A DNA stretch of 64,000 nucleotides, taken from the NCBI RefSeq assembly GCF_020005165.1, contig NZ_JAHCLT010000002.1, forward strand, positions 1 to 64,000, read 5' to 3'. The position numbers and the translations under genes were made by a program. The DNA comes from Kangiella taiwanensis (GTDB lineage Bacteria > Pseudomonadota > Gammaproteobacteria > Enterobacterales > Kangiellaceae). This document shows, piece by piece, positions 1 to 64,000 of this stretch (the first letter of the stretch is position 1; every line of letters starts with the position of its first letter). Below the pieces are notes generated by a model, which was not told the origin of the DNA, ran no database searches, and saw only the letters and a list, made by a program, of their open reading frames with translations.

Positions 1-4
1 TTCC

Positions 5-10
5 TGTCAA
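5..10 (-). promoter_or_regulatory. Perfect -35 box of a second leftward promoter (P2), cut by the window edge
   Basis: TTGACA reads on the minus strand at 5-10. Its -10 would lie outside the window. It sits about 100 bp downstream of the upstream promoter at 101-135, a tandem P1/P2 spacing like that of enterobacterial rrn operons. Only the -35 half is visible. Confidence 0.35.
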
Positions 11-100
11 CACATTTTTTAAAACTTTTTAAACCGTCTTAAAAACCGCTCTTCCTGAGCTCTTTCGCTGCGTTTCAAATGTTTCGTTTGCCTCGAAAGT

Positions 101-135
101 GGTGCGCATTATAGACACTAAATCGCTCCCCGCAA
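101..135 (-). promoter_or_regulatory. rRNA-operon-type P1 promoter reading leftward
   Basis: On the minus strand a TTGCGG -35 (130-135) and a perfect TATAAT -10 (108-113) are separated by 16 bp. The -10 is followed by the GC-rich discriminator GCGCACC, typical of growth-rate-controlled stable-RNA promoters, and an A/T-rich stretch upstream (about 136-176) could act as an UP element. No gene begins between here and the left edge, so the transcript must run out of the window. An rRNA operon is inferred, not seen. Confidence 0.55.
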
Positions 136-203
136 CCCTTTTTTGAATCTTTTTTTAAATTAATTTCAAGAGTTCAAAAAGCTACGGAGGAACTGCTTAG
201 TAT

Positions 204-241
204 AACGCCAACTTGAGCAAAAATTAAGCAGATTTGGCGTT
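204..241. repeat. Inverted repeat downstream of pssA
   Basis: Arms AACGCCAA (204-211) and TTGGCGTT (234-241) enclose a 22-nt loop. With the hairpin at 283-304 it lies between the pssA stop and the leftward promoter. Neither hairpin is followed by a clear T-run on the minus strand, so a Rho-independent terminator role is uncertain. Nothing else that looks like a gene is visible in 136-329. Confidence 0.4.
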
Positions 242-282
242 ATTGATTAGATATTTTAGCTTCGCATGATTAGGTGAGGTTA

Positions 283-304
283 TCCGTCCAAGATTCTGGA
301 CGGA
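283..304. repeat. Short perfect hairpin at the 3' side of pssA
   Basis: TCCGTCCA (283-290) pairs with TGGACGGA (297-304) over a 6-nt loop. It is 26 nt beyond the pssA stop codon in the direction of transcription and may protect or end the transcript, but it has no following U-tract on the minus strand. Confidence 0.4.
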
Positions 305-329
305 AAATTCGCGTCAGATGTGTATATCG

Positions 330-1154
330 TTATGATTTCTTGTCTACACCATCTTCTTCAGTATCAGAAGAATCGTTATCCTGCACTTCGGTATCCACGG
401 GTTCCGTTCTTTTGCGCTGGCGACGCTCTTCTTTTATATCCTTAATACGCCATAAGGTCATAACTGGACCAGAAAGTGCGTATAGGGCAAAACCACCAAA
501 CAATACTGAAGGAGGATCCATTGCGATGAAGATGAAGACCAAAACGATGATTAATACCCCAATAAATGGAATCTTGCCTTTCCAGTCGACTTCTTTAAAG
601 CTTGAATAGCGGAAATTACTGACCATTAGCAAGCCAGTGACCAATGTTAAGATGCCAATATAGATTCCCCATGGTTTGGCATCCCACTGATATTCAACAC
701 CTAACCATACAAGGCCAGCCAGTACAGCGGCGGCAGACGGGCTTGCTAATCCTTGGAAATAACGCTTATCGGCTGTGCCAACTTGTGTATTAAAGCGAGC
801 TAATCGTAGAGCAGCACCAATCACATACACAAAAGAGGCTAACCAACCAAATTTACCAATATCCGTTAGAGCCCAGTTATAAACCACCAGCGATGGGGCA
901 ATACCAAAAGAAACCATATCCGCCATAGAGTCATACTCCGCGCCAAAATCGCTTTGAGTATTGGTCATGCGAGCCATGCGGCCGTCCAATCCATCCATGA
1001 TCATGGCAATGAAAATTGCAATAGCAGCATTTTCAAAGTGTCCCTGCATCGACGCAACAACGGCATAAAACCCTGCAAATAAACCTGCCGTTGTTAACAA
1101 GTTTGGCAAGAGATAGATGCCACGACGGTTGGCTAATGACTTCTTCACTTTCAT
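330..1154 (-). CDS. pssA: CDP-diacylglycerol--serine O-phosphatidyltransferase
   Basis: This membrane enzyme joins CDP-diacylglycerol and serine to make phosphatidylserine, the precursor of phosphatidylethanolamine. The CDP-alcohol phosphotransferase signature D-G-x2-A-R-x8-G-x3-D-x3-D is complete: D57, G58, A61, R62, G71, D75, D79. Several hydrophobic segments follow, then a charged, acidic C-terminal tail of roughly 35 residues (from about 240) that looks disordered. Length (274 aa) fits the small integral-membrane type of PssA, not the peripheral phospholipase-D-like E. coli enzyme. The ATG at 1154 has an AGGT element about 10 nt upstream. It is divergent from the DUF3579 gene. Confidence 0.93.
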   Translation of the reverse strand: MKVKKSLANRRGIYLLPNLLTTAGLFAGFYAVVASMQGHFENAAIAIFIAMIMDGLDGRMARMTNTQSDFGAEYDSMADMVSFGIAPSLVVYNWALTDIGKFGWLASFVYVIGAALRLARFNTQVGTADKRYFQGLASPSAAAVLAGLVWLGVEYQWDAKPWGIYIGILTLVTGLLMVSNFRYSSFKEVDWKGKIPFIGVLIIVLVFIFIAMDPPSVLFGGFALYALSGPVMTLWRIKDIKEERRQRKRTEPVDTEVQDNDSSDTEEDGVDKKS

Positions 1155-1246
1155 AGAATGGTATTACCTATTAAAAACACGTTATAATCAATGCATTACA
1201 TCTTATCATAACTAGCAATAGTGAAAATCATTTCAGTAAAAATTAT

Positions 1247-1537
1247 ATGAGTGATGAACAAACAGACAAGCGCACTATTATTTTAGGTATTACGGAGAGC
1301 GGAAAAAAGTTCCGACCCAGCGATTGGGCTGAGCGCATGTGCGGTAACTTATGTACCTTTCGCAATCGCCGCATTATCTACTCCCCTCTCCTTCGTCCAG
1401 CTATATATGAGGGTGTAAAATCGGTAATAATGGCTAACCAGTTATCAATACAGCACCCTAACCTCTTCAAAGAATTGCTCGAATTTGCCAAAACCAATAA
1501 ATTAGTGGTAAAAGAAGAGGATGTTGTTACAGCATAG
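1247..1537 (+). CDS. DUF3579-family protein
   Basis: This 96-residue soluble protein has the hallmarks of the DUF3579 family as I remember it: an N-terminal I-x-G-I-T-x-S-G-K-x-F-R-P-S-D-W-A-E-R block (residues 12-30), a central Y-S-P-x-x-R-P segment (45-51) and an acidic, helical C-terminus. It has no signal peptide, membrane segment or obvious catalytic residue. The family's function is not known to me. It lies divergently from pssA and 27 nt ahead of the DUF4124 gene, so the two small genes may share a transcript; a TATAAT at 1183-1188 upstream could serve as their -10. Confidence 0.8.
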   Translation: MSDEQTDKRTIILGITESGKKFRPSDWAERMCGNLCTFRNRRIIYSPLLRPAIYEGVKSVIMANQLSIQHPNLFKELLEFAKTNKLVVKEEDVVTA

Positions 1538-1564
1538 TTCTCACAATACGACAAGAGAGTCATT

Positions 1565-2023
1565 ATGATTAATAAGAAAGCCTTGCTCATCAGCACGTTA
1601 ACTGCGTTAACAATTAGTTTCAGCGCGGTTGCAGACAAGCCGATATATAAATGGAAAGATAGCCAAGGGAACATCAAGTATACGCAGTCAAAACCTCCGC
1701 GCGGTACTGAGTATGAAGCCATTTATCAAAATACTTCTAAGAAACCACCAGAAGACAATGCTAATTCTGATACCGAGTCTAGCATCACAGCTGAGCAAGA
1801 TGATATTTTAGCTCAACAGCAGGCTGAAAAGCAGCGAGTACAACAAGCCAATGAAGAAATCCGTAGAAAAAACTGCGAAATTGCTAAAAACAATATGCAA
1901 AGTTTGGAAACAAATCAGCGCATTATGATAATGGAAGATGGCAAAGAAAAAATGATTTCAGGGGAAGACCGAATAGCTAGATTAAATACGGCAAAGGGAA
2001 ACGTTGCCAAATATTGCAATTAG
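1565..2023 (+). CDS. Exported DUF4124-domain protein
   Basis: Residues 1-23 form a signal peptide (basic start, long hydrophobic core, A-V-A-D cleavage region). It is followed by the DUF4124 module I-Y-K-W-x-D-x-x-G-x-x-x-Y-T-x-x-x-P (27-44), a short aromatic motif common in periplasmic proteins of proteobacteria. The rest is a Q/K/E-rich, probably coiled-coil segment (about 75-110) with two late cysteines. The role is unknown; the DUF4124 motif is thought to be structural. A strong terminator follows directly. Confidence 0.8.
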   Translation: MINKKALLISTLTALTISFSAVADKPIYKWKDSQGNIKYTQSKPPRGTEYEAIYQNTSKKPPEDNANSDTESSITAEQDDILAQQQAEKQRVQQANEEIRRKNCEIAKNNMQSLETNQRIMIMEDGKEKMISGEDRIARLNTAKGNVAKYCN

Positions 2024-2033
2024 GACTAAGAAA

Positions 2034-2060
2034 AAAGCCCTCCAAGATGAGGGCTTTATT
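2034..2060. terminator. Bidirectional Rho-independent terminator
   Basis: AAAGCCCTC (2034-2042) pairs with GAGGGCTTT (2049-2057), with A- and T-rich flanks on both sides. It separates the rightward DUF4124 gene from the leftward unknown cassette ending at 2085 and can serve both. Confidence 0.85.
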
Positions 2061-2084
2061 ATATTACGCTTGCTCATGAGCCAA

Positions 2085-2672
2085 TTACAAAGGATAAGCC
2101 GATACCCATAGAATCCAGCTATAAGCTGTTTTCTCATTAGTCACTGTTCTTCCTGTATGCGACCAACGCTGACTTTCATCCCACTTCATAATTTCAAATG
2201 ATACCGCCGTATTCCCTTCGCGTGCATGAGCAATTTTATCGTCTGGGACCTTGACCATGTAAGAGCGAGAAGCAGGCCCTTTTGCTGCTGCAACCGATGT
2301 ATTTAACACCAATACGCCATAGAGTGGCTCTGGGTTGTTACCGTGGAAAACATGCACTTTTTTACCACCACAGCGTAATCCTTTGTCCGCGCTGTTTAAA
2401 ACATTTTTCCCATTGATACTGCTGAGATCACAACCATAAGTCCATAGATTAGACTGGAATGGAGAGCGGAAGCGCTGCCCACCTTTCAACTCAAAAGACT
2501 TGTCTTCAGCAACAATTGTTAAGCCTTCCTCCACCACACCATGCTGAATAGGCATAGGTGTCTTATTGGTGTAGTTGATTAATCTTGGTGACGGTTCATC
2601 TGATCCCATTGCAAGCATCAGCATTCCAGATATAACAATGGTGCTGGCCCCTACCTTTAACCACTTGTTCAT
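2085..2672 (-). CDS. Exported protein of unknown function (third gene of the RQFGD cassette)
   Basis: I do not recognise this 195-residue protein. It has an N-terminal signal sequence or anchor (residues 1-23, ending L-A-M-G-S), then a soluble region with two internal cysteines (about 81 and 101) that could form a disulfide in the periplasm. No repeats or known catalytic motif are seen. A strong GAGGAG ribosome-binding site precedes the ATG. It starts only 16 nt after the repeat lipoprotein gene on the same strand, so it is probably co-transcribed with it, and it ends the cassette at the terminator 2034-2060. Confidence 0.7.
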   Translation of the reverse strand: MNKWLKVGASTIVISGMLMLAMGSDEPSPRLINYTNKTPMPIQHGVVEEGLTIVAEDKSFELKGGQRFRSPFQSNLWTYGCDLSSINGKNVLNSADKGLRCGGKKVHVFHGNNPEPLYGVLVLNTSVAAAKGPASRSYMVKVPDDKIAHAREGNTAVSFEIMKWDESQRWSHTGRTVTNEKTAYSWILWVSAYPL

Positions 2673-2688
2673 TTTAGTCTCCTCAGTT

Positions 2689-3438
2689 TTAATATTTTAA
2701 AATTATACTGTTATTAACATGTCTATAGTTTAAGAAATCATCTCCAGTCGTCACATTAACGACCTCGTGTCCAACAAGACCAGTAATCACAACAGAATTA
2801 ATTGATGGCACTTTAATACATTTATATTGACTAGCTTGATTACCGAATTGACGGCTATCGGCAAGATCTCCAAATTGACGTGAATCTGCATCATCACCAA
2901 ATTGTCGTGAATCTGCATCATCACCAAATTGTCGTGAATCTGCATCATCACCAAACTGGCGTGAATCTGCATCATCACCAAACTGTCTTGAATCCGCAGC
3001 ATCACCAAACTGGCGTGAATCTGAGTCATCACCAAACTGTCTTGAATCTGCATCGTCGCCAAACTGGCGTGAATCTGCATCATCGCCAAACTGGCGTGAA
3101 TCGGCGTCATCGCCAAACTGGCGTGAATCGGCGTCATCGCCAAACTGTCGTGAGTCTGCAGCATCGCCAAACTGTCGTGAATCCGCGGCATCGCCAAACT
3201 GTCGTGAATCCACGGCATCACCAAACTGTCGTCTCATTGAACAAGCTTCAGGAAGAACGAAGTTTTTTCCATTAATAGTGACGAGAGTACTTTGCGATTG
3301 GCTTTTATCATTACTGATTAAAACTAATGGGTGGATACCCACATACGAAGGTTCTTTGGGAGCCACAGAATACGTTGGTCCAGCACATGACTGTAGAACA
3401 ATGGCGCTAGCGGCTAGACTTATCAAGCAAGTTTTCAT
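2689..3438 (-). CDS. Putative lipoprotein built on a 9-residue RQFGD tandem repeat
   Basis: The N-terminus (1-18) is a signal peptide ending L-Q-S-C, a slightly unusual lipobox with Cys18 as the candidate lipidated residue. A short domain (19-69) leads to 14 full copies of R-Q-F-G-D-x-x-D-S (70-195) and a partial fifteenth (196-203). A unique C-terminal domain (204-249) ends the protein. Cys67 and Cys207 flank the repeat block exactly and could close it as a disulfide-bonded loop. Repeat positions 6-7 vary (AV, AA, DA, DS, LA) while R, Q, F, G, D are fixed. The ATG has AAGGAA 8 nt upstream and overlaps the end of the VanZ-like gene by 32 nt. Function is unknown; surface display is an inference. 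Confidence 0.8.
   Translation of the reverse strand: MKTCLISLAASAIVLQSCAGPTYSVAPKEPSYVGIHPLVLISNDKSQSQSTLVTINGKNFVLPEACSMRRQFGDAVDSRQFGDAADSRQFGDAADSRQFGDDADSRQFGDDADSRQFGDDADSRQFGDDADSRQFGDDSDSRQFGDAADSRQFGDDADSRQFGDDADSRQFGDDADSRQFGDDADSRQFGDLADSRQFGNQASQYKCIKVPSINSVVITGLVGHEVVNVTTGDDFLNYRHVNNSIILKY
2830..3231. repeat. 27-bp direct tandem repeat array inside the lipoprotein gene
   Basis: About 14.9 contiguous copies of a 27-bp unit encode the RQFGD repeat. Because 27 is a multiple of three, the other reading frames are periodic and mostly open too, which creates long false ORFs on both strands. Neighbouring copies differ by only a few third-position changes, and some runs are identical, so copy-number change by slippage or recombination would keep the frame. 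Confidence 0.95.
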
Positions 3439-3886
3439 TATATTGTTCCTTAATATGATACTTTTTTAGTAGAAGGTAAGTTAGAGAAGCTCCAACAGCG
3501 CCTGCGCAAAGAGAGTAAAAAAGATCCCAAATATCAAAAACTCCAGGCGCAGCCCCAACCAGCTGTAATACTTCATAAAAAATAGCACAGGCTATTCCAA
3601 CTAGCAATAATTTCGAAAATGAGAACTGGTTAACCCAAATCCCACAAATAAGCATTGCAAAACTCATTGACCACATGATGTCTGCTAAATGGTTTGCAAT
3701 CCACCCAGGGTAATAAATACGGGGAAGACTATTGGCAACGGCCATTAGCCACCGATAAGCAGATGGCGCTACTTGGTTTAACCACTCAATAGCTACAACG
3801 CTCTTTTCTCCTTGCAAGTAGCAAAGACTACCAATGGTCAGTAATGCAGTAGCCAAAAATAGCCAAATCAAATAGCGATACATCAT
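3407..3886 (-). CDS. VanZ-like small integral membrane protein
   Basis: About 159 residues with four predicted membrane helices. The C-terminal block E-V-L-Q-L...G-V-F-D-I-W-D-L...G-A-V-G-A (about residues 105-140) resembles the VanZ-like fold, whose members are mostly uncharacterised; VanZ itself raises teicoplanin resistance. It is the first gene of the leftward cassette and overlaps the lipoprotein start by 32 nt, which suggests translational coupling. A TTG three codons further upstream is possible, but ATG codons at 3886 and 3883 are preferred; none has a good Shine-Dalgarno. The family link rests on motif resemblance only. Confidence 0.65.
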   Translation of the reverse strand: MMYRYLIWLFLATALLTIGSLCYLQGEKSVVAIEWLNQVAPSAYRWLMAVANSLPRIYYPGWIANHLADIMWSMSFAMLICGIWVNQFSFSKLLLVGIACAIFYEVLQLVGAAPGVFDIWDLFYSLCAGAVGASLTYLLLKKYHIKEQYNENLLDKSSR

Positions 3887-3902
3887 AATAATCAAAGAAC
3901 TT

Positions 3903-3929
3903 GAATTCCCTCGATTATATCGAGGAATT
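3903..3929. promoter_or_regulatory. Near-perfect palindrome upstream of the VanZ-like/RQFGD cassette
   Basis: AATTCCCTCGAT and ATCGAGGAATT are inverted copies around a TAT centre with a single-base bulge. It lies just 5' of the first cassette gene and 3' of the clpB terminator, so it could be an operator or a structured 5' leader. No protein is assigned. Confidence 0.35.
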
Positions 3930-3946
3930 GTGTTTTTACTAGCGAG

Positions 3947-3978
3947 TAAAAAAAGCCTGCACAGTTTTAGTGCAGGCT
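3947..3978 (-). terminator. Rho-independent terminator of clpB
   Basis: On the minus strand AGCCTGCAC and GTGCAGGCT form a 9-bp stem with a 7-nt loop (3954-3978), followed by a run of seven T. It lies 22 nt beyond the clpB stop. Confidence 0.9.
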
Positions 3979-3999
3979 AAGTTTAGTATCAGTTAATAG

Positions 4000-6603
4000 T
4001 TATTGTTGAATCTTAAGTTCATCTCCCTCAACATCGAGTGTTATGACAGCGTCTGCTTGTAGCTCACCCGATAAAATCGCTTTGGATAAAGGATCTTCTA
4101 GTCGGCTTTGAATCGCACGCTTTAAGGGTCTTGCACCAAAAACAGGATCAAAGCCTGCTTCAGCCAGTTTTTCTAACAAACGATCAGTAATCATTACCTC
4201 AAAACCATTATCCTTCAAACGCTGCAACAACCTATCCACTTGAATGGCAGCGATGGCTTTAATTTGCTCTTTAGCCAAAGGATGGAAGACAACAATTTCG
4301 TCAATTCGGTTAATAAACTCTGGGCGGAAATGATTACCAATGACGTCCATCAACATATCTTTCATTTCGTTGTAGCTTTTCTGTTCATTAGACGTCGATT
4401 CGTCTTTTGCCGCACCACTGTATTGCTGAATCAGATCAGAACCCATGTTTGAGGTCATCACAATAACAGTATTTTTAAAGTCTACGGTCCGGCCCTGACT
4501 GTCGGTCAAACGACCATCTTCCAGAACTTGCAATAAAATATTGAAGACATCTGGGTGCGCTTTTTCGACCTCATCAAATAGAATCACTGAATAGGGCTTG
4601 CGACGTACTGCCTCTGTTAGATAGCCCCCCTGTTCATAACCAACGTACCCTGGAGGCGCACCAATTAAACGAGCAACGGCATGCTTTTCCATAAACTCCG
4701 ACATGTCGATACGGACCATAGCATCTTCTGTATCAAACAAAAATGTGGCCAATGTTTTACAAAGCTCAGTTTTACCAACGCCAGTTGGTCCCAAGAATAA
4801 GAATGACCCATTAGGACGATTGGGATCCGACAAACCTGCGCGCGAGCGTCGAATGGCGTTTGATACCGCGGAAACAGCTTCACTCTGCCCCACTACACGA
4901 TCATGCAACGCTTGTTCCATCTGCAGCAATTTCTCACGCTCGCCTTCGAGCATTTTTGCCACAGGAATCCCCGTCCACTTGGAAACAACTTCCGCAATTT
5001 CTACATCGGACACTTTATTCCGCAACAGCTGCATCTCTTGGGTATCTTGCTCCGAGACTTGCTCAAGCTTCGCTTCAAGCTCAGGTATCTTTCCATACTG
5101 TAACTCAGACATTTTCGTTAGGTCGCCCGAGCGCTGCGCGGCTTCTAACTCAACCCGTGCTTTATCAAGCTCAGCTTTAATGTTTTGTGCACCATGTACA
5201 GACGCCTTTTCTGAACTCCAAATTTCATCCAGCTCTGCGTACTCTTTTTCGAGTAACTCAATTTGCTCTTCTAAATCGCCCAGCCTTTTAACAGAGCTAT
5301 CGTCCGTTTCTTTCTTCAGCGCTTCACGTTGAATCTTCAACTGAATCAAACGACGCTCTAAGCGGTCCATCGCTTCTGGCTTAGAGTCTATTTCCATACG
5401 AATACGGCTTGCCGCTTCATCTATCAAGTCAATCGCTTTATCCGGAAGCTGACGGTCTGTGATATACCTCTGCGATAAGGTGGTTGCTGCTACGATTGCA
5501 GGGTCGGTGATTTCAACGCCATGATGGACCTCATAACGCTCTTTTAGGCCACGCAAGATAGCAATAGTATCTTCTGTCGACGGCTCATCAACCAACACTT
5601 TCTGAAAACGTCGCTCTAGCGCAGCATCCTTCTCAATATACTGGCGGTATTCGTCCAATGTTGTTGCGCCAACACAATGCAACTCGCCTCTTGCTAAAGC
5701 AGGCTTGAGCATGTTGCTGGCATCCATCGCGCCATCGGTTTTACCGGCACCAACCATGGTGTGTAGCTCATCAATAAAGAGGATGATCTTGCCTTCTTGT
5801 TTCGATAAGTCGCTAAGTAGCGCTTTAAGTCGCTCCTCAAACTCACCTCGAAACTTAGCTCCTGCAACCAAATCACCTAAGTCTAAAGATAAAACGCGCT
5901 TACCTTTTAAGCCTTCAGGCACTTCACCATTGATAATGCGTTGTGCCAAACCTTCAGCAATCGCAGTTTTACCGACACCGGGCGCGCCGATTAAGACTGG
6001 ATTGTTTTTGCTACGGCGTTGCAGTACTTGAATACAGCGGCGTATTTCATCATCACGCCCAATCACAGGATCTAACTTGCCACTCTCGGCTCGTTCCGTT
6101 AAATCGATAGTGTACTTCTCAAGTGCTTGACGATTTTCTTCAGCATTAGGGTCATCAACGCCTTGGCCGCCACGAATTTTATTAATAGCATCCTCTACCA
6201 TATGCTTAGTGATGCCTTGCTCATTGAGTAGCTTCGCCAATGTCGACTTAGTTTCTAGAACCGCCAATAGAAACAACTCTGAGGCAATATACTGATCTTG
6301 GCGCTGCTGAGAAATCTTGTCACAGATGTTAAGCACCTTGCCTAATTCTGGGGACAAATGTACCTCGCCTGCGTTACCAGAAACTTGAGGTAATTTTTTA
6401 ATCTCTGACTCTACTGATTGGGCTAGCGTAGAAGGTGCGGCTCCAATTTGATTGAGAATCGCGGAGACACTATTGCCCTGTTGCTGTAGCATAGCCAGCA
6501 TAAGATGTAACGGCTCAATGTATTGGTGATCACGACCCACAGCCAATGACTGTGCATCAGCTAAGGCCGATTGGAATTTACTGGTAAATTTATCCATTCT
6601 CAT
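4000..6603 (-). CDS. clpB: ATP-dependent disaggregase ClpB
   Basis: ClpB is a hexameric AAA+ chaperone that, with DnaK, threads and rescues aggregated proteins after heat stress. All parts are present: Clp-N domain (1-145), NBD1 with Walker A G-A-P-G-V-G-K-T near 206 and Walker B L-F-I-D-E-L-H, the long middle coiled coil (about 400-530), and NBD2 with [16 protein letters not shown] and the pore loop G-Y-V-G-Y. Length 867 matches the family (about 860). The first ATG gives M-R-M-D-K, like E. coli M-R-L-D, with GAGG 8 nt upstream; a second ATG at 6597 is less well spaced. A heat-shock promoter lies upstream and a terminator downstream. Confidence 0.98.
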
Positions 6604-6676
6604 CTGTAAGACCTCATTATGAACACGATATTATTCGTCAATGCTCATTTAAATAAATACAACTAGATGTCTTACA

Positions 6677-6704
6677 AAATGTGGTTTTATTTTAGATTTT
6701 CAAG
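6677..6704 (-). promoter_or_regulatory. Sigma-32 (RpoH) heat-shock promoter of clpB
   Basis: CTTGAAA (6698-6704, minus strand), a 13-bp spacer and CCACATTT (6677-6684) match the RpoH consensus CTTGAAA-N11-15-CCCCATNT at all but one fixed position. It starts about 75 nt before the clpB ATG and directly follows the stop codon of the upstream acyltransferase gene. Confidence 0.85.
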
Positions 6705-6712
6705 TCTAATAT

Positions 6713-7444
6713 TTAATCAAGGGGAGCTAGTTTAGATAGCTCTTGACGATGCCCCAGCAGTAATTCCCCAAGCTCCTGTAGCGAATCATCGTGTTCAAAA
6801 TATTGGTAGGAAATATTAGGAAATCTGATCACTTCAGTATGCGAACGCATAAATAAGGGCTTAAAGACGCTACCTTGGCCTCTGACCCCTGTAATTCTAG
6901 CGACGACAATCGGCTTTTGAGTTAATTGAGCCAAACGTTTAATACCGGCTTTGACACGGTAAGGTTTCACATCGTCCAGATGTATTTTTCCATGTGGGAA
7001 CAGAGCAATAATCTCGCCTTTATCCAGTGCACGCTTGGATTGGCGAAAAGCGATATCCGCCCTGCCTGTTCTATCCACAGGGATACAACCCGCGCCTTTA
7101 AATAACCAATTTAATCCAAATCTCTCATACTCTTCTTTGGCAATCATAAAACGAATCGGACGATCGCAGGCGGCGATTAAGAGCAAAGGGTCCACCCCGG
7201 AAACATGATTAGATACGAGAATGGCTCCGCCGGACTTTGGCAAGTCAAACTTTTCGAGCTTTAAGCGGTGAAACTTAACGCAATAAGCGCGGCAAAGCCC
7301 GTCAACAAAATTCAACTTGCATGAGCCCCAGTCGACATGATTATACTTTTTTGCTTTAACTTTAAGGTAATAACCCAATAGAAAAACGGCAAGAATGACA
7401 AGGAGCCAAATTATTAGGGTGATATTTGTTTGCAGCCAGTCCAT
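6713..7444 (-). CDS. PlsC-like 1-acyl-sn-glycerol-3-phosphate acyltransferase family protein
   Basis: An N-terminal membrane helix (about residues 12-30) precedes a PlsC-type domain. The catalytic N-H-x4-D motif is intact (N83-H84...D89, counting from the alternative TTG start four codons upstream at 7456). Block II reads G-A-G-C-I-P-V-D-R. Block III is F-P-H-G-K in place of the usual F-P-E-G-T, so the Glu that normally helps bind the acceptor phosphate is a His. It probably moves an acyl group onto a glycerolipid or other acceptor at the inner membrane. It is inserted between pgeF and clpB, which are adjacent in E. coli. ATG 7444 has GAG at suitable spacing. Confidence 0.78.
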   Translation of the reverse strand: MDWLQTNITLIIWLLVILAVFLLGYYLKVKAKKYNHVDWGSCKLNFVDGLCRAYCVKFHRLKLEKFDLPKSGGAILVSNHVSGVDPLLLIAACDRPIRFMIAKEEYERFGLNWLFKGAGCIPVDRTGRADIAFRQSKRALDKGEIIALFPHGKIHLDDVKPYRVKAGIKRLAQLTQKPIVVARITGVRGQGSVFKPLFMRSHTEVIRFPNISYQYFEHDDSLQELGELLLGHRQELSKLAPLD

Positions 7445-7492
7445 CTGTTTACTCAATAATTATGTCTGTATCTACTCGCTCATCATCAACAA

Positions 7493-8239
7493 TCATAGTG
7501 ACTCAAGCCAGATTACGCTCGCCATACGCCCGGTTGTTGCCGTGTTTCCAAACTGATGAGTTGCACGTCTGTGTGAATAAAAATTATCTGCGTCGCTGTA
7601 ACTACATAAGTTACTTTGGTGCACATTAACACCATATCGAGTTAACTCACACTCAGCGATACCGGCCAAGTCACACTGCCATTTCTGGTGACTATTAGCA
7701 TTAAAGTAGCGATCTAACTGGCTATTTTTATTGATGAAACTGTTTCTAACCTCTGCTCCAACTTCGAAGAACTTTTCGCTAATTGCTGGGCCAATCCAAG
7801 CTATCAAGGGACTTGAGCCTTTATACTGTTGTACTGCATTGAATAGAATATCGTCCGCAAGCCCGCGCCACCCAGCATGTATAGCCGCGACCCAACTCCC
7901 CTCTTCGTTACACAGTAAAATAGGTAAGCAATCAGCGGTCATCACAATACAGGCTTGTCCAAACCTATCAGAATAGCAACCATCAGCATCGTGCGAGCTA
8001 AAAGAATGTTGGATCACTCGAGTACTATGTGTCTGCTTAAGCCATTTAGGGTTTGGTAATCCGGTTGTCTGCTCTAGCCTTAGTCGATTTTCTTCGACTG
8101 ATGTCGTTTTATCATCAACATGAAGTGCGAGATTGAGACTATCCCATGGTGTCTCACTTACCCCACCATGCCTAGTGCTGCAAAAAGCTTTTACGTTTGC
8201 AGGAACATCCCAGTTAGGAGAGACCAGAGGTAACGACAT
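7493..8239 (-). CDS. pgeF: Peptidoglycan editing factor / purine nucleoside phosphorylase YfiH
   Basis: A YfiH-family (former DUF152, laccase-domain) protein. The metal-binding catalytic triad is present: H71 in K-Q-T-H, C104 in T-A-D-C-L-P and H121 in A-I-H-A-G-W-R-G. Known members act as purine nucleoside phosphorylase/adenosine deaminase, and in E. coli the protein keeps wrong amino acids out of position 1 of the muropeptide stem. Length 248 is typical. The ATG is 2 nt after the rluD stop, so the two are translationally coupled, as in E. coli. Confidence 0.92.
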   Translation of the reverse strand: MSLPLVSPNWDVPANVKAFCSTRHGGVSETPWDSLNLALHVDDKTTSVEENRLRLEQTTGLPNPKWLKQTHSTRVIQHSFSSHDADGCYSDRFGQACIVMTADCLPILLCNEEGSWVAAIHAGWRGLADDILFNAVQQYKGSSPLIAWIGPAISEKFFEVGAEVRNSFINKNSQLDRYFNANSHQKWQCDLAGIAECELTRYGVNVHQSNLCSYSDADNFYSHRRATHQFGNTATTGRMASVIWLESL

Positions 8240-8241
8240 CT

Positions 8242-9219
8242 TTAGGCATCTTGGCTTGAGTAATACTCACGATTCGCTACCAGCTCATCGCGAAGTGCCT
8301 GCATATCCGATGGCATCGGCGCACGCCACTCAACATACTCATCCGTCGCAGGATGCTTTAATCCCAGTAGACTGGCGTGCAAAGCCTGACGCTTAAACCC
8401 ACTCAGTTTTTCTTTTAACTCAGGCGTAATCCTGGTTGGCACACGGTAACGGCCACTATAAAGAGGGTCTCCGATGATTGGGAATTTTAAATGGCTCATG
8501 TGAACACGAATTTGGTGAGTACGACCAGTTTCTAGCCGCAACTTAAGATGCGTATGGTCCAAAAACTTCTCTGCCACACGATAGTGAGTTATCGCTCGGC
8601 GACCGTCAGGAATGACAGCCATTGCAGTACGTTTTGTCGGATGGCGACCAATAGGCGCATCAATTGAGCTGCCCGAAACCATCACCCTGTTCACCAACGC
8701 ATCGTACTCACGTGTGAAGGCACGGTTCTGCAACTGTTCCACCAAACTTGTATGAGCTGCAATAGTTTTTGCAACCACAAGTAAACCTGTAGTTTCTTTA
8801 TCCAAACGATGGATGATTCCCGCACGAGGTAGCTTCTGTAAATCTGGCACATGATGCAACAAGGCGTTAACCATAGTACCGTCCTGATTCCCTGCTCCTG
8901 GGTGTACCACTAAACCCGCAGGCTTGTTGATAACCAATAAGTCATCATCTTCATGAACGATATTCAAAGTGATGGCTTGTGCCTTCCACTCACCAGCAAC
9001 TTTGATCACAGCATTAACTTCCACCAACTCAAAACCTGACATTTTGTGCTTGTTCGAGGTCACCACTTCGTCATTGACCTTGACATAGCCTTGCTTCACC
9101 CAGTCCTGGATTCTAGAGCGCGAAAATTCCTCGAAAACTTCAGAAAGTGCTAAATCGAGTCGCTTTCCGTAAACTTTTTCGTCAAATGTGTGTCTGAGTT
9201 CGATAGATTGGGTAGTCAT
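8242..9219 (-). CDS. rluD: 23S rRNA pseudouridine(1911/1915/1917) synthase
   Basis: RluD converts uridines of helix 69 of 23S rRNA to pseudouridine and supports 50S assembly and peptide-chain termination. An S4 RNA-binding domain (residues 17-75) precedes the synthase domain. The signature H-R-L-D-K-E-T-T-G-L carries the catalytic Asp140, matching D139 of E. coli RluD. Length 325 is normal. It is divergent from bamD across a 92-bp gap and leads into pgeF, the order seen in enterobacteria. Confidence 0.96.
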   Translation of the reverse strand: MTTQSIELRHTFDEKVYGKRLDLALSEVFEEFSRSRIQDWVKQGYVKVNDEVVTSNKHKMSGFELVEVNAVIKVAGEWKAQAITLNIVHEDDDLLVINKPAGLVVHPGAGNQDGTMVNALLHHVPDLQKLPRAGIIHRLDKETTGLLVVAKTIAAHTSLVEQLQNRAFTREYDALVNRVMVSGSSIDAPIGRHPTKRTAMAVIPDGRRAITHYRVAEKFLDHTHLKLRLETGRTHQIRVHMSHLKFPIIGDPLYSGRYRVPTRITPELKEKLSGFKRQALHASLLGLKHPATDEYVEWRAPMPSDMQALRDELVANREYYSSQDA

Positions 9220-9311
9220 TGTAAAATCGCGTAAAAAGATTGGCGTATGACATGCTGTCAGTTAGAATGACTCACATTGTATCAGGCTTAATATAAACAG
9301 AAAGAATTAAT

Positions 9312-10085
9312 ATGCAAAAAATCGTTTTAGTATCGCTTGCCAGCCTTATGTTAGTGTTAGCTGGGTGTTCGAGCACGCCAGAAAAGGATGAATTAGAAGA
9401 AGAAACAAAACTTGAGGTCATGACGGCCCAACAGTTGTTTGACCGCGCTAAAACCTCACTACGTAGTGGTAACTACACTCGGGCCATCGAAATGCTTGAG
9501 GAAATTGATACCCGCTACCCTTTCGGCAGTATTTCAGAGCAAGCGAAAATGGACTTGCTGTATGCCTATTTCAAAAAAGCAGACTATGAAGCTGGACAGG
9601 CGTTAGCTGATCGATTCCTACGTCAGCATCCACAGCACGAAAATGCAGATTATGTGTATTATATGAAAGGTGTCATGCACTATGAGTCAGAAGTCGGCTT
9701 ATTTAAACAAACGTTCCAAGCAGATTTAGAGACTCGAGATACGACTAACCTGGAAGCAGCGTTTGACAACTTTAAAGCGCTTGTCGAAGTTTACCCAGAA
9801 AGTAAGTATGCTCCAGATGCACGCAAGCGCATGATTCAAATCAGAAACTTGCTGGCTGAAAATCAGCTGCATATCGCAAGATATTATATGGAGCGCGACA
9901 TATACATTGGCGCTGCAAACCGTGCCAAGTACATTGTTGAGAATTTTCCGCAGACGCCTGCAGTCCCTTATGCTTTAGATATGCTAATAAAAGCCTACAA
10001 CATTCTTGAGCTTCCAGAGTTAGCTGAGCAGTATCGTAAAGTGTTATTACTCAACTACCCTGATTACGACTTCGCGGACCTTTAA
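9312..10085 (+). CDS. bamD: Outer membrane assembly lipoprotein BamD
   Basis: BamD is the essential lipoprotein of the BAM complex that inserts beta-barrel proteins into the outer membrane. The signal peptide ends L-A-G-C (lipobox, Cys19). The mature part is a set of TPR-like helical repeats with the family blocks Y-x-x-A-x-x-x-L-E (about 57-65), R-Y-P-F-G (69-73) and Y-V-Y-Y-M-K-G-V-M (about 114-122). Length 257 is close to the E. coli protein (245). It ends at a strong bidirectional terminator. Confidence 0.96.
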   Translation: MQKIVLVSLASLMLVLAGCSSTPEKDELEEETKLEVMTAQQLFDRAKTSLRSGNYTRAIEMLEEIDTRYPFGSISEQAKMDLLYAYFKKADYEAGQALADRFLRQHPQHENADYVYYMKGVMHYESEVGLFKQTFQADLETRDTTNLEAAFDNFKALVEVYPESKYAPDARKRMIQIRNLLAENQLHIARYYMERDIYIGAANRAKYIVENFPQTPAVPYALDMLIKAYNILELPELAEQYRKVLLLNYPDYDFADL

Positions 10086-10093
10086 ATATTCAG

Positions 10094-10129
10094 CACAAAA
10101 AAAGCGGCTTAAAAGCCGCTTTTTTTGTG
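10094..10129. terminator. Bidirectional terminator between bamD and glnB
   Basis: A perfect inverted repeat with 17-nt arms (10094-10110 and 10113-10129) has a GC core AGCGGCTT/AAGCCGCT and seven A or T on each side. It serves convergent bamD and glnB. Confidence 0.93.
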
Positions 10130-10148
10130 AGGGTATAGCACTTCTGTC

Positions 10149-12124
<1,976 letters not shown>

Positions 12125-12260
12125 TTGCTTTCTCAAGTCTAAATTATTTGCCTATTGTCTAATAAATACGTCATTTTTCAAAGTGTTAAAGCGGAAAACT
12201 TGAAAAGAACCTCGACAAGACTTAATCTGTGTTATGACAATAAGTTACAAAGGATCTCGA

Positions 12261-13847
12261 GTGCTTAATAACAATAAGAAAATTGAATTCGGTTGGCAGT
12301 TTCTACGGTATTATTCAGTAGTCAGGCTGATATTAGCCCTACTCCTGTTGCTGCTTCCTTATATTTTTAGCGCGCAAGAACAACTTCACGACGCAGAAAC
12401 CTATACTTCGGTCGCTATCAGTTACTTAATCGTCGCGAATCTACTGCTGTTCATGGCCTTTGTAGAGCACCAGTTTCGGATACAGGCTCTCAGCCAACCA
12501 TTGGTTGACATTCTCTTTATCGCTTTGCTTGCCTACTCTGGAAACCAAAACACCGCGGTTTACATCGTAATGATGTCACTAGTGTCAATTGTCGGTCTCT
12601 TTTTAACACGGCATCGTGGCGGGTTACTCTATGGTTTGTTTGCATGTGGTGCCGTAGTCCTCATTCAGCACTCAAGAGTAGACTCCATTTCAATTGCAGA
12701 CTTTTCGGAACTGAGCCTACAAATTGCTGGCATATTGGCAGTAACGGTTCTAGCCAATATTCTTGCTCGCCGTATGACTGATTATGAAGTTGAAACCTTA
12801 GAGCAAAGTCAGTCGATTTACAAAATGCACGAGCTCAATAATCAAATCATCGATAAAATGAACCGTGGTGTCATCGTCGTCGATACAAAGAATACCATAC
12901 AGCACATTAACCAAACCGCTTGGTACGGCCTAGGATTGCCTGAAAACCCCATTGGCAAACCACTGAAGCTCGTTACTGATGACTTGGCCTATCAGCTTGA
13001 AAAAGCTCGTAAGGATAAGAGTGAGTCGGGCCGACTGGATTCTGAGGAAGGATTACCATTTAGAGCTACGAATACTGGGCCTCAGTTATTGCCACGTTTC
13101 ATTTCCTTAGTCGAAGGAGAGAAAATCCTCATTACATTGGATAATTACTCCGAAGTGATGAAAAAAGCCCATCAATTAAAATTAGCTTCTTTAGGGCAGT
13201 TAACAGCCAACATCGCTCATGAAGTTAAAAACCCTCTGAGCGCAGTAAGTCAAGCGACAGCTTTATTGGCTGAAAAAAAGCAAATTTCTGACGACGACCA
13301 AGAACTTATTAAAATCATTCAACGTCAATCCAAAAGGATCAATGAAATCATTGAAAACGTACAAAAAGTATCTAAAAGCAAGCCTCCGAACAGGGAAGCA
13401 ATTGTATTGAATCGGTTCATTAAGCGTTTTATCAAGGAGTATAAACAAGGCCTTAAGTTCGAGCCCGTCATTACTCTAGAGGATATTGACGAAGATCTTA
13501 TGGTCGCATTCGATCAAAGCCAATTGAAACAAGTACTCTCAAACTTGTTTGATAACGGTTTAAAATTTAGCTATATCAATACCAAAGAATATCGACTCCA
13601 TGTCGCAGCTGGTCAAGACCCTATCAGCGAAGACTTATTCCTTGACGTGATTGATGAAGGAACAGGCGTCACGCTTGAGCAAAAAGAAAAAATATTCGAG
13701 CCTTTTTATACGACGGCCCACGATGGCACTGGGTTAGGACTGTATATATCTAAAGAGCTTTGCGAGGCAAACCAAGCTCACCTAGACTGTATTCCTGTCG
13801 CATTTGGCGGAGCTTGCTTCCGTATCAGCTTTGACAGTTACAATTAA
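12261..13847 (+). CDS. pilS: Sensor histidine kinase PilS (type IV pilus)
   Basis: PilS senses pilin in the inner membrane and phosphorylates PilR. Six hydrophobic segments occupy roughly the first 170 residues, as in Pseudomonas PilS. A PAS-like region follows, then HisKA with the H-box N-I-A-H-E-V-K-N-P-L-S-A (His320 from this start), the N-box N-L-F-D-N-G, G1 D-E-G-T-G-V and G2 G-T-G-L-G-L-Y-I. All catalytic boxes are intact. GTG 12261 is preferred because AAGGAT lies 5-6 nt upstream; the ATG at 12234 is in frame but has no Shine-Dalgarno. pilR starts 11 nt downstream. Confidence 0.9.
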   Translation: MLNNNKKIEFGWQFLRYYSVVRLILALLLLLLPYIFSAQEQLHDAETYTSVAISYLIVANLLLFMAFVEHQFRIQALSQPLVDILFIALLAYSGNQNTAVYIVMMSLVSIVGLFLTRHRGGLLYGLFACGAVVLIQHSRVDSISIADFSELSLQIAGILAVTVLANILARRMTDYEVETLEQSQSIYKMHELNNQIIDKMNRGVIVVDTKNTIQHINQTAWYGLGLPENPIGKPLKLVTDDLAYQLEKARKDKSESGRLDSEEGLPFRATNTGPQLLPRFISLVEGEKILITLDNYSEVMKKAHQLKLASLGQLTANIAHEVKNPLSAVSQATALLAEKKQISDDDQELIKIIQRQSKRINEIIENVQKVSKSKPPNREAIVLNRFIKRFIKEYKQGLKFEPVITLEDIDEDLMVAFDQSQLKQVLSNLFDNGLKFSYINTKEYRLHVAAGQDPISEDLFLDVIDEGTGVTLEQKEKIFEPFYTTAHDGTGLGLYISKELCEANQAHLDCIPVAFGGACFRISFDSYN

Positions 13848-13858
13848 TCAGGATTGTT

Positions 13859-15178
13859 ATGAGCGAGACCAAACCAAAGGTAATCCTAATAGATGATGAA
13901 GCCGACATTCGTCATCTTTTGACAATGACCTTGATACAGATGAAGCTAGACGTGGTTAGCTGCAAAGACTTAGCTGAAGCCAAGAAAGCCTTAAAAGAAG
14001 AGCCTTTTGACTTTTGTTTAACCGATTTAAGACTACCTGATGGTAATGGATTGGAGATGGTAAGTTACTGCAAAAAACATTACCCAGAGATGCCGATTGC
14101 GGTTATTACTGCGTATAGCAGCACGGAAAAAGCCATTGAAGCAATGAAGCTTGGAGCCTTTGATTTTTTATCCAAGCCGATTGATTTAAATCATCTTAGG
14201 CAACTCCTGAAGCATGCTTTTAAATTCAATCAAAAACGTCAAGAGCCACAAAAGGACACCGTATATAAAGTACTAGCGGGTAATGACAAGCATGCTGAGA
14301 ACTTAAGACAGAAGCTAAATAAAGTTAAAGGCTCACAAGCGCCAGTAGTCATTATTGGCGACCCAGGTACTGAAAAAGAAGCGTTGGCAAAAATCATTCA
14401 CCAACAGAGCTCCCGAGCTGATAGCCCACTGGTTTATCTAGACTTTGAAGCCCATCCCCTTGAGGACCAAGAGGATGTTGTGTTTCTTAATTCAGACACT
14501 AGGACATCCTATTTAAGCCAAGCAGATCAAGGTACCTTAGTCATCAGCAACTTGCACTTGCTAAGCTTCCCTTTGCAAAAACGATTACTGCAACTAATAG
14601 AAGATAAAAGCTTTATCGCGGACGACCAGACAGAGCCGACACAACTGGATATTCGAATCATTGTTTGTAGCGAGGTCCATCTAAGTGAGCTGGTTGAAAA
14701 AGGTTTATTACGTGAAGATCTGTACTTCCGAATTAATGTCATCAACTTTACCATTCCACCATTGAGGGAGCGTGAAGAAGCCTTTTCAGCAATTATTGGC
14801 TCCTATCTTGAGGACTTTAAAACAGGAAAATCACTTAGCCCAGATGCTTTAGAAAAGCTATCCCGACACACGTTCCCATATAATTATAGAGAAATGGAGA
14901 ATATTCTTTTTAAAGCCACCACTCTAGCGACTCATGACTCCATCCAACCAGATGACATCATTTTGATGGATACCAATAAAAGTACAAAAGCACACCATGA
15001 TATTGAAGCAGCTGGGCGCGGTGATAAAGCACTCGATCAGTACCTCGAAGAAATCGAGAAACAAGAAATAGAGAAAGCTCTTGAGCAAACACGATGGAAC
15101 CGTACTGAAGCAGCGAGGCTACTTAAAATAAGCTTCAGAACCATTCGCTATAAAATGAAAAAGCTTGGTATCCAATAA
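13859..15178 (+). CDS. pilR: PilR-type response regulator with degenerate AAA+ domain
   Basis: The N-terminal receiver is normal (D12, D13, phospho-acceptor D56 in L-T-D-L-R-L-P-D-G, K106). The C-terminal Fis-type helix-turn-helix is normal (about 405-436). The central ATPase is not. Walker A reads G-D-P-G-T-E-K-E (167-174) instead of G-E-S-G-T-G-K-E. The GAFTGA sigma-54 contact loop, expected about residues 205-222, is absent. Walker B reads G-T-L-V-I-S-N-L (225-232) instead of G-T-L-F-L-D-E-I. The R-E-D-L-Y-F-R-I-N-V block (285-294) survives. By family knowledge it should not open sigma-54 promoters; it may act as a DNA-binding regulator of another kind. PilR identity rests on partner and overall alignment. 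Confidence 0.85.
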   Translation: MSETKPKVILIDDEADIRHLLTMTLIQMKLDVVSCKDLAEAKKALKEEPFDFCLTDLRLPDGNGLEMVSYCKKHYPEMPIAVITAYSSTEKAIEAMKLGAFDFLSKPIDLNHLRQLLKHAFKFNQKRQEPQKDTVYKVLAGNDKHAENLRQKLNKVKGSQAPVVIIGDPGTEKEALAKIIHQQSSRADSPLVYLDFEAHPLEDQEDVVFLNSDTRTSYLSQADQGTLVISNLHLLSFPLQKRLLQLIEDKSFIADDQTEPTQLDIRIIVCSEVHLSELVEKGLLREDLYFRINVINFTIPPLREREEAFSAIIGSYLEDFKTGKSLSPDALEKLSRHTFPYNYREMENILFKATTLATHDSIQPDDIILMDTNKSTKAHHDIEAAGRGDKALDQYLEEIEKQEIEKALEQTRWNRTEAARLLKISFRTIRYKMKKLGIQ

Positions 15179-15290
15179 ACCCAGGCATCATCAGAGATAT
15201 CATACAAAAGTATAGGTAATTACTTAAAGACAGGCCTTTCACTTTTCTTTAATTTAGCCACTTCATAAATCACAGGAAAAGGAATTCAAA

Positions 15291-15797
15291 GTGATCAAAG
15301 GCTTTACACTACCCGAAGTTTTAGTTTCAGTCGCCATCGTATCAATCATCGGATTAATAGCTACGCCACCTATCAGCTACATGCTAGAAAAAAGCAGCGT
15401 TGAAAGCGATGTATTTACCATTAAAAATGTTATTGAAACAACCAGAACTAAAGCCATTAGCAGTAATCGTTTTTTCATTATTTGTGGCTTTTCTCCTGAA
15501 GATGACTGCTCCAGAGACTGGAGTGAGTTAAGGGTGCTTGAGCGCTCAACTAGAAATACTCATTACCAGACCGAACTTAAGGCAGAGTATGAATCTGTCA
15601 CATGGGCGGCATTCCAGAACAAGGCAGGCCTAACCATCGCTCCTACCGGCTACACACATCATCAAAATGGCAGTCTGTACCTTTGCCATCGTCGTGACGG
15701 AAGGCTCCATCGCGCCCTTGTGGTCAGTAAATCAGGCAGGGTGACGACAATCCAGCATTCTAGTAAGTTAGATGAAAGATGTTCAGTAAAGTCTTAG
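15291..15797 (+). CDS. FimT/GspH-like type IV pseudopilin
   Basis: The N-terminus is a class III prepilin signal: after a 4-residue leader M-I-K-G comes F-T-L-P-E-V-L-V with Glu at mature position +5 and a roughly 20-residue hydrophobic helix. The rest (about 40-168) is a GspH/FimT-like globular head with four cysteines. Such minor pilins prime assembly of type IV pili or bind DNA during uptake. The start is GTG with AAAGGAA upstream. It lies 112 nt after pilR and stands alone here; no pilV, pilW, pilX or pilE is near. FimT and FimU cannot be separated from sequence alone. Confidence 0.8.
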   Translation: MIKGFTLPEVLVSVAIVSIIGLIATPPISYMLEKSSVESDVFTIKNVIETTRTKAISSNRFFIICGFSPEDDCSRDWSELRVLERSTRNTHYQTELKAEYESVTWAAFQNKAGLTIAPTGYTHHQNGSLYLCHRRDGRLHRALVVSKSGRVTTIQHSSKLDERCSVKS

Positions 15798-15901
15798 CGG
15801 TATGACATAAACCTTTAATACTAAAGCTATTGCGTGCCCTCATTGATTACTCTAGAGTATGAGTAGAGATAATAAATACGCAAAATTACTATAATACGAA
15901 A

Positions 15902-17287
15902 ATGAAGCATATAGACATAGAGATCACTGCAGAATCAGGACTAGAACTACTCACCAACGATGAAATCGCAAGATTGAGCGAGCATTCAAAAGGCGGTGAG
16001 CATGAGCTTTTTAAAAAGTGCGTGTTGGCAGTCTTAAACAGCACACAAATCACTGATGAGATTAGCTTCCATAACGAGCAGCTAAAACATTTCGATGTTG
16101 AAGTGTTACAGCTCAATAAAGGAGTAAAGCTCAAAATCAAAAACGCGCCAACTACAGCACTAGTTGACGGTTTCATGATACAAGGGCTCAAAGAGCAAGT
16201 CTTTAGTGTGCTTAGAGATATTGTTTTTCTTAAACAAGAATTAGAGTCGAACTCGAGAATTGATTTTAACTCGAGTAATGGCTGTACAAACGCCATATTC
16301 CATATTCTAAGGAACGCGAAAGCGCTAAGACCGGGCTGCGATCCCAACATGGTCGTTTGCTGGGGAGGACACGCAATTCCGGAGTTCGAATATCAATACA
16401 CAAAAGAAGTTGGTTATCGTTTAGGACTAAGGGGCTTCGATATCATCACGGGTTGCGGTATTGGTGCTATGAAGGGGCCAATGAAAGGCGCTTTAATTGG
16501 GCACTCTAAGCAGCGTATTAATAATGGACGATACATTGGAATTACTGAACCTGGAATTATCGCTGCAGAATCACCTAATCCGATAGTCAATGAACTGATC
16601 ATTATGCCGGATATCGAAAAACGTTTAGAAGCCTTCGTAAGGCTTGGACACAGTTTTGTCGTTTTTCCTGGCGGCGTTGGGACCGCGGAAGAGATATTGT
16701 ACATCCTAGGCATTTTGCTTCACCCGGAGAACAAGAACACCCCCTTCCCTCTTATTTTTACAGGACCAAAAGAATCGGCATCCTACTTCGAACATATTGA
16801 CCGCTTTATCGGTGATACTTTGGGGCAAGAGGCACAGTCTAAGTACCAGATCATCATTGATGATCCTGTAGCAGTTGCACGCACCATTCAAAAGGGTATT
16901 GCAGAAGTTAGAGAATACCGTAAGAGAATGCATGATGCTTATCACTTTAACTGGCAGCTCGAAATTCTATGGGATTTCCAAGAAGAGTTCGTGCCCACTC
17001 ATGAAAATATGAGCGCGTTAGACTTGAGTTCGGATCAACCTCTTCACTTGCTTGCAGCAAACTTGCGAAAAGCCTTTTCGGGTATCGTTTCTGGTAACGT
17101 TAAAGAAAAAGGTATTGAAGAAGTTCGAAAACACGGTCCTTATCAAATCACTGGTGATAGCCATATCATGGATCAATTAGATGCGCTGCTTGAAGCCTTT
17201 GTGACGCAAAAGCGTATGAAGCTCAACGCCGAAAATTACGTTCCTTGCTATCAGGTGTCCAAGCCAGCCAAAGAAAAAAAAGCTTAG
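15902..17287 (+). CDS. ppnN: Pyrimidine/purine nucleotide 5'-monophosphate nucleosidase (LOG family)
   Basis: PpnN (YgdH) cleaves nucleoside monophosphates into base and ribose 5-phosphate and is stimulated by (p)ppGpp in E. coli. The LOG signature P-G-G-V-G-T-A-E-E is present in the central Rossmann domain (about residues 255-263), preceded by G-C-G-I-G-A-M-K-G-P-M-K-G. The N-terminal DUF4478-like and C-terminal DUF3412-like extensions make it full length (461 aa). The N-terminus aligns with E. coli YgdH from this ATG. There is no Shine-Dalgarno; instead TATAAT at 15890-15895 ends only 6 nt before the ATG, which would start the mRNA at or very near the start codon. Confidence 0.92.
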   Translation: MKHIDIEITAESGLELLTNDEIARLSEHSKGGEHELFKKCVLAVLNSTQITDEISFHNEQLKHFDVEVLQLNKGVKLKIKNAPTTALVDGFMIQGLKEQVFSVLRDIVFLKQELESNSRIDFNSSNGCTNAIFHILRNAKALRPGCDPNMVVCWGGHAIPEFEYQYTKEVGYRLGLRGFDIITGCGIGAMKGPMKGALIGHSKQRINNGRYIGITEPGIIAAESPNPIVNELIIMPDIEKRLEAFVRLGHSFVVFPGGVGTAEEILYILGILLHPENKNTPFPLIFTGPKESASYFEHIDRFIGDTLGQEAQSKYQIIIDDPVAVARTIQKGIAEVREYRKRMHDAYHFNWQLEILWDFQEEFVPTHENMSALDLSSDQPLHLLAANLRKAFSGIVSGNVKEKGIEEVRKHGPYQITGDSHIMDQLDALLEAFVTQKRMKLNAENYVPCYQVSKPAKEKKA

Positions 17288-17296
17288 TAACGCTAC

Positions 17297-17857
17297 TTAT
17301 TCCGTACCATTCTCGGGTTCAGCTCGGCTCGCAATATACACTACCCAATAATCGACGTGCGGGCTGTTCCAGTTATAAGCGTAACCAACACCTATCTCGT
17401 CTTGCTCCAAGAAAAATGAATGTTCTCCAAACAGATGAACTCTATGCTGATATGAGTTTTTAAATTTAGACAAGATGTCTTCGGCTCGTGAGCTACCACC
17501 TTGAACAGCTTCAACATGATTTCCCTCCAAACCAACACCTTCAGGTAACTTCAAATTGTAGCCACCTTCAATTAATCGTTGGTCAGGGTATCCTCCAACA
17601 CCGTGATGACTTACCTCACCAGCCTCCGCCATTTCTTCAGCTTTCTGCTGCGCAATACTGGTCAGCTTTTGATTGCACGACAGTGAGCTTCTTAGCTGGT
17701 CAGGATCTTCCTTTACCAACTTTGCCAGTAACTGTGCTTTTTTATTTTCACCACAAGCGCTAAGGGCCGTTAACTCCGACTCTTCAAAAGACTTATCTGC
17801 GTGAGCAGCCCAAGTAACTACTAGGCTAACTAGGGCTATTAGGCCATTCTTTAACAT
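17297..17857 (-). CDS. Secreted CAP/SCP-domain protein
   Basis: A signal peptide (1-20, cleavage after A-H-A) is followed by a CAP (cysteine-rich secretory, SCP/PR-1) domain: a helix with A-x-x-x-A-x-x-M-A-x-x-x-x-x-x-H-H (about 70-90), an N-H-V/E segment near 113, and the strand pair G-V-G-Y-A...D-Y-W-V-V-Y-I. Bacterial CAP proteins are secreted and mostly of unknown function. It begins inside the 3' end of the MscS gene (32-nt overlap), so the two are co-transcribed and probably translationally coupled. AGGATTT precedes the ATG. Confidence 0.8.
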   Translation of the reverse strand: MLKNGLIALVSLVVTWAAHADKSFEESELTALSACGENKKAQLLAKLVKEDPDQLRSSLSCNQKLTSIAQQKAEEMAEAGEVSHHGVGGYPDQRLIEGGYNLKLPEGVGLEGNHVEAVQGGSSRAEDILSKFKNSYQHRVHLFGEHSFFLEQDEIGVGYAYNWNSPHVDYWVVYIASRAEPENGTE

Positions 17858-18980
17858 ACAAATCCTGCTTGCTGTAAGGTATCTCTATACCCTTCTCATT
17901 AAATAACTTATGAATTTTCATAATAAGCCGATGCGAGATTAGCCCTTTCTGTTCCGGTCGCTCGATCCATGCCATAAACTGTAGATCAATACTCGAACCA
18001 CCGAAACTTCTAAAGCGTACTCTTGGCTCTGGACTAGAGCACAAATCAGCGTTGTCTTCAGCCATCTCCATTAAGACATCATGGACTTGTTCAAGGTCAC
18101 TATCATAAGACACGCCCACATTAATTCGGATTCGAGTTTTTTCCCAGGGGCCACCACTTTCGTTAACAATTTTAGCATTACCCATAACCGAATTCGGTAT
18201 GGTTACTTCAACATCGTCACGCGTTAATAATCGAGTACTTCTTATGCCAACATGAGTCACGCGACCACGTTCTCCAGTATCCAGAATAATGTAGTCGCCT
18301 AACTTATAAGGCGAATCGGCAACAATAAAGAAGCCTGAAAATAAGTTTGCCAGGGTATCTTTAGCCGCAAAACCCACTGCGATACCAACAATACCTGCCG
18401 ATGCTAGCCAAGCAGTAGGATTAATACCCCACGACAAAATGAGAATATACAGTCCCGCACCGACAATTAAGATCTTAGTGGTGATATCGAGAATCGGTAT
18501 GGTTCGTTCTTCAATGAACTTAAATCGTTTTTTGTTATGTGAAAACGCTTCTAGAGTCAGACGCGTTATTTTCAGCACTTTTACCATCAGTGAGATAATA
18601 AGCAAGGTCACCACAAAGCGCTTTAAGAAGGTATCAATACCTGAAGCAAACTGTAGCGCTTCAATCGCCAATAACAACGATAGATAGAAAATAAGAGAGT
18701 ATAAACCTTTTGCTAAGACCTTCAGCAATTGGTCATCAAAATCACCTTTTGTTTTGCTTGCCAGCTTGCCGAGACTACTTCTAAAGAGCCATTGCGCAAG
18801 TTTTGCAATGATTGTACCCGTGGCAATCACCGCGGCGGCAAGCAGCCAAGGGTTGGATTCTAAGCTTTGCCAAAGAGGTGCAACTGCATCCGGAAGGTTA
18901 GACTTAATATCACTGAACATTTCTTCAGCAACTTTACTGCTGGTATCTACAGACTCATTTTTGGAACCCTCGTCGGCCAT
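17826..18980 (-). CDS. MscS-family mechanosensitive ion channel
   Basis: The protein (384 aa) has about five membrane segments. The pore-lining region reads G-I-V-G-I-A-V-G-F-A-A-K-D-T-L-A-N-L-F-S-G-F (near 200), the classical Gly/Ala-rich TM3 followed by the MscS beta domain D-Y-I-I-L-D-T-G-E-R-G-R-V and a C-terminal alpha/beta domain. Such channels release solutes on osmotic downshock. Compared with the three-helix E. coli MscS it has extra N-terminal helices, as in the YnaI/YbiO subgroups. Good AGAGGT ribosome-binding site; terminator of the upstream sec operon precedes it. Confidence 0.88.
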   Translation of the reverse strand: MADEGSKNESVDTSSKVAEEMFSDIKSNLPDAVAPLWQSLESNPWLLAAAVIATGTIIAKLAQWLFRSSLGKLASKTKGDFDDQLLKVLAKGLYSLIFYLSLLLAIEALQFASGIDTFLKRFVVTLLIISLMVKVLKITRLTLEAFSHNKKRFKFIEERTIPILDITTKILIVGAGLYILILSWGINPTAWLASAGIVGIAVGFAAKDTLANLFSGFFIVADSPYKLGDYIILDTGERGRVTHVGIRSTRLLTRDDVEVTIPNSVMGNAKIVNESGGPWEKTRIRINVGVSYDSDLEQVHDVLMEMAEDNADLCSSPEPRVRFRSFGGSSIDLQFMAWIERPEQKGLISHRLIMKIHKLFNEKGIEIPYSKQDLYVKEWPNSPS

Positions 18981-18993
18981 TGCTACCTCTGTA

Positions 18994-19029
18994 ATAAAAA
19001 ACGGCTTAGAATTTTATTCTAAGCCGTTT
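18994..19029 (-). terminator. Rho-independent terminator of the secDF operon
   Basis: A 14-nt arm at 18999-19012 pairs with one at 19016-19029 over a 3-nt loop. On the minus strand it is followed by six T. It closes the leftward queA-tgt-yajC-secD-secF transcript before the mscS gene. Confidence 0.9.
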
Positions 19030-19095
19030 AAGGAAAATATCAAATTTTCTAATAACTTAGCGTCTTATACTTCTAGCTAAGTTACCGTAAAGATA

Positions 19096-20034
19096 CTAAG
19101 GCATATCGAACTCTTCGCCTTCTTTCTCTACTTCTGGTGGCATCAAGTCTTCTTTCTTCACGCCTAACAACAAAGCCACTGGGCTTGCTACATAGATAGA
19201 AGAGTAAGTACCAATGAAAACACCAACAATTAAGGCTTCCGCGAACGAATGGATCGTTTGCCCACCGTAAAAGAATAACGCCAGCAATACCAACAAGGTG
19301 GTAATCGACGTCATTAAGGTGCGAGACAAGGTCTGATTCAATGAAGTATTAACAACTTCCTCTGAGCTACCCTTACGCATTCTTAAGAAGTTCTCACGAA
19401 TACGGTCAAAAACAACAATGGTATCGTTAAGAGAGTAACCAATCACGGCAAGTAACGCCGCTAGAACAGTTAAGTCAAACTCTACTGCTGTTATTGAGAA
19501 GAAGCCAACAATGATGATGACATCGTGAGCCAAGGCAAAAACAGAACCTACGGCAAACTTCCACTCAAAGCGTAACGCAACATAAATCATGATACAGATT
19601 AAGGCAACAATCATCGCTAAGCCGCCCTTCTCTTTAAGTTCTTCACCAATCACAGGACCGACAAAAGATTGATCTCGCTTGGTTACGCTAGCACCTTCAG
19701 AACGCAATGCAGATAGTACCTCATCACCTACTTTAGCATTCTCAATATGCTCTTGTTGTGGCATTCTGATTTGAACGATTTTTGCTGAACCAAAGTTTTG
19801 CACAACCGCGCCATTGATCTCAATCGCCTCTAATTGGTCATGAATCTTAGGGATATCAGCATCCTGTTCATAGCCCACTTCAATCAAAGTACCGCCTGTA
19901 AAATCCAGACCGTAATTAAGACCTTTTGTAAAGAATGAGGTTACAGAACCGACGATTAACAATATCGATAACACCATTGCGAACTTACGCAATTTCAAGA
20001 AATCAATATTGGTCTCTTTATTTAATATTTGCAT
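19096..20034 (-). CDS. secF: Protein translocase subunit SecF
   Basis: SecF works with SecD to pull translocating proteins through SecYEG using the proton-motive force. Six membrane helices and the family blocks L-D-F-T-G-G-T (about 37-43), G-P-V-I-G-E-E-L and the TM4 region Y-S-L-N-D-T-I-V-V-F-D-R-I-R-E-N are present. Length 312 is normal. It starts 13 nt after secD with AGAGGTGAATT upstream. Confidence 0.97.
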   Translation of the reverse strand: MQILNKETNIDFLKLRKFAMVLSILLIVGSVTSFFTKGLNYGLDFTGGTLIEVGYEQDADIPKIHDQLEAIEINGAVVQNFGSAKIVQIRMPQQEHIENAKVGDEVLSALRSEGASVTKRDQSFVGPVIGEELKEKGGLAMIVALICIMIYVALRFEWKFAVGSVFALAHDVIIIVGFFSITAVEFDLTVLAALLAVIGYSLNDTIVVFDRIRENFLRMRKGSSEEVVNTSLNQTLSRTLMTSITTLLVLLALFFYGGQTIHSFAEALIVGVFIGTYSSIYVASPVALLLGVKKEDLMPPEVEKEGEEFDMP

Positions 20035-20047
20035 AATTCACCTCTAC

Positions 20048-21976
20048 CTATATTGATAACTTTTTGACGGTTCTGCCACCGTACATCAAGTTAACAATAC
20101 CCCTGCTAACAAAGATGGCCGTGAACATAGAAGTCAAAATACCAATAAACAATGTGATAGCGAAACCTTTCACAGGACCTGTACCAATTGCGAATAAAAT
20201 AATCGCTGCAATCGCCGTTGTTATGTTGGCATCAGCAATGGTCGATACTGCATGCCCATAACCTTTATCAATAGCCTGAGCTGGACGCGAGCCACTGCGT
20301 AACTCTTCACGGATACGCTCAAAAATCAAGACGTTCGCATCAACTGCCATACCGACAGTTAGAACGATACCCGCGATACCTGGTAAGGTTAAGGTGGCCC
20401 CCATCAGAGACATCACACAAACAATCATGACTAAGTTTAACGTTAACGCCACATTGGCAACCAAACCAAATAGCTTGTAATAAACCAGCATGAAGCCTAG
20501 AACTAAGGCAAAACCAATAATAACTGACGTGACACCCTTCTGGATGTTTTCTTCGCCGAGTGTTGCACCAATGGTACGCTCTTCAACAATAAACGTTGGA
20601 GCAATTAAAGCACCTGAACGTAATTTACGCGCAAGATCGCGAGTTTCAGCCTCAGTGAAGCGACCAGTGATTTGGAAACGACTACCAAATGGACCGTTAA
20701 TGTTCGGAGCACTGATTAAACGCTCTTCAAGCTCAGAACCCACAAGAACACGCTTACCATCTTTGATATCGAAAATTGGACGTGACTCTTTAAGGATCAT
20801 GGCAAGTTGGTTATTGACGTTAGCAGTGGTTGTACGAGTCATCTTAGAACCACCTTCGCCATCCAAACGAACCGATACAATCGGCTCATTTGTCTGAGGG
20901 TCATAGCTAGCTGTCGCATTCGTTAAGTGCTCACCAGCAACCTCAACTTCATCAAATACCACTATTGGCCCATATTCTGATTCAAATAACTTACTTCCGG
21001 GTGGCACTCTACCATTCTGTGCAGACACAACATCTGCCTCATGGTCAACCAGTCGGAACTCCAAACTAGCAGTCGCACCTAGGATTTGCTTTGCGAGAGC
21101 TGAGTCTTGAACACCAGGAAGTTGAACCACGATACGGTCTGCACCCTGACGCTGGATCAACGGCTCAGCAACGCCTAATGAGTTAACACGAGAGCTTAAA
21201 ATGACTCGGTTTTGGTCGATTGCGTGATCTTTGATTTCTTGTAATTTTTGCTGATTCAAAGTACCGCGAATAATAGGACGACCGCCCTTTTCAGAAAGCT
21301 GTAAATCGATACGGCCAGTGTGCTCTTTAAATAAGGCTTCATAGGCTCGCTCAGCATCTTCCTGATTTCTAAAACTCAACAACATGCCGTTTTCTATTGG
21401 CTCAACTCGACCTCTTATCGATGGCTCTTGATCAGTTAAGGTATCAATAAAGTCACGACGTAGCTGATCTTGCTGGCGTTTCAATGCCTGCTCCATGTCC
21501 ACTTGCATTAAGAAGTGGATACCGCCACGCAAATCAAGACCTAGCTTCATCGGCTCACCACCAAGGTTTGCTAACCACTCAGGTGTGGCTGGTGCTAAGT
21601 TCAATGCAGTCACATAGTTTTGATTTTCTAGCGTAGGGTTTAGCACATCGTTAGCTAGCTCTCGTGCTTTTAACTGATCAGCATCTTTTTTAAAACGAGC
21701 GATAATTTGCTTTACGCCTTCTTCGCCAATCGCCGAAGGTTTGACACTGACTGGCTCTACACCATTAGCTTCCCAGGATGACTCGATCTCATCCAGCTGC
21801 TGCTGGGTTATCATCGCATCGCGTAAACCAGATAGCTGAACGGCTGGATCTTTACCGAAGATGTTGGGTGCTGCATATAAAAATGCTAACGATAGCACGA
21901 TAACAATCAACACATACTTCCACTTTGGATAGGTGTTGATTGGTAGTTGTTGTTGATTTGGTTGGTTGACGAACAT
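20048..21976 (-). CDS. secD: Protein translocase subunit SecD
   Basis: SecD is the larger partner of SecF. An N-terminal membrane helix (about 24-42) is followed by the large periplasmic P1 head with L-G-L-D-L-R-G-G-I-H-F (about 146-156), the SecD P1 block, and five C-terminal helices with T-L-P-G-I-A-G-I-V-L-T-V-G-M-A-V-D-A-N-V-L-I-F-E-R. Length 642 matches gammaproteobacterial SecD. It lies downstream of yajC after a terminator-like hairpin and just ahead of secF. Confidence 0.97.
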   Translation of the reverse strand: MFVNQPNQQQLPINTYPKWKYVLIVIVLSLAFLYAAPNIFGKDPAVQLSGLRDAMITQQQLDEIESSWEANGVEPVSVKPSAIGEEGVKQIIARFKKDADQLKARELANDVLNPTLENQNYVTALNLAPATPEWLANLGGEPMKLGLDLRGGIHFLMQVDMEQALKRQQDQLRRDFIDTLTDQEPSIRGRVEPIENGMLLSFRNQEDAERAYEALFKEHTGRIDLQLSEKGGRPIIRGTLNQQKLQEIKDHAIDQNRVILSSRVNSLGVAEPLIQRQGADRIVVQLPGVQDSALAKQILGATASLEFRLVDHEADVVSAQNGRVPPGSKLFESEYGPIVVFDEVEVAGEHLTNATASYDPQTNEPIVSVRLDGEGGSKMTRTTTANVNNQLAMILKESRPIFDIKDGKRVLVGSELEERLISAPNINGPFGSRFQITGRFTEAETRDLARKLRSGALIAPTFIVEERTIGATLGEENIQKGVTSVIIGFALVLGFMLVYYKLFGLVANVALTLNLVMIVCVMSLMGATLTLPGIAGIVLTVGMAVDANVLIFERIREELRSGSRPAQAIDKGYGHAVSTIADANITTAIAAIILFAIGTGPVKGFAITLFIGILTSMFTAIFVSRGIVNLMYGGRTVKKLSI

Positions 21977-22014
21977 AATTTTGCCTATTGTTATGAAGCT
22001 CTTATAAATACAAC

Positions 22015-22038
22015 AAAGCCCGACTCTAGCCGGGCTTT
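22015..22038 (-). terminator. Terminator-like hairpin between yajC and secD
   Basis: AAAGCCCG (22015-22022) pairs with CGGGCTTT (22031-22038). The minus-strand sequence after it is only moderately T-rich, so it probably attenuates or stabilises the transcript ends, not full termination, as secDF has no other obvious promoter. Confidence 0.55.
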
Positions 22039-22043
22039 AGGTA

Positions 22044-22367
22044 TTAATCTTCAATAGATTTTATAGTGCCTTTTGGCAAAGTTTGTGCAATTGAAGCTTT
22101 TTGGAACTTAATTTCCATGCCTTCTGACAAACTTAATACAACATAGTCATCTTTAATTTTGCTAACTTTTCCGATGATACCGCCAGTTGTCATAACTTCG
22201 TCGCCTTTTTCTAAGCCGCCCATCATTTCTTTGTGCTGCTTCATTTTTTTCTGTTGTGGACGAATCATCATGAAATACATGATCAAGATTAATGGCACGA
22301 ACATAACCAAGAAGCTCATTAAACCGCCACCTTGAGGCGCTGCGCCACCTGCTGTTGCTAATAACAT
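22044..22367 (-). CDS. yajC: Sec translocon accessory protein YajC
   Basis: A small inner-membrane protein associated with SecDF. After a short N-terminal segment comes one membrane helix (about 18-36) with the family block P-L-I-L-I-M-Y-F-M-M-I-R-P-Q-Q-K-K (about 30-46) and a basic, then beta-rich cytosolic domain G-D-E-V-M-T-T-G-G-I-I-G-K-V. Length 107 is typical. AGAGGTAACAATA precedes the ATG. Confidence 0.97.
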   Translation of the reverse strand: MLLATAGGAAPQGGGLMSFLVMFVPLILIMYFMMIRPQQKKMKQHKEMMGGLEKGDEVMTTGGIIGKVSKIKDDYVVLSLSEGMEIKFQKASIAQTLPKGTIKSIED

Positions 22368-22411
22368 TTATTGTTACCTCTAATTAATTAAAACAACTAA
22401 AAATCAAAATG

Positions 22412-23527
<1,116 letters not shown>

Positions 23528-23541
23528 TTAAAATACCTTGG

Positions 23542-24630
23542 CTACTTCTCTAGGCTACTCTTAATGAATGACTCTTTTTCAGTTAAAGATTCAGGGTGCT
23601 GTCCCGTAAAGGGTCGCGTAATAAACATCGAGTCACCGTAACTAAAAAACCGATATTTGTCGCTAACAGCTTCATTATAGGCGTTTAATATGTGCTTTTT
23701 ACTGGCAAATGCACTAACCAGCATCATGAGTGTTGATTCCGGCAAATGAAAATTGGTTATCAAGGCATCAACCGAGCGAAATATATAGCCTGGGTAGATA
23801 AAAATATCAGTTTCGCCTGAGCCTGCTTTAATCTCACCGTTTAATGATGCAGACTCTAAACAGCGTACAGAAGTCGTGCCCACCGCGATCACTCTACCGC
23901 CTTTGGCTTGAGTCGCTTTAACTTTGTCGACGACATCTTGATTGAGCTCATACCACTCAGAATGCATTTTGTGCTCTTCCACGTTATCAACACGCACAGG
24001 TGAAAAGGTTCCAGCACCAACGTGTAGAGTAACAAAAGCCGTCTCAACGCCCTTCTCAGCAATCTTTGCCAGCAACTCATCATCAAAGTGTAGACCTGCC
24101 GTAGGCGCAGCTACAGCGCCCTCTACTTTGCTATAAACGGTCTGGTAGCGCTCCTTATCTGAAAGCTCATCCTCGCGGTCAATATAGGGTGGAAGCGGCA
24201 TGTGGCCAACAGCCTGCATCACGCTATGCCAATCATTGGTCAGCAACTTTAATTCGTACAAAGCACCGTCTTTACTTAACACTTCAAGTTCTGAGCCGTC
24301 TTCAAGTACCAAACGAGCACCCGGCTTGGGACTACGATTCGCTCGAACGTGTGCAATCGCTTCAAGATCCGACTCCACTCGCTCAATAAGGATTTCTACT
24401 TGTCCACCGCTGGCCTTTTTGCCAAAAAGACGTGCAGGTAATACTCGAGTATTGTTAAAAACCAATAAATCATTTGGTTCAAGGAAATCAACCAGTTGAT
24501 AAAAGTGACTGTGATTAACCTCACCTGTTTCGCCATTAAGGCGTAACAAGCGGCTCGCCGTACGCTGTTCAGTAGGATAACGAGCGATAAGCTCGTCGGG
24601 TAAATCGAAGTGAAAATCTTTTAATTGCAT
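23542..24630 (-). CDS. queA: S-adenosylmethionine:tRNA ribosyltransferase-isomerase
   Basis: QueA transfers and isomerises the ribosyl part of SAM onto preQ1-tRNA to give epoxyqueuosine. The protein (362 aa) shows the family blocks F-D-L-P-x-x-L-I-A-x-x-P (8-19), L-V-F-N-N-T-R-V (about 55-62), P-T-A-G-L-H-F-D (about 181-188) and the C-terminal F-H-L-P-x-S-T-L-M-M-L. It is the first gene of the queA-tgt-yajC-secDF operon. The last queuosine step would use the queH gene at 59518 in this window. Confidence 0.97.
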
Positions 24631-24670
24631 GAGGTACTGACCTTACGGGGTCATGAAAAAATATGCGCCT

Positions 24671-24698
24671 AGTTTATCGGCTCATCCCCAAAACGCAA
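24671..24698 (-). promoter_or_regulatory. Candidate promoter of the queA operon
   Basis: Minus strand: TTGCGT (24693-24698), 16-bp spacer, TAAACT (24671-24676), about 40 nt before the queA ATG. A small inverted repeat (TGACC...GGTCA) lies between it and the gene. Match is moderate. Confidence 0.4.
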
Positions 24699-24721
24699 GC
24701 ATTTGCGCCATTTTGAGGGAC

Positions 24722-27097
24722 CTACTTTGCGACTGAAAAGCTAATCTCCGAAAAGGCTCCAGTCTCATCGATGAGGATGAGCTCATACTGACCTTGGTTT
24801 AAATCTTTCAATGCGATTCGATGATAAGTTTGCAGCGAGGGCTCCAGAAGATGACCATTTAAAAACCAATGCAGCTGACCTGTCGCTCCTTCGGCCCATA
24901 GTTGTACTTCGGGCAAACTATCCTGTTGTGGCTCTGCATACAATGTTGAATCCTGGTCAATACCTTTAATGCGCGGTTTATTGAGGCTGACACGACTGTC
25001 GCAACCAGCAGCATATTTCGGAAGAATGCTATCACTACGGTATGGTTTTGCAATCCAAGGCTCCAAGCTTTTTGGCCATAAAGCGAACTCTCTATGCTCC
25101 ACTTCCCCATCAAAGCATTGCGCGTTGACTCGTAGCCCTGTCTCAGCATCCACCTGCACTTTGAACAGCCCATGACTCCACTCACTCGACAGAGGATCGG
25201 TAAATGTCGCAGGAGCCGTATCATCGACTAAGTAGGCGCTACGTTGTTTGTGGCAACTAGCTTTCGACTGTAGCGAGGCGAGCGTTCCTAATGGCCAACA
25301 AATAGTAGCGGTTGTCACCGAACCAGGTTTATTAATCGGTTCAATCCATTCTTGTGGCAGTGTGTTCATGATGCGTTGCAACAAAGGTACTGCAGTGGTA
25401 CGGCCGCTATTATTCACACTGAAAGAACCATCGGGCATTCCGACCCAGACACCGATAGTAACTTTTGCGTTGGACGCCAAGACCCACGCGTCCCGCGAGC
25501 CGTAACTGGTACCTGTTTTGTACGCGATAGGCGTATTGGCAGAAAAGTAACGATGACTGATTTGGTTATTCAGCGGAACTTGCCACAATACCTGCTGCAC
25601 AATCCAGCTCGACTGCTGACTTAATAAAGGAAGTTGTAGCCGTGGCTCTGCTTCCGATAACCTCAGTTTGGTCGCGACACCATCATTACCCAATGATGAA
25701 AACACGCCAACCAGCTGCTGTAAACTCGCGCCACCACCACCGAGAGCCAAGCTTAAATTTGGTGAAGCGGTTTCCGGTAACGACAGCTTTAAGCCAGCAT
25801 TAGTCAGTTTGCTATAAAAGTACTCGGGTGAGACTTCGTTTAAGACTTGCACGGCTGGCATATTGAGCGAGCGCCCTAGTGCTTGTGAAACACTAACCGC
25901 GCCATTGAAGTTTTCGCTGAAATTTCTTGGCTTATAACCATCAAATGACTGCGGCACATCAAACAGCAAAGACTCTGAGTGGATCAGTCCACGATCCAAC
26001 CCAAGACCATAAATAAAGGGTTTTAGCGTCGAGCCAGGTGATCGAATGGCTTGCGTCATATCGACATAGCCAGCACGTTGTTCATTACCAAAGTCAGCAC
26101 TGCCGATATACACCAGCGGCATAGAGGTATCATTGTCCATAACGATCACAGCCGCTGACATTCCTTCTTCTTTGCCTTGGATATAGTCAGACACCGTCCA
26201 ATCAATCTCCGTTTGCAAAGTGCGGTCGATGGACGTTTGAATTAACCGTTCCTTAGGGTAGCGCTGAATAAGCTCACGGGCCAATAAAGGTGCCAGTATC
26301 GGTTGCGTATAATACTCAGCCCAAACATCTTCTTGCTTGATGTCATTAACCTGTGCTTTTGACCAAACACCAAACTCTGCTAACCTATCCAGTAATTTGT
26401 TACGTTGCTCTTTGGCCCGTTCTGGATGTAAATCAGGGCGATTCCATGATGGCGCTTGTGGTAATACCGCTAACAAAGCAGCTTCTGATGCCGTTAGATC
26501 TTTCGAGGACTTTCCAAGGTAGGTAAAACTCGCTGCCTCAACCCCCTCAATCGTGCCGCCAAACGGGGCGTAATTTAGATAGTAAGTCAGAATATCATCT
26601 TTAGAGTAATGCCACTCCAACTGTAAGGCGCGAAACATTTGCTGTAACTTGCCGCTTACACTTTTGTCGTGTGGCTCCAGAATTCGAGCCACTTGCATGG
26701 TTAGAGTTGAGGCGCCCGATATCACTTCTCCATGATAGGCAGCCTGTCCAACGGCCCTTATGAGCGCAATAGGGTTCACTCCCGGGTGTTGATAAAAATA
26801 CTGATCTTCATAATTAATTAATGCCTCGAGATACAGCGGCGAAACCTGATCTATAGTCACCGGATAACGCCAAACGCCCTGCTTATCTGGAAAGGCTCGC
26901 AGTGGTTTCCCGTTAGCATCAACGACTAGCTGAGCGAAACTGCGTTTGTCGAACTGGTCTATGGGTAATGGATACACTTTATCCAGTATCCAAAACGCTA
27001 TGAAACAAACGATAAATAAAGCCAGCAAGCGCTTTAGGTTCTTAAACCAAAAGCGCTTTGAGTTCTTTTTCTTTACCGGTTTCTTTGTGCTAGCCAC
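24722..27097 (-). CDS. pbpC: Penicillin-binding protein 1C
   Basis: A bifunctional-type peptidoglycan synthase. One N-terminal membrane helix (about 25-45) is followed by a GT51 glycosyltransferase domain with E-D-Q-Y-F-Y-x-H-P-G-V and a transpeptidase domain with catalytic S-T-L-K (in R-S-P-G-S-T-L-K-P), S-L-N near 416 and K-T-G-T-S. A BiPBP_C domain ends the protein. I prefer GTG 27097, which has AAGAGG 5 nt upstream; ATG 27112 is in frame but lacks a ribosome-binding site. It follows the alpha-2-macroglobulin gene closely on the same strand, the pairing known from E. coli pbpC-yfhM. Confidence 0.93.
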   Translation of the reverse strand: MASTKKPVKKKNSKRFWFKNLKRLLALFIVCFIAFWILDKVYPLPIDQFDKRSFAQLVVDANGKPLRAFPDKQGVWRYPVTIDQVSPLYLEALINYEDQYFYQHPGVNPIALIRAVGQAAYHGEVISGASTLTMQVARILEPHDKSVSGKLQQMFRALQLEWHYSKDDILTYYLNYAPFGGTIEGVEAASFTYLGKSSKDLTASEAALLAVLPQAPSWNRPDLHPERAKEQRNKLLDRLAEFGVWSKAQVNDIKQEDVWAEYYTQPILAPLLARELIQRYPKERLIQTSIDRTLQTEIDWTVSDYIQGKEEGMSAAVIVMDNDTSMPLVYIGSADFGNEQRAGYVDMTQAIRSPGSTLKPFIYGLGLDRGLIHSESLLFDVPQSFDGYKPRNFSENFNGAVSVSQALGRSLNMPAVQVLNEVSPEYFYSKLTNAGLKLSLPETASPNLSLALGGGGASLQQLVGVFSSLGNDGVATKLRLSEAEPRLQLPLLSQQSSWIVQQVLWQVPLNNQISHRYFSANTPIAYKTGTSYGSRDAWVLASNAKVTIGVWVGMPDGSFSVNNSGRTTAVPLLQRIMNTLPQEWIEPINKPGSVTTATICWPLGTLASLQSKASCHKQRSAYLVDDTAPATFTDPLSSEWSHGLFKVQVDAETGLRVNAQCFDGEVEHREFALWPKSLEPWIAKPYRSDSILPKYAAGCDSRVSLNKPRIKGIDQDSTLYAEPQQDSLPEVQLWAEGATGQLHWFLNGHLLEPSLQTYHRIALKDLNQGQYELILIDETGAFSEISFSVAK

Positions 27098-27124
27098 TAA
27101 AGCCTCTTTCATCAGCTACAACAA

Positions 27125-30100
27125 TTACTGAGACGGCTTACTGATCGTGATCGCTTTTTCAGGCTGGCTAATGCCTCGAATTTCAGGACGGTACATATCT
27201 TCAACAAAGCTTGACGGCACCGTGTAATCACCCGGCGTAACCGCTCTGACCATATAAAAGACATGCGCCGCTTGATAGCTTCGTAACTCCAAAGCCGCCA
27301 TAAAGCGATCGCCCCAAAACTCTTGATGTGCAATCTTCGTGTTTTCGGTTAACTCTTTGATCGTTTTGCCATCAATTTTGATCTCATCAATTTTAAACGA
27401 ATGCTCAAGATTTTGGTTCTCAAGCTCAAGTCCAGCAGGTAACAAATCAATTAACATTGCATTGCGTAACTTGTTATGCCTTTTAGCTAGATTAATCGAC
27501 ACACCAACAATCACTCGGTCACCGGCATTCAGTTGCTGAATTAAAATCGGCTCACCCTGCAAGTTGAAGTAACGGCGTTCTATAGCAATATCATCAAACA
27601 AACCATCAGGAGCAGACTTCGGATAGCCTTGAACTTTGTAATCCACAAAAACGGTTTCTTGGCCTTTGTTCTTTAAGTTTAACGGTTGTTTAACAGATTG
27701 CGCTCTGTCCACACTGATATAGTCAGCACTCTGTTTAAACGACTCAGACTTATCACCTCGTGCGGCATCCAAGTTCAACTGCGCACTGGTATCGCTTAGG
27801 TTGTTAAGTTGATTAGCCAATAGCGCCAACGCACCCTTTTCTTGAGTCGATAGCCAGCTGCGGGATTCTAGTTCGCCTTTTAAGTCAAACACCAAGTCCA
27901 AACCATTAATATCTAAACTCTCAACCACTTGGCTTTGAAGACTCAGGTTTGCTACCTGACTCATATCACGGATAGGTGAACCGTAATCACCATAATACCA
28001 GTAACGATGATAAGTAAACTTGGTCGTAAACGCTTTGCCCCAAGCTAGTTTAGCACGGCGTTGATCACCCAGCTTTTCAAGAGCAAAAGCTAGATGAGCC
28101 AGTGGTAAAGAACGTTCTGCGTCTGAGGACTTTTTGTCAAATAAAGTTCGAACGTCCTGTAAATTAGCTCGACCAATTTTGGACAACACGTAAGCTGAGT
28201 ACGAGCGGTAGGCCAATTCAAAATGCTCGCGGTCATCATAATAACCCCAGTCATTCGATCTAAAGGCGCTTGAGCGAACATAGCGCTGTAAACGTCGCAC
28301 GGCGCGATTCAAGTTATCTTCAGGCACCTGATAACCTAACTGCTTCGCTGCGATTAAGAAGTCCGTAACGTAAGCTGTTAACCATGGCTCTTCTGGACTA
28401 TCGTTTGACCAAAGCCCAAAACTGCCATCATAGCGCTGCATTGAAATCACGCGGCTAACTGCAGAGTCAATTAATTCTTGGCGGGAACTAAACAGCTTTT
28501 GCGCTCTACTTGTATCCAGCGATGTCAGATCAGACTGATCAGCATACAACCAAGGCCAGGCTCTTGATGTGGTTTGCTCTAAGCAACCGTAAGGATATTG
28601 CAACAACCCATCAATATAACTGCCGGCATCAAGTGGTGGCGTCGTAGACACTGACAGTACCGACTTTAAGCCAAAGTCATCATACAGGCTGGCAAAGTTT
28701 TGATTAACAGTAAAGTTGCTACCCGGCTTTATTGCCGCTTGCTTGCTAATGGTTGATGCTGCATAGGCTGGTCGCAAGCCGAGTGACCAGTTGCGCTCCA
28801 TGTTTAAATCTTGGTTATCGCTTTCCACGGTTAGCGAAACCTGACCAGCACCCGTAAACTGAGATGCTTTGACGGGAAGTGAAACCAATGCCTTTTCTTT
28901 TGCTTCAAGGGCGAATGTTTTATTGACAGAGGTGCTGCCCAAAGCATCGTCTGACGACAGGTTAACCGTAAAGGTTTGTTTCGCGTCTTCCATGTTTTTA
29001 ATATCAAATAACACTTCTGACTGGTCGCCCTTTGCCAAAAAGCGTGGCATTGATGCCTGTACTACCAGAGGAGCTGCAACCGTAGCCTTGGACTCAGCTG
29101 AGCCGTAACGCTTTTTGCTAAAGGCTACCGCCATCAAGCGTAACTCGCCATTAAAGTAAGGAAGATCAACGGATAGTGTCGCTTTGCCTTGGCTGTCTAG
29201 TTGCACTTTATCCTTAACAATCGATACGATTTGAACGTCAGACACAGGGGCATCACCTCCGCGGCTCAAATCAGCATCACCACCAAAGCGTTGTTGTGCT
29301 CGCTTGCCATCTACTAAGTCTACCAAGCTGCCATAATTATCTTTTAAGGCAGCCTCATAAGCCCTTTGCCCATAAAACCAATCCAACGGTTTAGGCGACT
29401 CGAAATTACTGATGCTCAGAACACCGCTATCAACCAGCGCCAAAGTGGCATAAACATCTTCACCGGACTGAATATTTTTCGCTTCAATATTAACTTCAAC
29501 CGTTTGCTGCGGGCGCAATTTTTCTGCGTGGGAAACATCAAGCTGAAGTTTACGCGCCTCTCTATCTAGCGGTAAATGCATCACACCAAAAGCGCGTGCT
29601 GGCAAGCGTTTGCGGTCGATATCACCCGGCTTTAGCACCATCGCTGACACGTAAAGGTTGTGAGTCATCCACGACGCATCGATCGGGATACGAACTGTCG
29701 ATTCAGCTGAATCTAGCTTCACAGCCCGCTTCCACAGCAGTTGATCACTTTCTACTGTAATCAAAGCCTGACCTGCATAAGGTGACTTAATATTTAACGC
29801 TAAATCGTCTCCAAGCGTTATAAAGTCTTGTTCCATCGACAAGCTCACCTGATCAGGTCGCTCGCCACTGTGTTCCGAATCATCTGACCAATACCAACCA
29901 GCAAAGAAATGATAGCGCGTCAGGAGCTGACTTTTATCATTACGCACTTCTACGCGATAGTTTCCGTATTCCAGAGGTAGCGATATTTTTTGACGCTCAG
30001 CCGAATTGAATTGAATCGTCTTAAAGTAAACAGGAACATTAGCGCCTGACGTTCGGTACTCCCAGCCACTACTTCCGTACTGCCAATAGCGACGGCTATC

Positions 30101-32044
30101 CTCACGAATTAGCGTCACATGATATTGCCGTCCCGAGATCAACTGCTCACCTTGTTTATCAACAGCAACTAGTTCCATTGAATTATTCTGATTCGGCTCA
30201 GCAAATTCACGCTCAGTCGTCCACAAGGGCCTCACACCAACCAGTTCATCATGCGGTAATGCAAACTGAACATGCCTGCGGGTAATCGGCCGACCACCAC
30301 TTTCGTAAACATTGACACTGCTAAGTAAACGTATTGGAAATTGGCTTCCTGACCATTGATTCTTCAAAGAAAGCTCTGCATGTCCCTTCTCATCTAATGA
30401 GCCAGCTGGAACATCCACGATTTGATCAAAATCTCGGTATTTATTAGAGCCAAAATAAAATCCATCGTAGCCATCAAACGGATTTCTAGCGCTGGAAACA
30501 GTAACCGTTGCATCATAGCGGTTGCCACTGGCGGGTGCCCCGTACAGGTAGTCTGCTTGTACTTGTATTGCAGGAGTTTCCTTCGTGTTCAACGTAGCGG
30601 AATCATTTGCGCTCAGTTCTAACTTCAAACGCTCAGGCAAAAAATCTTCTACAGCTAACTCATAGTCAAAAACAGTCTTGTTGCCCAGGGTCGCTTCAAA
30701 CGTCCACTTACCCCGCATAGCATCCGAAGGTAACTTAAAGTCAACCACGTAATACCCTGACTCATCACCTTTCCACTGCAAGGTTTTATACACTTTATTA
30801 TCAGGACGTAAAATACGAACAGATACAGGTGTCGGCTCTAACCAGTTGGCTTGAGAATCACGCAAGATCCCTTGCATCCGCACGACTTCTCCTGGCCGAT
30901 ACAAGTTTCTTGGGCCATACAAAAACAACTCAATAGGATGTTGCTGGCGTTGAGTCAATTTAAACTCTGATAAATCCAGCTTGGGATTACTTAAACGAAT
31001 CAAGTTGGTATTTTGGCCTTTAGTCGCCACCAAGAAGCGAGCGTTATTTAATTTGTCTGCATCGAACTCAGCAAAACCTTCATGATCACTAGTCTTTTCT
31101 TCAAGACGCTGGCCTTTATCATCTAACAGAGCCAACTTCACAGCCTGATAGGGCTGAGTGGATGGCAATTGATGAGTGAAGGTCACAAAAGTATCTTGAT
31201 ACTGTCTCGTATGGAGGCCAATGTCACTAATCACAAACCAGCTAAACTCATACTGATACGGATAATCATCCGCGGGACTCATGGTAACGGCGTAAACTCC
31301 GTTCTCCTCCAGAGCATCGATATCATTCAGTTGAATTTGGTGCGTTAGGCGTTGATTCTTTTTTGCATCAAAAGCAAAGCGACCGGTATGAACTAGATCG
31401 GCGATTTCTTTTAAGTTCTGAAGCTGATAGTAGTTACGGTAATGATTATTGGAAAAGAAACTATCGTAATGGCTTGGCTTTAATCGCCAAAATTTTAGAT
31501 CCGCTTCATCAACATTGACAGCTTCGACAGGCAAAAATCCGCTATCTCTCAAGATAGTCGAACCCTGACTTAGAAAGCGCAGTTGTCGTTCGAGGGCCGT
31601 GGTTTTAACCTGTTCTTTGAAGCTGCGCTTTAACGTTTTACCATTATCCGCGCTCAGCTCACTCGAAAACTGAATACTGTAAACTTGCTCTGGTTGAACA
31701 TAGGGGTAATAAAGCCGCAGCTGATCGTCACTAATGATCCATCCACCAGATTGTCTTTGACCTTCGACGTTAACTTGGATTAACTGCTCCAAATCTTGGT
31801 CGCGTTTTATGGGGCGAGTAAAATTGATCTGTAATGCTGGTGCATCATCATAACTTCCTTGATACACACTCAACACATTGAAAGGTGTTAGTTCATCATG
31901 CTCCGTTTCTACACTTCCCTCAATATTTTGCCCAGATGATTGTTTCTTAGCGCCCGTTGTACTGGAGTCCTCATCGCCACTACAACCCACTATAAACAAC
32001 ATTAAAACAATGCTAACCAACAACGAACGCAAATGATAAGACAT
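27125..32044 (-). CDS. yfhM: Bacterial alpha-2-macroglobulin, lipoprotein form
   Basis: A very large (1639 aa) periplasmic protein that in other bacteria traps attacking proteases. The signal peptide ends I-V-G-C (lipobox, Cys21), followed by an acidic spacer S-G-D-E-D-S-S. MG (macroglobulin) domains fill the first two-thirds. The thioester motif C-L-E-Q is intact at Cys1154 in Y-G-C-L-E-Q-T-T-S-R-A-W-P-W, within the alpha/alpha-toroid TED domain that carries repeated Y-D-G-S-F-G-x-W-type helices. A receptor-binding-like domain ends it. GGGGAG precedes the ATG. It is coupled to pbpC downstream, which repairs peptidoglycan, a pairing read as a periplasmic defence against host or predator proteases. 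Confidence 0.95.
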   Translation of the reverse strand: MSYHLRSLLVSIVLMLFIVGCSGDEDSSTTGAKKQSSGQNIEGSVETEHDELTPFNVLSVYQGSYDDAPALQINFTRPIKRDQDLEQLIQVNVEGQRQSGGWIISDDQLRLYYPYVQPEQVYSIQFSSELSADNGKTLKRSFKEQVKTTALERQLRFLSQGSTILRDSGFLPVEAVNVDEADLKFWRLKPSHYDSFFSNNHYRNYYQLQNLKEIADLVHTGRFAFDAKKNQRLTHQIQLNDIDALEENGVYAVTMSPADDYPYQYEFSWFVISDIGLHTRQYQDTFVTFTHQLPSTQPYQAVKLALLDDKGQRLEEKTSDHEGFAEFDADKLNNARFLVATKGQNTNLIRLSNPKLDLSEFKLTQRQQHPIELFLYGPRNLYRPGEVVRMQGILRDSQANWLEPTPVSVRILRPDNKVYKTLQWKGDESGYYVVDFKLPSDAMRGKWTFEATLGNKTVFDYELAVEDFLPERLKLELSANDSATLNTKETPAIQVQADYLYGAPASGNRYDATVTVSSARNPFDGYDGFYFGSNKYRDFDQIVDVPAGSLDEKGHAELSLKNQWSGSQFPIRLLSSVNVYESGGRPITRRHVQFALPHDELVGVRPLWTTEREFAEPNQNNSMELVAVDKQGEQLISGRQYHVTLIREDSRRYWQYGSSGWEYRTSGANVPVYFKTIQFNSAERQKISLPLEYGNYRVEVRNDKSQLLTRYHFFAGWYWSDDSEHSGERPDQVSLSMEQDFITLGDDLALNIKSPYAGQALITVESDQLLWKRAVKLDSAESTVRIPIDASWMTHNLYVSAMVLKPGDIDRKRLPARAFGVMHLPLDREARKLQLDVSHAEKLRPQQTVEVNIEAKNIQSGEDVYATLALVDSGVLSISNFESPKPLDWFYGQRAYEAALKDNYGSLVDLVDGKRAQQRFGGDADLSRGGDAPVSDVQIVSIVKDKVQLDSQGKATLSVDLPYFNGELRLMAVAFSKKRYGSAESKATVAAPLVVQASMPRFLAKGDQSEVLFDIKNMEDAKQTFTVNLSSDDALGSTSVNKTFALEAKEKALVSLPVKASQFTGAGQVSLTVESDNQDLNMERNWSLGLRPAYAASTISKQAAIKPGSNFTVNQNFASLYDDFGLKSVLSVSTTPPLDAGSYIDGLLQYPYGCLEQTTSRAWPWLYADQSDLTSLDTSRAQKLFSSRQELIDSAVSRVISMQRYDGSFGLWSNDSPEEPWLTAYVTDFLIAAKQLGYQVPEDNLNRAVRRLQRYVRSSAFRSNDWGYYDDREHFELAYRSYSAYVLSKIGRANLQDVRTLFDKKSSDAERSLPLAHLAFALEKLGDQRRAKLAWGKAFTTKFTYHRYWYYGDYGSPIRDMSQVANLSLQSQVVESLDINGLDLVFDLKGELESRSWLSTQEKGALALLANQLNNLSDTSAQLNLDAARGDKSESFKQSADYISVDRAQSVKQPLNLKNKGQETVFVDYKVQGYPKSAPDGLFDDIAIERRYFNLQGEPILIQQLNAGDRVIVGVSINLAKRHNKLRNAMLIDLLPAGLELENQNLEHSFKIDEIKIDGKTIKELTENTKIAHQEFWGDRFMAALELRSYQAAHVFYMVRAVTPGDYTVPSSFVEDMYRPEIRGISQPEKAITISKPSQ

Positions 32045-32217
32045 GGTACTCCCCTGTAACGATTTCTATTATTAGCCCGTATTATATGAACGTCACTATT
32101 ACCAGAACGGGTTAACATTATGACGAATTGTGCCGAATAGGTACGATATTATTCTAATCTCTCAACCTAGACCAGTGAATAAACAGTGAAAACTAAGGAC
32201 CTTAGAATAAGAGCCCC

Positions 32218-32247
32218 AAAAAAAGCCCCATCAGAGTGAGGCTTTTT
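32218..32247 (-). terminator. Terminator of the Sel1/TonB-C gene
   Basis: Minus strand: AAAAAGCC...GGCTTTTTTT with inner CA/TG pairs. It lies 12 nt past the stop at 32259. The remaining gap 32045-32217 upstream of the macroglobulin gene shows no gene. Confidence 0.8.
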
Positions 32248-32258
32248 AATTAGGAAGG

Positions 32259-33590
32259 TTAACTAACCTTCTTTTTTAACTTGGAAAGGTATGAAGTGAA
32301 CTCAACGGGTATCTTTGTCTCGCCAAGATCCTCAAGCTCTTCAATAGCTTCTTCTTGGTAGTCAATCGCTTCATCTAGGTTACCCGCTAACTCATACGCA
32401 CGAGCCAAGTAGTAATAGGTTCTTACAGGGTTCTTTACACCTGAATTAAGGACAGATTGAAGGAGTTTTAATAAAGTCTTCGGATTTATTCCTTGGATAT
32501 CGTTATCAAAAACATAGCTCACTAATTTATACGACAGTATAGGGTCATCTGTTTCAAAGGCCTGAGTCAACCACTCAGTCCCTTGTTCACCATTGCCTTT
32601 GTCAAAGCTTAACTTCGCTAGGTAAAACATTGAAGGCTCATATCCAGCACTGGCCGCAATAGTTAACCAAGCGATTCCTTTTTTAGGATCAGCCTCACAA
32701 CCTTTACCCTCAATCAAGTTATCCGCGACTGCATGCTGCGCATTCACGACACCATTGCTGGCAGCTTCAAAATACCACGAATTTGAATTAAAAGGTCTAT
32801 GTCCGTTTTCATCATAAGGAACACCAAAAGAACCATACTTTCCATAAAGGTACTGAGATTTTGCGTCTCCATCTATAGCCTTTTCTTTTAAGCTAACCAA
32901 CCTTTCACGTTTAGGGCTACCTAGCTGAAAGCCCATGCGATATTTGAATACATGTGGAAAATCACTTTCATTAGGAGTAAACATCCACTTTCTGACCGCT
33001 TTTAAAGCTACCCTTTTAAAGTATCTTTCCTGAACAGCATCTTCAACACGAATATCAGTTGGGTACCCAGAGGGTGACACGTGCAGATTTAGGGTCACTA
33101 AGCCTTCAATACCCTTTAGTTGCGCAGTAATTGGGTAGTCAGGGTTGGTGTTCTTTAAGGGTTTGATATTGTTTACTTCTGTTATGTTCACATCATTGAT
33201 TTCAGGCTTATACTTTTCAACAATCGCTTCAGTACCGTACTTAGCCTTGAGAAAATTGAAGTGCTCTTCGGCGCTGGCTAATTGTTCTTTGTCACTAATA
33301 TATCCCTTAATTTCTTCTAAGAAGTCTACTTCCTTATTAGCATCCTCATCAGACAGCTTGACCCAAGCATAGGCTTTCACTAGGTCTTGTTTAACGCCTG
33401 TCCCCTCTAAGTACATAACGCCAAGGTTAAACTGTGAGGACTTGTGACCGATTTTGGCTAGTTTTTCAAACTCAGTAAATGCTTGCTGATAGGATTGGTT
33501 GTCGTACAGCTCAGTAGCGTCTTGGAAAGTAGCCTTTAATTCTAATGATGGTAATAATAGAAATGCGATCAGTATACGCTTTAAGTTCAT
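32259..33590 (-). CDS. Secreted Sel1-repeat protein with a TonB C-terminal-like domain
   Basis: The start is ATG 33590, preceded by AAAGGATTA; an ORF extending to 33668 has no better signal. A signal peptide (1-20, ending L-K-A) is followed by Sel1-like helices (about 30-75: Y-x-x-A-F-x-x-F-E-x-L-A...F-N-L-G-V-M-Y-x-x-G-x-G-V). A TonB-C-like domain comes next (about 145-220: P-x-Y-P...L-K-G-I-E-G-L-V-T-L-N-L-H-V...A-L-K-A-V-R-K-W-M-F-T-P), and more Sel1/TPR-like repeats run to the end. Total 443 aa. There is no N-terminal anchor and no Pro-rich spacer, so it is not a classical energy-transducing TonB. Function unknown. Confidence 0.8.
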   Translation of the reverse strand: MNLKRILIAFLLLPSLELKATFQDATELYDNQSYQQAFTEFEKLAKIGHKSSQFNLGVMYLEGTGVKQDLVKAYAWVKLSDEDANKEVDFLEEIKGYISDKEQLASAEEHFNFLKAKYGTEAIVEKYKPEINDVNITEVNNIKPLKNTNPDYPITAQLKGIEGLVTLNLHVSPSGYPTDIRVEDAVQERYFKRVALKAVRKWMFTPNESDFPHVFKYRMGFQLGSPKRERLVSLKEKAIDGDAKSQYLYGKYGSFGVPYDENGHRPFNSNSWYFEAASNGVVNAQHAVADNLIEGKGCEADPKKGIAWLTIAASAGYEPSMFYLAKLSFDKGNGEQGTEWLTQAFETDDPILSYKLVSYVFDNDIQGINPKTLLKLLQSVLNSGVKNPVRTYYYLARAYELAGNLDEAIDYQEEAIEELEDLGETKIPVEFTSYLSKLKKKVS

Positions 33591-33654
33591 CCTTAATCCT
33601 TTGTATTTATAAGTTATTCTCGCAGCAAAGATACCAAATAAGAAAACCGATAGC

Positions 33655-33679
33655 AAAAAGCCCGGCAACTGCCAGGCTT
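33655..33679 (-). terminator. Rho-independent terminator of rmf
   Basis: Minus strand: AAGCCTGGCA and TGCCGGGCTT form a hairpin with one T:G wobble, followed by five T. It lies 20 nt beyond the rmf stop. Confidence 0.85.
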
Positions 33680-33698
33680 CTCATGATGCTGAAGAATA

Positions 33699-33881
33699 TT
33701 ATAAGTAGTTTTTCATTCCATTTTGGGTAAAGGCTTCTCGGCCTTCTCGCCAACCTCCTAGCCACTCTTCTTTTGCATGAATATCTTCATGGGGGCACAC
33801 TTCTTTTGACTGACCTTGCATGGCTGCATGAAAACCTTTTGCGTGTGCTCTTTGCAACTTATCTCTTTTCTGTCTTTTCAT
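33699..33881 (-). CDS. rmf: Ribosome modulation factor
   Basis: RMF dimerises 70S ribosomes into inactive 100S particles in stationary phase. The 60-residue protein matches the family nearly throughout: M-K-R-Q-K-R-D-(K/R)-L-x-R-A-H at the start, A-x-x-G-x-S-K-E-x-C-P in the middle and W-L-G-G-W-R-E near 41-47. It is basic and soluble. Expression in other bacteria depends on ppGpp. AAAGGG lies upstream of the ATG, and a TATACA -10-like element is about 30 nt further up. It has its own terminator. Confidence 0.96.
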   Translation of the reverse strand: MKRQKRDKLQRAHAKGFHAAMQGQSKEVCPHEDIHAKEEWLGGWREGREAFTQNGMKNYL

Positions 33882-33955
33882 TGATACATACCCTTTTTGT
33901 ACATTTGATTGAATGTATAGCGTTACTTTTTAGTTTTGTGTTAAAAATTAAGCAT

Positions 33956-33990
33956 AAAAAAAGCCGAGCACTCATAGGAGTTATCGGCTT
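33956..33990 (-). terminator. Orphan leftward terminator upstream of rmf
   Basis: Minus strand: AAGCCGA (33984-33990) pairs with TCGGCTT (33961-33967), with an inner ACTC/GAGT stem, followed by seven T. No recognised gene reads into it from the right; the nearest gene there is the divergent liuR. It implies a leftward transcript starting in about 34000-34270. The rest of the 33882-34338 gap shows no other gene. Confidence 0.75.
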
Positions 33991-34058
33991 ATTAGTCGTT
34001 GTTTCGCTTCAGCTGCGCGTTGTGTTGAATGATTAGAGGCATTACCTACCTTATTCAA
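33981..34058 (-). CDS. Possible 25-residue small ORF ending in the orphan terminator
   Basis: From TTG 34058 the frame reads M-N-K-V-G-N-A-S-N-H-S-T-Q-R-A-A-E-A-K-Q-R-L-I-S-R and stops inside the terminator hairpin. A second frame gives a 16-residue peptide from ATG 34042 (stop 33992-33994) with a good AAGGTAGGT ribosome-binding site. Either could be real, or the transcript may be non-coding. I do not recognise either peptide. Confidence 0.25.
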   Translation of the reverse strand: MNKVGNASNHSTQRAAEAKQRLISR

Positions 34059-34278
34059 TATGCTTAACTTTTAACCAGATTACACCATTTTGAGGGACTT
34101 GTGACGAAAAAGTTCACAAAAAAATCATAAAAATGAAGTCTTAATTGGTTACCCGAACTTATTACAAATGACTCGACATAACCCCTGTAACTTATTGATT
34201 ATATGAATCTATCTCCCAACAATTTTTCACAATAACACACTGCACTGCTCTGAACAGTAGCTCAGCAGACTTTCGAAG

Positions 34279-34307
34279 TTTACGTTTGCGTAAAGGTAAG
34301 CTAAAAT
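34279..34307 (+). promoter_or_regulatory. Putative LiuR operator and liu promoter
   Basis: TTTACGTTTGCGTAAA (34279-34294) is a 16-bp palindrome with perfect 6-bp arms. Its left half doubles as a -35 (TTTACG) set 17 bp from a TAAAAT -10 (34302-34307). MerR-family regulators bind palindromes overlapping the promoter like this, and the LiuR consensus as I recall it has TTTACG/CGTAAA-type arms. It lies 45 nt ahead of the liuR start. Confidence 0.65.
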
Positions 34308-34338
34308 GTTGCGCGTGATTACTAAGGAATTAACGCCT

Positions 34339-34719
34339 ATGAGCGATGAGAAAACTGAATACACCATTAGCGATTTAGCGAAAGAGTTCGAGATTACGTC
34401 ACGTTCTATTCGCCATTATGAAGACGAAAAACTCATCACTCCTACTCGTCGTGGGGTTCATAGAATTTACAGCGCCCGCGACCGTGTGCGCCTGCAGCTG
34501 ATTCTTAGAGGCAAGCGACTCGGCTTTTCCTTGGCTGAAATTAAAGAAATTATTGATTTGTATGGCGTCGAAGGCGAACAGAGACAAACAGAGCGATTGT
34601 TAGAACTGATAAACGTTCGCCGTGAGTCTCTTAAACAACAACTCAAAGATATCAAGTACTTATTAAATGAATTTGATGTGCTGGAGGAGAAGTTAACCTC
34701 CGAGCACCAAGCAAAATAG
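34339..34719 (+). CDS. liuR: MerR-family regulator of leucine/isovalerate catabolism, LiuR
   Basis: The N-terminal MerR winged helix (I-S-D-L-A-K-E-F-x-I-T-x-R-x-I-R-H-Y-E-D-E, about 9-29) is followed by the wing and a dimerising coiled coil ending at residue 126. There are no metal-binding cysteines, so it is not a metal sensor. It directly precedes isovaleryl-CoA dehydrogenase and starts the liu cluster. LiuR represses such genes in gammaproteobacteria and is released by a pathway CoA ester. I choose ATG 34339 (AAGGAA upstream); an in-frame ATG at 34306 overlaps the promoter. Confidence 0.87.
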   Translation: MSDEKTEYTISDLAKEFEITSRSIRHYEDEKLITPTRRGVHRIYSARDRVRLQLILRGKRLGFSLAEIKEIIDLYGVEGEQRQTERLLELINVRRESLKQQLKDIKYLLNEFDVLEEKLTSEHQAK

Positions 34720-34749
34720 TCGATACCAAGATTTATTAGAGGACAAAAC

Positions 34750-35910
34750 ATGTATCCATCATTGAACTTCGATTTAGGTGAAACAGCCGACATGATCCGC
34801 GAAATGGTTAGCAACTTCGCACAGAAAGAAATTGCTCCAATCGCTGAAAAAACTGACGAGGAAAACCTGTTTCCACATGAGATGTGGAAAAAACTCGGTG
34901 ACTTAGGCCTTTTAGGCATTACCGTTGAAGAAGAGTACGGCGGCTCTGGTATGGGCTATCTTGAGCACGTTGTAGCGATGGAAGAAATTAGCCGTGCCAG
35001 TGCTTCTATTGGCTTGAGCTACGGTGCTCACTCAAATCTATGCGTTAACCAGATTCGTCGTAACGCTTCTGAAGAGCAAAAGAAGAAGTATCTTCCTAAG
35101 CTTTGTTCGGGCGAGCACGTTGGTGCATTAGCCATGTCTGAGCCTGGCGCAGGTTCTGATGTTGTCGGCATGAAGCTTAAAGCTGAACTAAAAGGTGATC
35201 ACTACGTTCTAAACGGTAATAAAATGTGGATTACCAATGGTCCAGAAGCTGACGTTCTAGTGGTTTACGCTAAGACCGATATGGAAGCTCACTCCAAAGG
35301 TATTACAGCCTTTATTATCGAAAAAGGCATGAAAGGCTTCCGTACAGCTCAGAAACTCGACAAATTGGGCATGCGTGGCTCAAACACCTGTGAATTAGTT
35401 TTCGAAGATTGTGAAGTACCTGTCGAAAACGTCATGGGCGAAGTTAACCAAGGTGTTAAAATCTTGATGAGTGGTTTGGATTACGAGCGTGCCGTTCTTT
35501 CTGCTGGCCCACTAGGTATTATGCGTGCATGTATGGACGTTGTGGTTCCTTATGTACACGAGCGTAAACAGTTCGGTAAAGCTATCGGCAGCTTCCAGCT
35601 AATTCAAGGTAAAGTCGCTGATATGTACACCACCATGAACGCAAGTCGTGCGTACGTTTACTCAGTAGTTAAAGCCTGTGATCGTGGTGAAACCACTCGT
35701 AAAGATGCGGCAGCGGCGATTTTATTTGCTGCTGAGAACGCGACTAAATTAGCGTTAGACGCGATTCAGATTCTAGGCGGTAACGGTTACATCAACGAAT
35801 ACCCTACTGGTCGCCTACTTCGTGACGCTAAGTTATATGAAATCGGCGCCGGCACGTCTGAAATCAGAAGAATGCTGATTGGGCGCGAGTTGTTCAACGA
35901 GACGGCTTAG
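34750..35910 (+). CDS. liuA: Isovaleryl-CoA dehydrogenase
   Basis: This FAD flavoprotein oxidises isovaleryl-CoA to 3-methylcrotonyl-CoA, passing electrons to ETF. The acyl-CoA dehydrogenase signatures A-M-S-E-P-x-A-G-S-D and the C-terminal G-G-N-G-Y-x-x-E-Y-P...E-I-G-A-G-T-S-E are present. The catalytic base is Glu246 in G-L-D-Y-E-R-A-V-L, the position used by isovaleryl-CoA dehydrogenases; the usual C-terminal Glu is Gly here (I-G-A-G-T-S). This swap separates it from the second dehydrogenase of the cluster. Length 386 is normal. It follows liuR by 30 nt. Confidence 0.95.
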
Positions 35911-35914
35911 GCCT

Positions 35915-35991
35915 GTCATTCCCGCGAAGGCGGGAATCTCAGTCAGCTAACGTATTAATTAATAAAAGATTCCCGCCTTCGCGGGAATGAC
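35915..35991. repeat. Long REP-like inverted repeat, copy 1 (after liuA)
   Basis: Two 25-nt perfect inverted arms (35915-35939 and 35967-35991) each hold an inner palindrome CCCGC-GAAG-GCGGG. The outer ends read GTCATTCC/GGAATGAC. The same unit recurs at 38700-38765. Such 'ATTCCCGCGAAGGCGGGAAT' modules are dispersed intergenic repeats. Confidence 0.9.
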
Positions 35992-36064
35992 GATTTAAGT
36001 TTTAGTTTTAAATTCACTAAATAGAGAAGTAGCGAACCTACCTTCTCGAACTAAATTAAAGAAC

Positions 36065-36124
36065 TGACCGAGCATTTAAGAGTTCGGTCAAAAACTTGAA
36101 ACTCACTTACAACTGAGAAGTGAG
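36065..36124. repeat. Two consecutive hairpins in the liuA-thiolase gap
   Basis: TGACCGA/TCGGTCA (36065-36090) and CTCACTT/AAGTGAG (36102-36124) form two small stem-loops between REP copy 1 and the inverted repeat at 36134. None has a T-run, so they are not typical terminators. Apart from these repeats, 35911-36250 holds nothing recognisable. Confidence 0.5.
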
Positions 36125-36133
36125 CGAGCGCAG

Positions 36134-36218
36134 CTAAGACAAGGCAAAAAGTTTCGAAAATGCGCAGTGTACAAAAAGTACATGAGCACATTTGAGAAAC
36201 TTTTTAACACCGTATTAG
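36134..36218. repeat. Imperfect 85-bp inverted-repeat element before the thiolase gene
   Basis: Arms running inward from CTAA (36134) and TTAG (36218) share AAAAAGTTTC/GAAACTTTTT, AAATG/CATTT and GTAC/GTAC around an A5 centre. The layout and the G-C-poor core resemble non-autonomous repeats seen in many marine gammaproteobacteria. It creates an open frame that falsely extends the thiolase gene upstream. Confidence 0.65.
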
Positions 36219-36250
36219 CAAGTGCAGCCACTTCGAAAAGGAATGAAAGT

Positions 36251-37429
36251 ATGTCAGATCCTATCGTAATTGTCTCCGCTGCTAGAACACCAATGGGTGG
36301 TTTCGGCGGCTCTCTTTCTACTGTTAAATCAACAGAACTTGGTGCTAACGCAATCGCAGCAGCCGTAGAGCGTGCGACATTAAAACCTGAAGATATTCAA
36401 GAAGTTATCATGGGTTGTGTATTACCAGCAGGTGTTGGTCAAGCACCTGCTCGCCAGGCTTCTCTAGGCGCTGGCATTCCAAAATCAACTGGCGCTACAA
36501 CAGTAAACAAAGTCTGTGGCTCTGGTATGAAAACCATCATGTTAGCGCACGATTTATTAGTCGCGGGCACAAACGAAGTTATGGTTGCTGGTGGTATGGA
36601 AAGCATGAGTTTAGCGCCGTACCTATTGCCTACTGGCCGCTATGGTCAACGCTTTGGTCATGGTAAAACCCTTGATCACATGGCTTTTGATGGCCTTGAA
36701 GATGCATACGAAGGCCAAGCAATGGGTGTTTACGCTGAACAAACGGTTGAGCGTTATGGTTTCACCCGTGAAGATCAAGATAACTTCGCTATCGAATCAC
36801 TTGCTCGTGCTAACAAAGCGATTGAAGACGGTTCGTTCAAAAACGAAATCACGCCGGTAACGGTTAAATCGCGTAAAGGTGACGTAGAAGTTGACACTGA
36901 CGAGCAGCCATTAAAAGCTCGTCCGGACAAGATTCCTGCGCTGCGCCCTGCGTTCAAGAAAGACGGTACGGTAACGGCAGCAAACGCTAGTTCAATTTCT
37001 GACGGTGCTGCAGCAGTGGTATTGATGCGTCAATCAGAAGCTGAAAAGCGTGGACTTAAGCCACTCGCCAAGATTCATGCACACGCGACTAACGCTCGTA
37101 CTCCTGCGGAATTCACAATCGCTCCTGTTGGCGCAATGGAGAAAGTTCTAGAAAAAGCTGGTTGGACAAAAGACGACGTTGATTTGTTTGAAATTAACGA
37201 AGCCTTTGCCGTAGTGACTATGGCGGCGATGAAAGAGCTAGAGCTTGACCATGCCAAAGTTAACGTTCACGGCGGTGCTTGTGCACTGGGCCACCCTATC
37301 GGTTGTTCTGGTACTCGTATCGTAGTGACATTGATTGAAGCATTACGCAAGTATGGCAAGTCTAAAGGTGTGGCGTCACTGTGTATTGGTGGTGGTGAGG
37401 CGACGGCGTTAGCAATTGAACTGGTTTAA
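36251..37429 (+). CDS. Acetyl-CoA C-acetyltransferase (thiolase)
   Basis: This thiolase would split acetoacetyl-CoA into two acetyl-CoA, finishing leucine breakdown. The active-site Cys89 lies in V-N-K-V-C-G-S-G-M-K, the N-E-A-F block near 313 and the second cysteine in G-G-A-C-A-L-G-H-P-I-G-C-S-G. Length 392 is exactly typical for biosynthetic/degradative thiolase II (AtoB-like). The start is ATG 36251 with AAAAGGAATG upstream; the longer frame from 36167 is repeat-derived. Confidence 0.93.
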   Translation: MSDPIVIVSAARTPMGGFGGSLSTVKSTELGANAIAAAVERATLKPEDIQEVIMGCVLPAGVGQAPARQASLGAGIPKSTGATTVNKVCGSGMKTIMLAHDLLVAGTNEVMVAGGMESMSLAPYLLPTGRYGQRFGHGKTLDHMAFDGLEDAYEGQAMGVYAEQTVERYGFTREDQDNFAIESLARANKAIEDGSFKNEITPVTVKSRKGDVEVDTDEQPLKARPDKIPALRPAFKKDGTVTAANASSISDGAAAVVLMRQSEAEKRGLKPLAKIHAHATNARTPAEFTIAPVGAMEKVLEKAGWTKDDVDLFEINEAFAVVTMAAMKELELDHAKVNVHGGACALGHPIGCSGTRIVVTLIEALRKYGKSKGVASLCIGGGEATALAIELV

Positions 37430-37447
37430 AATTATTAACTAAACCCT

Positions 37448-37512
37448 GTCATCCTGACGAAAGTCAGGATCTAAGATTCCAAATCCGAGGCATTGCCTCG
37501 GTTTGGAATGAC
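37448..37512. repeat. REP-like inverted repeat, variant copy (after the thiolase gene)
   Basis: Outer ends GTCAT/ATGAC match the other copies, but the cores differ: CCTGAC-GAAA-GTCAGG and a larger hairpin ATTCCAAA...TTTGGAAT enclosing CCGAGGC/GCCTCGG. It fills most of the gap between the thiolase and dehydrogenase genes. Confidence 0.8.
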
Positions 37513-37538
37513 AAGTTAAACCTAAGCGACTAGACAAA

Positions 37539-38687
37539 ATGATTCTGACAGAAGAACAAACAATGATTCAGGACATGGCTCGCGGCTATGTTCAAGAACG
37601 TATTGCCCCTTTCTCTGAAGAGTGGGACAAGAACAAAACCTTTCCTGCCGAGGCATTGAAAGGCCTAGGTGAGCTAGGTTTCTATGGCATGCTGGTGCCT
37701 GAGCAATGGGGTGGCAGCGAAATTGGTTACACCGCCGCAGCTTTGGTCTTAGAAGAAATTGCAGCTGGCGATGGCGCTTGTTCCACGGTGATCTCGGTCA
37801 CTAACTCGGTTGGTTGTATGCCGATCTTAAACTTTGGTACCGATGAACAGAAAGAAAAGTTTTTAAAGCCAATGGCTTCTGGTGAAGCACTGGGTGCTTT
37901 CTGTTTAACTGAACCGCATGCTGGTTCTGATGCTGCGGACCTTAAAACGAAAGCGTCTTTTCACAAGAGTCCTGACGGTGATCACTACATCCTCAATGGC
38001 GTTAAGCAATTTATTACCTCCGGAAAAAATGGTGATATTGCTATCGTATTTGCCGTCACCGATCCTGATGCCGGTAAGAAAGGTATTAGTGCTTTTATCG
38101 TGCCAACGGATACGCCAGGATACATTGTCGCCAATATTGAAGACAAGATGGGGCAAAATGCTTCTGATACGGCTCAAATCGTGTTTGAAGACTGCAAAGT
38201 TCCAGCTGAGAACTTGTTAGGCAAAGAAGGTGAAGGTTATAAAATCGCGCTTTCAGGCCTTGAAGGTGGTCGTATTGGTATCGCTGCTCAAGCTGTCGGA
38301 ATGGCACGAGCGGCTTATGAGTACGCTTTAGAGTACTCAAAAGACCGTACTTCTTTTGGTAAGCCGATCTTCAAACATCAAGCAGTACAATTTAAGCTAG
38401 CTGAAATGGCGACTCAGGTTGATGCCGCGCGTAACATGGTGCTTAACGCAGCGCAGCTTCGAGACGCAGGTAAACCCTGTTTGAAAGAAGCTTGCATGGC
38501 GAAACTGTTCGCTTCTGAAGCAGCGGAGAAAGTGTGCTCTGACGCGATTCAAGTTTTAGGTGGTTATGGTTACCTTAAAGACTACCCTGTTGAGCGTATT
38601 TATCGTGACGTTCGCATTGCACAAATTTATGAAGGCACCAGTGAAGTTCAAAAAATGGTTATTGCTAGAGCAATAGGCCAGGATTAA
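37539..38687 (+). CDS. Acyl-CoA dehydrogenase, short/branched-chain type
   Basis: A second ETF-linked acyl-CoA dehydrogenase. It carries F-C-L-T-E-P-x-A-G-S-D (about 123-133) and G-G-Y-G-Y-x-x-D-Y-P-V-E-R. The catalytic base is Glu365 in I-Y-E-G-T-S-E, the position used by short-chain and 2-methylbutyryl-CoA dehydrogenases, unlike the adjacent isovaleryl enzyme. Length 382 fits. It could handle butyryl-, isobutyryl- or 2-methylbutyryl-CoA; the exact substrate cannot be read from sequence by eye. The ribosome-binding site is weak. Confidence 0.88.
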
Positions 38688-38699
38688 GAGCTATTAAGA

Positions 38700-38765
38700 C
38701 ATTCCCGCGAAGGCGGGAATCTTTATAAAATTAGCGCAAGAGAGATTCCCGCCTTCGCGGGAATG
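38700..38765. repeat. Long REP-like inverted repeat, copy 2 (before liuB)
   Basis: Perfect 23-nt arms (38700-38722 and 38743-38765), same module as at 35915-35991 with an unrelated spacer. It lies between the dehydrogenase stop and liuB. Confidence 0.9.
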
Positions 38766-38802
38766 ACTGAGATATTTGTAAGATTTTAGACAGGAAAATT
38801 AT

Positions 38803-40413
38803 ATGCCAGTAATTAAATCTTCGATTAATTCGCGTAGCGCGTCATTTATCGAAAACTCTGAAGCCATGAGCGCTTTAGTCGATGACCTACGCGATAAGAT
38901 GGAGTACATCACCCAAGGTGGTGGCCCAAAGTACCAAGAAAAACATTTATCACGTGGAAAATTACTTCCTCGTGATCGCGTTCGTAAGCTACTGGACGTT
39001 GGCTCGCCATTTTTAGAGATCTCACAAATGGCGGCGTGGGACATGTACGACAACAAGGTTCCAGCAGCTGGCTTAATCGCGGGTATTGGCCGTGTCTCTG
39101 GCGTTGAGTGCATGATTGTTGCTAACGATGCAACGGTAAAAGGCGGAACTTATTTCCCAGAAACGATTAAAAAGCACTTACGTGCTCAGGAAATCGCTGA
39201 AGAGAACAACTTACCTTGTATCTACTTAGTAGACTCAGGTGGCGCAAACCTGCCACAGCAAGACGAAGTATTCCCAGACAAAGATCACTTTGGTCGTATT
39301 TTCTATAACCAAGCCAACATGTCTGCGAAAGGCATTCCACAAATTGCCGTGGTAATGGGTTCTTGTACGGCTGGCGGCGCATACGTCCCAGCAATGGCTG
39401 ATGAGTCAATCATCGTTAAAGAACAAGGTACGATTTTCTTGGGTGGCCCTCCTCTGGTTAAAGCAGCGACTGGCGAAGTGGTATCGAGCGAAGATTTAGG
39501 TGGCGCAGACGTTCACTGTAAAAATTCAGGCGTTACTGACCACTATGCTTTAAATGATGAGCATGCATTAAAATTAGCACGCCAAGTGGTGTCTAACTTA
39601 AATCGCAAGAAAGAACCTTTCGTCACGGTTAAAAAACCAGTCGAACCTTTGTACCCAACAGAAGAACTGTATGGCGTGATCAATAAAGATCCTCGTAAAC
39701 CTTTCGATATTCGTGAAATTATTGCACGCGTTGTTGACGGTTCAGAACTAGATGAATTTAAGGCCATGTACGGCACAACGCTAATTTGTGGTTTTGCACG
39801 CATCCATGGCTACCCTGTAGGCATCGTCGCCAACAATGGTATTTTATTCTCAGAGTCAGCGCAAAAAGGCGCTCACTTTATCGAGCTATGCTCACAACGT
39901 GGCATTCCTTTGGTTTTCTTGCAAAACATCACAGGCTTCATGGTCGGCCGTAAGTACGAAAACGAAGGTATCGCTAAGCATGGTGCGAAAATGGTGACTG
40001 CTGTTGCTTGTGCCAAAGTCCCTAAGTTTACCGTGATTGTTGGCGGTAGTTTTGGTGCGGGTAACTATGGTATGTGCGGTCGCGCATACAGCCCTAAATT
40101 CTTATGGATGTGGCCTAACTCGCGTATTTCTGTGATGGGTGGCGAACAAGCGGCTAACGTACTGGCACAAATTAAACGCGACAACTTCGAACGTCGTGGC
40201 GAAGAAATGTGGTCAGACGAAGAAGAAAAAGCTTTCAAGAAGCCGATTGAAGATCAGTATGAAAAACAAGGTCACCCTTACTATTCAAGCGCACGCTTGT
40301 GGGACGATGGTATTATCGATCCAGCAGACACGCGCATGGTACTGGGCTTGGGTCTTTCCGTTGCAATGAACAAAGAAGCCGAAGAAACTAAGTTCGGCGT
40401 CTTCAGAATGTAA
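38803..40413 (+). CDS. liuB: Methylcrotonyl-CoA carboxylase, beta (carboxyltransferase) subunit
   Basis: This subunit moves CO2 from biotin to 3-methylcrotonyl-CoA, giving 3-methylglutaconyl-CoA, in complex with LiuD. The two crotonase-like carboxyltransferase halves are present, with the CoA-binding blocks [13 protein letters not shown] (about 187-199) and [14 protein letters not shown] (about 412-425). Length 536 matches acetyl/propionyl-type beta chains. It lies 15 nt before liuC. Confidence 0.96.
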
Positions 40414-40428
40414 GGTGAATCATTAGTT

Positions 40429-41268
40429 ATGACTGAAGCACTTAACATTTCTATCGATACCAAAGAGCTCGGCTCCGAAGGTCGTGGCGTTGGCCGTATC
40501 ACCATGGCACGTGGTGAAATCCACAACGCTTTTGATGATCAATTAATTGCCGACTTAACACAAGCTTTCCGTCGTTTAGACGCTAACCCGAGCGTTGAAG
40601 TTGTCGTGCTGGAAGCTGAAGGAAAAAGTTTCTCCGCGGGCGCAGACTTAAATTGGATGCGCCGCATGGCAGATTACACCTGGGATGAGAACTACAAAGA
40701 TTCTCAGGGTTTAGCTGACCTCATGCATACAATTTACAACTTAAGCAAACCTACAGTTGCTGTGGTTCAAGGCGCAGCATTCGGTGGTGGCGTCGGTCTT
40801 GTCGCTTGCTGCGATATCGTTGTCGCATCTGAGCGCGCGAGCTTCTGTCTGTCTGAAGTTAAGCTAGGCTTAATTCCAGCTGTGATTAGCCCATACGTTG
40901 TTAAAGCTATCGGCGAGCGCCAAACCCAACGCTACTTCTTAACTGCAGAGCGCTTTAAAGCACCTCAGGCTAAAGAGTTTGGGTTAGTCCATGAAGTGGT
41001 CGCTGAAGAAGATCTTGTTGCAAAATCAAACGAAATGATCGCTGGGTTATTAGCGAATGGTCCGCAGGCTGTTCGTGCTGCAAAGAGCTTAATTAAAGCG
41101 GTTGCAGGAAAAGAAATTAATCAAGACGTCTTAGACGAAACAGCGAAACGTATCGCTGATATTCGAGCAAGTGAACAAGGCAAAGAAGGTCTAAACGCAT
41201 TTTTAGAAAAGCGCCCCGCTGACTGGTCAGTAGGTACTTCAAACACAAATGAACACAGCGACAGTTAA
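40429..41268 (+). CDS. liuC: Methylglutaconyl-CoA hydratase
   Basis: A crotonase-fold enzyme hydrating 3-methylglutaconyl-CoA to HMG-CoA. The oxyanion-hole blocks F-S-A-G-A-D-L-N-W-M (about 66-75) and G-A-A-F-G-G-G-V-G-L (about 111-120) and the acidic pair region S-E-V-K-L-G-L-I-P-A-V-I-S-P-Y (about 138-152) are present. The last ten or so residues (G-T-S-N-T-N-E-H-S-D-S) look like an unstructured tail. It ends 10 nt before the liuD start. Confidence 0.93.
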   Translation: MTEALNISIDTKELGSEGRGVGRITMARGEIHNAFDDQLIADLTQAFRRLDANPSVEVVVLEAEGKSFSAGADLNWMRRMADYTWDENYKDSQGLADLMHTIYNLSKPTVAVVQGAAFGGGVGLVACCDIVVASERASFCLSEVKLGLIPAVISPYVVKAIGERQTQRYFLTAERFKAPQAKEFGLVHEVVAEEDLVAKSNEMIAGLLANGPQAVRAAKSLIKAVAGKEINQDVLDETAKRIADIRASEQGKEGLNAFLEKRPADWSVGTSNTNEHSDS

Positions 41269-41278
41269 GGAAGCATCT

Positions 41279-43315
41279 ATGTTTACTAAAATATTAATTG
41301 CAAACCGTGGTGAAATCGCCTGTCGTGTGATTCAAACCGCACAAAAGCTAGGTATTCGCACCGTCGCGGTTTATTCCGAGGCAGACAAAAACGCTCGTCA
41401 CGTTGCTATGGCGGACGAAGCCATTTACTTAGGTCCTGCTCCTGCAAAAGATTCTTATTTAAAACCTGAGCTTATTATCAAAGCGGCTCAAGAAACTGGT
41501 GCACAAGCAGTACACCCTGGCTACGGTTTCTTATCAGAGAACGCCGGTTTTGCTAAAGCCTTAGCAGAAACAGACATTGAATTCATCGGCCCGCCAGAAG
41601 GCGCTATCGTGGCGATGGGCTCAAAGTCAGCGGCAAAAGAAATCATGGAAGAAGCAGGCGTGCCTTTAGTTAAAGGCTATCATGGCGAAAACCAAGACCC
41701 TGAGTTCTTGAAATCTCAAGCAGACGATATCGGCTACCCTGTTATCATCAAAGCCACAGCTGGTGGCGGTGGTAAAGGTATGCGTATCGTTTGGAAAGCT
41801 GAAGAATTTGAATCAAGCTTAGCATCTTGTAAACGTGAATCAGCGGCTTCATTTGGCGACGATAAGGTGTTGGTTGAAAAGTACATCACCAAGCCTCGCC
41901 ACGTTGAGATTCAAGTGTTTGCTGATAAACACGGCAATGCAGTTCATTTATTTGAACGGGACTGCTCAGTTCAGCGTCGTCACCAAAAAGTGATCGAAGA
42001 AGCCCCTGCTCCAGGCATGTCAGAAGAAAACCGTCAGAAGATGGGCGAAGTGGCTATCCGTGCGGCACAAGCCATTGGCTATGTCGGCGCTGGAACCGTT
42101 GAGTTCTTATATGACGAAGACGGTTCTTTCTACTTTATGGAGATGAATACTCGTCTTCAAGTTGAGCACCCAGTGACTGAAAAAATCACTGGGCAAGACT
42201 TGGTTGAGTGGCAATTAAAAGTGGCTTCAGGACAAGAGCTTCCAGCGAAACAGGAAGACCTGACGATTAACGGGCATTCTTTCGAAGTTCGTATTTATGC
42301 TGAAGACCCACGCCAAGACTTCTTACCAGCAACCGGTACTTTATTGCACTTAAGCACACCTGAAGAAAGTGAACACGTTCGAATTGATACGGGTGTTCTT
42401 CAAGGTGATACGGTTTCTGTGCATTATGATCCAATGATTGCGAAACTTATTGTTTGGGATCATGACCGTAACGCTGCCCTAGCCCGCTTACGTGGTGCTT
42501 TGGCTCAATATCAAGTAGTTGGTTTAACGACTAACGTTGAGTTTCTTTCTGCACTAGCGAACAACCAAGCATTCGAAGATTGTGATTTAGACACTAACTT
42601 CATCGAGCGTTATCGCGACGAGCTAATTTTGGAAGATGCTCCCGCCGATGAAGATGCTTTGGTAGCAGCAACAGTTTACCAATTGGTACAACGTCAACAG
42701 GCTGCTGAAGAAGCCGCAGCAAATAGCGCCGACCCTTATTCACCTTGGAACTCAGTTAGCGGCTGGCGATTAAATACCGATAACCATCATGCGTTTGAAT
42801 ACATTGATTATGTCGACAGCATTCCAAACGAAGTGTCGGTGACAACACACTATCGTGACGAAACGCACGATCATCAGTATCTGCTAGAGCTTCCGTCTAA
42901 GGAAGTCAAAATTCATGCTGCTGAGTTAAAGGGCAACGATCTGCGCCTTGATGCTTCTGGTAAACGATACAATGCTAAGGTTGTTGACGATGGTAAAAGC
43001 CTGCACATTTTCGTTAACGGTAATTCTTTTGGTGGAAGATACCAGATGCTTGAAAAAGTTGAGCGAGGTCTGGACGGTGACTCTGAAGATGCCGGCGGTA
43101 GCCTAACAGCACCAATGCCGGGCACGGTTATTGAAGTCAAAGTTTCTGAGGGTGACTCGGTCGAAGCTGGTCAGCCACTAATCATCCTAGAAGCGATGAA
43201 AATGGAACACACCATTAATGCGCCAACGGCAGGTACAGTCGCTGAAGTATTATACAATGCAGGTGACTTGGTCGACGACGGAGCTGAGTTGTTGATTCTT
43301 GATGCCGCTGAGTAA
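41279..43315 (+). CDS. liuD: Methylcrotonyl-CoA carboxylase, alpha (biotin) subunit
   Basis: The biotin carboxylase/carrier subunit. An N-terminal biotin-carboxylase domain (K-I-L-I-A-N-R-G-E-I-A-C-R-V at the start, ATP-grasp loop A-G-G-G-G-K-G-M, E-M-N-T-R-L-Q-V-E-H near 290-299) is followed by a linker domain and a BCCP domain. Biotin is attached at Lys641 in E-A-M-K-M-E-H-T. Length 678 is usual. I choose ATG 41279 (AAGGAAG 5 nt upstream) over the in-frame ATG 41249 inside liuC. Confidence 0.96.
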   Translation: MFTKILIANRGEIACRVIQTAQKLGIRTVAVYSEADKNARHVAMADEAIYLGPAPAKDSYLKPELIIKAAQETGAQAVHPGYGFLSENAGFAKALAETDIEFIGPPEGAIVAMGSKSAAKEIMEEAGVPLVKGYHGENQDPEFLKSQADDIGYPVIIKATAGGGGKGMRIVWKAEEFESSLASCKRESAASFGDDKVLVEKYITKPRHVEIQVFADKHGNAVHLFERDCSVQRRHQKVIEEAPAPGMSEENRQKMGEVAIRAAQAIGYVGAGTVEFLYDEDGSFYFMEMNTRLQVEHPVTEKITGQDLVEWQLKVASGQELPAKQEDLTINGHSFEVRIYAEDPRQDFLPATGTLLHLSTPEESEHVRIDTGVLQGDTVSVHYDPMIAKLIVWDHDRNAALARLRGALAQYQVVGLTTNVEFLSALANNQAFEDCDLDTNFIERYRDELILEDAPADEDALVAATVYQLVQRQQAAEEAAANSADPYSPWNSVSGWRLNTDNHHAFEYIDYVDSIPNEVSVTTHYRDETHDHQYLLELPSKEVKIHAAELKGNDLRLDASGKRYNAKVVDDGKSLHIFVNGNSFGGRYQMLEKVERGLDGDSEDAGGSLTAPMPGTVIEVKVSEGDSVEAGQPLIILEAMKMEHTINAPTAGTVAEVLYNAGDLVDDGAELLILDAAE

Positions 43316-43346
43316 TACTCGAGACAACTGATTTTAGGAAACGATT

Positions 43347-44288
43347 ATGGTTCTAGTTGACGATCATATTGAGCATTTACCGAAGGAGGTTCGCATCGTA
43401 GAGATGGGACCTCGCGATGGTTTGCAAAACGAAAAGCAACCTGTATCAACCGAAGTTAAAGTTGAGTTGATTAAGCGTTTAATCGCCGCTGGCGAGAATG
43501 ATATTGAAGCAACAGCTTTTGTTTCGCCAAAGTGGGTACCTCAAATGGCGGATCATCACGAGATGATGCAAGCGCTGAAACCTTTGAAAGAAGCTCATCC
43601 AGAGGTAACCTTCCCAGTGTTGACGCCGAACATCAAAGGTTTTGAAGGTGCTCTAGCCGGTAACGCTGAAGAAGTGGCTGTGTTCGCTGCCGCTTCTGAG
43701 GGCTTTTCGCAGAAGAATATTAACTGCTCAATCGCTGAATCCATCGAGCGCTTTAAGCCTGTGATGGAAGCTGCTAAAGAGAACGGTATTAAAGTTCGTG
43801 GCTATGTGTCATGCGTACTGGGCTGCCCTTTCGATGGCGAGATCGCACCTGAGCAAGTCGCCAAAGTTGCTAAGGACCTTTATGACTTAGGCTGCTACGA
43901 AATATCACTGGGTGACACCATTGGTGTCGGCACGCCAGCCAAAGCCAAGGCGATGATTGAAGCCGTATCAAAGGTTGTACCAGTAGAGAAATTAGCGTGC
44001 CATTTCCACGATACCTATGGACAAGCGCTGGCAAATCTATATGCTTGCTTAGAACTTGGTGTTAGCACCATCGACAGCTCTGTGGCAGGCCTTGGTGGTT
44101 GCCCCTATGCACCGGGCGCGACGGGTAACGTAGCGACTGAGGATGTGGTCTACATGCTGAATGGCTTAGGTATTAAAACAGGCATTGATTTAGATAAGCT
44201 AGTCGATGCTGGTGTTTATATCTCTGACGAGCTAGGAAGAAAACCGGTATCGCGTGTAGCGAATGCCGTTCTTGCAAAAAGAAAATAG
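43347..44288 (+). CDS. liuE: Hydroxymethylglutaryl-CoA lyase
   Basis: Cleaves HMG-CoA to acetoacetate and acetyl-CoA. The TIM-barrel signature [11 protein letters not shown] (near 18-28), the metal-binding H-x-H pair in C-H-F-H-D-T-Y-G and the C-terminal loop [14 protein letters not shown] with its catalytic cysteine are present. Length 313 is normal. It is followed after 67 nt by scoA. Confidence 0.96.
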
Positions 44289-44355
44289 CAAGAAATAGTA
44301 CAAAAGAACCGATATTGGTTACACAAATACTCTTAAAATATGACGAGGAATTAAA

Positions 44356-45057
44356 ATGTCAGGTTTTAATAAAGTCGTAAACAGTTACGAAGAAGCCTTA
44401 GAGGGCTTCAAAGACGACATGACCGTTATGATTGGCGGTTTTGGCCTTTGCGGGATTCCAGAAGGCTTGATCGAACAAGTTTATAAAATGGGCAATAAAG
44501 GCCTCACTGCAATTTCAAACAACGCGGGTGTTGACGGTTTTGGCTTAGGTAAGTGGTTAGAAAAGCGCCAAATCAGCACCATGATTGGTTCTTACGTTGG
44601 TGAAAACGAATTGTTCGAAAAGTTACTGCTTTCTGGCGAGATGGAAGTGATCTTAACGCCACAAGGTACTTTAGCTGAGAAAATTCGAGCTGGTGGCGCA
44701 GGCATCCCTGCTTTCTTCACCGCAACTGGTTTCGGTACGAAAGTTGCTGAAGGTAAAGAAACTCGAAATATCGATGGCCGTGACTATGTACTAGAGCCGT
44801 CGCTAACAGCAGATTTCGCGCTAGTTAAAGCGTGGAAAGCCGACACTATGGGTAACTTAATCTTCAACAAAACTGCCATGAACTTTAATCCGATGATGGC
44901 AACCGCAGGCAAAATCACTGTAGCGGAAGTTGAAGAAATTGTTGAGCCCGGCGAGTTAGATCCTAACTTTATTCACACACCAGGTATTTATGTTCAACGC
45001 GTGATTAAAGGCGATAGCTTTGAGAAACGCATCGAACAACGCACAGTTAAAGCATAA
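44356..45057 (+). CDS. scoA: 3-oxoacid CoA-transferase, alpha subunit
   Basis: Part of succinyl-CoA:3-ketoacid CoA-transferase, which activates acetoacetate to acetoacetyl-CoA for the thiolase. The glycine-rich block [12 protein letters not shown] (about 24-35) is the CoA-transferase family I alpha signature. Length 233 is typical. GAGGAATT precedes the ATG; scoB starts 11 nt after its stop. Confidence 0.95.
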
Positions 45058-45068
45058 GGAGCGCAATC

Positions 45069-45725
45069 ATGGCACTATCACGTGAACAAATCGCCATGCG
45101 AGTGGCGCAAGAACTTGAAGATGGTTTCTACGTAAACCTAGGTATTGGTATCCCTACCCTAGTCGCTAACTATGTTCCAAAAGGCGTATCAGTCATGATG
45201 CAGTCAGAGAACGGTTTACTCGGCATGGGCGAGTTCCCTACCGAAGAAACGATTGATCCGGACTTGATTAACGCAGGTAAGCAAACAGTAACAGCCGCAA
45301 CCGGCGCAGCATTTTTCTCATCTGCAGAAAGCTTCGCCATGATCCGTGGTGGCCATGTCGACCTAACCGTACTGGGTGCATTTGAAGTTGACCAAGAAGG
45401 CAACATCGCCTCGTGGATGATTCCTGGCAAGTTGGTCAAAGGCATGGGCGGCGCAATGGACTTAGTAGCGGGCGCAGAAAACATCATTGTCACCATGACA
45501 CACGCCAACAAACACGGCCAATCGAAAATCCTCAAGAAATGTACCCTACCGCTGACTGGCGCACAATGCATTAAGCACGTCATCACAGAGCTAGCCTTAA
45601 TGGAAATTAAAGATGGCGCCTTCCACCTCGTTGAACGCGCACCAGGCGTATCGGTAGAAGAAATTAAAGAAAAAACAGAAGCAGACTTAGTTATTCCAGA
45701 CCACGTTCCTGAAATGAACGTCTAA
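45069..45725 (+). CDS. scoB: 3-oxoacid CoA-transferase, beta subunit
   Basis: The beta subunit with the catalytic glutamate in Q-S-E-N-G-L-L-G-M-G (about 45-54), the residue that forms the glutamyl-CoA intermediate. G-I-G-I-P-T-L-V-A (about 23-31) and G-G-H-V-D are also family blocks. Length 218 is usual. It is the last gene of the liu cluster, ended by a strong terminator. Confidence 0.96.
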   Translation: MALSREQIAMRVAQELEDGFYVNLGIGIPTLVANYVPKGVSVMMQSENGLLGMGEFPTEETIDPDLINAGKQTVTAATGAAFFSSAESFAMIRGGHVDLTVLGAFEVDQEGNIASWMIPGKLVKGMGGAMDLVAGAENIIVTMTHANKHGQSKILKKCTLPLTGAQCIKHVITELALMEIKDGAFHLVERAPGVSVEEIKEKTEADLVIPDHVPEMNV

Positions 45726-45733
45726 GCTTCACT

Positions 45734-45763
45734 AAAAAAGCGCTCTAAACCGAGCGCTTTTTT
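45734..45763. terminator. Bidirectional terminator after scoB
   Basis: AAAAAAGCGCTC (45734-45745) pairs with GAGCGCTTTTTT (45752-45763). It ends the liu cluster and also faces the leftward frameshifted mini-gene. Confidence 0.93.
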
Positions 45764-45765
45764 AA

Positions 45766-45961
45766 TCAAAATTCTTTTCCTGTCTCTTTAGGGACTAGCA
45801 CTTCAACATCAATACTTATAATACTCCCCTCAGACTTACCAGTAAAAGCGTTGTTTGGTGTGATCAAACCTCTAATTTTACTACCATCTGTTAAAGTAAT
45901 GGTATAACTTGAAACATAATTAACCCTAACTTCAAAATTTTTTGCCCGCTTCTATCTTCAT
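45766..45961 (-). pseudogene. Frameshifted mini-gene (about 64 codons), hypothetical protein
   Basis: A strong AAGGAG ribosome-binding site 9 nt ahead of ATG 45961 opens a frame that stops after nine codons (M-K-I-E-A-G-K-K-F). The frame one base over continues from the same point to a TGA at 45766-45768. It has protein-like sequence, with beta-strand-like blocks such as Y-T-I-T-L-T-D-G-S-K-I-R-G and S-I-D-V-E-V-L-V-P. The shift falls in a run of six A; five would restore one 64-residue protein. It may be a true pseudogene, a read error, or a switchable homopolymer. I do not recognise the product. Confidence 0.6.
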
Positions 45962-46364
45962 TTGTTTTATCTCCTTAATTCACATGTCTTATCTGAACAC
46001 TCAGAGTTAGTGACGCTTGATAGTATCATACCTACCCATTAGATTAAGCTGAGTAGAAAAGCAATCATAGCAATTCAAAACAGGACGTTTTGAATAGTGA
46101 AATTCAGACCATGGATGGGATGTATTTCACGATGCGTTAAGTGATTGATTTACTACGAAGGGAGTTATCCGCAGGATAACCTTAATCTAGGGGTGTCTTT
46201 CTTTTGGTTCCTTTTCTTGGACAAGCAAGAAAAGGAACAATACTACGATCTCCTACTGCAACACTTATTTACATTTTACTACCCAACCCCACTGGAAATT
46301 GTCTTCCAACTCTTTATATTGTTTGGCTGCAATAATTCAAATGACAACATCAGGGGACTACTCC
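45962..46364. repeat. Repeat-filled gap upstream of the S46 peptidase gene
   Basis: Between the mini-gene and the peptidase lie three inverted repeats: TTCAAAA/TTTTGAA (46074-46094), GTTATCC/GGATAAC (46164-46180) and the 13-bp perfect stem GTTCCTTTTCTTG/CAAGAAAAGGAAC (46207-46238). The last, with its preceding TGTCTTTCTTTTG, resembles a dispersed intergenic repeat common in marine and soil proteobacteria. An open frame through it (46145-46432) is repeat-derived. No gene is supported here. Confidence 0.6.
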
Positions 46365-48533
46365 ATGAAGAAGTTACTATCAGTTGCGGCGATTTCTGTT
46401 GCTGCAGCGACTTCGCCATTGATGGCGGATGAAGGTATGTGGCAACCGAGCCAATTGCCATTAATCGAAGATCAGCTGGAAGATGCAGGCTTAAATATTG
46501 ATCCTGAAGATTTAAGCAAGTTGACCGAATTCCCAATGGGGGCTGTCATCAGTCTTGGTGGTTGTACGGCATCGTTCCTTTCTCCTCAAGGCTTAGTCGC
46601 AACAAACCATCACTGTGCCTACGGTAGCATTCAGTTCAACTCAACTGCTGAGAACAACCTTTTGGAAAAAGGCTTTTTAGCAAAAGATTTTTCAGAAGAA
46701 CTAGCAGCAGCACCAGGCTCTCGAGTATATGTAACCACGGAAGTCACTGATGTAACAGACACCATCAACGATGGTTTAACAGATGAAATGTCTGGTATGG
46801 AGCGCTACAAAGCCGTTGAGAAAAAAGAAAAGGCCTTAGTCGCAGATTGTGAAGCTGAAGACGGTTACCGCTGTAATGTATACGCTTTCCACGGTGGACT
46901 GGAATACCGCTTAATTAAACAAATGGAAATCCGTGACGTCCGTTTAGTGTACGCACCATCGTCACACATTGGTAAATACGGCGGTGATGTTGATAACTGG
47001 ATGTGGCCACGCCATACCGGCGATTTCGCTTTTTACCGTGCATACGTGGGCAAAGACGGTAAACCAGCTGACTTCTCTAAAGACAATGTTCCTTATGAGC
47101 CAGAGCATTTCTTGAAAGTTAACGCTAACGGTGTTGAGAAAGGTGATTTCGTCATGGTTACCGGCTATCCGGGCCGTACAAACCGCTACCGTACAAGCGC
47201 AGAAGTAGAGAACCAATTTGAATGGCGCTACCCGACATTCCGCACCATTCTTCACAAATACATCGATATCATCAAAGAAAACGCACCTGAAGGCAGTGAT
47301 GCCCGCGTTAAGTATGCCAGTACTCTAGCAGGTCTAAACAATGCTGAGAAAAACTGGGGTAGTATGATTGAAAGCTATGGCAAAGGTGACTTGCTAGAGC
47401 GCAGACAAAAACTTGAAGCAGACTTAGAAGCTTGGCTACTTGATAATCCTGAGATGAAGGAAAAGCATGGTGATGCTGTTGCTGAGCTTGATGCCCTGAT
47501 TAAAGAAGACATTAAAGATCAGGCAGTGGAGCTTAAAAAGTGGGGCATGAACCGAGATACTCTTTCTGGTACAGCCGCTCAGCTATATCGTCTAGCCATT
47601 GAAAGCCAGAAACCAGACGCAGAGCGTGAGCCAGGCTACCAAGAACGCGACTTAATTCGCATCAGGGAAGGCTTGAAGCGTATGAACCGTCGTTGGGATG
47701 CTGACGTTGAAAAAGCATTGTATAAGCACTTCGTTGCTGAATACGCTAAACTGCCAGCGGAAGACCGCGTCCAAAGCTATGACACGTTCATGGGCATTGA
47801 TGAAGAGTTTGATGCAGAAAAGTTCAATGCCAAAGTTGACAACATGTTTGCTGAAACAGGTCTTACTGATGAAGAAACGCGCTTAAGCTGGGTTGGTAAA
47901 TCAGTTGATGAGTTTAAAAACTCAAATGACCCATTTATTCAGCTGGCTGTTGCTACTTTCGATGAGAAACACGCGAAAGAGCTGGAAGACAAAGAGCAAT
48001 CAGGTAAATTCAAGAAGCTACGTCCACAGTACATGGCTGCGATCATTGACTACTATGAATCACAAGACAAAGCAGTCTACGCAGACGCTAACAGCACACT
48101 TCGCGTGACCTACGGTAATGTTAAAGGCTACTCTCCTAAAGACGGTATGTTTGCAACACCGTTTACCACGCTTGAAGGTTTAGCGGCAAAGCATATTGGT
48201 GAAGAGCCATTCAACTCCCCTGCAAAGCAGTTAGAGCTTATTAAGAACAAGCAGTATGGGGAATATGAAGATGAGGCGCTTAACAGTGTCCAAGTCAATT
48301 TCCTAAGTACTGTCGACACCACAGGTGGTAATTCAGGCTCTCCAACAATGAATGGTGATGCTGAATTTGTAGGACTGCTATTTGATGGCGTCTATGAGTC
48401 GATCATTGGTGACTGGGACTACAATCCTAGTCTGAATCGCTCAATCCACGTCAGCAGTGCTTACATGTTATGGGTTATGGAGCATATTGATGGTGCCAGC
48501 AACCTTATTAAAGAGATGAAGATTGTTCGATAA
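46365..48533 (+). CDS. S46-family dipeptidyl-peptidase (DPP7-like)
   Basis: A periplasmic or secreted serine exopeptidase releasing N-terminal dipeptides. The signal peptide (1-21, ending L-M-A) fits ATG 46365, which has AGGGGA upstream. The chymotrypsin-like domain has T-N-H-H-C (His82-His83) and the nucleophile Ser657 in G-G-N-S-G-S-P. Eighteen residues after Ser657 is Gly675 (in L-F-D-G); in characterised enzymes this site is Gly in DPP7 (hydrophobic P1) and Arg in DPP11 (acidic P1). Length 722 is standard. It fits a peptide-feeding lifestyle and sits next to the leucine catabolic cluster. Confidence 0.93.
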   Translation: MKKLLSVAAISVAAATSPLMADEGMWQPSQLPLIEDQLEDAGLNIDPEDLSKLTEFPMGAVISLGGCTASFLSPQGLVATNHHCAYGSIQFNSTAENNLLEKGFLAKDFSEELAAAPGSRVYVTTEVTDVTDTINDGLTDEMSGMERYKAVEKKEKALVADCEAEDGYRCNVYAFHGGLEYRLIKQMEIRDVRLVYAPSSHIGKYGGDVDNWMWPRHTGDFAFYRAYVGKDGKPADFSKDNVPYEPEHFLKVNANGVEKGDFVMVTGYPGRTNRYRTSAEVENQFEWRYPTFRTILHKYIDIIKENAPEGSDARVKYASTLAGLNNAEKNWGSMIESYGKGDLLERRQKLEADLEAWLLDNPEMKEKHGDAVAELDALIKEDIKDQAVELKKWGMNRDTLSGTAAQLYRLAIESQKPDAEREPGYQERDLIRIREGLKRMNRRWDADVEKALYKHFVAEYAKLPAEDRVQSYDTFMGIDEEFDAEKFNAKVDNMFAETGLTDEETRLSWVGKSVDEFKNSNDPFIQLAVATFDEKHAKELEDKEQSGKFKKLRPQYMAAIIDYYESQDKAVYADANSTLRVTYGNVKGYSPKDGMFATPFTTLEGLAAKHIGEEPFNSPAKQLELIKNKQYGEYEDEALNSVQVNFLSTVDTTGGNSGSPTMNGDAEFVGLLFDGVYESIIGDWDYNPSLNRSIHVSSAYMLWVMEHIDGASNLIKEMKIVR

Positions 48534-48570
48534 TGTATTGATTTAACATTTCCACAATGTAAAAAAGATT

Positions 48571-48597
48571 AAGGGCAGCTCTAGGGCTGCCCTTTTT
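48571..48597 (+). terminator. Rho-independent terminator of the S46 peptidase gene
   Basis: AAGGGCAGC (48571-48579) pairs with GCTGCCCTT (48586-48594) followed by a T-run to 48597. Confidence 0.9.
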
Positions 48598-48684
48598 GTA
48601 TACATTTTAAACAATATAACAAACATCCGACCACTTGTTCTCTATAATGGCGACGTTTTAGTGAATTGAGCAAGAGGTTCAACA

Positions 48685-49161
48685 ATGGATAAGCAACTAG
48701 TGACTAGGCCTAGACATGGATCTAGAGCGAAGAAGTCACAAACCATATCGATCGTAGAGGTTCGTGATACCTTGATTAGCGTTGACTATCCCTATAATGC
48801 AGAATTCACTGCAGACCTTTTGAAACAACAAGATGAACTTCTTGTTCAACAATACCACCGCTTTCACAGCCGCTTACCTCAACTACTGATCTATCTGAAT
48901 GGAATTTCGGAGATTGGGTCTGACTGTAAAAGTTATATTCAATCGAAAGCTCACCAAGACCTTTATGAGTCTGTAGCATTTATTCTGAGTAAAGGAAATA
49001 TGTCGGTGTTGGAGAGGCACTATCTAGAACAATTGTACATAAACCAGCCACAAGCACCTTTCAAAAGCCCTAAATCAGCCTACTCAATTGGTGTATTTCC
49101 AGCCACCGAACCAGCCCAACTGTGGCTTAAATCAAAGTCCGGAAGCAATTACCAATACTAA
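48685..49161 (+). CDS. Uncharacterised protein, possible STAS/SpoIIAA-like (DUF7793-type) fold
   Basis: I do not recognise this 158-residue soluble protein with confidence. From about residue 66 the pattern L-L-I-Y-L-N-G-I...A-H-Q-D-L-Y-E-S-V-A-F-I-L...L-E-R-H-Y-L-E-Q-L-Y-I-N-Q-P...F-P-A-T-E-P-A-Q-L-W-L resembles the short alpha/beta STAS-like proteins that end F-x-x-x-x-x-A-x-x-W-L. The first 25 residues are basic and probably disordered. A TATAAT lies at 48643-48648 upstream. It is 60 nt ahead of the GGDEF-EAL gene on the same strand and may be its partner. Confidence 0.6.
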   Translation: MDKQLVTRPRHGSRAKKSQTISIVEVRDTLISVDYPYNAEFTADLLKQQDELLVQQYHRFHSRLPQLLIYLNGISEIGSDCKSYIQSKAHQDLYESVAFILSKGNMSVLERHYLEQLYINQPQAPFKSPKSAYSIGVFPATEPAQLWLKSKSGSNYQY

Positions 49162-49221
49162 TAAATTATATTGCTAAAAATAAGAAAAAATAATAAGGTA
49201 ATCGGTAGTGAGGGGTAAAAA

Positions 49222-51891
49222 TTGCATAAAACCTACTTTAAAACCCTGGTGCTGGTCACATTACTTTTTATAAGTCATATCCCAGCGCTTGACGCATTGG
49301 CAAACACACCGAGTCAGGAGCCCAAGCGCTCCATACGGGTTGCTATGTTTAACGCTCCCCCTATCATGATTGTTGACCAAGAAGGAAACAATTCAGGGTT
49401 TATGGTCGAGTTACTAGAGACCATCGCCGAACGTGAAGGATGGGACATAGAGTGGGTTAGACTTAACTGGCCACAAGTTATTCCAAAGACACTCAATCAC
49501 GAACTCGATCTCATTCCCTTTATTGCTTACTCAGAAGACCGAGCCGAGTACCTGGATTACAACGAAGAAGGTATCCTTACCGGTTGGGGGCAAGTCTATA
49601 TTCACAAAGATGACGAAGTCCCTGAAAATATTATCGGTTTATCTGGTAAAAAAATTGCAGCTATCAAGAATGAAGTTTACGGCATTAAGTTAAAGAGTTT
49701 ATGCGAACTGTTTGATATAGAGTGCCCTTTTGTTGAAGTTCAAACCTATAAAGAAGCGTTGGCCTCAATTGAATCAGGCGACGCATACGCAGCGGTCACC
49801 AGCAACCTTGTCAGCTATAGCCATAACAACCCTCACGTTAAACTTACCCCAATAGTGTTTGAACCTCGAAAGGTTCTATTTGCAACGGCTAAAAATACAA
49901 ACAATGATATCCTGCAAACCATCGATCGATACACCAAGCTATGGCGCTTTGATGCAAGCTCTCCCTACTACAGCTTAAAAGAGAAATATCTCCAAGGTAT
50001 CATCGAAGAGCATAAAGTCTTTCCAACATGGTTAATTTACGCACTATTAGTAGCCGTTGGGCTACTGTTCATATCTGCTCTTATAGCCGTGTTATTGAAA
50101 AGACAAGTTAAGAAACAAACACAAGATTTAGAAGACCAAAGTGATCAAATTCGTCAAATCATCAATCTTGTTCCGCACATGATACTTGCGACCAACGCCA
50201 ATGGAAAAATAATCCTCGCTAACCGTTACGCAGCTAATTTCTTTGGAATCAGCATGACTGACATAGAGGGATACTGTAAAAAAGATCTAGTAGACAACCT
50301 ACCTAACGCAGAAAATTTGTTTGAAGATGAAGCTATTCTTCTAAGACGCGATGCTCACGCCATCCAAAAAGAAATCGAAACTTTTGACATTGAGAATAAC
50401 AAAGTAACTCTCAACGTATCCAAAGTTCCATTCATCACTCGATACAGCCGAATCCCCTCCGTTGTAACTGTTGGCGTAGACATCACTGAGTCAAAAGAGT
50501 ACGAACGGCAAATCCAACATATGGCACAGCACGACTCATTAACCGAGCTACCTAATCGCTTGCTGCTTAATGATCGAATTCACCAGTCATTAGCCCTAAC
50601 TAGGCGCTATGGTCACAGTGGTGCAGTATTATTTATTGATCTCGATTACTTTAAAACTATTAATGACTCACTGGGTCACATGGCTGGCGACACATTGCTA
50701 CAGGAGGTGGCCAAAAGACTACAAGGCATTGTGCGTGATGGCGATACTATTTCACGGCTAGGAGGCGACGAATTTATTATACAACTTAACCAGTTATCTG
50801 GAGATCCCGATAAGGCAGAGAAAGTAGCCTGTCAAATAGCTGAAAAAGTTAACTATACTTTGGCTCAAGAATATACCGTTGATGGTAATAAACTCTTCTC
50901 AACAGCGAGTATAGGCGTCGTTATCTATCCACGAGACGCAGATACGGAAGAGTCGATTATTCAAAGAGCAGATACAGCCATGTACTATGCTAAGTCCATG
51001 GGTCGAAATCGCTACGCGGTGTTCAAAAAAGCCATGGAAAAGGCGGTAGTGAGGAAGCATGTGCTTGAGAAAGAGCTACGCAAAGCTTTAGCTGAGTCCC
51101 GCTTTATCATTCGTTATCAGCCCCAAGTTACTCAAGAAGGCGATAAATTTATTGGAGCCGAGGCACTACTTCGCTGGAGCCACCCTACCGAAGGCATTAT
51201 TTCTCCAGCAGAGTTCATTCCGATCGCTGAAGAAAACCACCTAATTATTCCCATCGGCGAGTGGGTGTTGAAGCAAGTCTGTTACCAAATTAAACACTGG
51301 CTTGAACAGTATGGACACTCTCCTTTTATTACAGTGAATTTATCAGCGGTACAAATACGCAACTCAGATCTAGTCAACTATATTCAGAAACTCCTAGATC
51401 AAACAAAAATTCCACCACAGCTGTTAGAGCTAGAAGTTACAGAAACGGTCTTACTGCATGAAGCTCGCGTGTCTGTTGATGTCTTAAACGAATTAAAAAA
51501 ACTTGGAGTCAGGTTATCAATTGATGACTTCGGGACAGGGTACTCTTCCTTAACTTATTTAAAAAAGTTACCTCTAGACAAGCTTAAAATTGACCGCTCG
51601 TTTGTTAAAGATGTACCAGGCGATCCGGATAGCGAAACCATCATCAGAACCGTTATTGGCATGAGCCTAGATATGGGCTTAGAAGTGATTGCAGAAGGCG
51701 TAGAAACTAAAGATCAATTACAGTACTTAGTCAAAGAGCGCTGTAGCCTCTTCCAAGGTTTTTACTTTGATCCCCCTATTTCATTAGAACAAATGGAAGA
51801 AAAATACTTTGATCATTTCGAAGGCTCCAACAATAAAGATCCAAAAGTTGTACGCCTTGACCAATACTCAAAACGATCGACTAACAAATAA
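49222..51891 (+). CDS. Sensor diguanylate cyclase/phosphodiesterase (SBP-PAS-GGDEF-EAL)
   Basis: A membrane c-di-GMP enzyme with an extracytoplasmic amino-acid-type sensor. Order: signal segment (1-28), type-3 solute-binding domain (about 35-265), membrane helix (about 272-296), PAS (about 310-425), GGDEF and EAL. The GGDEF motif is intact (514-518) with the inhibitory R-x-x-D five residues before it. The EAL motif is intact at 647-649, as are D-D-F-G-T-G and K-I-D-R-S-F, so both activities look possible. The start is TTG 49222 with GAGGGG upstream. The bound ligand is unknown; amino acids or similar solutes are likely from the SBP type. Confidence 0.92.
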   Translation: MHKTYFKTLVLVTLLFISHIPALDALANTPSQEPKRSIRVAMFNAPPIMIVDQEGNNSGFMVELLETIAEREGWDIEWVRLNWPQVIPKTLNHELDLIPFIAYSEDRAEYLDYNEEGILTGWGQVYIHKDDEVPENIIGLSGKKIAAIKNEVYGIKLKSLCELFDIECPFVEVQTYKEALASIESGDAYAAVTSNLVSYSHNNPHVKLTPIVFEPRKVLFATAKNTNNDILQTIDRYTKLWRFDASSPYYSLKEKYLQGIIEEHKVFPTWLIYALLVAVGLLFISALIAVLLKRQVKKQTQDLEDQSDQIRQIINLVPHMILATNANGKIILANRYAANFFGISMTDIEGYCKKDLVDNLPNAENLFEDEAILLRRDAHAIQKEIETFDIENNKVTLNVSKVPFITRYSRIPSVVTVGVDITESKEYERQIQHMAQHDSLTELPNRLLLNDRIHQSLALTRRYGHSGAVLFIDLDYFKTINDSLGHMAGDTLLQEVAKRLQGIVRDGDTISRLGGDEFIIQLNQLSGDPDKAEKVACQIAEKVNYTLAQEYTVDGNKLFSTASIGVVIYPRDADTEESIIQRADTAMYYAKSMGRNRYAVFKKAMEKAVVRKHVLEKELRKALAESRFIIRYQPQVTQEGDKFIGAEALLRWSHPTEGIISPAEFIPIAEENHLIIPIGEWVLKQVCYQIKHWLEQYGHSPFITVNLSAVQIRNSDLVNYIQKLLDQTKIPPQLLELEVTETVLLHEARVSVDVLNELKKLGVRLSIDDFGTGYSSLTYLKKLPLDKLKIDRSFVKDVPGDPDSETIIRTVIGMSLDMGLEVIAEGVETKDQLQYLVKERCSLFQGFYFDPPISLEQMEEKYFDHFEGSNNKDPKVVRLDQYSKRSTNK

Positions 51892-51918
51892 CTTCATAAG
51901 TAGGTTTAAGTGACGCAC

Positions 51919-51947
51919 AAAAAAGCCCGCATTATGCGGGCCTTTTT
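51919..51947. terminator. Bidirectional terminator between the GGDEF-EAL gene and acnB
   Basis: GCCCGCA (51925-51931) pairs with TGCGGGC (51935-51941), with six A before and five T after. It serves both convergent genes. Confidence 0.9.
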
Positions 51948-51959
51948 ATGACACTAGAA

Positions 51960-54572
51960 CTAAGAACCAACTGTCACTTGGTTTGCGACAGGGATAGTTA
52001 CTTTGTTCGCTTGTTGTTTATACTCTTCCATCTGATGGAAATTCATATAAACGTAGATATCATCCGCCATTGAATCAATCTTGTTTGCATACTCCATGTA
52101 CTCTTCAACTGTTGGCAATTTACCAATCACAGCTGCCACAGACGCCAACTCAGCAGAAGCCAAGTACACGTTCGCACCCTGACCTAAGCGGTTCGGGAAG
52201 TTACGAGTTGAAGTTGAAACTACCGTAGACTTAGGAGCAACACGTGCTTGGTTACCCATGCACAATGAGCAGCCAGGCATTTCAAGGCGGGCTCCAGAAC
52301 GACCAAACGTATTGTAGTGCCCTTCTTCCATCAACTGGTGCTCGTCCATCTTAGTTGGCGGAGCAATCCATAGGCGTGTAGCTAATGTACCCGCTTCTAC
52401 ATCTTCAAGTAATTTAGCTGCCGCACGGAAGTGACCAATGTTAGTCATACAAGAACCAATGAAAACCTCATCAATTTTGTCGCCAGCGACTTCACTCAAC
52501 AAGCGAGCATCGTCAGGATCGTTTGGCGCACACAGCACAGGTTCTTTTAAGTTATCCATATCAATTTCGATAACTTCAGTGTACTCAGCATCAGCATCAG
52601 CAGATAACAGACTTGGGTTATCCAACCACTCTTGCATCTTTTCAATACGACGTGATAGCGTACGCTCATCACCATAACCGTTTGAAATCATCCACTTCAG
52701 TAGGACGATGTTCGATTCAAGATATTCAGCAACTGACTCTTCGCTTAACTTAATCGTACAGCCTGCAGCAGAACGCTCAGCAGATGCATCAGACAACTCA
52801 AACGCTTGCTCTGCAGTTAAATCTTCAAGACCTTCAATCTCAAGAATACGACCAGAGAAGATATTCTTCTTGCCCGCTTTCTCCACCGTTAAGTGGCCAT
52901 CTTGAATTGCTTGGTAAGGAATCGCATGGACCAGGTCACGCAAAGTAATGCCTGGTTGACGCTTACCTTTGAAGCGTACCAAAACTGACTCAGGCATATC
53001 CAATGGCATAACGCCTGTAGCAGCTGCGAAGGCAACTAAGCCTGAACCTGCTGGGAAAGAAATACCGAGAGGGAAACGTGTATGCGAGTCACCACCAGTA
53101 CCAACCGTGTCAGGAAGTAACATGCGGTTTAACCAGCTGTGAATAATTCCGTCGCCTGGACGCAACGAAACGCCACCACGGTTCATGATGAAATCAGGAA
53201 GCGTATGCTGAGTGTCGACATCTACTGGCTTTGGATACGCAGCGGTGTGACAGAATGACTGCATCACTAAGTCTGCAGAGAAACCTAAACACGCTAAATC
53301 TTTAAGCTCATCACGTGTCATAGGACCCGTAGTATCCTGCGAACCAACAGTAGTCATTTTAGGTACACAGTACTGACCCGCACGAACACCTTCAACACCA
53401 CAAGCACGGCCAACCATCTTTTGCGCTAATGTATAGCCTTTGCCTGAGTCGCTAACTTCTTCTGCATTACGGAATAAATCAGTCGCTTCTAAACCTAAGT
53501 ATTCACGAGCGCGCTCAGTTAAACCACGCCCAATGATTAATGGGATACGACCGCCCGCTTGAACTTCGTCAAAGATAACTTTGCTACCGTATTCAAACTC
53601 AGCAATCACTTCACCGTTTTTGGTGACTTTACCTTCATATGGGTAAAAATCGATGACGTCGCCCATCTCCATTTTTGACACGTCAAGCTCAACCGGCATC
53701 GCACCAGCGTCTTTCATCGTGTTGTAGAAGATAGGAGCGATGTTATTACCGAAACAGAAACCTCCTGCACGCTTGTTTGGAACGTGAGGAATATCGTTAC
53801 CCATTAGCCACAACACAGAGTTTGTCGCAGATTTACGAGAAGAACCGGTACCCACAACGTCACCAACGTAAACGATTGGATGACCTTTCTCTTCTAACTT
53901 TTCAATGGTGCTGATAGGACCAATTTCACCCTCTTTATCAGGATTAATACCTTCACGAGAGTTTTTCAACATCGCTAATGAGTGCAATGGGATATCAGGA
54001 CGAGACCATGCGTCTTGCGCTGGTGACAGATCATCTGTGTTAGTCTCACCAGGAACTTTAAAAACTGTTAGCGTGATTTTTTCATCAAGTTTAGGCTTTT
54101 TCGTGAACCATTCACCTTCTGCCCATGACTTAATAACGTCTTTAGCAACTTCATTGCCCGCATCAGCTTTCTCAGCAACATCATGGAAAGCGTCAAACAT
54201 CAATAACGTATCTTTTAGCTTTTCACCGGCCAAAAGGCTCAATTCTTTATTGTCTAACAGCTCAACCAATGTCGCGATGTTATAACCGCCCAACATGGTA
54301 CCAAGAAGCTTAACAGCGTGTTCTTTATCCACTAATGGAGACTCTGCCTCGCCCTTCGCAATCGCCGCTAAAAAGCCTGCCTTGACATAAGCAGCTTCAT
54401 CAACACCAGGAGGTACACGATCAGTTAATAGTTCGACTAAAAACTCTTCTTCACCTGCTGGTGGATTTTTCAATAATTCAACAAGCTCATTGACTTGCTC
54501 GGCGCTCAAAGGCAAAGGTGGAATACCTTGCTCAGCACGTTCTGCTACATGTTTTCTGTATGCTTCTAACAC
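51960..54572 (-). CDS. acnB: Aconitate hydratase B
   Basis: The main TCA-cycle aconitase/2-methylisocitrate dehydratase. The HEAT-like domain (about 1-160), the swivel domain and the catalytic Fe-S domain follow in the AcnB order. Cluster cysteines lie in S-C-M-T-N-I-G-H-F and C-S-L-C-M-G-N-Q. The start is GTG 54572, giving V/M-L-E-A-Y-R-K-H-V with GAGGA 8 nt upstream, as in other AcnB; the longer frame to 54638 adds an unlikely basic extension. Length 870 is typical. Confidence 0.96.
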   Translation of the reverse strand: MLEAYRKHVAERAEQGIPPLPLSAEQVNELVELLKNPPAGEEEFLVELLTDRVPPGVDEAAYVKAGFLAAIAKGEAESPLVDKEHAVKLLGTMLGGYNIATLVELLDNKELSLLAGEKLKDTLLMFDAFHDVAEKADAGNEVAKDVIKSWAEGEWFTKKPKLDEKITLTVFKVPGETNTDDLSPAQDAWSRPDIPLHSLAMLKNSREGINPDKEGEIGPISTIEKLEEKGHPIVYVGDVVGTGSSRKSATNSVLWLMGNDIPHVPNKRAGGFCFGNNIAPIFYNTMKDAGAMPVELDVSKMEMGDVIDFYPYEGKVTKNGEVIAEFEYGSKVIFDEVQAGGRIPLIIGRGLTERAREYLGLEATDLFRNAEEVSDSGKGYTLAQKMVGRACGVEGVRAGQYCVPKMTTVGSQDTTGPMTRDELKDLACLGFSADLVMQSFCHTAAYPKPVDVDTQHTLPDFIMNRGGVSLRPGDGIIHSWLNRMLLPDTVGTGGDSHTRFPLGISFPAGSGLVAFAAATGVMPLDMPESVLVRFKGKRQPGITLRDLVHAIPYQAIQDGHLTVEKAGKKNIFSGRILEIEGLEDLTAEQAFELSDASAERSAAGCTIKLSEESVAEYLESNIVLLKWMISNGYGDERTLSRRIEKMQEWLDNPSLLSADADAEYTEVIEIDMDNLKEPVLCAPNDPDDARLLSEVAGDKIDEVFIGSCMTNIGHFRAAAKLLEDVEAGTLATRLWIAPPTKMDEHQLMEEGHYNTFGRSGARLEMPGCSLCMGNQARVAPKSTVVSTSTRNFPNRLGQGANVYLASAELASVAAVIGKLPTVEEYMEYANKIDSMADDIYVYMNFHQMEEYKQQANKVTIPVANQVTVGS

Positions 54573-54723
54573 GCTATATTCCTCAATGTAATGTAAATTC
54601 AGTCTCTTGCGAAGAAATGTTGAGAGCCGGTTAACCACCTTTTGCTATCAACTCAAGTGATTTGGCTACTTTTCGTACACAGTTAGTGTACTTTGGACGC
54701 ATTCCTCCGAAAATCGGCGGCTG

Positions 54724-54752
54724 ATTATAACACAGCCCATAAAGAATGTGAG
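54724..54752 (-). promoter_or_regulatory. Candidate acnB promoter
   Basis: Minus strand: perfect TATAAT (54724-54729), 17-bp spacer and CTCACA (54747-54752), leaving a 5' leader of about 145 nt before the GTG start. A GTACACAGTTAGTGTAC-like hairpin lies in the leader. Confidence 0.5.
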
Positions 54753-54831
54753 GCTTATCTTATTCAGTCGATATTCAGTACGCTTATAATAATATGTGTT
54801 ATAACGCTATAGAACAATTAGGGGAAATAGT

Positions 54832-55314
54832 ATGAAAAACCAATTGATAACATTAACCAGCATCGCTGTGATTGTGACATTAAGTAGTCCGCTAGCATGG
54901 GCTAAAAACGACAATAGCAAAGGCCATAAAGGCAAACCTCAGCACGCGCAGCAACACGCTGAGAAAAGTTCAAAGCCAGAACGCGATCATCGCTTTTCAG
55001 GTGATGAACACGATTTGATTCAAGATTACTACTACCGTCATCGTTATGACTCTGGACGAACAACGATTCCTAAGGGTTTACAAAAGAAATACGAGCGCAC
55101 TGGAGAGTTACCTCCGGGCTGGCAAATGAAGGTGCAACGTGGGGAGGTTTTACCGATAGATATATACAGGCACGCTCACGATATTCCCTATGAGCTTAGA
55201 GAGCGACTCCCTGTTGGTCCAGTTGGCAGCAAAATTATTGAGCTCGAAGGCAAAATCATTCGCGTGATGGAAGGGACACGAATGATTCTCGATGTATTCG
55301 ATATTGATCGTTAA
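54832..55314 (+). CDS. Periplasmic RcnB/CigR-like protein
   Basis: A signal peptide (1-24, ending A-W-A) precedes a basic, His/Lys/Gln-rich stretch (25-60). A C-terminal domain follows with the pattern L-P-x-G...R-G-E-V-L-P...L-P-V-G-P-V-G-S-K-I-I-E-L-E-G-K-I-I-R...I-L-D-V-F, as in the RcnB/CigR family of small exported proteins. RcnB of E. coli tunes nickel/cobalt export; CigR affects Salmonella virulence; function here is unknown. A promoter-like TATAAT lies at 54785-54790. A terminator follows. Confidence 0.72.
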   Translation: MKNQLITLTSIAVIVTLSSPLAWAKNDNSKGHKGKPQHAQQHAEKSSKPERDHRFSGDEHDLIQDYYYRHRYDSGRTTIPKGLQKKYERTGELPPGWQMKVQRGEVLPIDIYRHAHDIPYELRERLPVGPVGSKIIELEGKIIRVMEGTRMILDVFDIDR

Positions 55315-55337
55315 CTAAGTCAGCGGACAGTCACCTT

Positions 55338-55365
55338 AAAAAGCCAGTTCAAACTGGCTTTTTTT
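55338..55365 (+). terminator. Rho-independent terminator after the RcnB-like gene
   Basis: AAAAAGCCAGTT (55338-55349) pairs with AACTGGCTTTTT (55352-55363) followed by more T. Confidence 0.92.
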
Positions 55366-55439
55366 ATGCATCACATCAATACTTTTCTTATGACAGAAGG
55401 TGCTAAAAGCAGGCAGTTAAGGTATGATCAGCCCCTTAA

Positions 55440-56858
<1,419 letters not shown>

Positions 56859-56896
56859 ATTAACGCTTGATTACTCAGTAATAGTCAGACGGTATT

Positions 56897-58069
56897 ATGG
56901 TTAAAGTAGCGCAGATTCAGTCCAGCATGCTCGGCGATATGAGTCCGGAAGAGTTTCTTTCGGACTATTGGCAAAAAAAACCACTCTTAATAAGGGGTGG
57001 CTTTGCTGACGATCCTGCGCTAATCACTCCTGAAGAGTTAGCCGGGTATAGTCTTGATGATGATATTGAGTCTCGCCTAATTCAACATAATGCGAATCAA
57101 CAGCGTTGGCAGCTATCGCATGGTCCTCTTGAAGAGTCTGCGTTTGAAGATCTGGGTGATGCCAACTGGACGTTACTGGTTCAATCATTAGATTATTTCC
57201 ACCCGCCTCTGCAGGAACTGATTAAGGCTTGTAATTTTCTTCCTCGCTGGCGGCTGGATGACATCATGGTGTCTTTTGCCACAGAAAATGGTGGCGTCGG
57301 CCCTCACTTGGATAAATACGATGTATTTTTGGTGCAAGGGCAAGGTCAAAGACGCTGGCGAGTAGGCTATCAAGGCCAAAAAGTTAGCACCATCAACCCG
57401 CACCCTCAAATTGCTCAAGTAGAACCCTTCGAAGCAACGATAGATGTGATTGTAAATCCAGGTGATGTGTTATACATCCCCCCAAATACACCACATTGGG
57501 GCGTTTCAGTGGACAACAGCATAACCTACTCCATCGGCTTTAGAGCGCCTAATATTGGTTCGATTCTGGACTCTGTACTAAACTCAGCCTCGCTTGAGTT
57601 CGATAGCTTATGGCAAGATGGCGGGAAACTAAAAAAGTATCATGCGTTTGGAGCACTTCACTCAGAAATGCCTGACTGGGCGCTAGGTGAGTTAAAAACC
57701 CTCCTCAACCGCCGTGAGCTGTTGATTGCCGCAGGCAAGACGGTGACCGATTTAAAGTATCCTGAAATGCTGGATACGGTAGATTTGCCAAAATCACAAG
57801 AGTTGTCAGAAATCGCACTGACCGAAGGCATCCACCTCAACCCATTAGCTCGAATTGCATACTTTGAGCATGAGCAAGCACTGTTAACTTTTATTAACGG
57901 TGTTTACTTTCAGTTCCCTAAGGGGTTAGAAGGTGCTTTTCAGAAACTAAATCAAAAGCACCAGTTAAGCAAAAGCGACTTAGAAGAACTGCCCCGACTC
58001 CCTTTAGGAGAATTCCTAACTCACGGTATCGCACTTGGCGCTTTATCGCTAAATCGCCAAGCAAGCTAG
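56897..58069 (+). CDS. roxA: Ribosomal protein uL16 arginine 3-hydroxylase (YcfD/RoxA)
   Basis: A JmjC-type 2-oxoglutarate/Fe(II) oxygenase that hydroxylates an arginine of ribosomal protein uL16. The iron triad is present: His137 and Asp139 in G-P-H-L-D-K-Y-D-V-F and His199 in P-P-N-T-P-H-W-G. The cupin core is followed by a C-terminal dimerisation and winged-helix-like region. Length 390 is slightly above E. coli YcfD (373). It lies 38 nt after purB and 18 nt before a MATE gene, all rightward. Confidence 0.93.
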   Translation: MVKVAQIQSSMLGDMSPEEFLSDYWQKKPLLIRGGFADDPALITPEELAGYSLDDDIESRLIQHNANQQRWQLSHGPLEESAFEDLGDANWTLLVQSLDYFHPPLQELIKACNFLPRWRLDDIMVSFATENGGVGPHLDKYDVFLVQGQGQRRWRVGYQGQKVSTINPHPQIAQVEPFEATIDVIVNPGDVLYIPPNTPHWGVSVDNSITYSIGFRAPNIGSILDSVLNSASLEFDSLWQDGGKLKKYHAFGALHSEMPDWALGELKTLLNRRELLIAAGKTVTDLKYPEMLDTVDLPKSQELSEIALTEGIHLNPLARIAYFEHEQALLTFINGVYFQFPKGLEGAFQKLNQKHQLSKSDLEELPRLPLGEFLTHGIALGALSLNRQAS

Positions 58070-58087
58070 TCTACGAAGATCAACTTT

Positions 58088-59452
58088 ATGGAAAAACACT
58101 CGTTACGCCAAATTGGTGAAGAAAGTAGCGCTCTGATAAAAGTTGCCATTCCTGCGATATTGGCTCAATTAGCACAAATGACTTTGGGCGTTGTCGATAC
58201 GCTAATGGCAGGTAATTACAGTAAACACGCACTGGCTGCTGTTGGTACTGGCGCCAACACCTTTATGATCATTTTTGCGTTATACCTTGGCTTAAGTTTC
58301 GCCCTTAACCCAATGGTGTCGCACTTCAACGGACAAGGACAATTCAAACAGATCGGCAAAACCTTCCAGATGGGCATGGTTGTTGGTGTGGCTTTTGGCT
58401 TAGTCACTTTTTTTATTCTTCGTAATATGGAGACTCCATTGCTCCTTATGGGAGTCACGCCAGATATCGCAGGATTGACCGCAGATTATCTAACAGCTTT
58501 GAGCTGGGGTGCTATTCCAGCCTTCTTATTTTTATCACTACGCGCATGCAACGAAGGTCTCTTCTCGACGAAGGCGATCATGATATGTTCATTCTTAGTG
58601 ATCCCCTTTAATATTGTGTTTAACACTTGGTTTATCTATGGTGGGTTAGGGTTGCCAGCCATGGGCGCTGTGGGTGTGGGTTATGCGACCAGCCTTGTTT
58701 GGACCCTGCTGTTCCTATTTTTACTTATCTATACTTACAAAAATCGCCGCTATGAACACTTAGATATTTTCAAAAACCTTAGCTGGCCGAGTATGACCCT
58801 CATCAAAGAATACTTTACTGTGGGTAGCCCTATCGCGGTAGGCATGCTCATGGAAGTTGGGCTTTTCGGTATGATTGGTATCATGGTGGCGCGTTATGGC
58901 GTCGATCTGACTGGTGCCCACCAGATTGCCATGAATATCGCCACTGTAGCCTTTATGGTGCCACTGGGGCTATCGGTAGCAATTACAGCACGTGTTGGTT
59001 TTTGGCGTGGTAAACAAGATTTCCGCCAAATGCGCCTTGCAGGCTTCTGTGGTATAGGACTCAGCGTGATCTTCCAGGCCACGTCGGTCACTCTAATGTT
59101 GCTGTTCCGGCATGACTTTGTTGGCTTTTACACAGATAACACTGAACTGATTAACCTAGCAGCGAGCTTAATATTCCTAGCCGCTATTTTCCAGTTCTCG
59201 GATGGACTACAAATCAACAGCGCTGGCGCCCTACGGGGTATGAAAGATACCACTATTCCTATGATATACATGGCCATCGCTTATTGGATATTCGGCTTTC
59301 CTATAGGCTATTATTTAGCAGAAAAACAAGGACTTAAAGTCGAAGGTTTTTGGATAGGCATTATTGTTGGTTTATCAATTGCTGCAATATTATTATTGTT
59401 TAGATTTATCAGGCGTTCTAAATTCGCCATCGAATATGCGCAAAGCCAATGA
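58088..59452 (+). CDS. MATE-family multidrug efflux transporter
   Basis: A twelve-helix exporter of the multidrug and toxic compound extrusion family, NorM/MdtK branch. Two repeated MatE halves are visible: the first with P-A-I-L-A-Q-L-A-Q-M-T-L-G-V-V-D-T-L-M-A-G, the second starting near 240 with P-I-A-V-G-M-L-M-E-V-G. Members export cationic drugs in exchange for Na+ or H+. Length 454 is standard. It probably shares a transcript with roxA. Confidence 0.92.
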   Translation: MEKHSLRQIGEESSALIKVAIPAILAQLAQMTLGVVDTLMAGNYSKHALAAVGTGANTFMIIFALYLGLSFALNPMVSHFNGQGQFKQIGKTFQMGMVVGVAFGLVTFFILRNMETPLLLMGVTPDIAGLTADYLTALSWGAIPAFLFLSLRACNEGLFSTKAIMICSFLVIPFNIVFNTWFIYGGLGLPAMGAVGVGYATSLVWTLLFLFLLIYTYKNRRYEHLDIFKNLSWPSMTLIKEYFTVGSPIAVGMLMEVGLFGMIGIMVARYGVDLTGAHQIAMNIATVAFMVPLGLSVAITARVGFWRGKQDFRQMRLAGFCGIGLSVIFQATSVTLMLLFRHDFVGFYTDNTELINLAASLIFLAAIFQFSDGLQINSAGALRGMKDTTIPMIYMAIAYWIFGFPIGYYLAEKQGLKVEGFWIGIIVGLSIAAILLLFRFIRRSKFAIEYAQSQ

Positions 59453-59517
59453 TTGATAGGCTTGCCACTTATGAAGCATCAGTTTACCATTACGCCTGTA
59501 TAGTACATTTATAAAGC

Positions 59518-60219
59518 ATGAGTGAAGCACTCTTGGAGTTTAGCGTGAACCCTTATTCTGTTGACCATTATGAACGCCCAGTACTCGAAACGCCACACGG
59601 CGAAGACAAGATACTGATGCACTCTTGTTGCGCGCCTTGTGCAGCAGAGGTTATGGAAGCAGTGCATGCCTCAGGTATTCAACAAACGGTCTTTTTCTAC
59701 AACCCAAACATTCATCCTATAGAAGAGTACGAAATCCGCAAAAACGAAAACAAGCGTTTTTGTGACAAGTTAGGCATTGAGTTTATCGATGCTGACTATG
59801 ACAAGGATAACTGGTTTGAACGCGTTAAAGGGCTAGAAGACGAGCCTGAGCGTGGTGCGCGTTGTACAGTATGCTTTGATATGCGTTTCGAACGAACTGC
59901 GCTCTACGCAGCCGAAAATGGCTTTGACTTAATCACCAGCACTCTTGGAATCTCACGTTGGAAAAATATGGAGCAAATTAACGACTGCGGGGTTCGAGCT
60001 GCTAATCGCTATGATGATGTTAGGTATTGGACATTTAATTGGCGCAAAAAAGGCGGTGCGCAGCGCATGATTGAGATATCAAAGCGTGAAGAATTTTATC
60101 AGCAAGAATACTGCGGTTGTGTTTACTCATTACGTGATACAAATCGTTGGCGGAAGTCGAATGGACGAGACAGAATTAAACGTAACATTAAGTTTTATGG
60201 CCATGACAAGCCAGAATAA
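59518..60219 (+). CDS. queH: Epoxyqueuosine reductase QueH
   Basis: QueH makes the last step of queuosine synthesis, reducing epoxyqueuosine in tRNA, as an alternative to the cobalamin enzyme QueG. Cysteine motifs of the family are present: H-S-C-C-A-P-C (about 36-42), R-C-T-V-C-F (about 115-120) and [12 protein letters not shown] (about 199-210). Length 233 fits. It complements queA and tgt at 22-25 kb in this window. A short ATG start at 59518 lies close to a TATAGT-like element; no strong ribosome-binding site is seen. Confidence 0.94.
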
Positions 60220-60229
60220 ACACTAGATG

Positions 60230-60257
60230 AAAAAAGGAGCCACAAGGCTCCTTTTTT
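60230..60257. terminator. Bidirectional terminator between queH and slp
   Basis: AAAAAAGGAGCC (60230-60241) pairs with GGCTCCTTTTTT (60246-60257) over a 4-nt loop. It serves the convergent queH and Slp genes. Confidence 0.93.
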
Positions 60258-60267
60258 CATATCATCA

Positions 60268-60981
60268 TTACTTCTGCTTTAAAATTTGGTCACCTGAGCT
60301 TCGAGAGTTTACTGGTGGCTTTGAAGTCGGCGACTTCCTTTGCACTCTAGGCTCAGAAGGCACACCTCGATAATTTTCGGTATTCGGATTTAAAGCTTCA
60401 CCATTCAAATCACGCCTGCGATCATGTCGATAGTCATGGCGAATCACACGATACCGATAATGATATGGCCAATAGTAAGGACGGTGATAGAACCAATAAG
60501 GGTCCCAAGCTGAATAGACTTCAACATATTCATAATTAGGTCGTTCAGCCCAAAGCTGATGACCTCGGGTATCTACCACCGGGAAATTTATCTTGTGTTC
60601 ACCGACCTTACCGGGCATTGGTTCAGCTAACATACCTACCACAGTAATTTCTTTGCCTTGTTTATATATCATAGGGTCAAGAAAGCCAGGAACACGAGCG
60701 ATGAAACGTCCGCCAGTTTCTTGGCTCGCCACAGGTCTCGCTTGGCGTCCAAGTGGCAAATTAACGATTTCGATCAAAGTGTCTTTTTCAAGATTTTCCA
60801 CACGTGCTACGATACCACCCCACCGGACTTCTTGTTTTGTAAAAGCTTCGGGGTTCTGTGCTACACGTGTAAAATTTAAATTTTGTGCATCATCAAAGGC
60901 AATTTGTTGAGGTGTGCTGGCGCAGGCTGCCACCAAAGTAGCTCCTAACACAGCCAATGTTAACCTTAAAAACTTACCCAT
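60268..60981 (-). CDS. Slp-family outer-membrane lipoprotein
   Basis: The signal peptide ends V-A-A-C (lipobox, Cys20). The Slp domain follows (about 45-160) with V-R-W-G-G-I-V-A-R-V-E-N...T-x-I-E-I-V-x-L-P-L and G-x-x-I-T-V-V-G-x-x-x-G/A-x-x-x-G-x-V-G-E-x-x-Y/I. The C-terminal 75 residues are unusual: a Tyr/His/Arg/Trp-dense block (about 158-190) and a Ser/Pro/Lys tail. Slp proteins respond to starvation or acid stress in E. coli. It lies downstream of tsaB, matching the E. coli order yoaA-tsaB-yeaY. Confidence 0.88.
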   Translation of the reverse strand: MGKFLRLTLAVLGATLVAACASTPQQIAFDDAQNLNFTRVAQNPEAFTKQEVRWGGIVARVENLEKDTLIEIVNLPLGRQARPVASQETGGRFIARVPGFLDPMIYKQGKEITVVGMLAEPMPGKVGEHKINFPVVDTRGHQLWAERPNYEYVEVYSAWDPYWFYHRPYYWPYHYRYRVIRHDYRHDRRRDLNGEALNPNTENYRGVPSEPRVQRKSPTSKPPVNSRSSGDQILKQK

Positions 60982-61099
60982 TAGAAATCTCCTTCAAAGT
61001 AACGCTCGAGCTCTATCTAAATGATATAGCAAACATTCTAAGTCATTGTTAGTGAATTTAAGCTGAACATTTCGCAAGATCACTCAAGAACGACAATCG

Positions 61100-61795
61100 C
61101 TAATGTTGAGCTTTTTTGGCCACATTATCTCTAAGATAAACAGGAACTGCCTGTTCGGCTGAAAAAGTATTGCCTTGGTTATATAACTCTAAAGCCATAG
61201 GCAACATAGCCTCCGCAGAGGGGTAAAGCGGCTCTTTATATATCACAGTGGGCAAATTAAGCGTCTCAGCCAGCTCTTTGGCATAGGTTTTCCATCCTGT
61301 TCCTACCGCACTGTATATTTTAGACGAATCAGCACTTGAAATTGTGACAAGATTCGGCGCACACACTTTTTCAGTCCCAACCAAGTGCATCACACCATTA
61401 GCATTAACGCTGTATTCTCCCCAATAAACCTCTCCCATACGAGCATCAATCGCGCTCAGTACATGCTCAGCGCCGAGTGTTTCATAAGCCGCCTGTGCCA
61501 TGGCCTGTAGACTCGATACCCCTATTACCGGTAAATCAGCGCCAAATGCCAGTCCTTGTACGACACTGATGCAAATTCTCAGCCCTGTAAACGCACCTGG
61601 GCCCTGTCCGTAAACAATGGCATCGAGTTGCTGCAAAGTAACGTCCGCATCAGATAGTACCTGATCGACCATTGGCAATATCAACTCACCATGCTCACGA
61701 GGTGCAACCTTTGATTGCGTATAGGCAACCCCATCAAGCAAAAGGGCGACGGAGCAGGCTTCTGTAGCTGTATCAATAACTAATAAGTTTGGCAT
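61100..61795 (-). CDS. tsaB: tRNA N6-threonylcarbamoyladenosine biosynthesis protein TsaB
   Basis: TsaB pairs with TsaD to place the threonylcarbamoyl group on A37 of ANN-decoding tRNAs. The ASKHA-fold start L-L-V-I-D-T-A-T-E-A-C-S-V-A-L and the G-P-G-A-F-T-G-L-R-I motif (about 70-79) are diagnostic. Length 231 is normal. It starts 5 nt after yoaA, so the two are translationally coupled. Confidence 0.95.
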   Translation of the reverse strand: MPNLLVIDTATEACSVALLLDGVAYTQSKVAPREHGELILPMVDQVLSDADVTLQQLDAIVYGQGPGAFTGLRICISVVQGLAFGADLPVIGVSSLQAMAQAAYETLGAEHVLSAIDARMGEVYWGEYSVNANGVMHLVGTEKVCAPNLVTISSADSSKIYSAVGTGWKTYAKELAETLNLPTVIYKEPLYPSAEAMLPMALELYNQGNTFSAEQAVPVYLRDNVAKKAQH

Positions 61796-61799
61796 GACC

Positions 61800-63788
61800 T
61801 TAATCGTCGGTTTGTATGTCTTGAGATAACTGGTGTAAAAATTCTATCACAACTTGCTGCTCACGGGTTCGCTTCATCGGTGGCAAGCTTTGCAGAAACT
61901 TTTGCCCATATTTATTGGCAATAAGTCGCGGATCACAAAGCACAAGTACGCCTTTATCATCATAGTCACGAATTAAGCGCCCTGCCCCCTGCTTCAAAGC
62001 AATAATGGCTTCTGGAATTTGGATGTCAAAAAAAGGATTCTTACCAGACTTTCGAGCTGCTTGAATTTTAGCCTCGATAAGTGGCTCATCGGGCGCCGAG
62101 AAAGGCAGTTTATCAATAATCACTAAGCTCAGTGCAGTTCCTTTAACATCCACCCCTTCCCAAAAGCTTGAAGTTGCCAATAAAACCGCATCACCAGCGT
62201 CTCGAAACTGTTCTATCAGTTCATTTTTAGGTAAGTCGCCCTGAGCAAATACTGTTTTGTTATCGAGCTTCTCCTTCCATAAATCTTTAACCTTATTCAA
62301 AGCTGCATAGCTTGTGAATAGGACAAAAGTACCGCCCGCATTAGCTTCAACTAAGGGTAGAACTTGTCTCTGCCAGCGGTCTACATACTCTCTGTCTCGG
62401 GGATCGGGCAAATGTCTGGGAATATGAAGAATGGCTTGTTGTCCATAATTGAATGGACTCGGTAACACTAGGTCCTTAGCTTTCTCTAGCCCCAGTTCCT
62501 CTTTGAATAAGCTAAAGTCATCTGCTTGGGTCAAAGTTGCCGACGTGAAAATCCAGCTTCTTGCAGCGTGTTCATTACGACTTCTTGAGAAAGATTCTGA
62601 AACATTCAATGGCGTTTCAAGTACCGCGAATCCATTACGATAGGTCTCAACCCAGCGTACTGCCTCATAAGCCTTCTCGCTAGCATCCTGATTAAAAGTA
62701 CTATTAAACAAGGCCAATGCTTGTAAAGACTCCTCGCAACGACGGTGACAACTATCTAGGCCTTTCGAACGGCTGGCATGCCGCTCTAGCCTCTCACACA
62801 GTGCAGTGACTTCTTTTTCTAACTCTTTTAAAACTGACTGAAGCTTAGGTGTTGCAATCAATTGCCAGTTAATTTTTTTGCCCGCCTCACCCAGTTCCAA
62901 GCGTACTTCATTAACCGCCCCTTCAACTCGGCGAACGGCAACGCTTAACTGACGATCATCTTTAGCTGTGGTTAGAGCTTCTAGCTCAGTATCTCTACAC
63001 AGCTCCATCAACTGGCGGCTGGTTAAACGTTGCCCATAAAATGCATGAGCAATATCCGTGAGTTGATGCGCCTCATCGACAATAACCGTATCAGCATCGG
63101 GAAGCAGCTCACCAAACCCATCATCTTTTAGCACCATGTCGGCCAACAAGAGGTGATGATTAACAATCACAACATCCGCAGCAGTGGCTTTTTGCCGAGC
63201 TTTAGCCACATAGCAGTCAGCGAAATCTGGGCACTCTACACCTAAGCAGTTATCGTTAGTAGATGTCACGTATGGCCAAAGAGGATCGTTATCAGCTAGG
63301 TCTTTGCATTGAGTCAAATCACCGCTTTTTGTTTGCCCCGCCCATGCTTTTACCTTCGCCAGAGTATCGACCATGCTACGGCTCTGGAATTGACCAGAGT
63401 CAAGACTTTGATCCATACGGTAGGTACATAAGTAATTATTACGACCTTTGAGTAACGCTGTTTTGGGTGAGACTGTGAGAGCATCACGCATATTGGGCAG
63501 ATCACGGTAAAATAACTGATCCTGAAGGTTTTTAGTGCCCGTTGAGACAATAACTTTCTTATCGTTGAGATACCACGCCTTGAGCGCAGGGACTAAGTAA
63601 CCAAAGGTTTTGCCAGTACCAGTTCCGGCCTCTATACAAATCGATTCGTCAGCTTCTAAGGCTGACTCAATGGCTTGCGCCATCTCAAGTTGCTCAACCC
63701 GCTGCTTAAACCCAGTAAAAATTTTGGAGAGAGGACCTTCCGAAGAAAATAGGTCATTAAGATTAAACGACTCTGAATTGCTCGACAC
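61800..63788 (-). CDS. yoaA: DinG-family ATP-dependent DNA helicase YoaA
   Basis: An XPD/DinG-like superfamily 2 helicase with an Fe-S cluster. Walker A is E-A-G-T-G-T-G-K-T (53-61), the DEAH box is V-D-E-A-H-Q (about 245-250) and motif VI is Q-G-A-G-R-L-I-R. Candidate Fe-S cysteines lie between 120 and 200 (Y-L-C-T-Y-R, N-C-L-G-V-E-C, A-D-C-Y). Length 662 matches YoaA (636) more than DinG (716), and the next genes tsaB and slp repeat the E. coli yoaA neighbourhood. In E. coli YoaA helps tolerate replication-blocking damage. Confidence 0.93.
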   Translation of the reverse strand: MSSNSESFNLNDLFSSEGPLSKIFTGFKQRVEQLEMAQAIESALEADESICIEAGTGTGKTFGYLVPALKAWYLNDKKVIVSTGTKNLQDQLFYRDLPNMRDALTVSPKTALLKGRNNYLCTYRMDQSLDSGQFQSRSMVDTLAKVKAWAGQTKSGDLTQCKDLADNDPLWPYVTSTNDNCLGVECPDFADCYVAKARQKATAADVVIVNHHLLLADMVLKDDGFGELLPDADTVIVDEAHQLTDIAHAFYGQRLTSRQLMELCRDTELEALTTAKDDRQLSVAVRRVEGAVNEVRLELGEAGKKINWQLIATPKLQSVLKELEKEVTALCERLERHASRSKGLDSCHRRCEESLQALALFNSTFNQDASEKAYEAVRWVETYRNGFAVLETPLNVSESFSRSRNEHAARSWIFTSATLTQADDFSLFKEELGLEKAKDLVLPSPFNYGQQAILHIPRHLPDPRDREYVDRWQRQVLPLVEANAGGTFVLFTSYAALNKVKDLWKEKLDNKTVFAQGDLPKNELIEQFRDAGDAVLLATSSFWEGVDVKGTALSLVIIDKLPFSAPDEPLIEAKIQAARKSGKNPFFDIQIPEAIIALKQGAGRLIRDYDDKGVLVLCDPRLIANKYGQKFLQSLPPMKRTREQQVVIEFLHQLSQDIQTDD

Positions 63789-63807
63789 AGTGCTCTCGCT
63801 TCAGCAA

Positions 63808-64000
63808 TTATTTAAGCAAACGCTGCTCAATAAGCTGGAGCATCAACTCAATATGGCCACGGTCATCATTCAATGCAGGAATGTACTGGTATTCTTTACC
63901 GCCATTTTCAATAAATGTGTCTCGATTCTCAATCGCCAACTCTTCAAGAGTTTCTAAGCAATCAGAGCTGAACGCTGGGCTGATGACTTGAACCGACTCG
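63808..64000 (-). CDS. hemH: Ferrochelatase, C-terminal part (cut by the window edge)
   Basis: Only the last 64 codons are inside the window. They read like the ferrochelatase end: [16 protein letters not shown], then [17 protein letters not shown] and a final helix, closely matching E. coli HemH (P[12 protein letters not shown]...Y-I-P-A-L-N). The enzyme inserts iron into protoporphyrin IX. It ends 19 nt before yoaA and is likely co-transcribed with it. Confidence 0.92.

Follow-up and report, generated by a model that had tools for sequence, protein, structure and literature searches.

The lipocone superfamily was defined by Burroughs, Nicastro and Aravind in 2025, and the main text of that work (PMC12419801) predicts that its members act on phosphate-linked lipid head groups, with lipid-linked sugar head groups proposed for the VanZ lipocones. 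Skillet families are described there by an ExxQ motif in H3, an Asp three residues before the H4 Asp and an Asp in H2, together with a helical 'handle' in the linker from H1 to H2. The gene downstream of Skillet-1 in its operons encodes an exported protein with a lipobox ending in Gly-Ser, not Gly-Cys, and Skillet-1 is proposed to lipidate this serine (PMC12419801, main text). The window, the whole stretch of 64,000 nucleotides of Kangiella taiwanensis DNA analysed here, carries a candidate module of this kind with one additional gene, which encodes an exported nonapeptide-repeat protein (Table 1).

The VanZ-like protein scored above the gathering threshold of PF04892 (33.6 bits vs a cut-off of 30.1), and when five of its relatives were scanned, two matched under the cut-off and three gave no match. 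In a 13-row alignment, with helix positions assumed, D72, E108, Q111 and D124 were each present in 13/13 rows and D121 in 12/13, the odd one being the lipocone of genome G037 (L042 5499-5936), which has Thr in its place. As judged from this alignment, the protein carries the residue signature that the main text of PMC12419801 gives for Skillet lipocones. The locus shares with the Skillet-1 serine-lipobox operons a VanZ-like protein with ExxQ, D..D and a further Asp, and a Gly-Ser partner with an exported domain. It differs in that the main-text operons consist of a lipocone and a downstream serine-lipobox protein, whereas the Kangiella unit adds the repeat gene; this comparison covered the main text, and the words 'nonapeptide' and 'Kangiella' occur 0 times each in that text.

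Table 1. Features of the three-gene unit and its borders, in window positions.
Feature	Position	Strand	Basis or remark
VanZ-like (Skillet-type lipocone) membrane protein, 162 aa	3407..3895	minus	PF04892 E=6.8e-08; alignment
Nonapeptide-repeat exported protein, 249 aa	2689..3438	minus	ORF; LQSC18 signal end; Cys66 and Cys207 bracket the array
Array, 15 units R-Q-F-G-D-x-x-D-S, residues 70-204	2827..3231	minus	Protein-level unit count
C-terminal flank from Cys207 onward	2689..2820	minus	Predicted beta strands
Exported partner, 195 aa, LAMGS24 signal end	2085..2672	minus	16 bp downstream of the repeat gene
Terminator-like stem-loop, downstream end of the three-gene unit	2034..2057	minus (scored on both strands)	
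Terminator-like stem-loop between clpB and the three-gene unit	3954..3978	minus	

The VanZ-like gene lies upstream of the repeat gene, its 3' end overlapping the repeat-gene start by 32 bp, and a convergent DUF4124 gene ends at position 2023, by the downstream stem-loop. Six terminator-like sites were found between positions 1950 and 4100 (vs 1.7 expected); promoter-like sites in the same interval were at chance level (5 found vs 4.5 expected) and no promoter is therefore claimed. We then looked at co-occurrence with three profile searches of 394-genome samples of the order, which were taken as the same genomes because the handles shown agree. Matches to the partner profile came from 15 genomes and those to the lipocone profile from 14; the repeat profile also matched 15, of which three were low-complexity matches (G068, G679 and G219), which leaves 12. 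All 12 repeat-protein genomes also had the lipocone and the partner, and the repeat protein never occurred without both; lipocone and partner were found together in 13 genomes, 12 of them with the repeat protein (Fisher p 5e-22, a value that ignores kinship among the genomes). Genome G039 has the pair with no repeat-protein match, suggesting that the repeat protein is dispensable to the lipocone and its partner, and in G223 and G241 only a distant partner homologue was found.

For comparison across lineages, 13 homologues of the repeat protein were used, drawn from nine Kangiella genomes, G037 (same family), G052 and the pair G053/G077 (two other families of the order). The trio recurred in the last four genomes, always with the lipocone gene first; what follows it is repeat then partner in Kangiella and G052 vs partner then repeat in G053, G077 and G037. 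Within the genus, 11 of 20 Kangiella genomes gave no match to the repeat gene. The clpB-side site was tried in six of these 11: G021 gave no anchor match and the other five lacked all three genes. In G022 (L076 2852-4051), a gene for a 399-aa multi-TM-looking protein occupies the place that the trio has in other Kangiella, and the same gene, judged by its first residues, is also found beside the trio in L040, L041, L044 and L100. In G001 (L099 5241-6356), a lipocone-like membrane domain, a lipobox-like MACLF segment and a further exported domain are encoded by one 371-aa ORF.

The partner signal was hydrophobic and ended in Gly-Ser in 13 of 14 lipocone-linked cases (G000, G023, G033, G034, G017, G018, G016, G026, G053, G052, G039, G077 and G020). 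The exception, G037, ends in Gly-Cys, in the same genome as the D121-less lipocone and a degenerate repeat protein, and the partner homologues of G223 and G241 also end in Gly-Cys, in genomes with no lipocone match at E<=1e-4. Gly-Cys partners were thus seen only with an absent or D121-less lipocone, which fits the serine-lipidation prediction, although these are few cases (three exceptions in two lineages). The contrast between Gly-Ser partners with a full-signature lipocone and Gly-Cys partners with none or an altered one offers a natural comparison for lipocone serine lipidation. In the Skillet-1 operons an exported ligand-binding domain (OB, Ig, jelly roll or other) follows the serine lipobox. 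The window partner had no Pfam match, and a sub-threshold match to the NlpE_C OB domain (E=0.019) was obtained for one of six partners. Besides the window gene, partner-family loci lie at L067 5429-5926 and L068 5413-5910. In G052, a PDZ-domain protein gene (L039 5638-6174) forms a fourth gene beside the trio, with a GALGS signal end if it begins at an internal Met.

We propose, with a probability of roughly 45%, that the repeat protein belongs to a Skillet-lipocone envelope module as its third subunit, the one in contact with a ligand, and that its array is a disulfide-closed insertion of fixed size. Such a module would combine a Skillet-type (VanZ-like) lipocone, the nonapeptide-repeat protein and a partner with a Gly-Ser lipobox, and the lipocone would attach a phospholipid to the partner serine, as the main text of PMC12419801 proposes for Skillet-1. 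Export of the repeat protein would rely on a Cys-lipobox signal in Kangiella, and on an ordinary one in the two other families with homologues; the array ends would be tied to a small beta domain by a Cys66-Cys207 disulfide. The 13-15 R-x-(F/L/H/Y)-G units would then present a size-fixed surface, with one invariant arginine every nine residues on a glycine-hinged scaffold. The array would make contact with either the partner or an envelope ligand that carries phosphate or is a glycan, the partner itself or a head group of either kind being the ligand that we favour. A more far-reaching proposal, in which the lipocone lipidates the serine-lipobox protein in replacement of Lgt and the array adopts a new disulfide-closed fold of 13-15 units, for example a ring or hairpin solenoid, is tentative and rather doubtful. 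The proposed role places an unannotated repeat family in a genetic context and makes its function open to testing, and would likely add a third component to the class of lipocone modules predicted in the main text of PMC12419801.

The repeat gene itself had been noted in the original prediction as an open reading frame with a strict nonapeptide array, encoding an exported putative lipoprotein with a repeat of no known class, and all of these points were borne out. The frame is real and lies on the minus strand, the plus-strand frame at 2689-3438 being interrupted by stops throughout, and Tandem Repeats Finder detected a 27-bp array at 2866-3232 (13.6 copies, 89% matches, score 482). The N-terminus, MKTCLISLAASAIVLQSCAG, contains a signal ending in the lipobox-like LQSC18 and is followed by a short region ending in LPEAC66, fifteen nonapeptides, YKC207 and a 42-residue tail. 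A lipobox-like Cys ends the signal in 8/8 tabulated Kangiella rows (by eye, from sequence only), so that the Kangiella protein has the lipobox expected of a bacterial lipoprotein and its lipidation is putative; this Cys is absent from the repeat proteins of G053 and G077 and not apparent by eye in that of G052. The protein had no match in Pfam, PHROGs or PADLOC, and in NCBIfam just two matches to the collagen-like SclA/SclB, far under the cut-off (E 0.063 and 0.21). The repeat string was not mentioned in the literature searched. With no credible family-library match, the protein appears to represent a new family inside the predicted Skillet-lipocone kind of module.

In the window array, R, Q, F and G of the unit were each kept in 15/15 repeats, and D5, D8 and S9, which had also been described as fixed, in 14/15 each, positions 6 and 7 being variable. 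The comparison with homologues revealed what the earlier reading had missed, namely that the family is wider, that its core is shorter, that the number of units hardly varies and that the gene sits in the three-gene lipocone module. In 12 of 13 homologues the layout was exactly C-x3-[R-x-(F/L/H/Y)-G-x5]n-x2-C, the residues between the cysteines numbering 3 + 9n + 2, with n of 15 (seven arrays), 14 (four) or 13 (one). These 12 regular arrays amount to about five lineages, because nine of the 13 homologues come from one genus and some form near-identical pairs. Over their 174 units, R1 and G4 were invariant (174/174), position 3 was F in 112, L in 39, H in 14 and Y in 9, and position 5 was D, S, N or G in 148 (summed by hand), acids standing early and Arg late in the unit. 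D8 was missing from all 13 units of G052. The alignment indicates that the core of the wider family is R-x-(F/L/H/Y)-G, not RQFGD. Only the divergent homologue of G037 broke the spacing rule (Cys-Cys distance 152); in its degenerate array a nine-residue register could be read by eye over 16 units, with R1 in 12/16 and a pN/pS of 0.84. Array charge also varied, the arrays being acidic in Kangiella (15 K+R vs 37 D+E in that of the window) and nearly balanced in G053, G077 and G052. A tandem repeat with length and register nearly fixed over such long divergence is a promising place to look for a new repeat fold.

The original prediction had placed Cys67 and Cys207 around the array, which oxidation could close. 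Cys207 was confirmed, the first cysteine is in fact Cys66, and the bracketing pair is conserved in 13/13 homologues. In the 11 tabulated repeat proteins there was no cysteine beyond this pair except within or at the end of the signal, those of G053 and G077 containing just these two. With the bracketing pair present in all 13 homologues and, in the 11 tabulated, alone outside the signal or lipobox, a Cys66-Cys207 disulfide closing the array is likely. We also predicted the structure with AlphaFold2, using the window protein and three relatives as input (four close sequences), and overall confidence was low (mean pLDDT 49.9, pTM 0.32). Strands were predicted before the array (residues 33-61, block pLDDT 59-76) and after it (206-248, block pLDDT 67-77), and structural alignments spanned both flanks as one continuous chain stretch (6km7_A, 44 residues), a weak hint that the flanks pack together. 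The strands on the two sides would then probably pack with one another, and the array seems to be a large insertion that is closed where it leaves this domain. The array itself had a pLDDT of 36-41 and no secondary structure, residues 71-203 falling under 50. The suggestion of a solenoid or a cation-binding charged ladder was not borne out by this model, and a solenoid is unproven since no order was predicted for the array. Helix capping, considered because Gly is always at position 4 with acids early and Arg late, was set aside as AlphaFold2 shows no helix there; Chou-Fasman averages over the arrays were 0.97-1.05 for helix and 0.81-0.91 for strand.

These low confidence values are what would be expected if the array were an intrinsically disordered, disulfide-closed loop making multivalent weak contacts through Arg and aromatic 'stickers' separated by acidic spacers, in the manner of FG repeats. 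Its low complexity, its acidity in Kangiella and the sole PDB sequence match at E<=1 (9hcj_V0, E=1.2e-06, aligned via an FG-rich tail) point the same way, and the window protein does have FG about every nine residues, as FG-repeat tails do. However, the homologues conserve the Arg and the Gly, not the Phe, as position 3 shows, and a cysteine stands on each side of the array. Changes in length are usually tolerated by disordered loops, whereas here the 3 + 9n + 2 rule holds in 12 of 13 homologues, n stays within 13-15 and the units contain no indel. We regard a disordered loop as unlikely, yet as the strongest of the competing explanations.

Alternatively, the lipocone might have the repeat protein itself as its acceptor or ligand, the repeat protein binding for example the lipid or sugar head group on which the lipocone acts, with the Gly-Ser partner as a sensor. 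In Kangiella and G052 the repeat and lipocone genes overlap or lie end to end, and an acceptor of this kind would suit the lipid-linked sugar head groups proposed for VanZ lipocones (PMC12419801, main text). In G053, G077 and G037, however, it is the partner that adjoins the lipocone, the Gly-Ser motif sits on the partner, and G039 retains lipocone and partner with no repeat-protein match, all of which make this explanation quite improbable.

A nine-residue period in an exported, acid-rich array, together with the G4-to-D8 spacing, recalls the RTX nonapeptide beta-roll, in which case two nonapeptides would make each 18-residue turn and the array, or another cation-binding ladder, would fold on calcium. 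Even-odd similarity between units, as such 18- or 36-residue higher-order repeats would give, was seen at p 0.05 in just three of 13 arrays (G016, p 0.001; G020, p 0.001; G018, p 0.017), the other ten showing no such signal. The RTX consensus is GGxGxDxUx, with several glycines and a large hydrophobic residue. By contrast, the array has one invariant Gly per unit and, where the large hydrophobic residue would fall in a hand alignment, an Arg in 174/174 units; D8 is lost throughout G052 and Pfam returned no RTX match. An RTX-like roll is thus very unlikely. The arrays at L040 6953-7708 and L041 7265-8011 showed a higher-order periodicity, of four units (36 aa) and of two units (18 aa), the total still being 15 units.

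In the 12 homologues, inner units within one array differed at 54-92% of silent sites with a pN/pS of 0.09-0.47, indicating that most of the units are old and that selection on the protein has kept them similar. By this measure the array appears to be an old, selected protein feature, more than chance or slippage would leave. That it arose merely by replication slippage, in a lipoprotein that the cell can do without, and serves no specific function, as a strong 27-bp tandem array, units homogenised in some lineages and the many Kangiella genomes with no match might suggest, was already disfavoured and is hardly credible given this silent divergence with amino acids kept, the nearly fixed size and register and the co-occurrence with two other genes.

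Searches beyond these homologues yielded candidates that were all rejected. In a class-wide sample of 369 genomes, the window's own genome alone matched at E<=1e-7, and PDB profile searches (A2, A3) gave no match below E=1; the 9hcj_V0 match is compositional. Sub-threshold Pfam matches of the homologues (Ribosomal_S6e, 0.093; DUF6013, 0.48) were set aside, as was a single plasmid match annotated as cadherin-like. Matches dropped as low-complexity non-members were those of G068 (a KRLAEEAEA coil within a long protein), G679, G219 and G094, G112, G115 (another nonapeptide, NARIGSSGY); a G037:C21 match (ESTDST) and an opposite-strand G018 match were also dropped as non-members. Phage matches came from six records, of which the one examined, XMN01041.1 of the Pseudomonas phage Flu_PA14_4 (tblastn E=9e-27), likewise has a nine-residue tandem repeat but with a different unit and without a signal-like start, and the match was read as compositional. 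This phage protein (L065 1131-2453) is an unrelated nonapeptide array of AASNTGYQS units, and G115 (L020) encodes a different nonapeptide protein with a similar-looking C-terminus.
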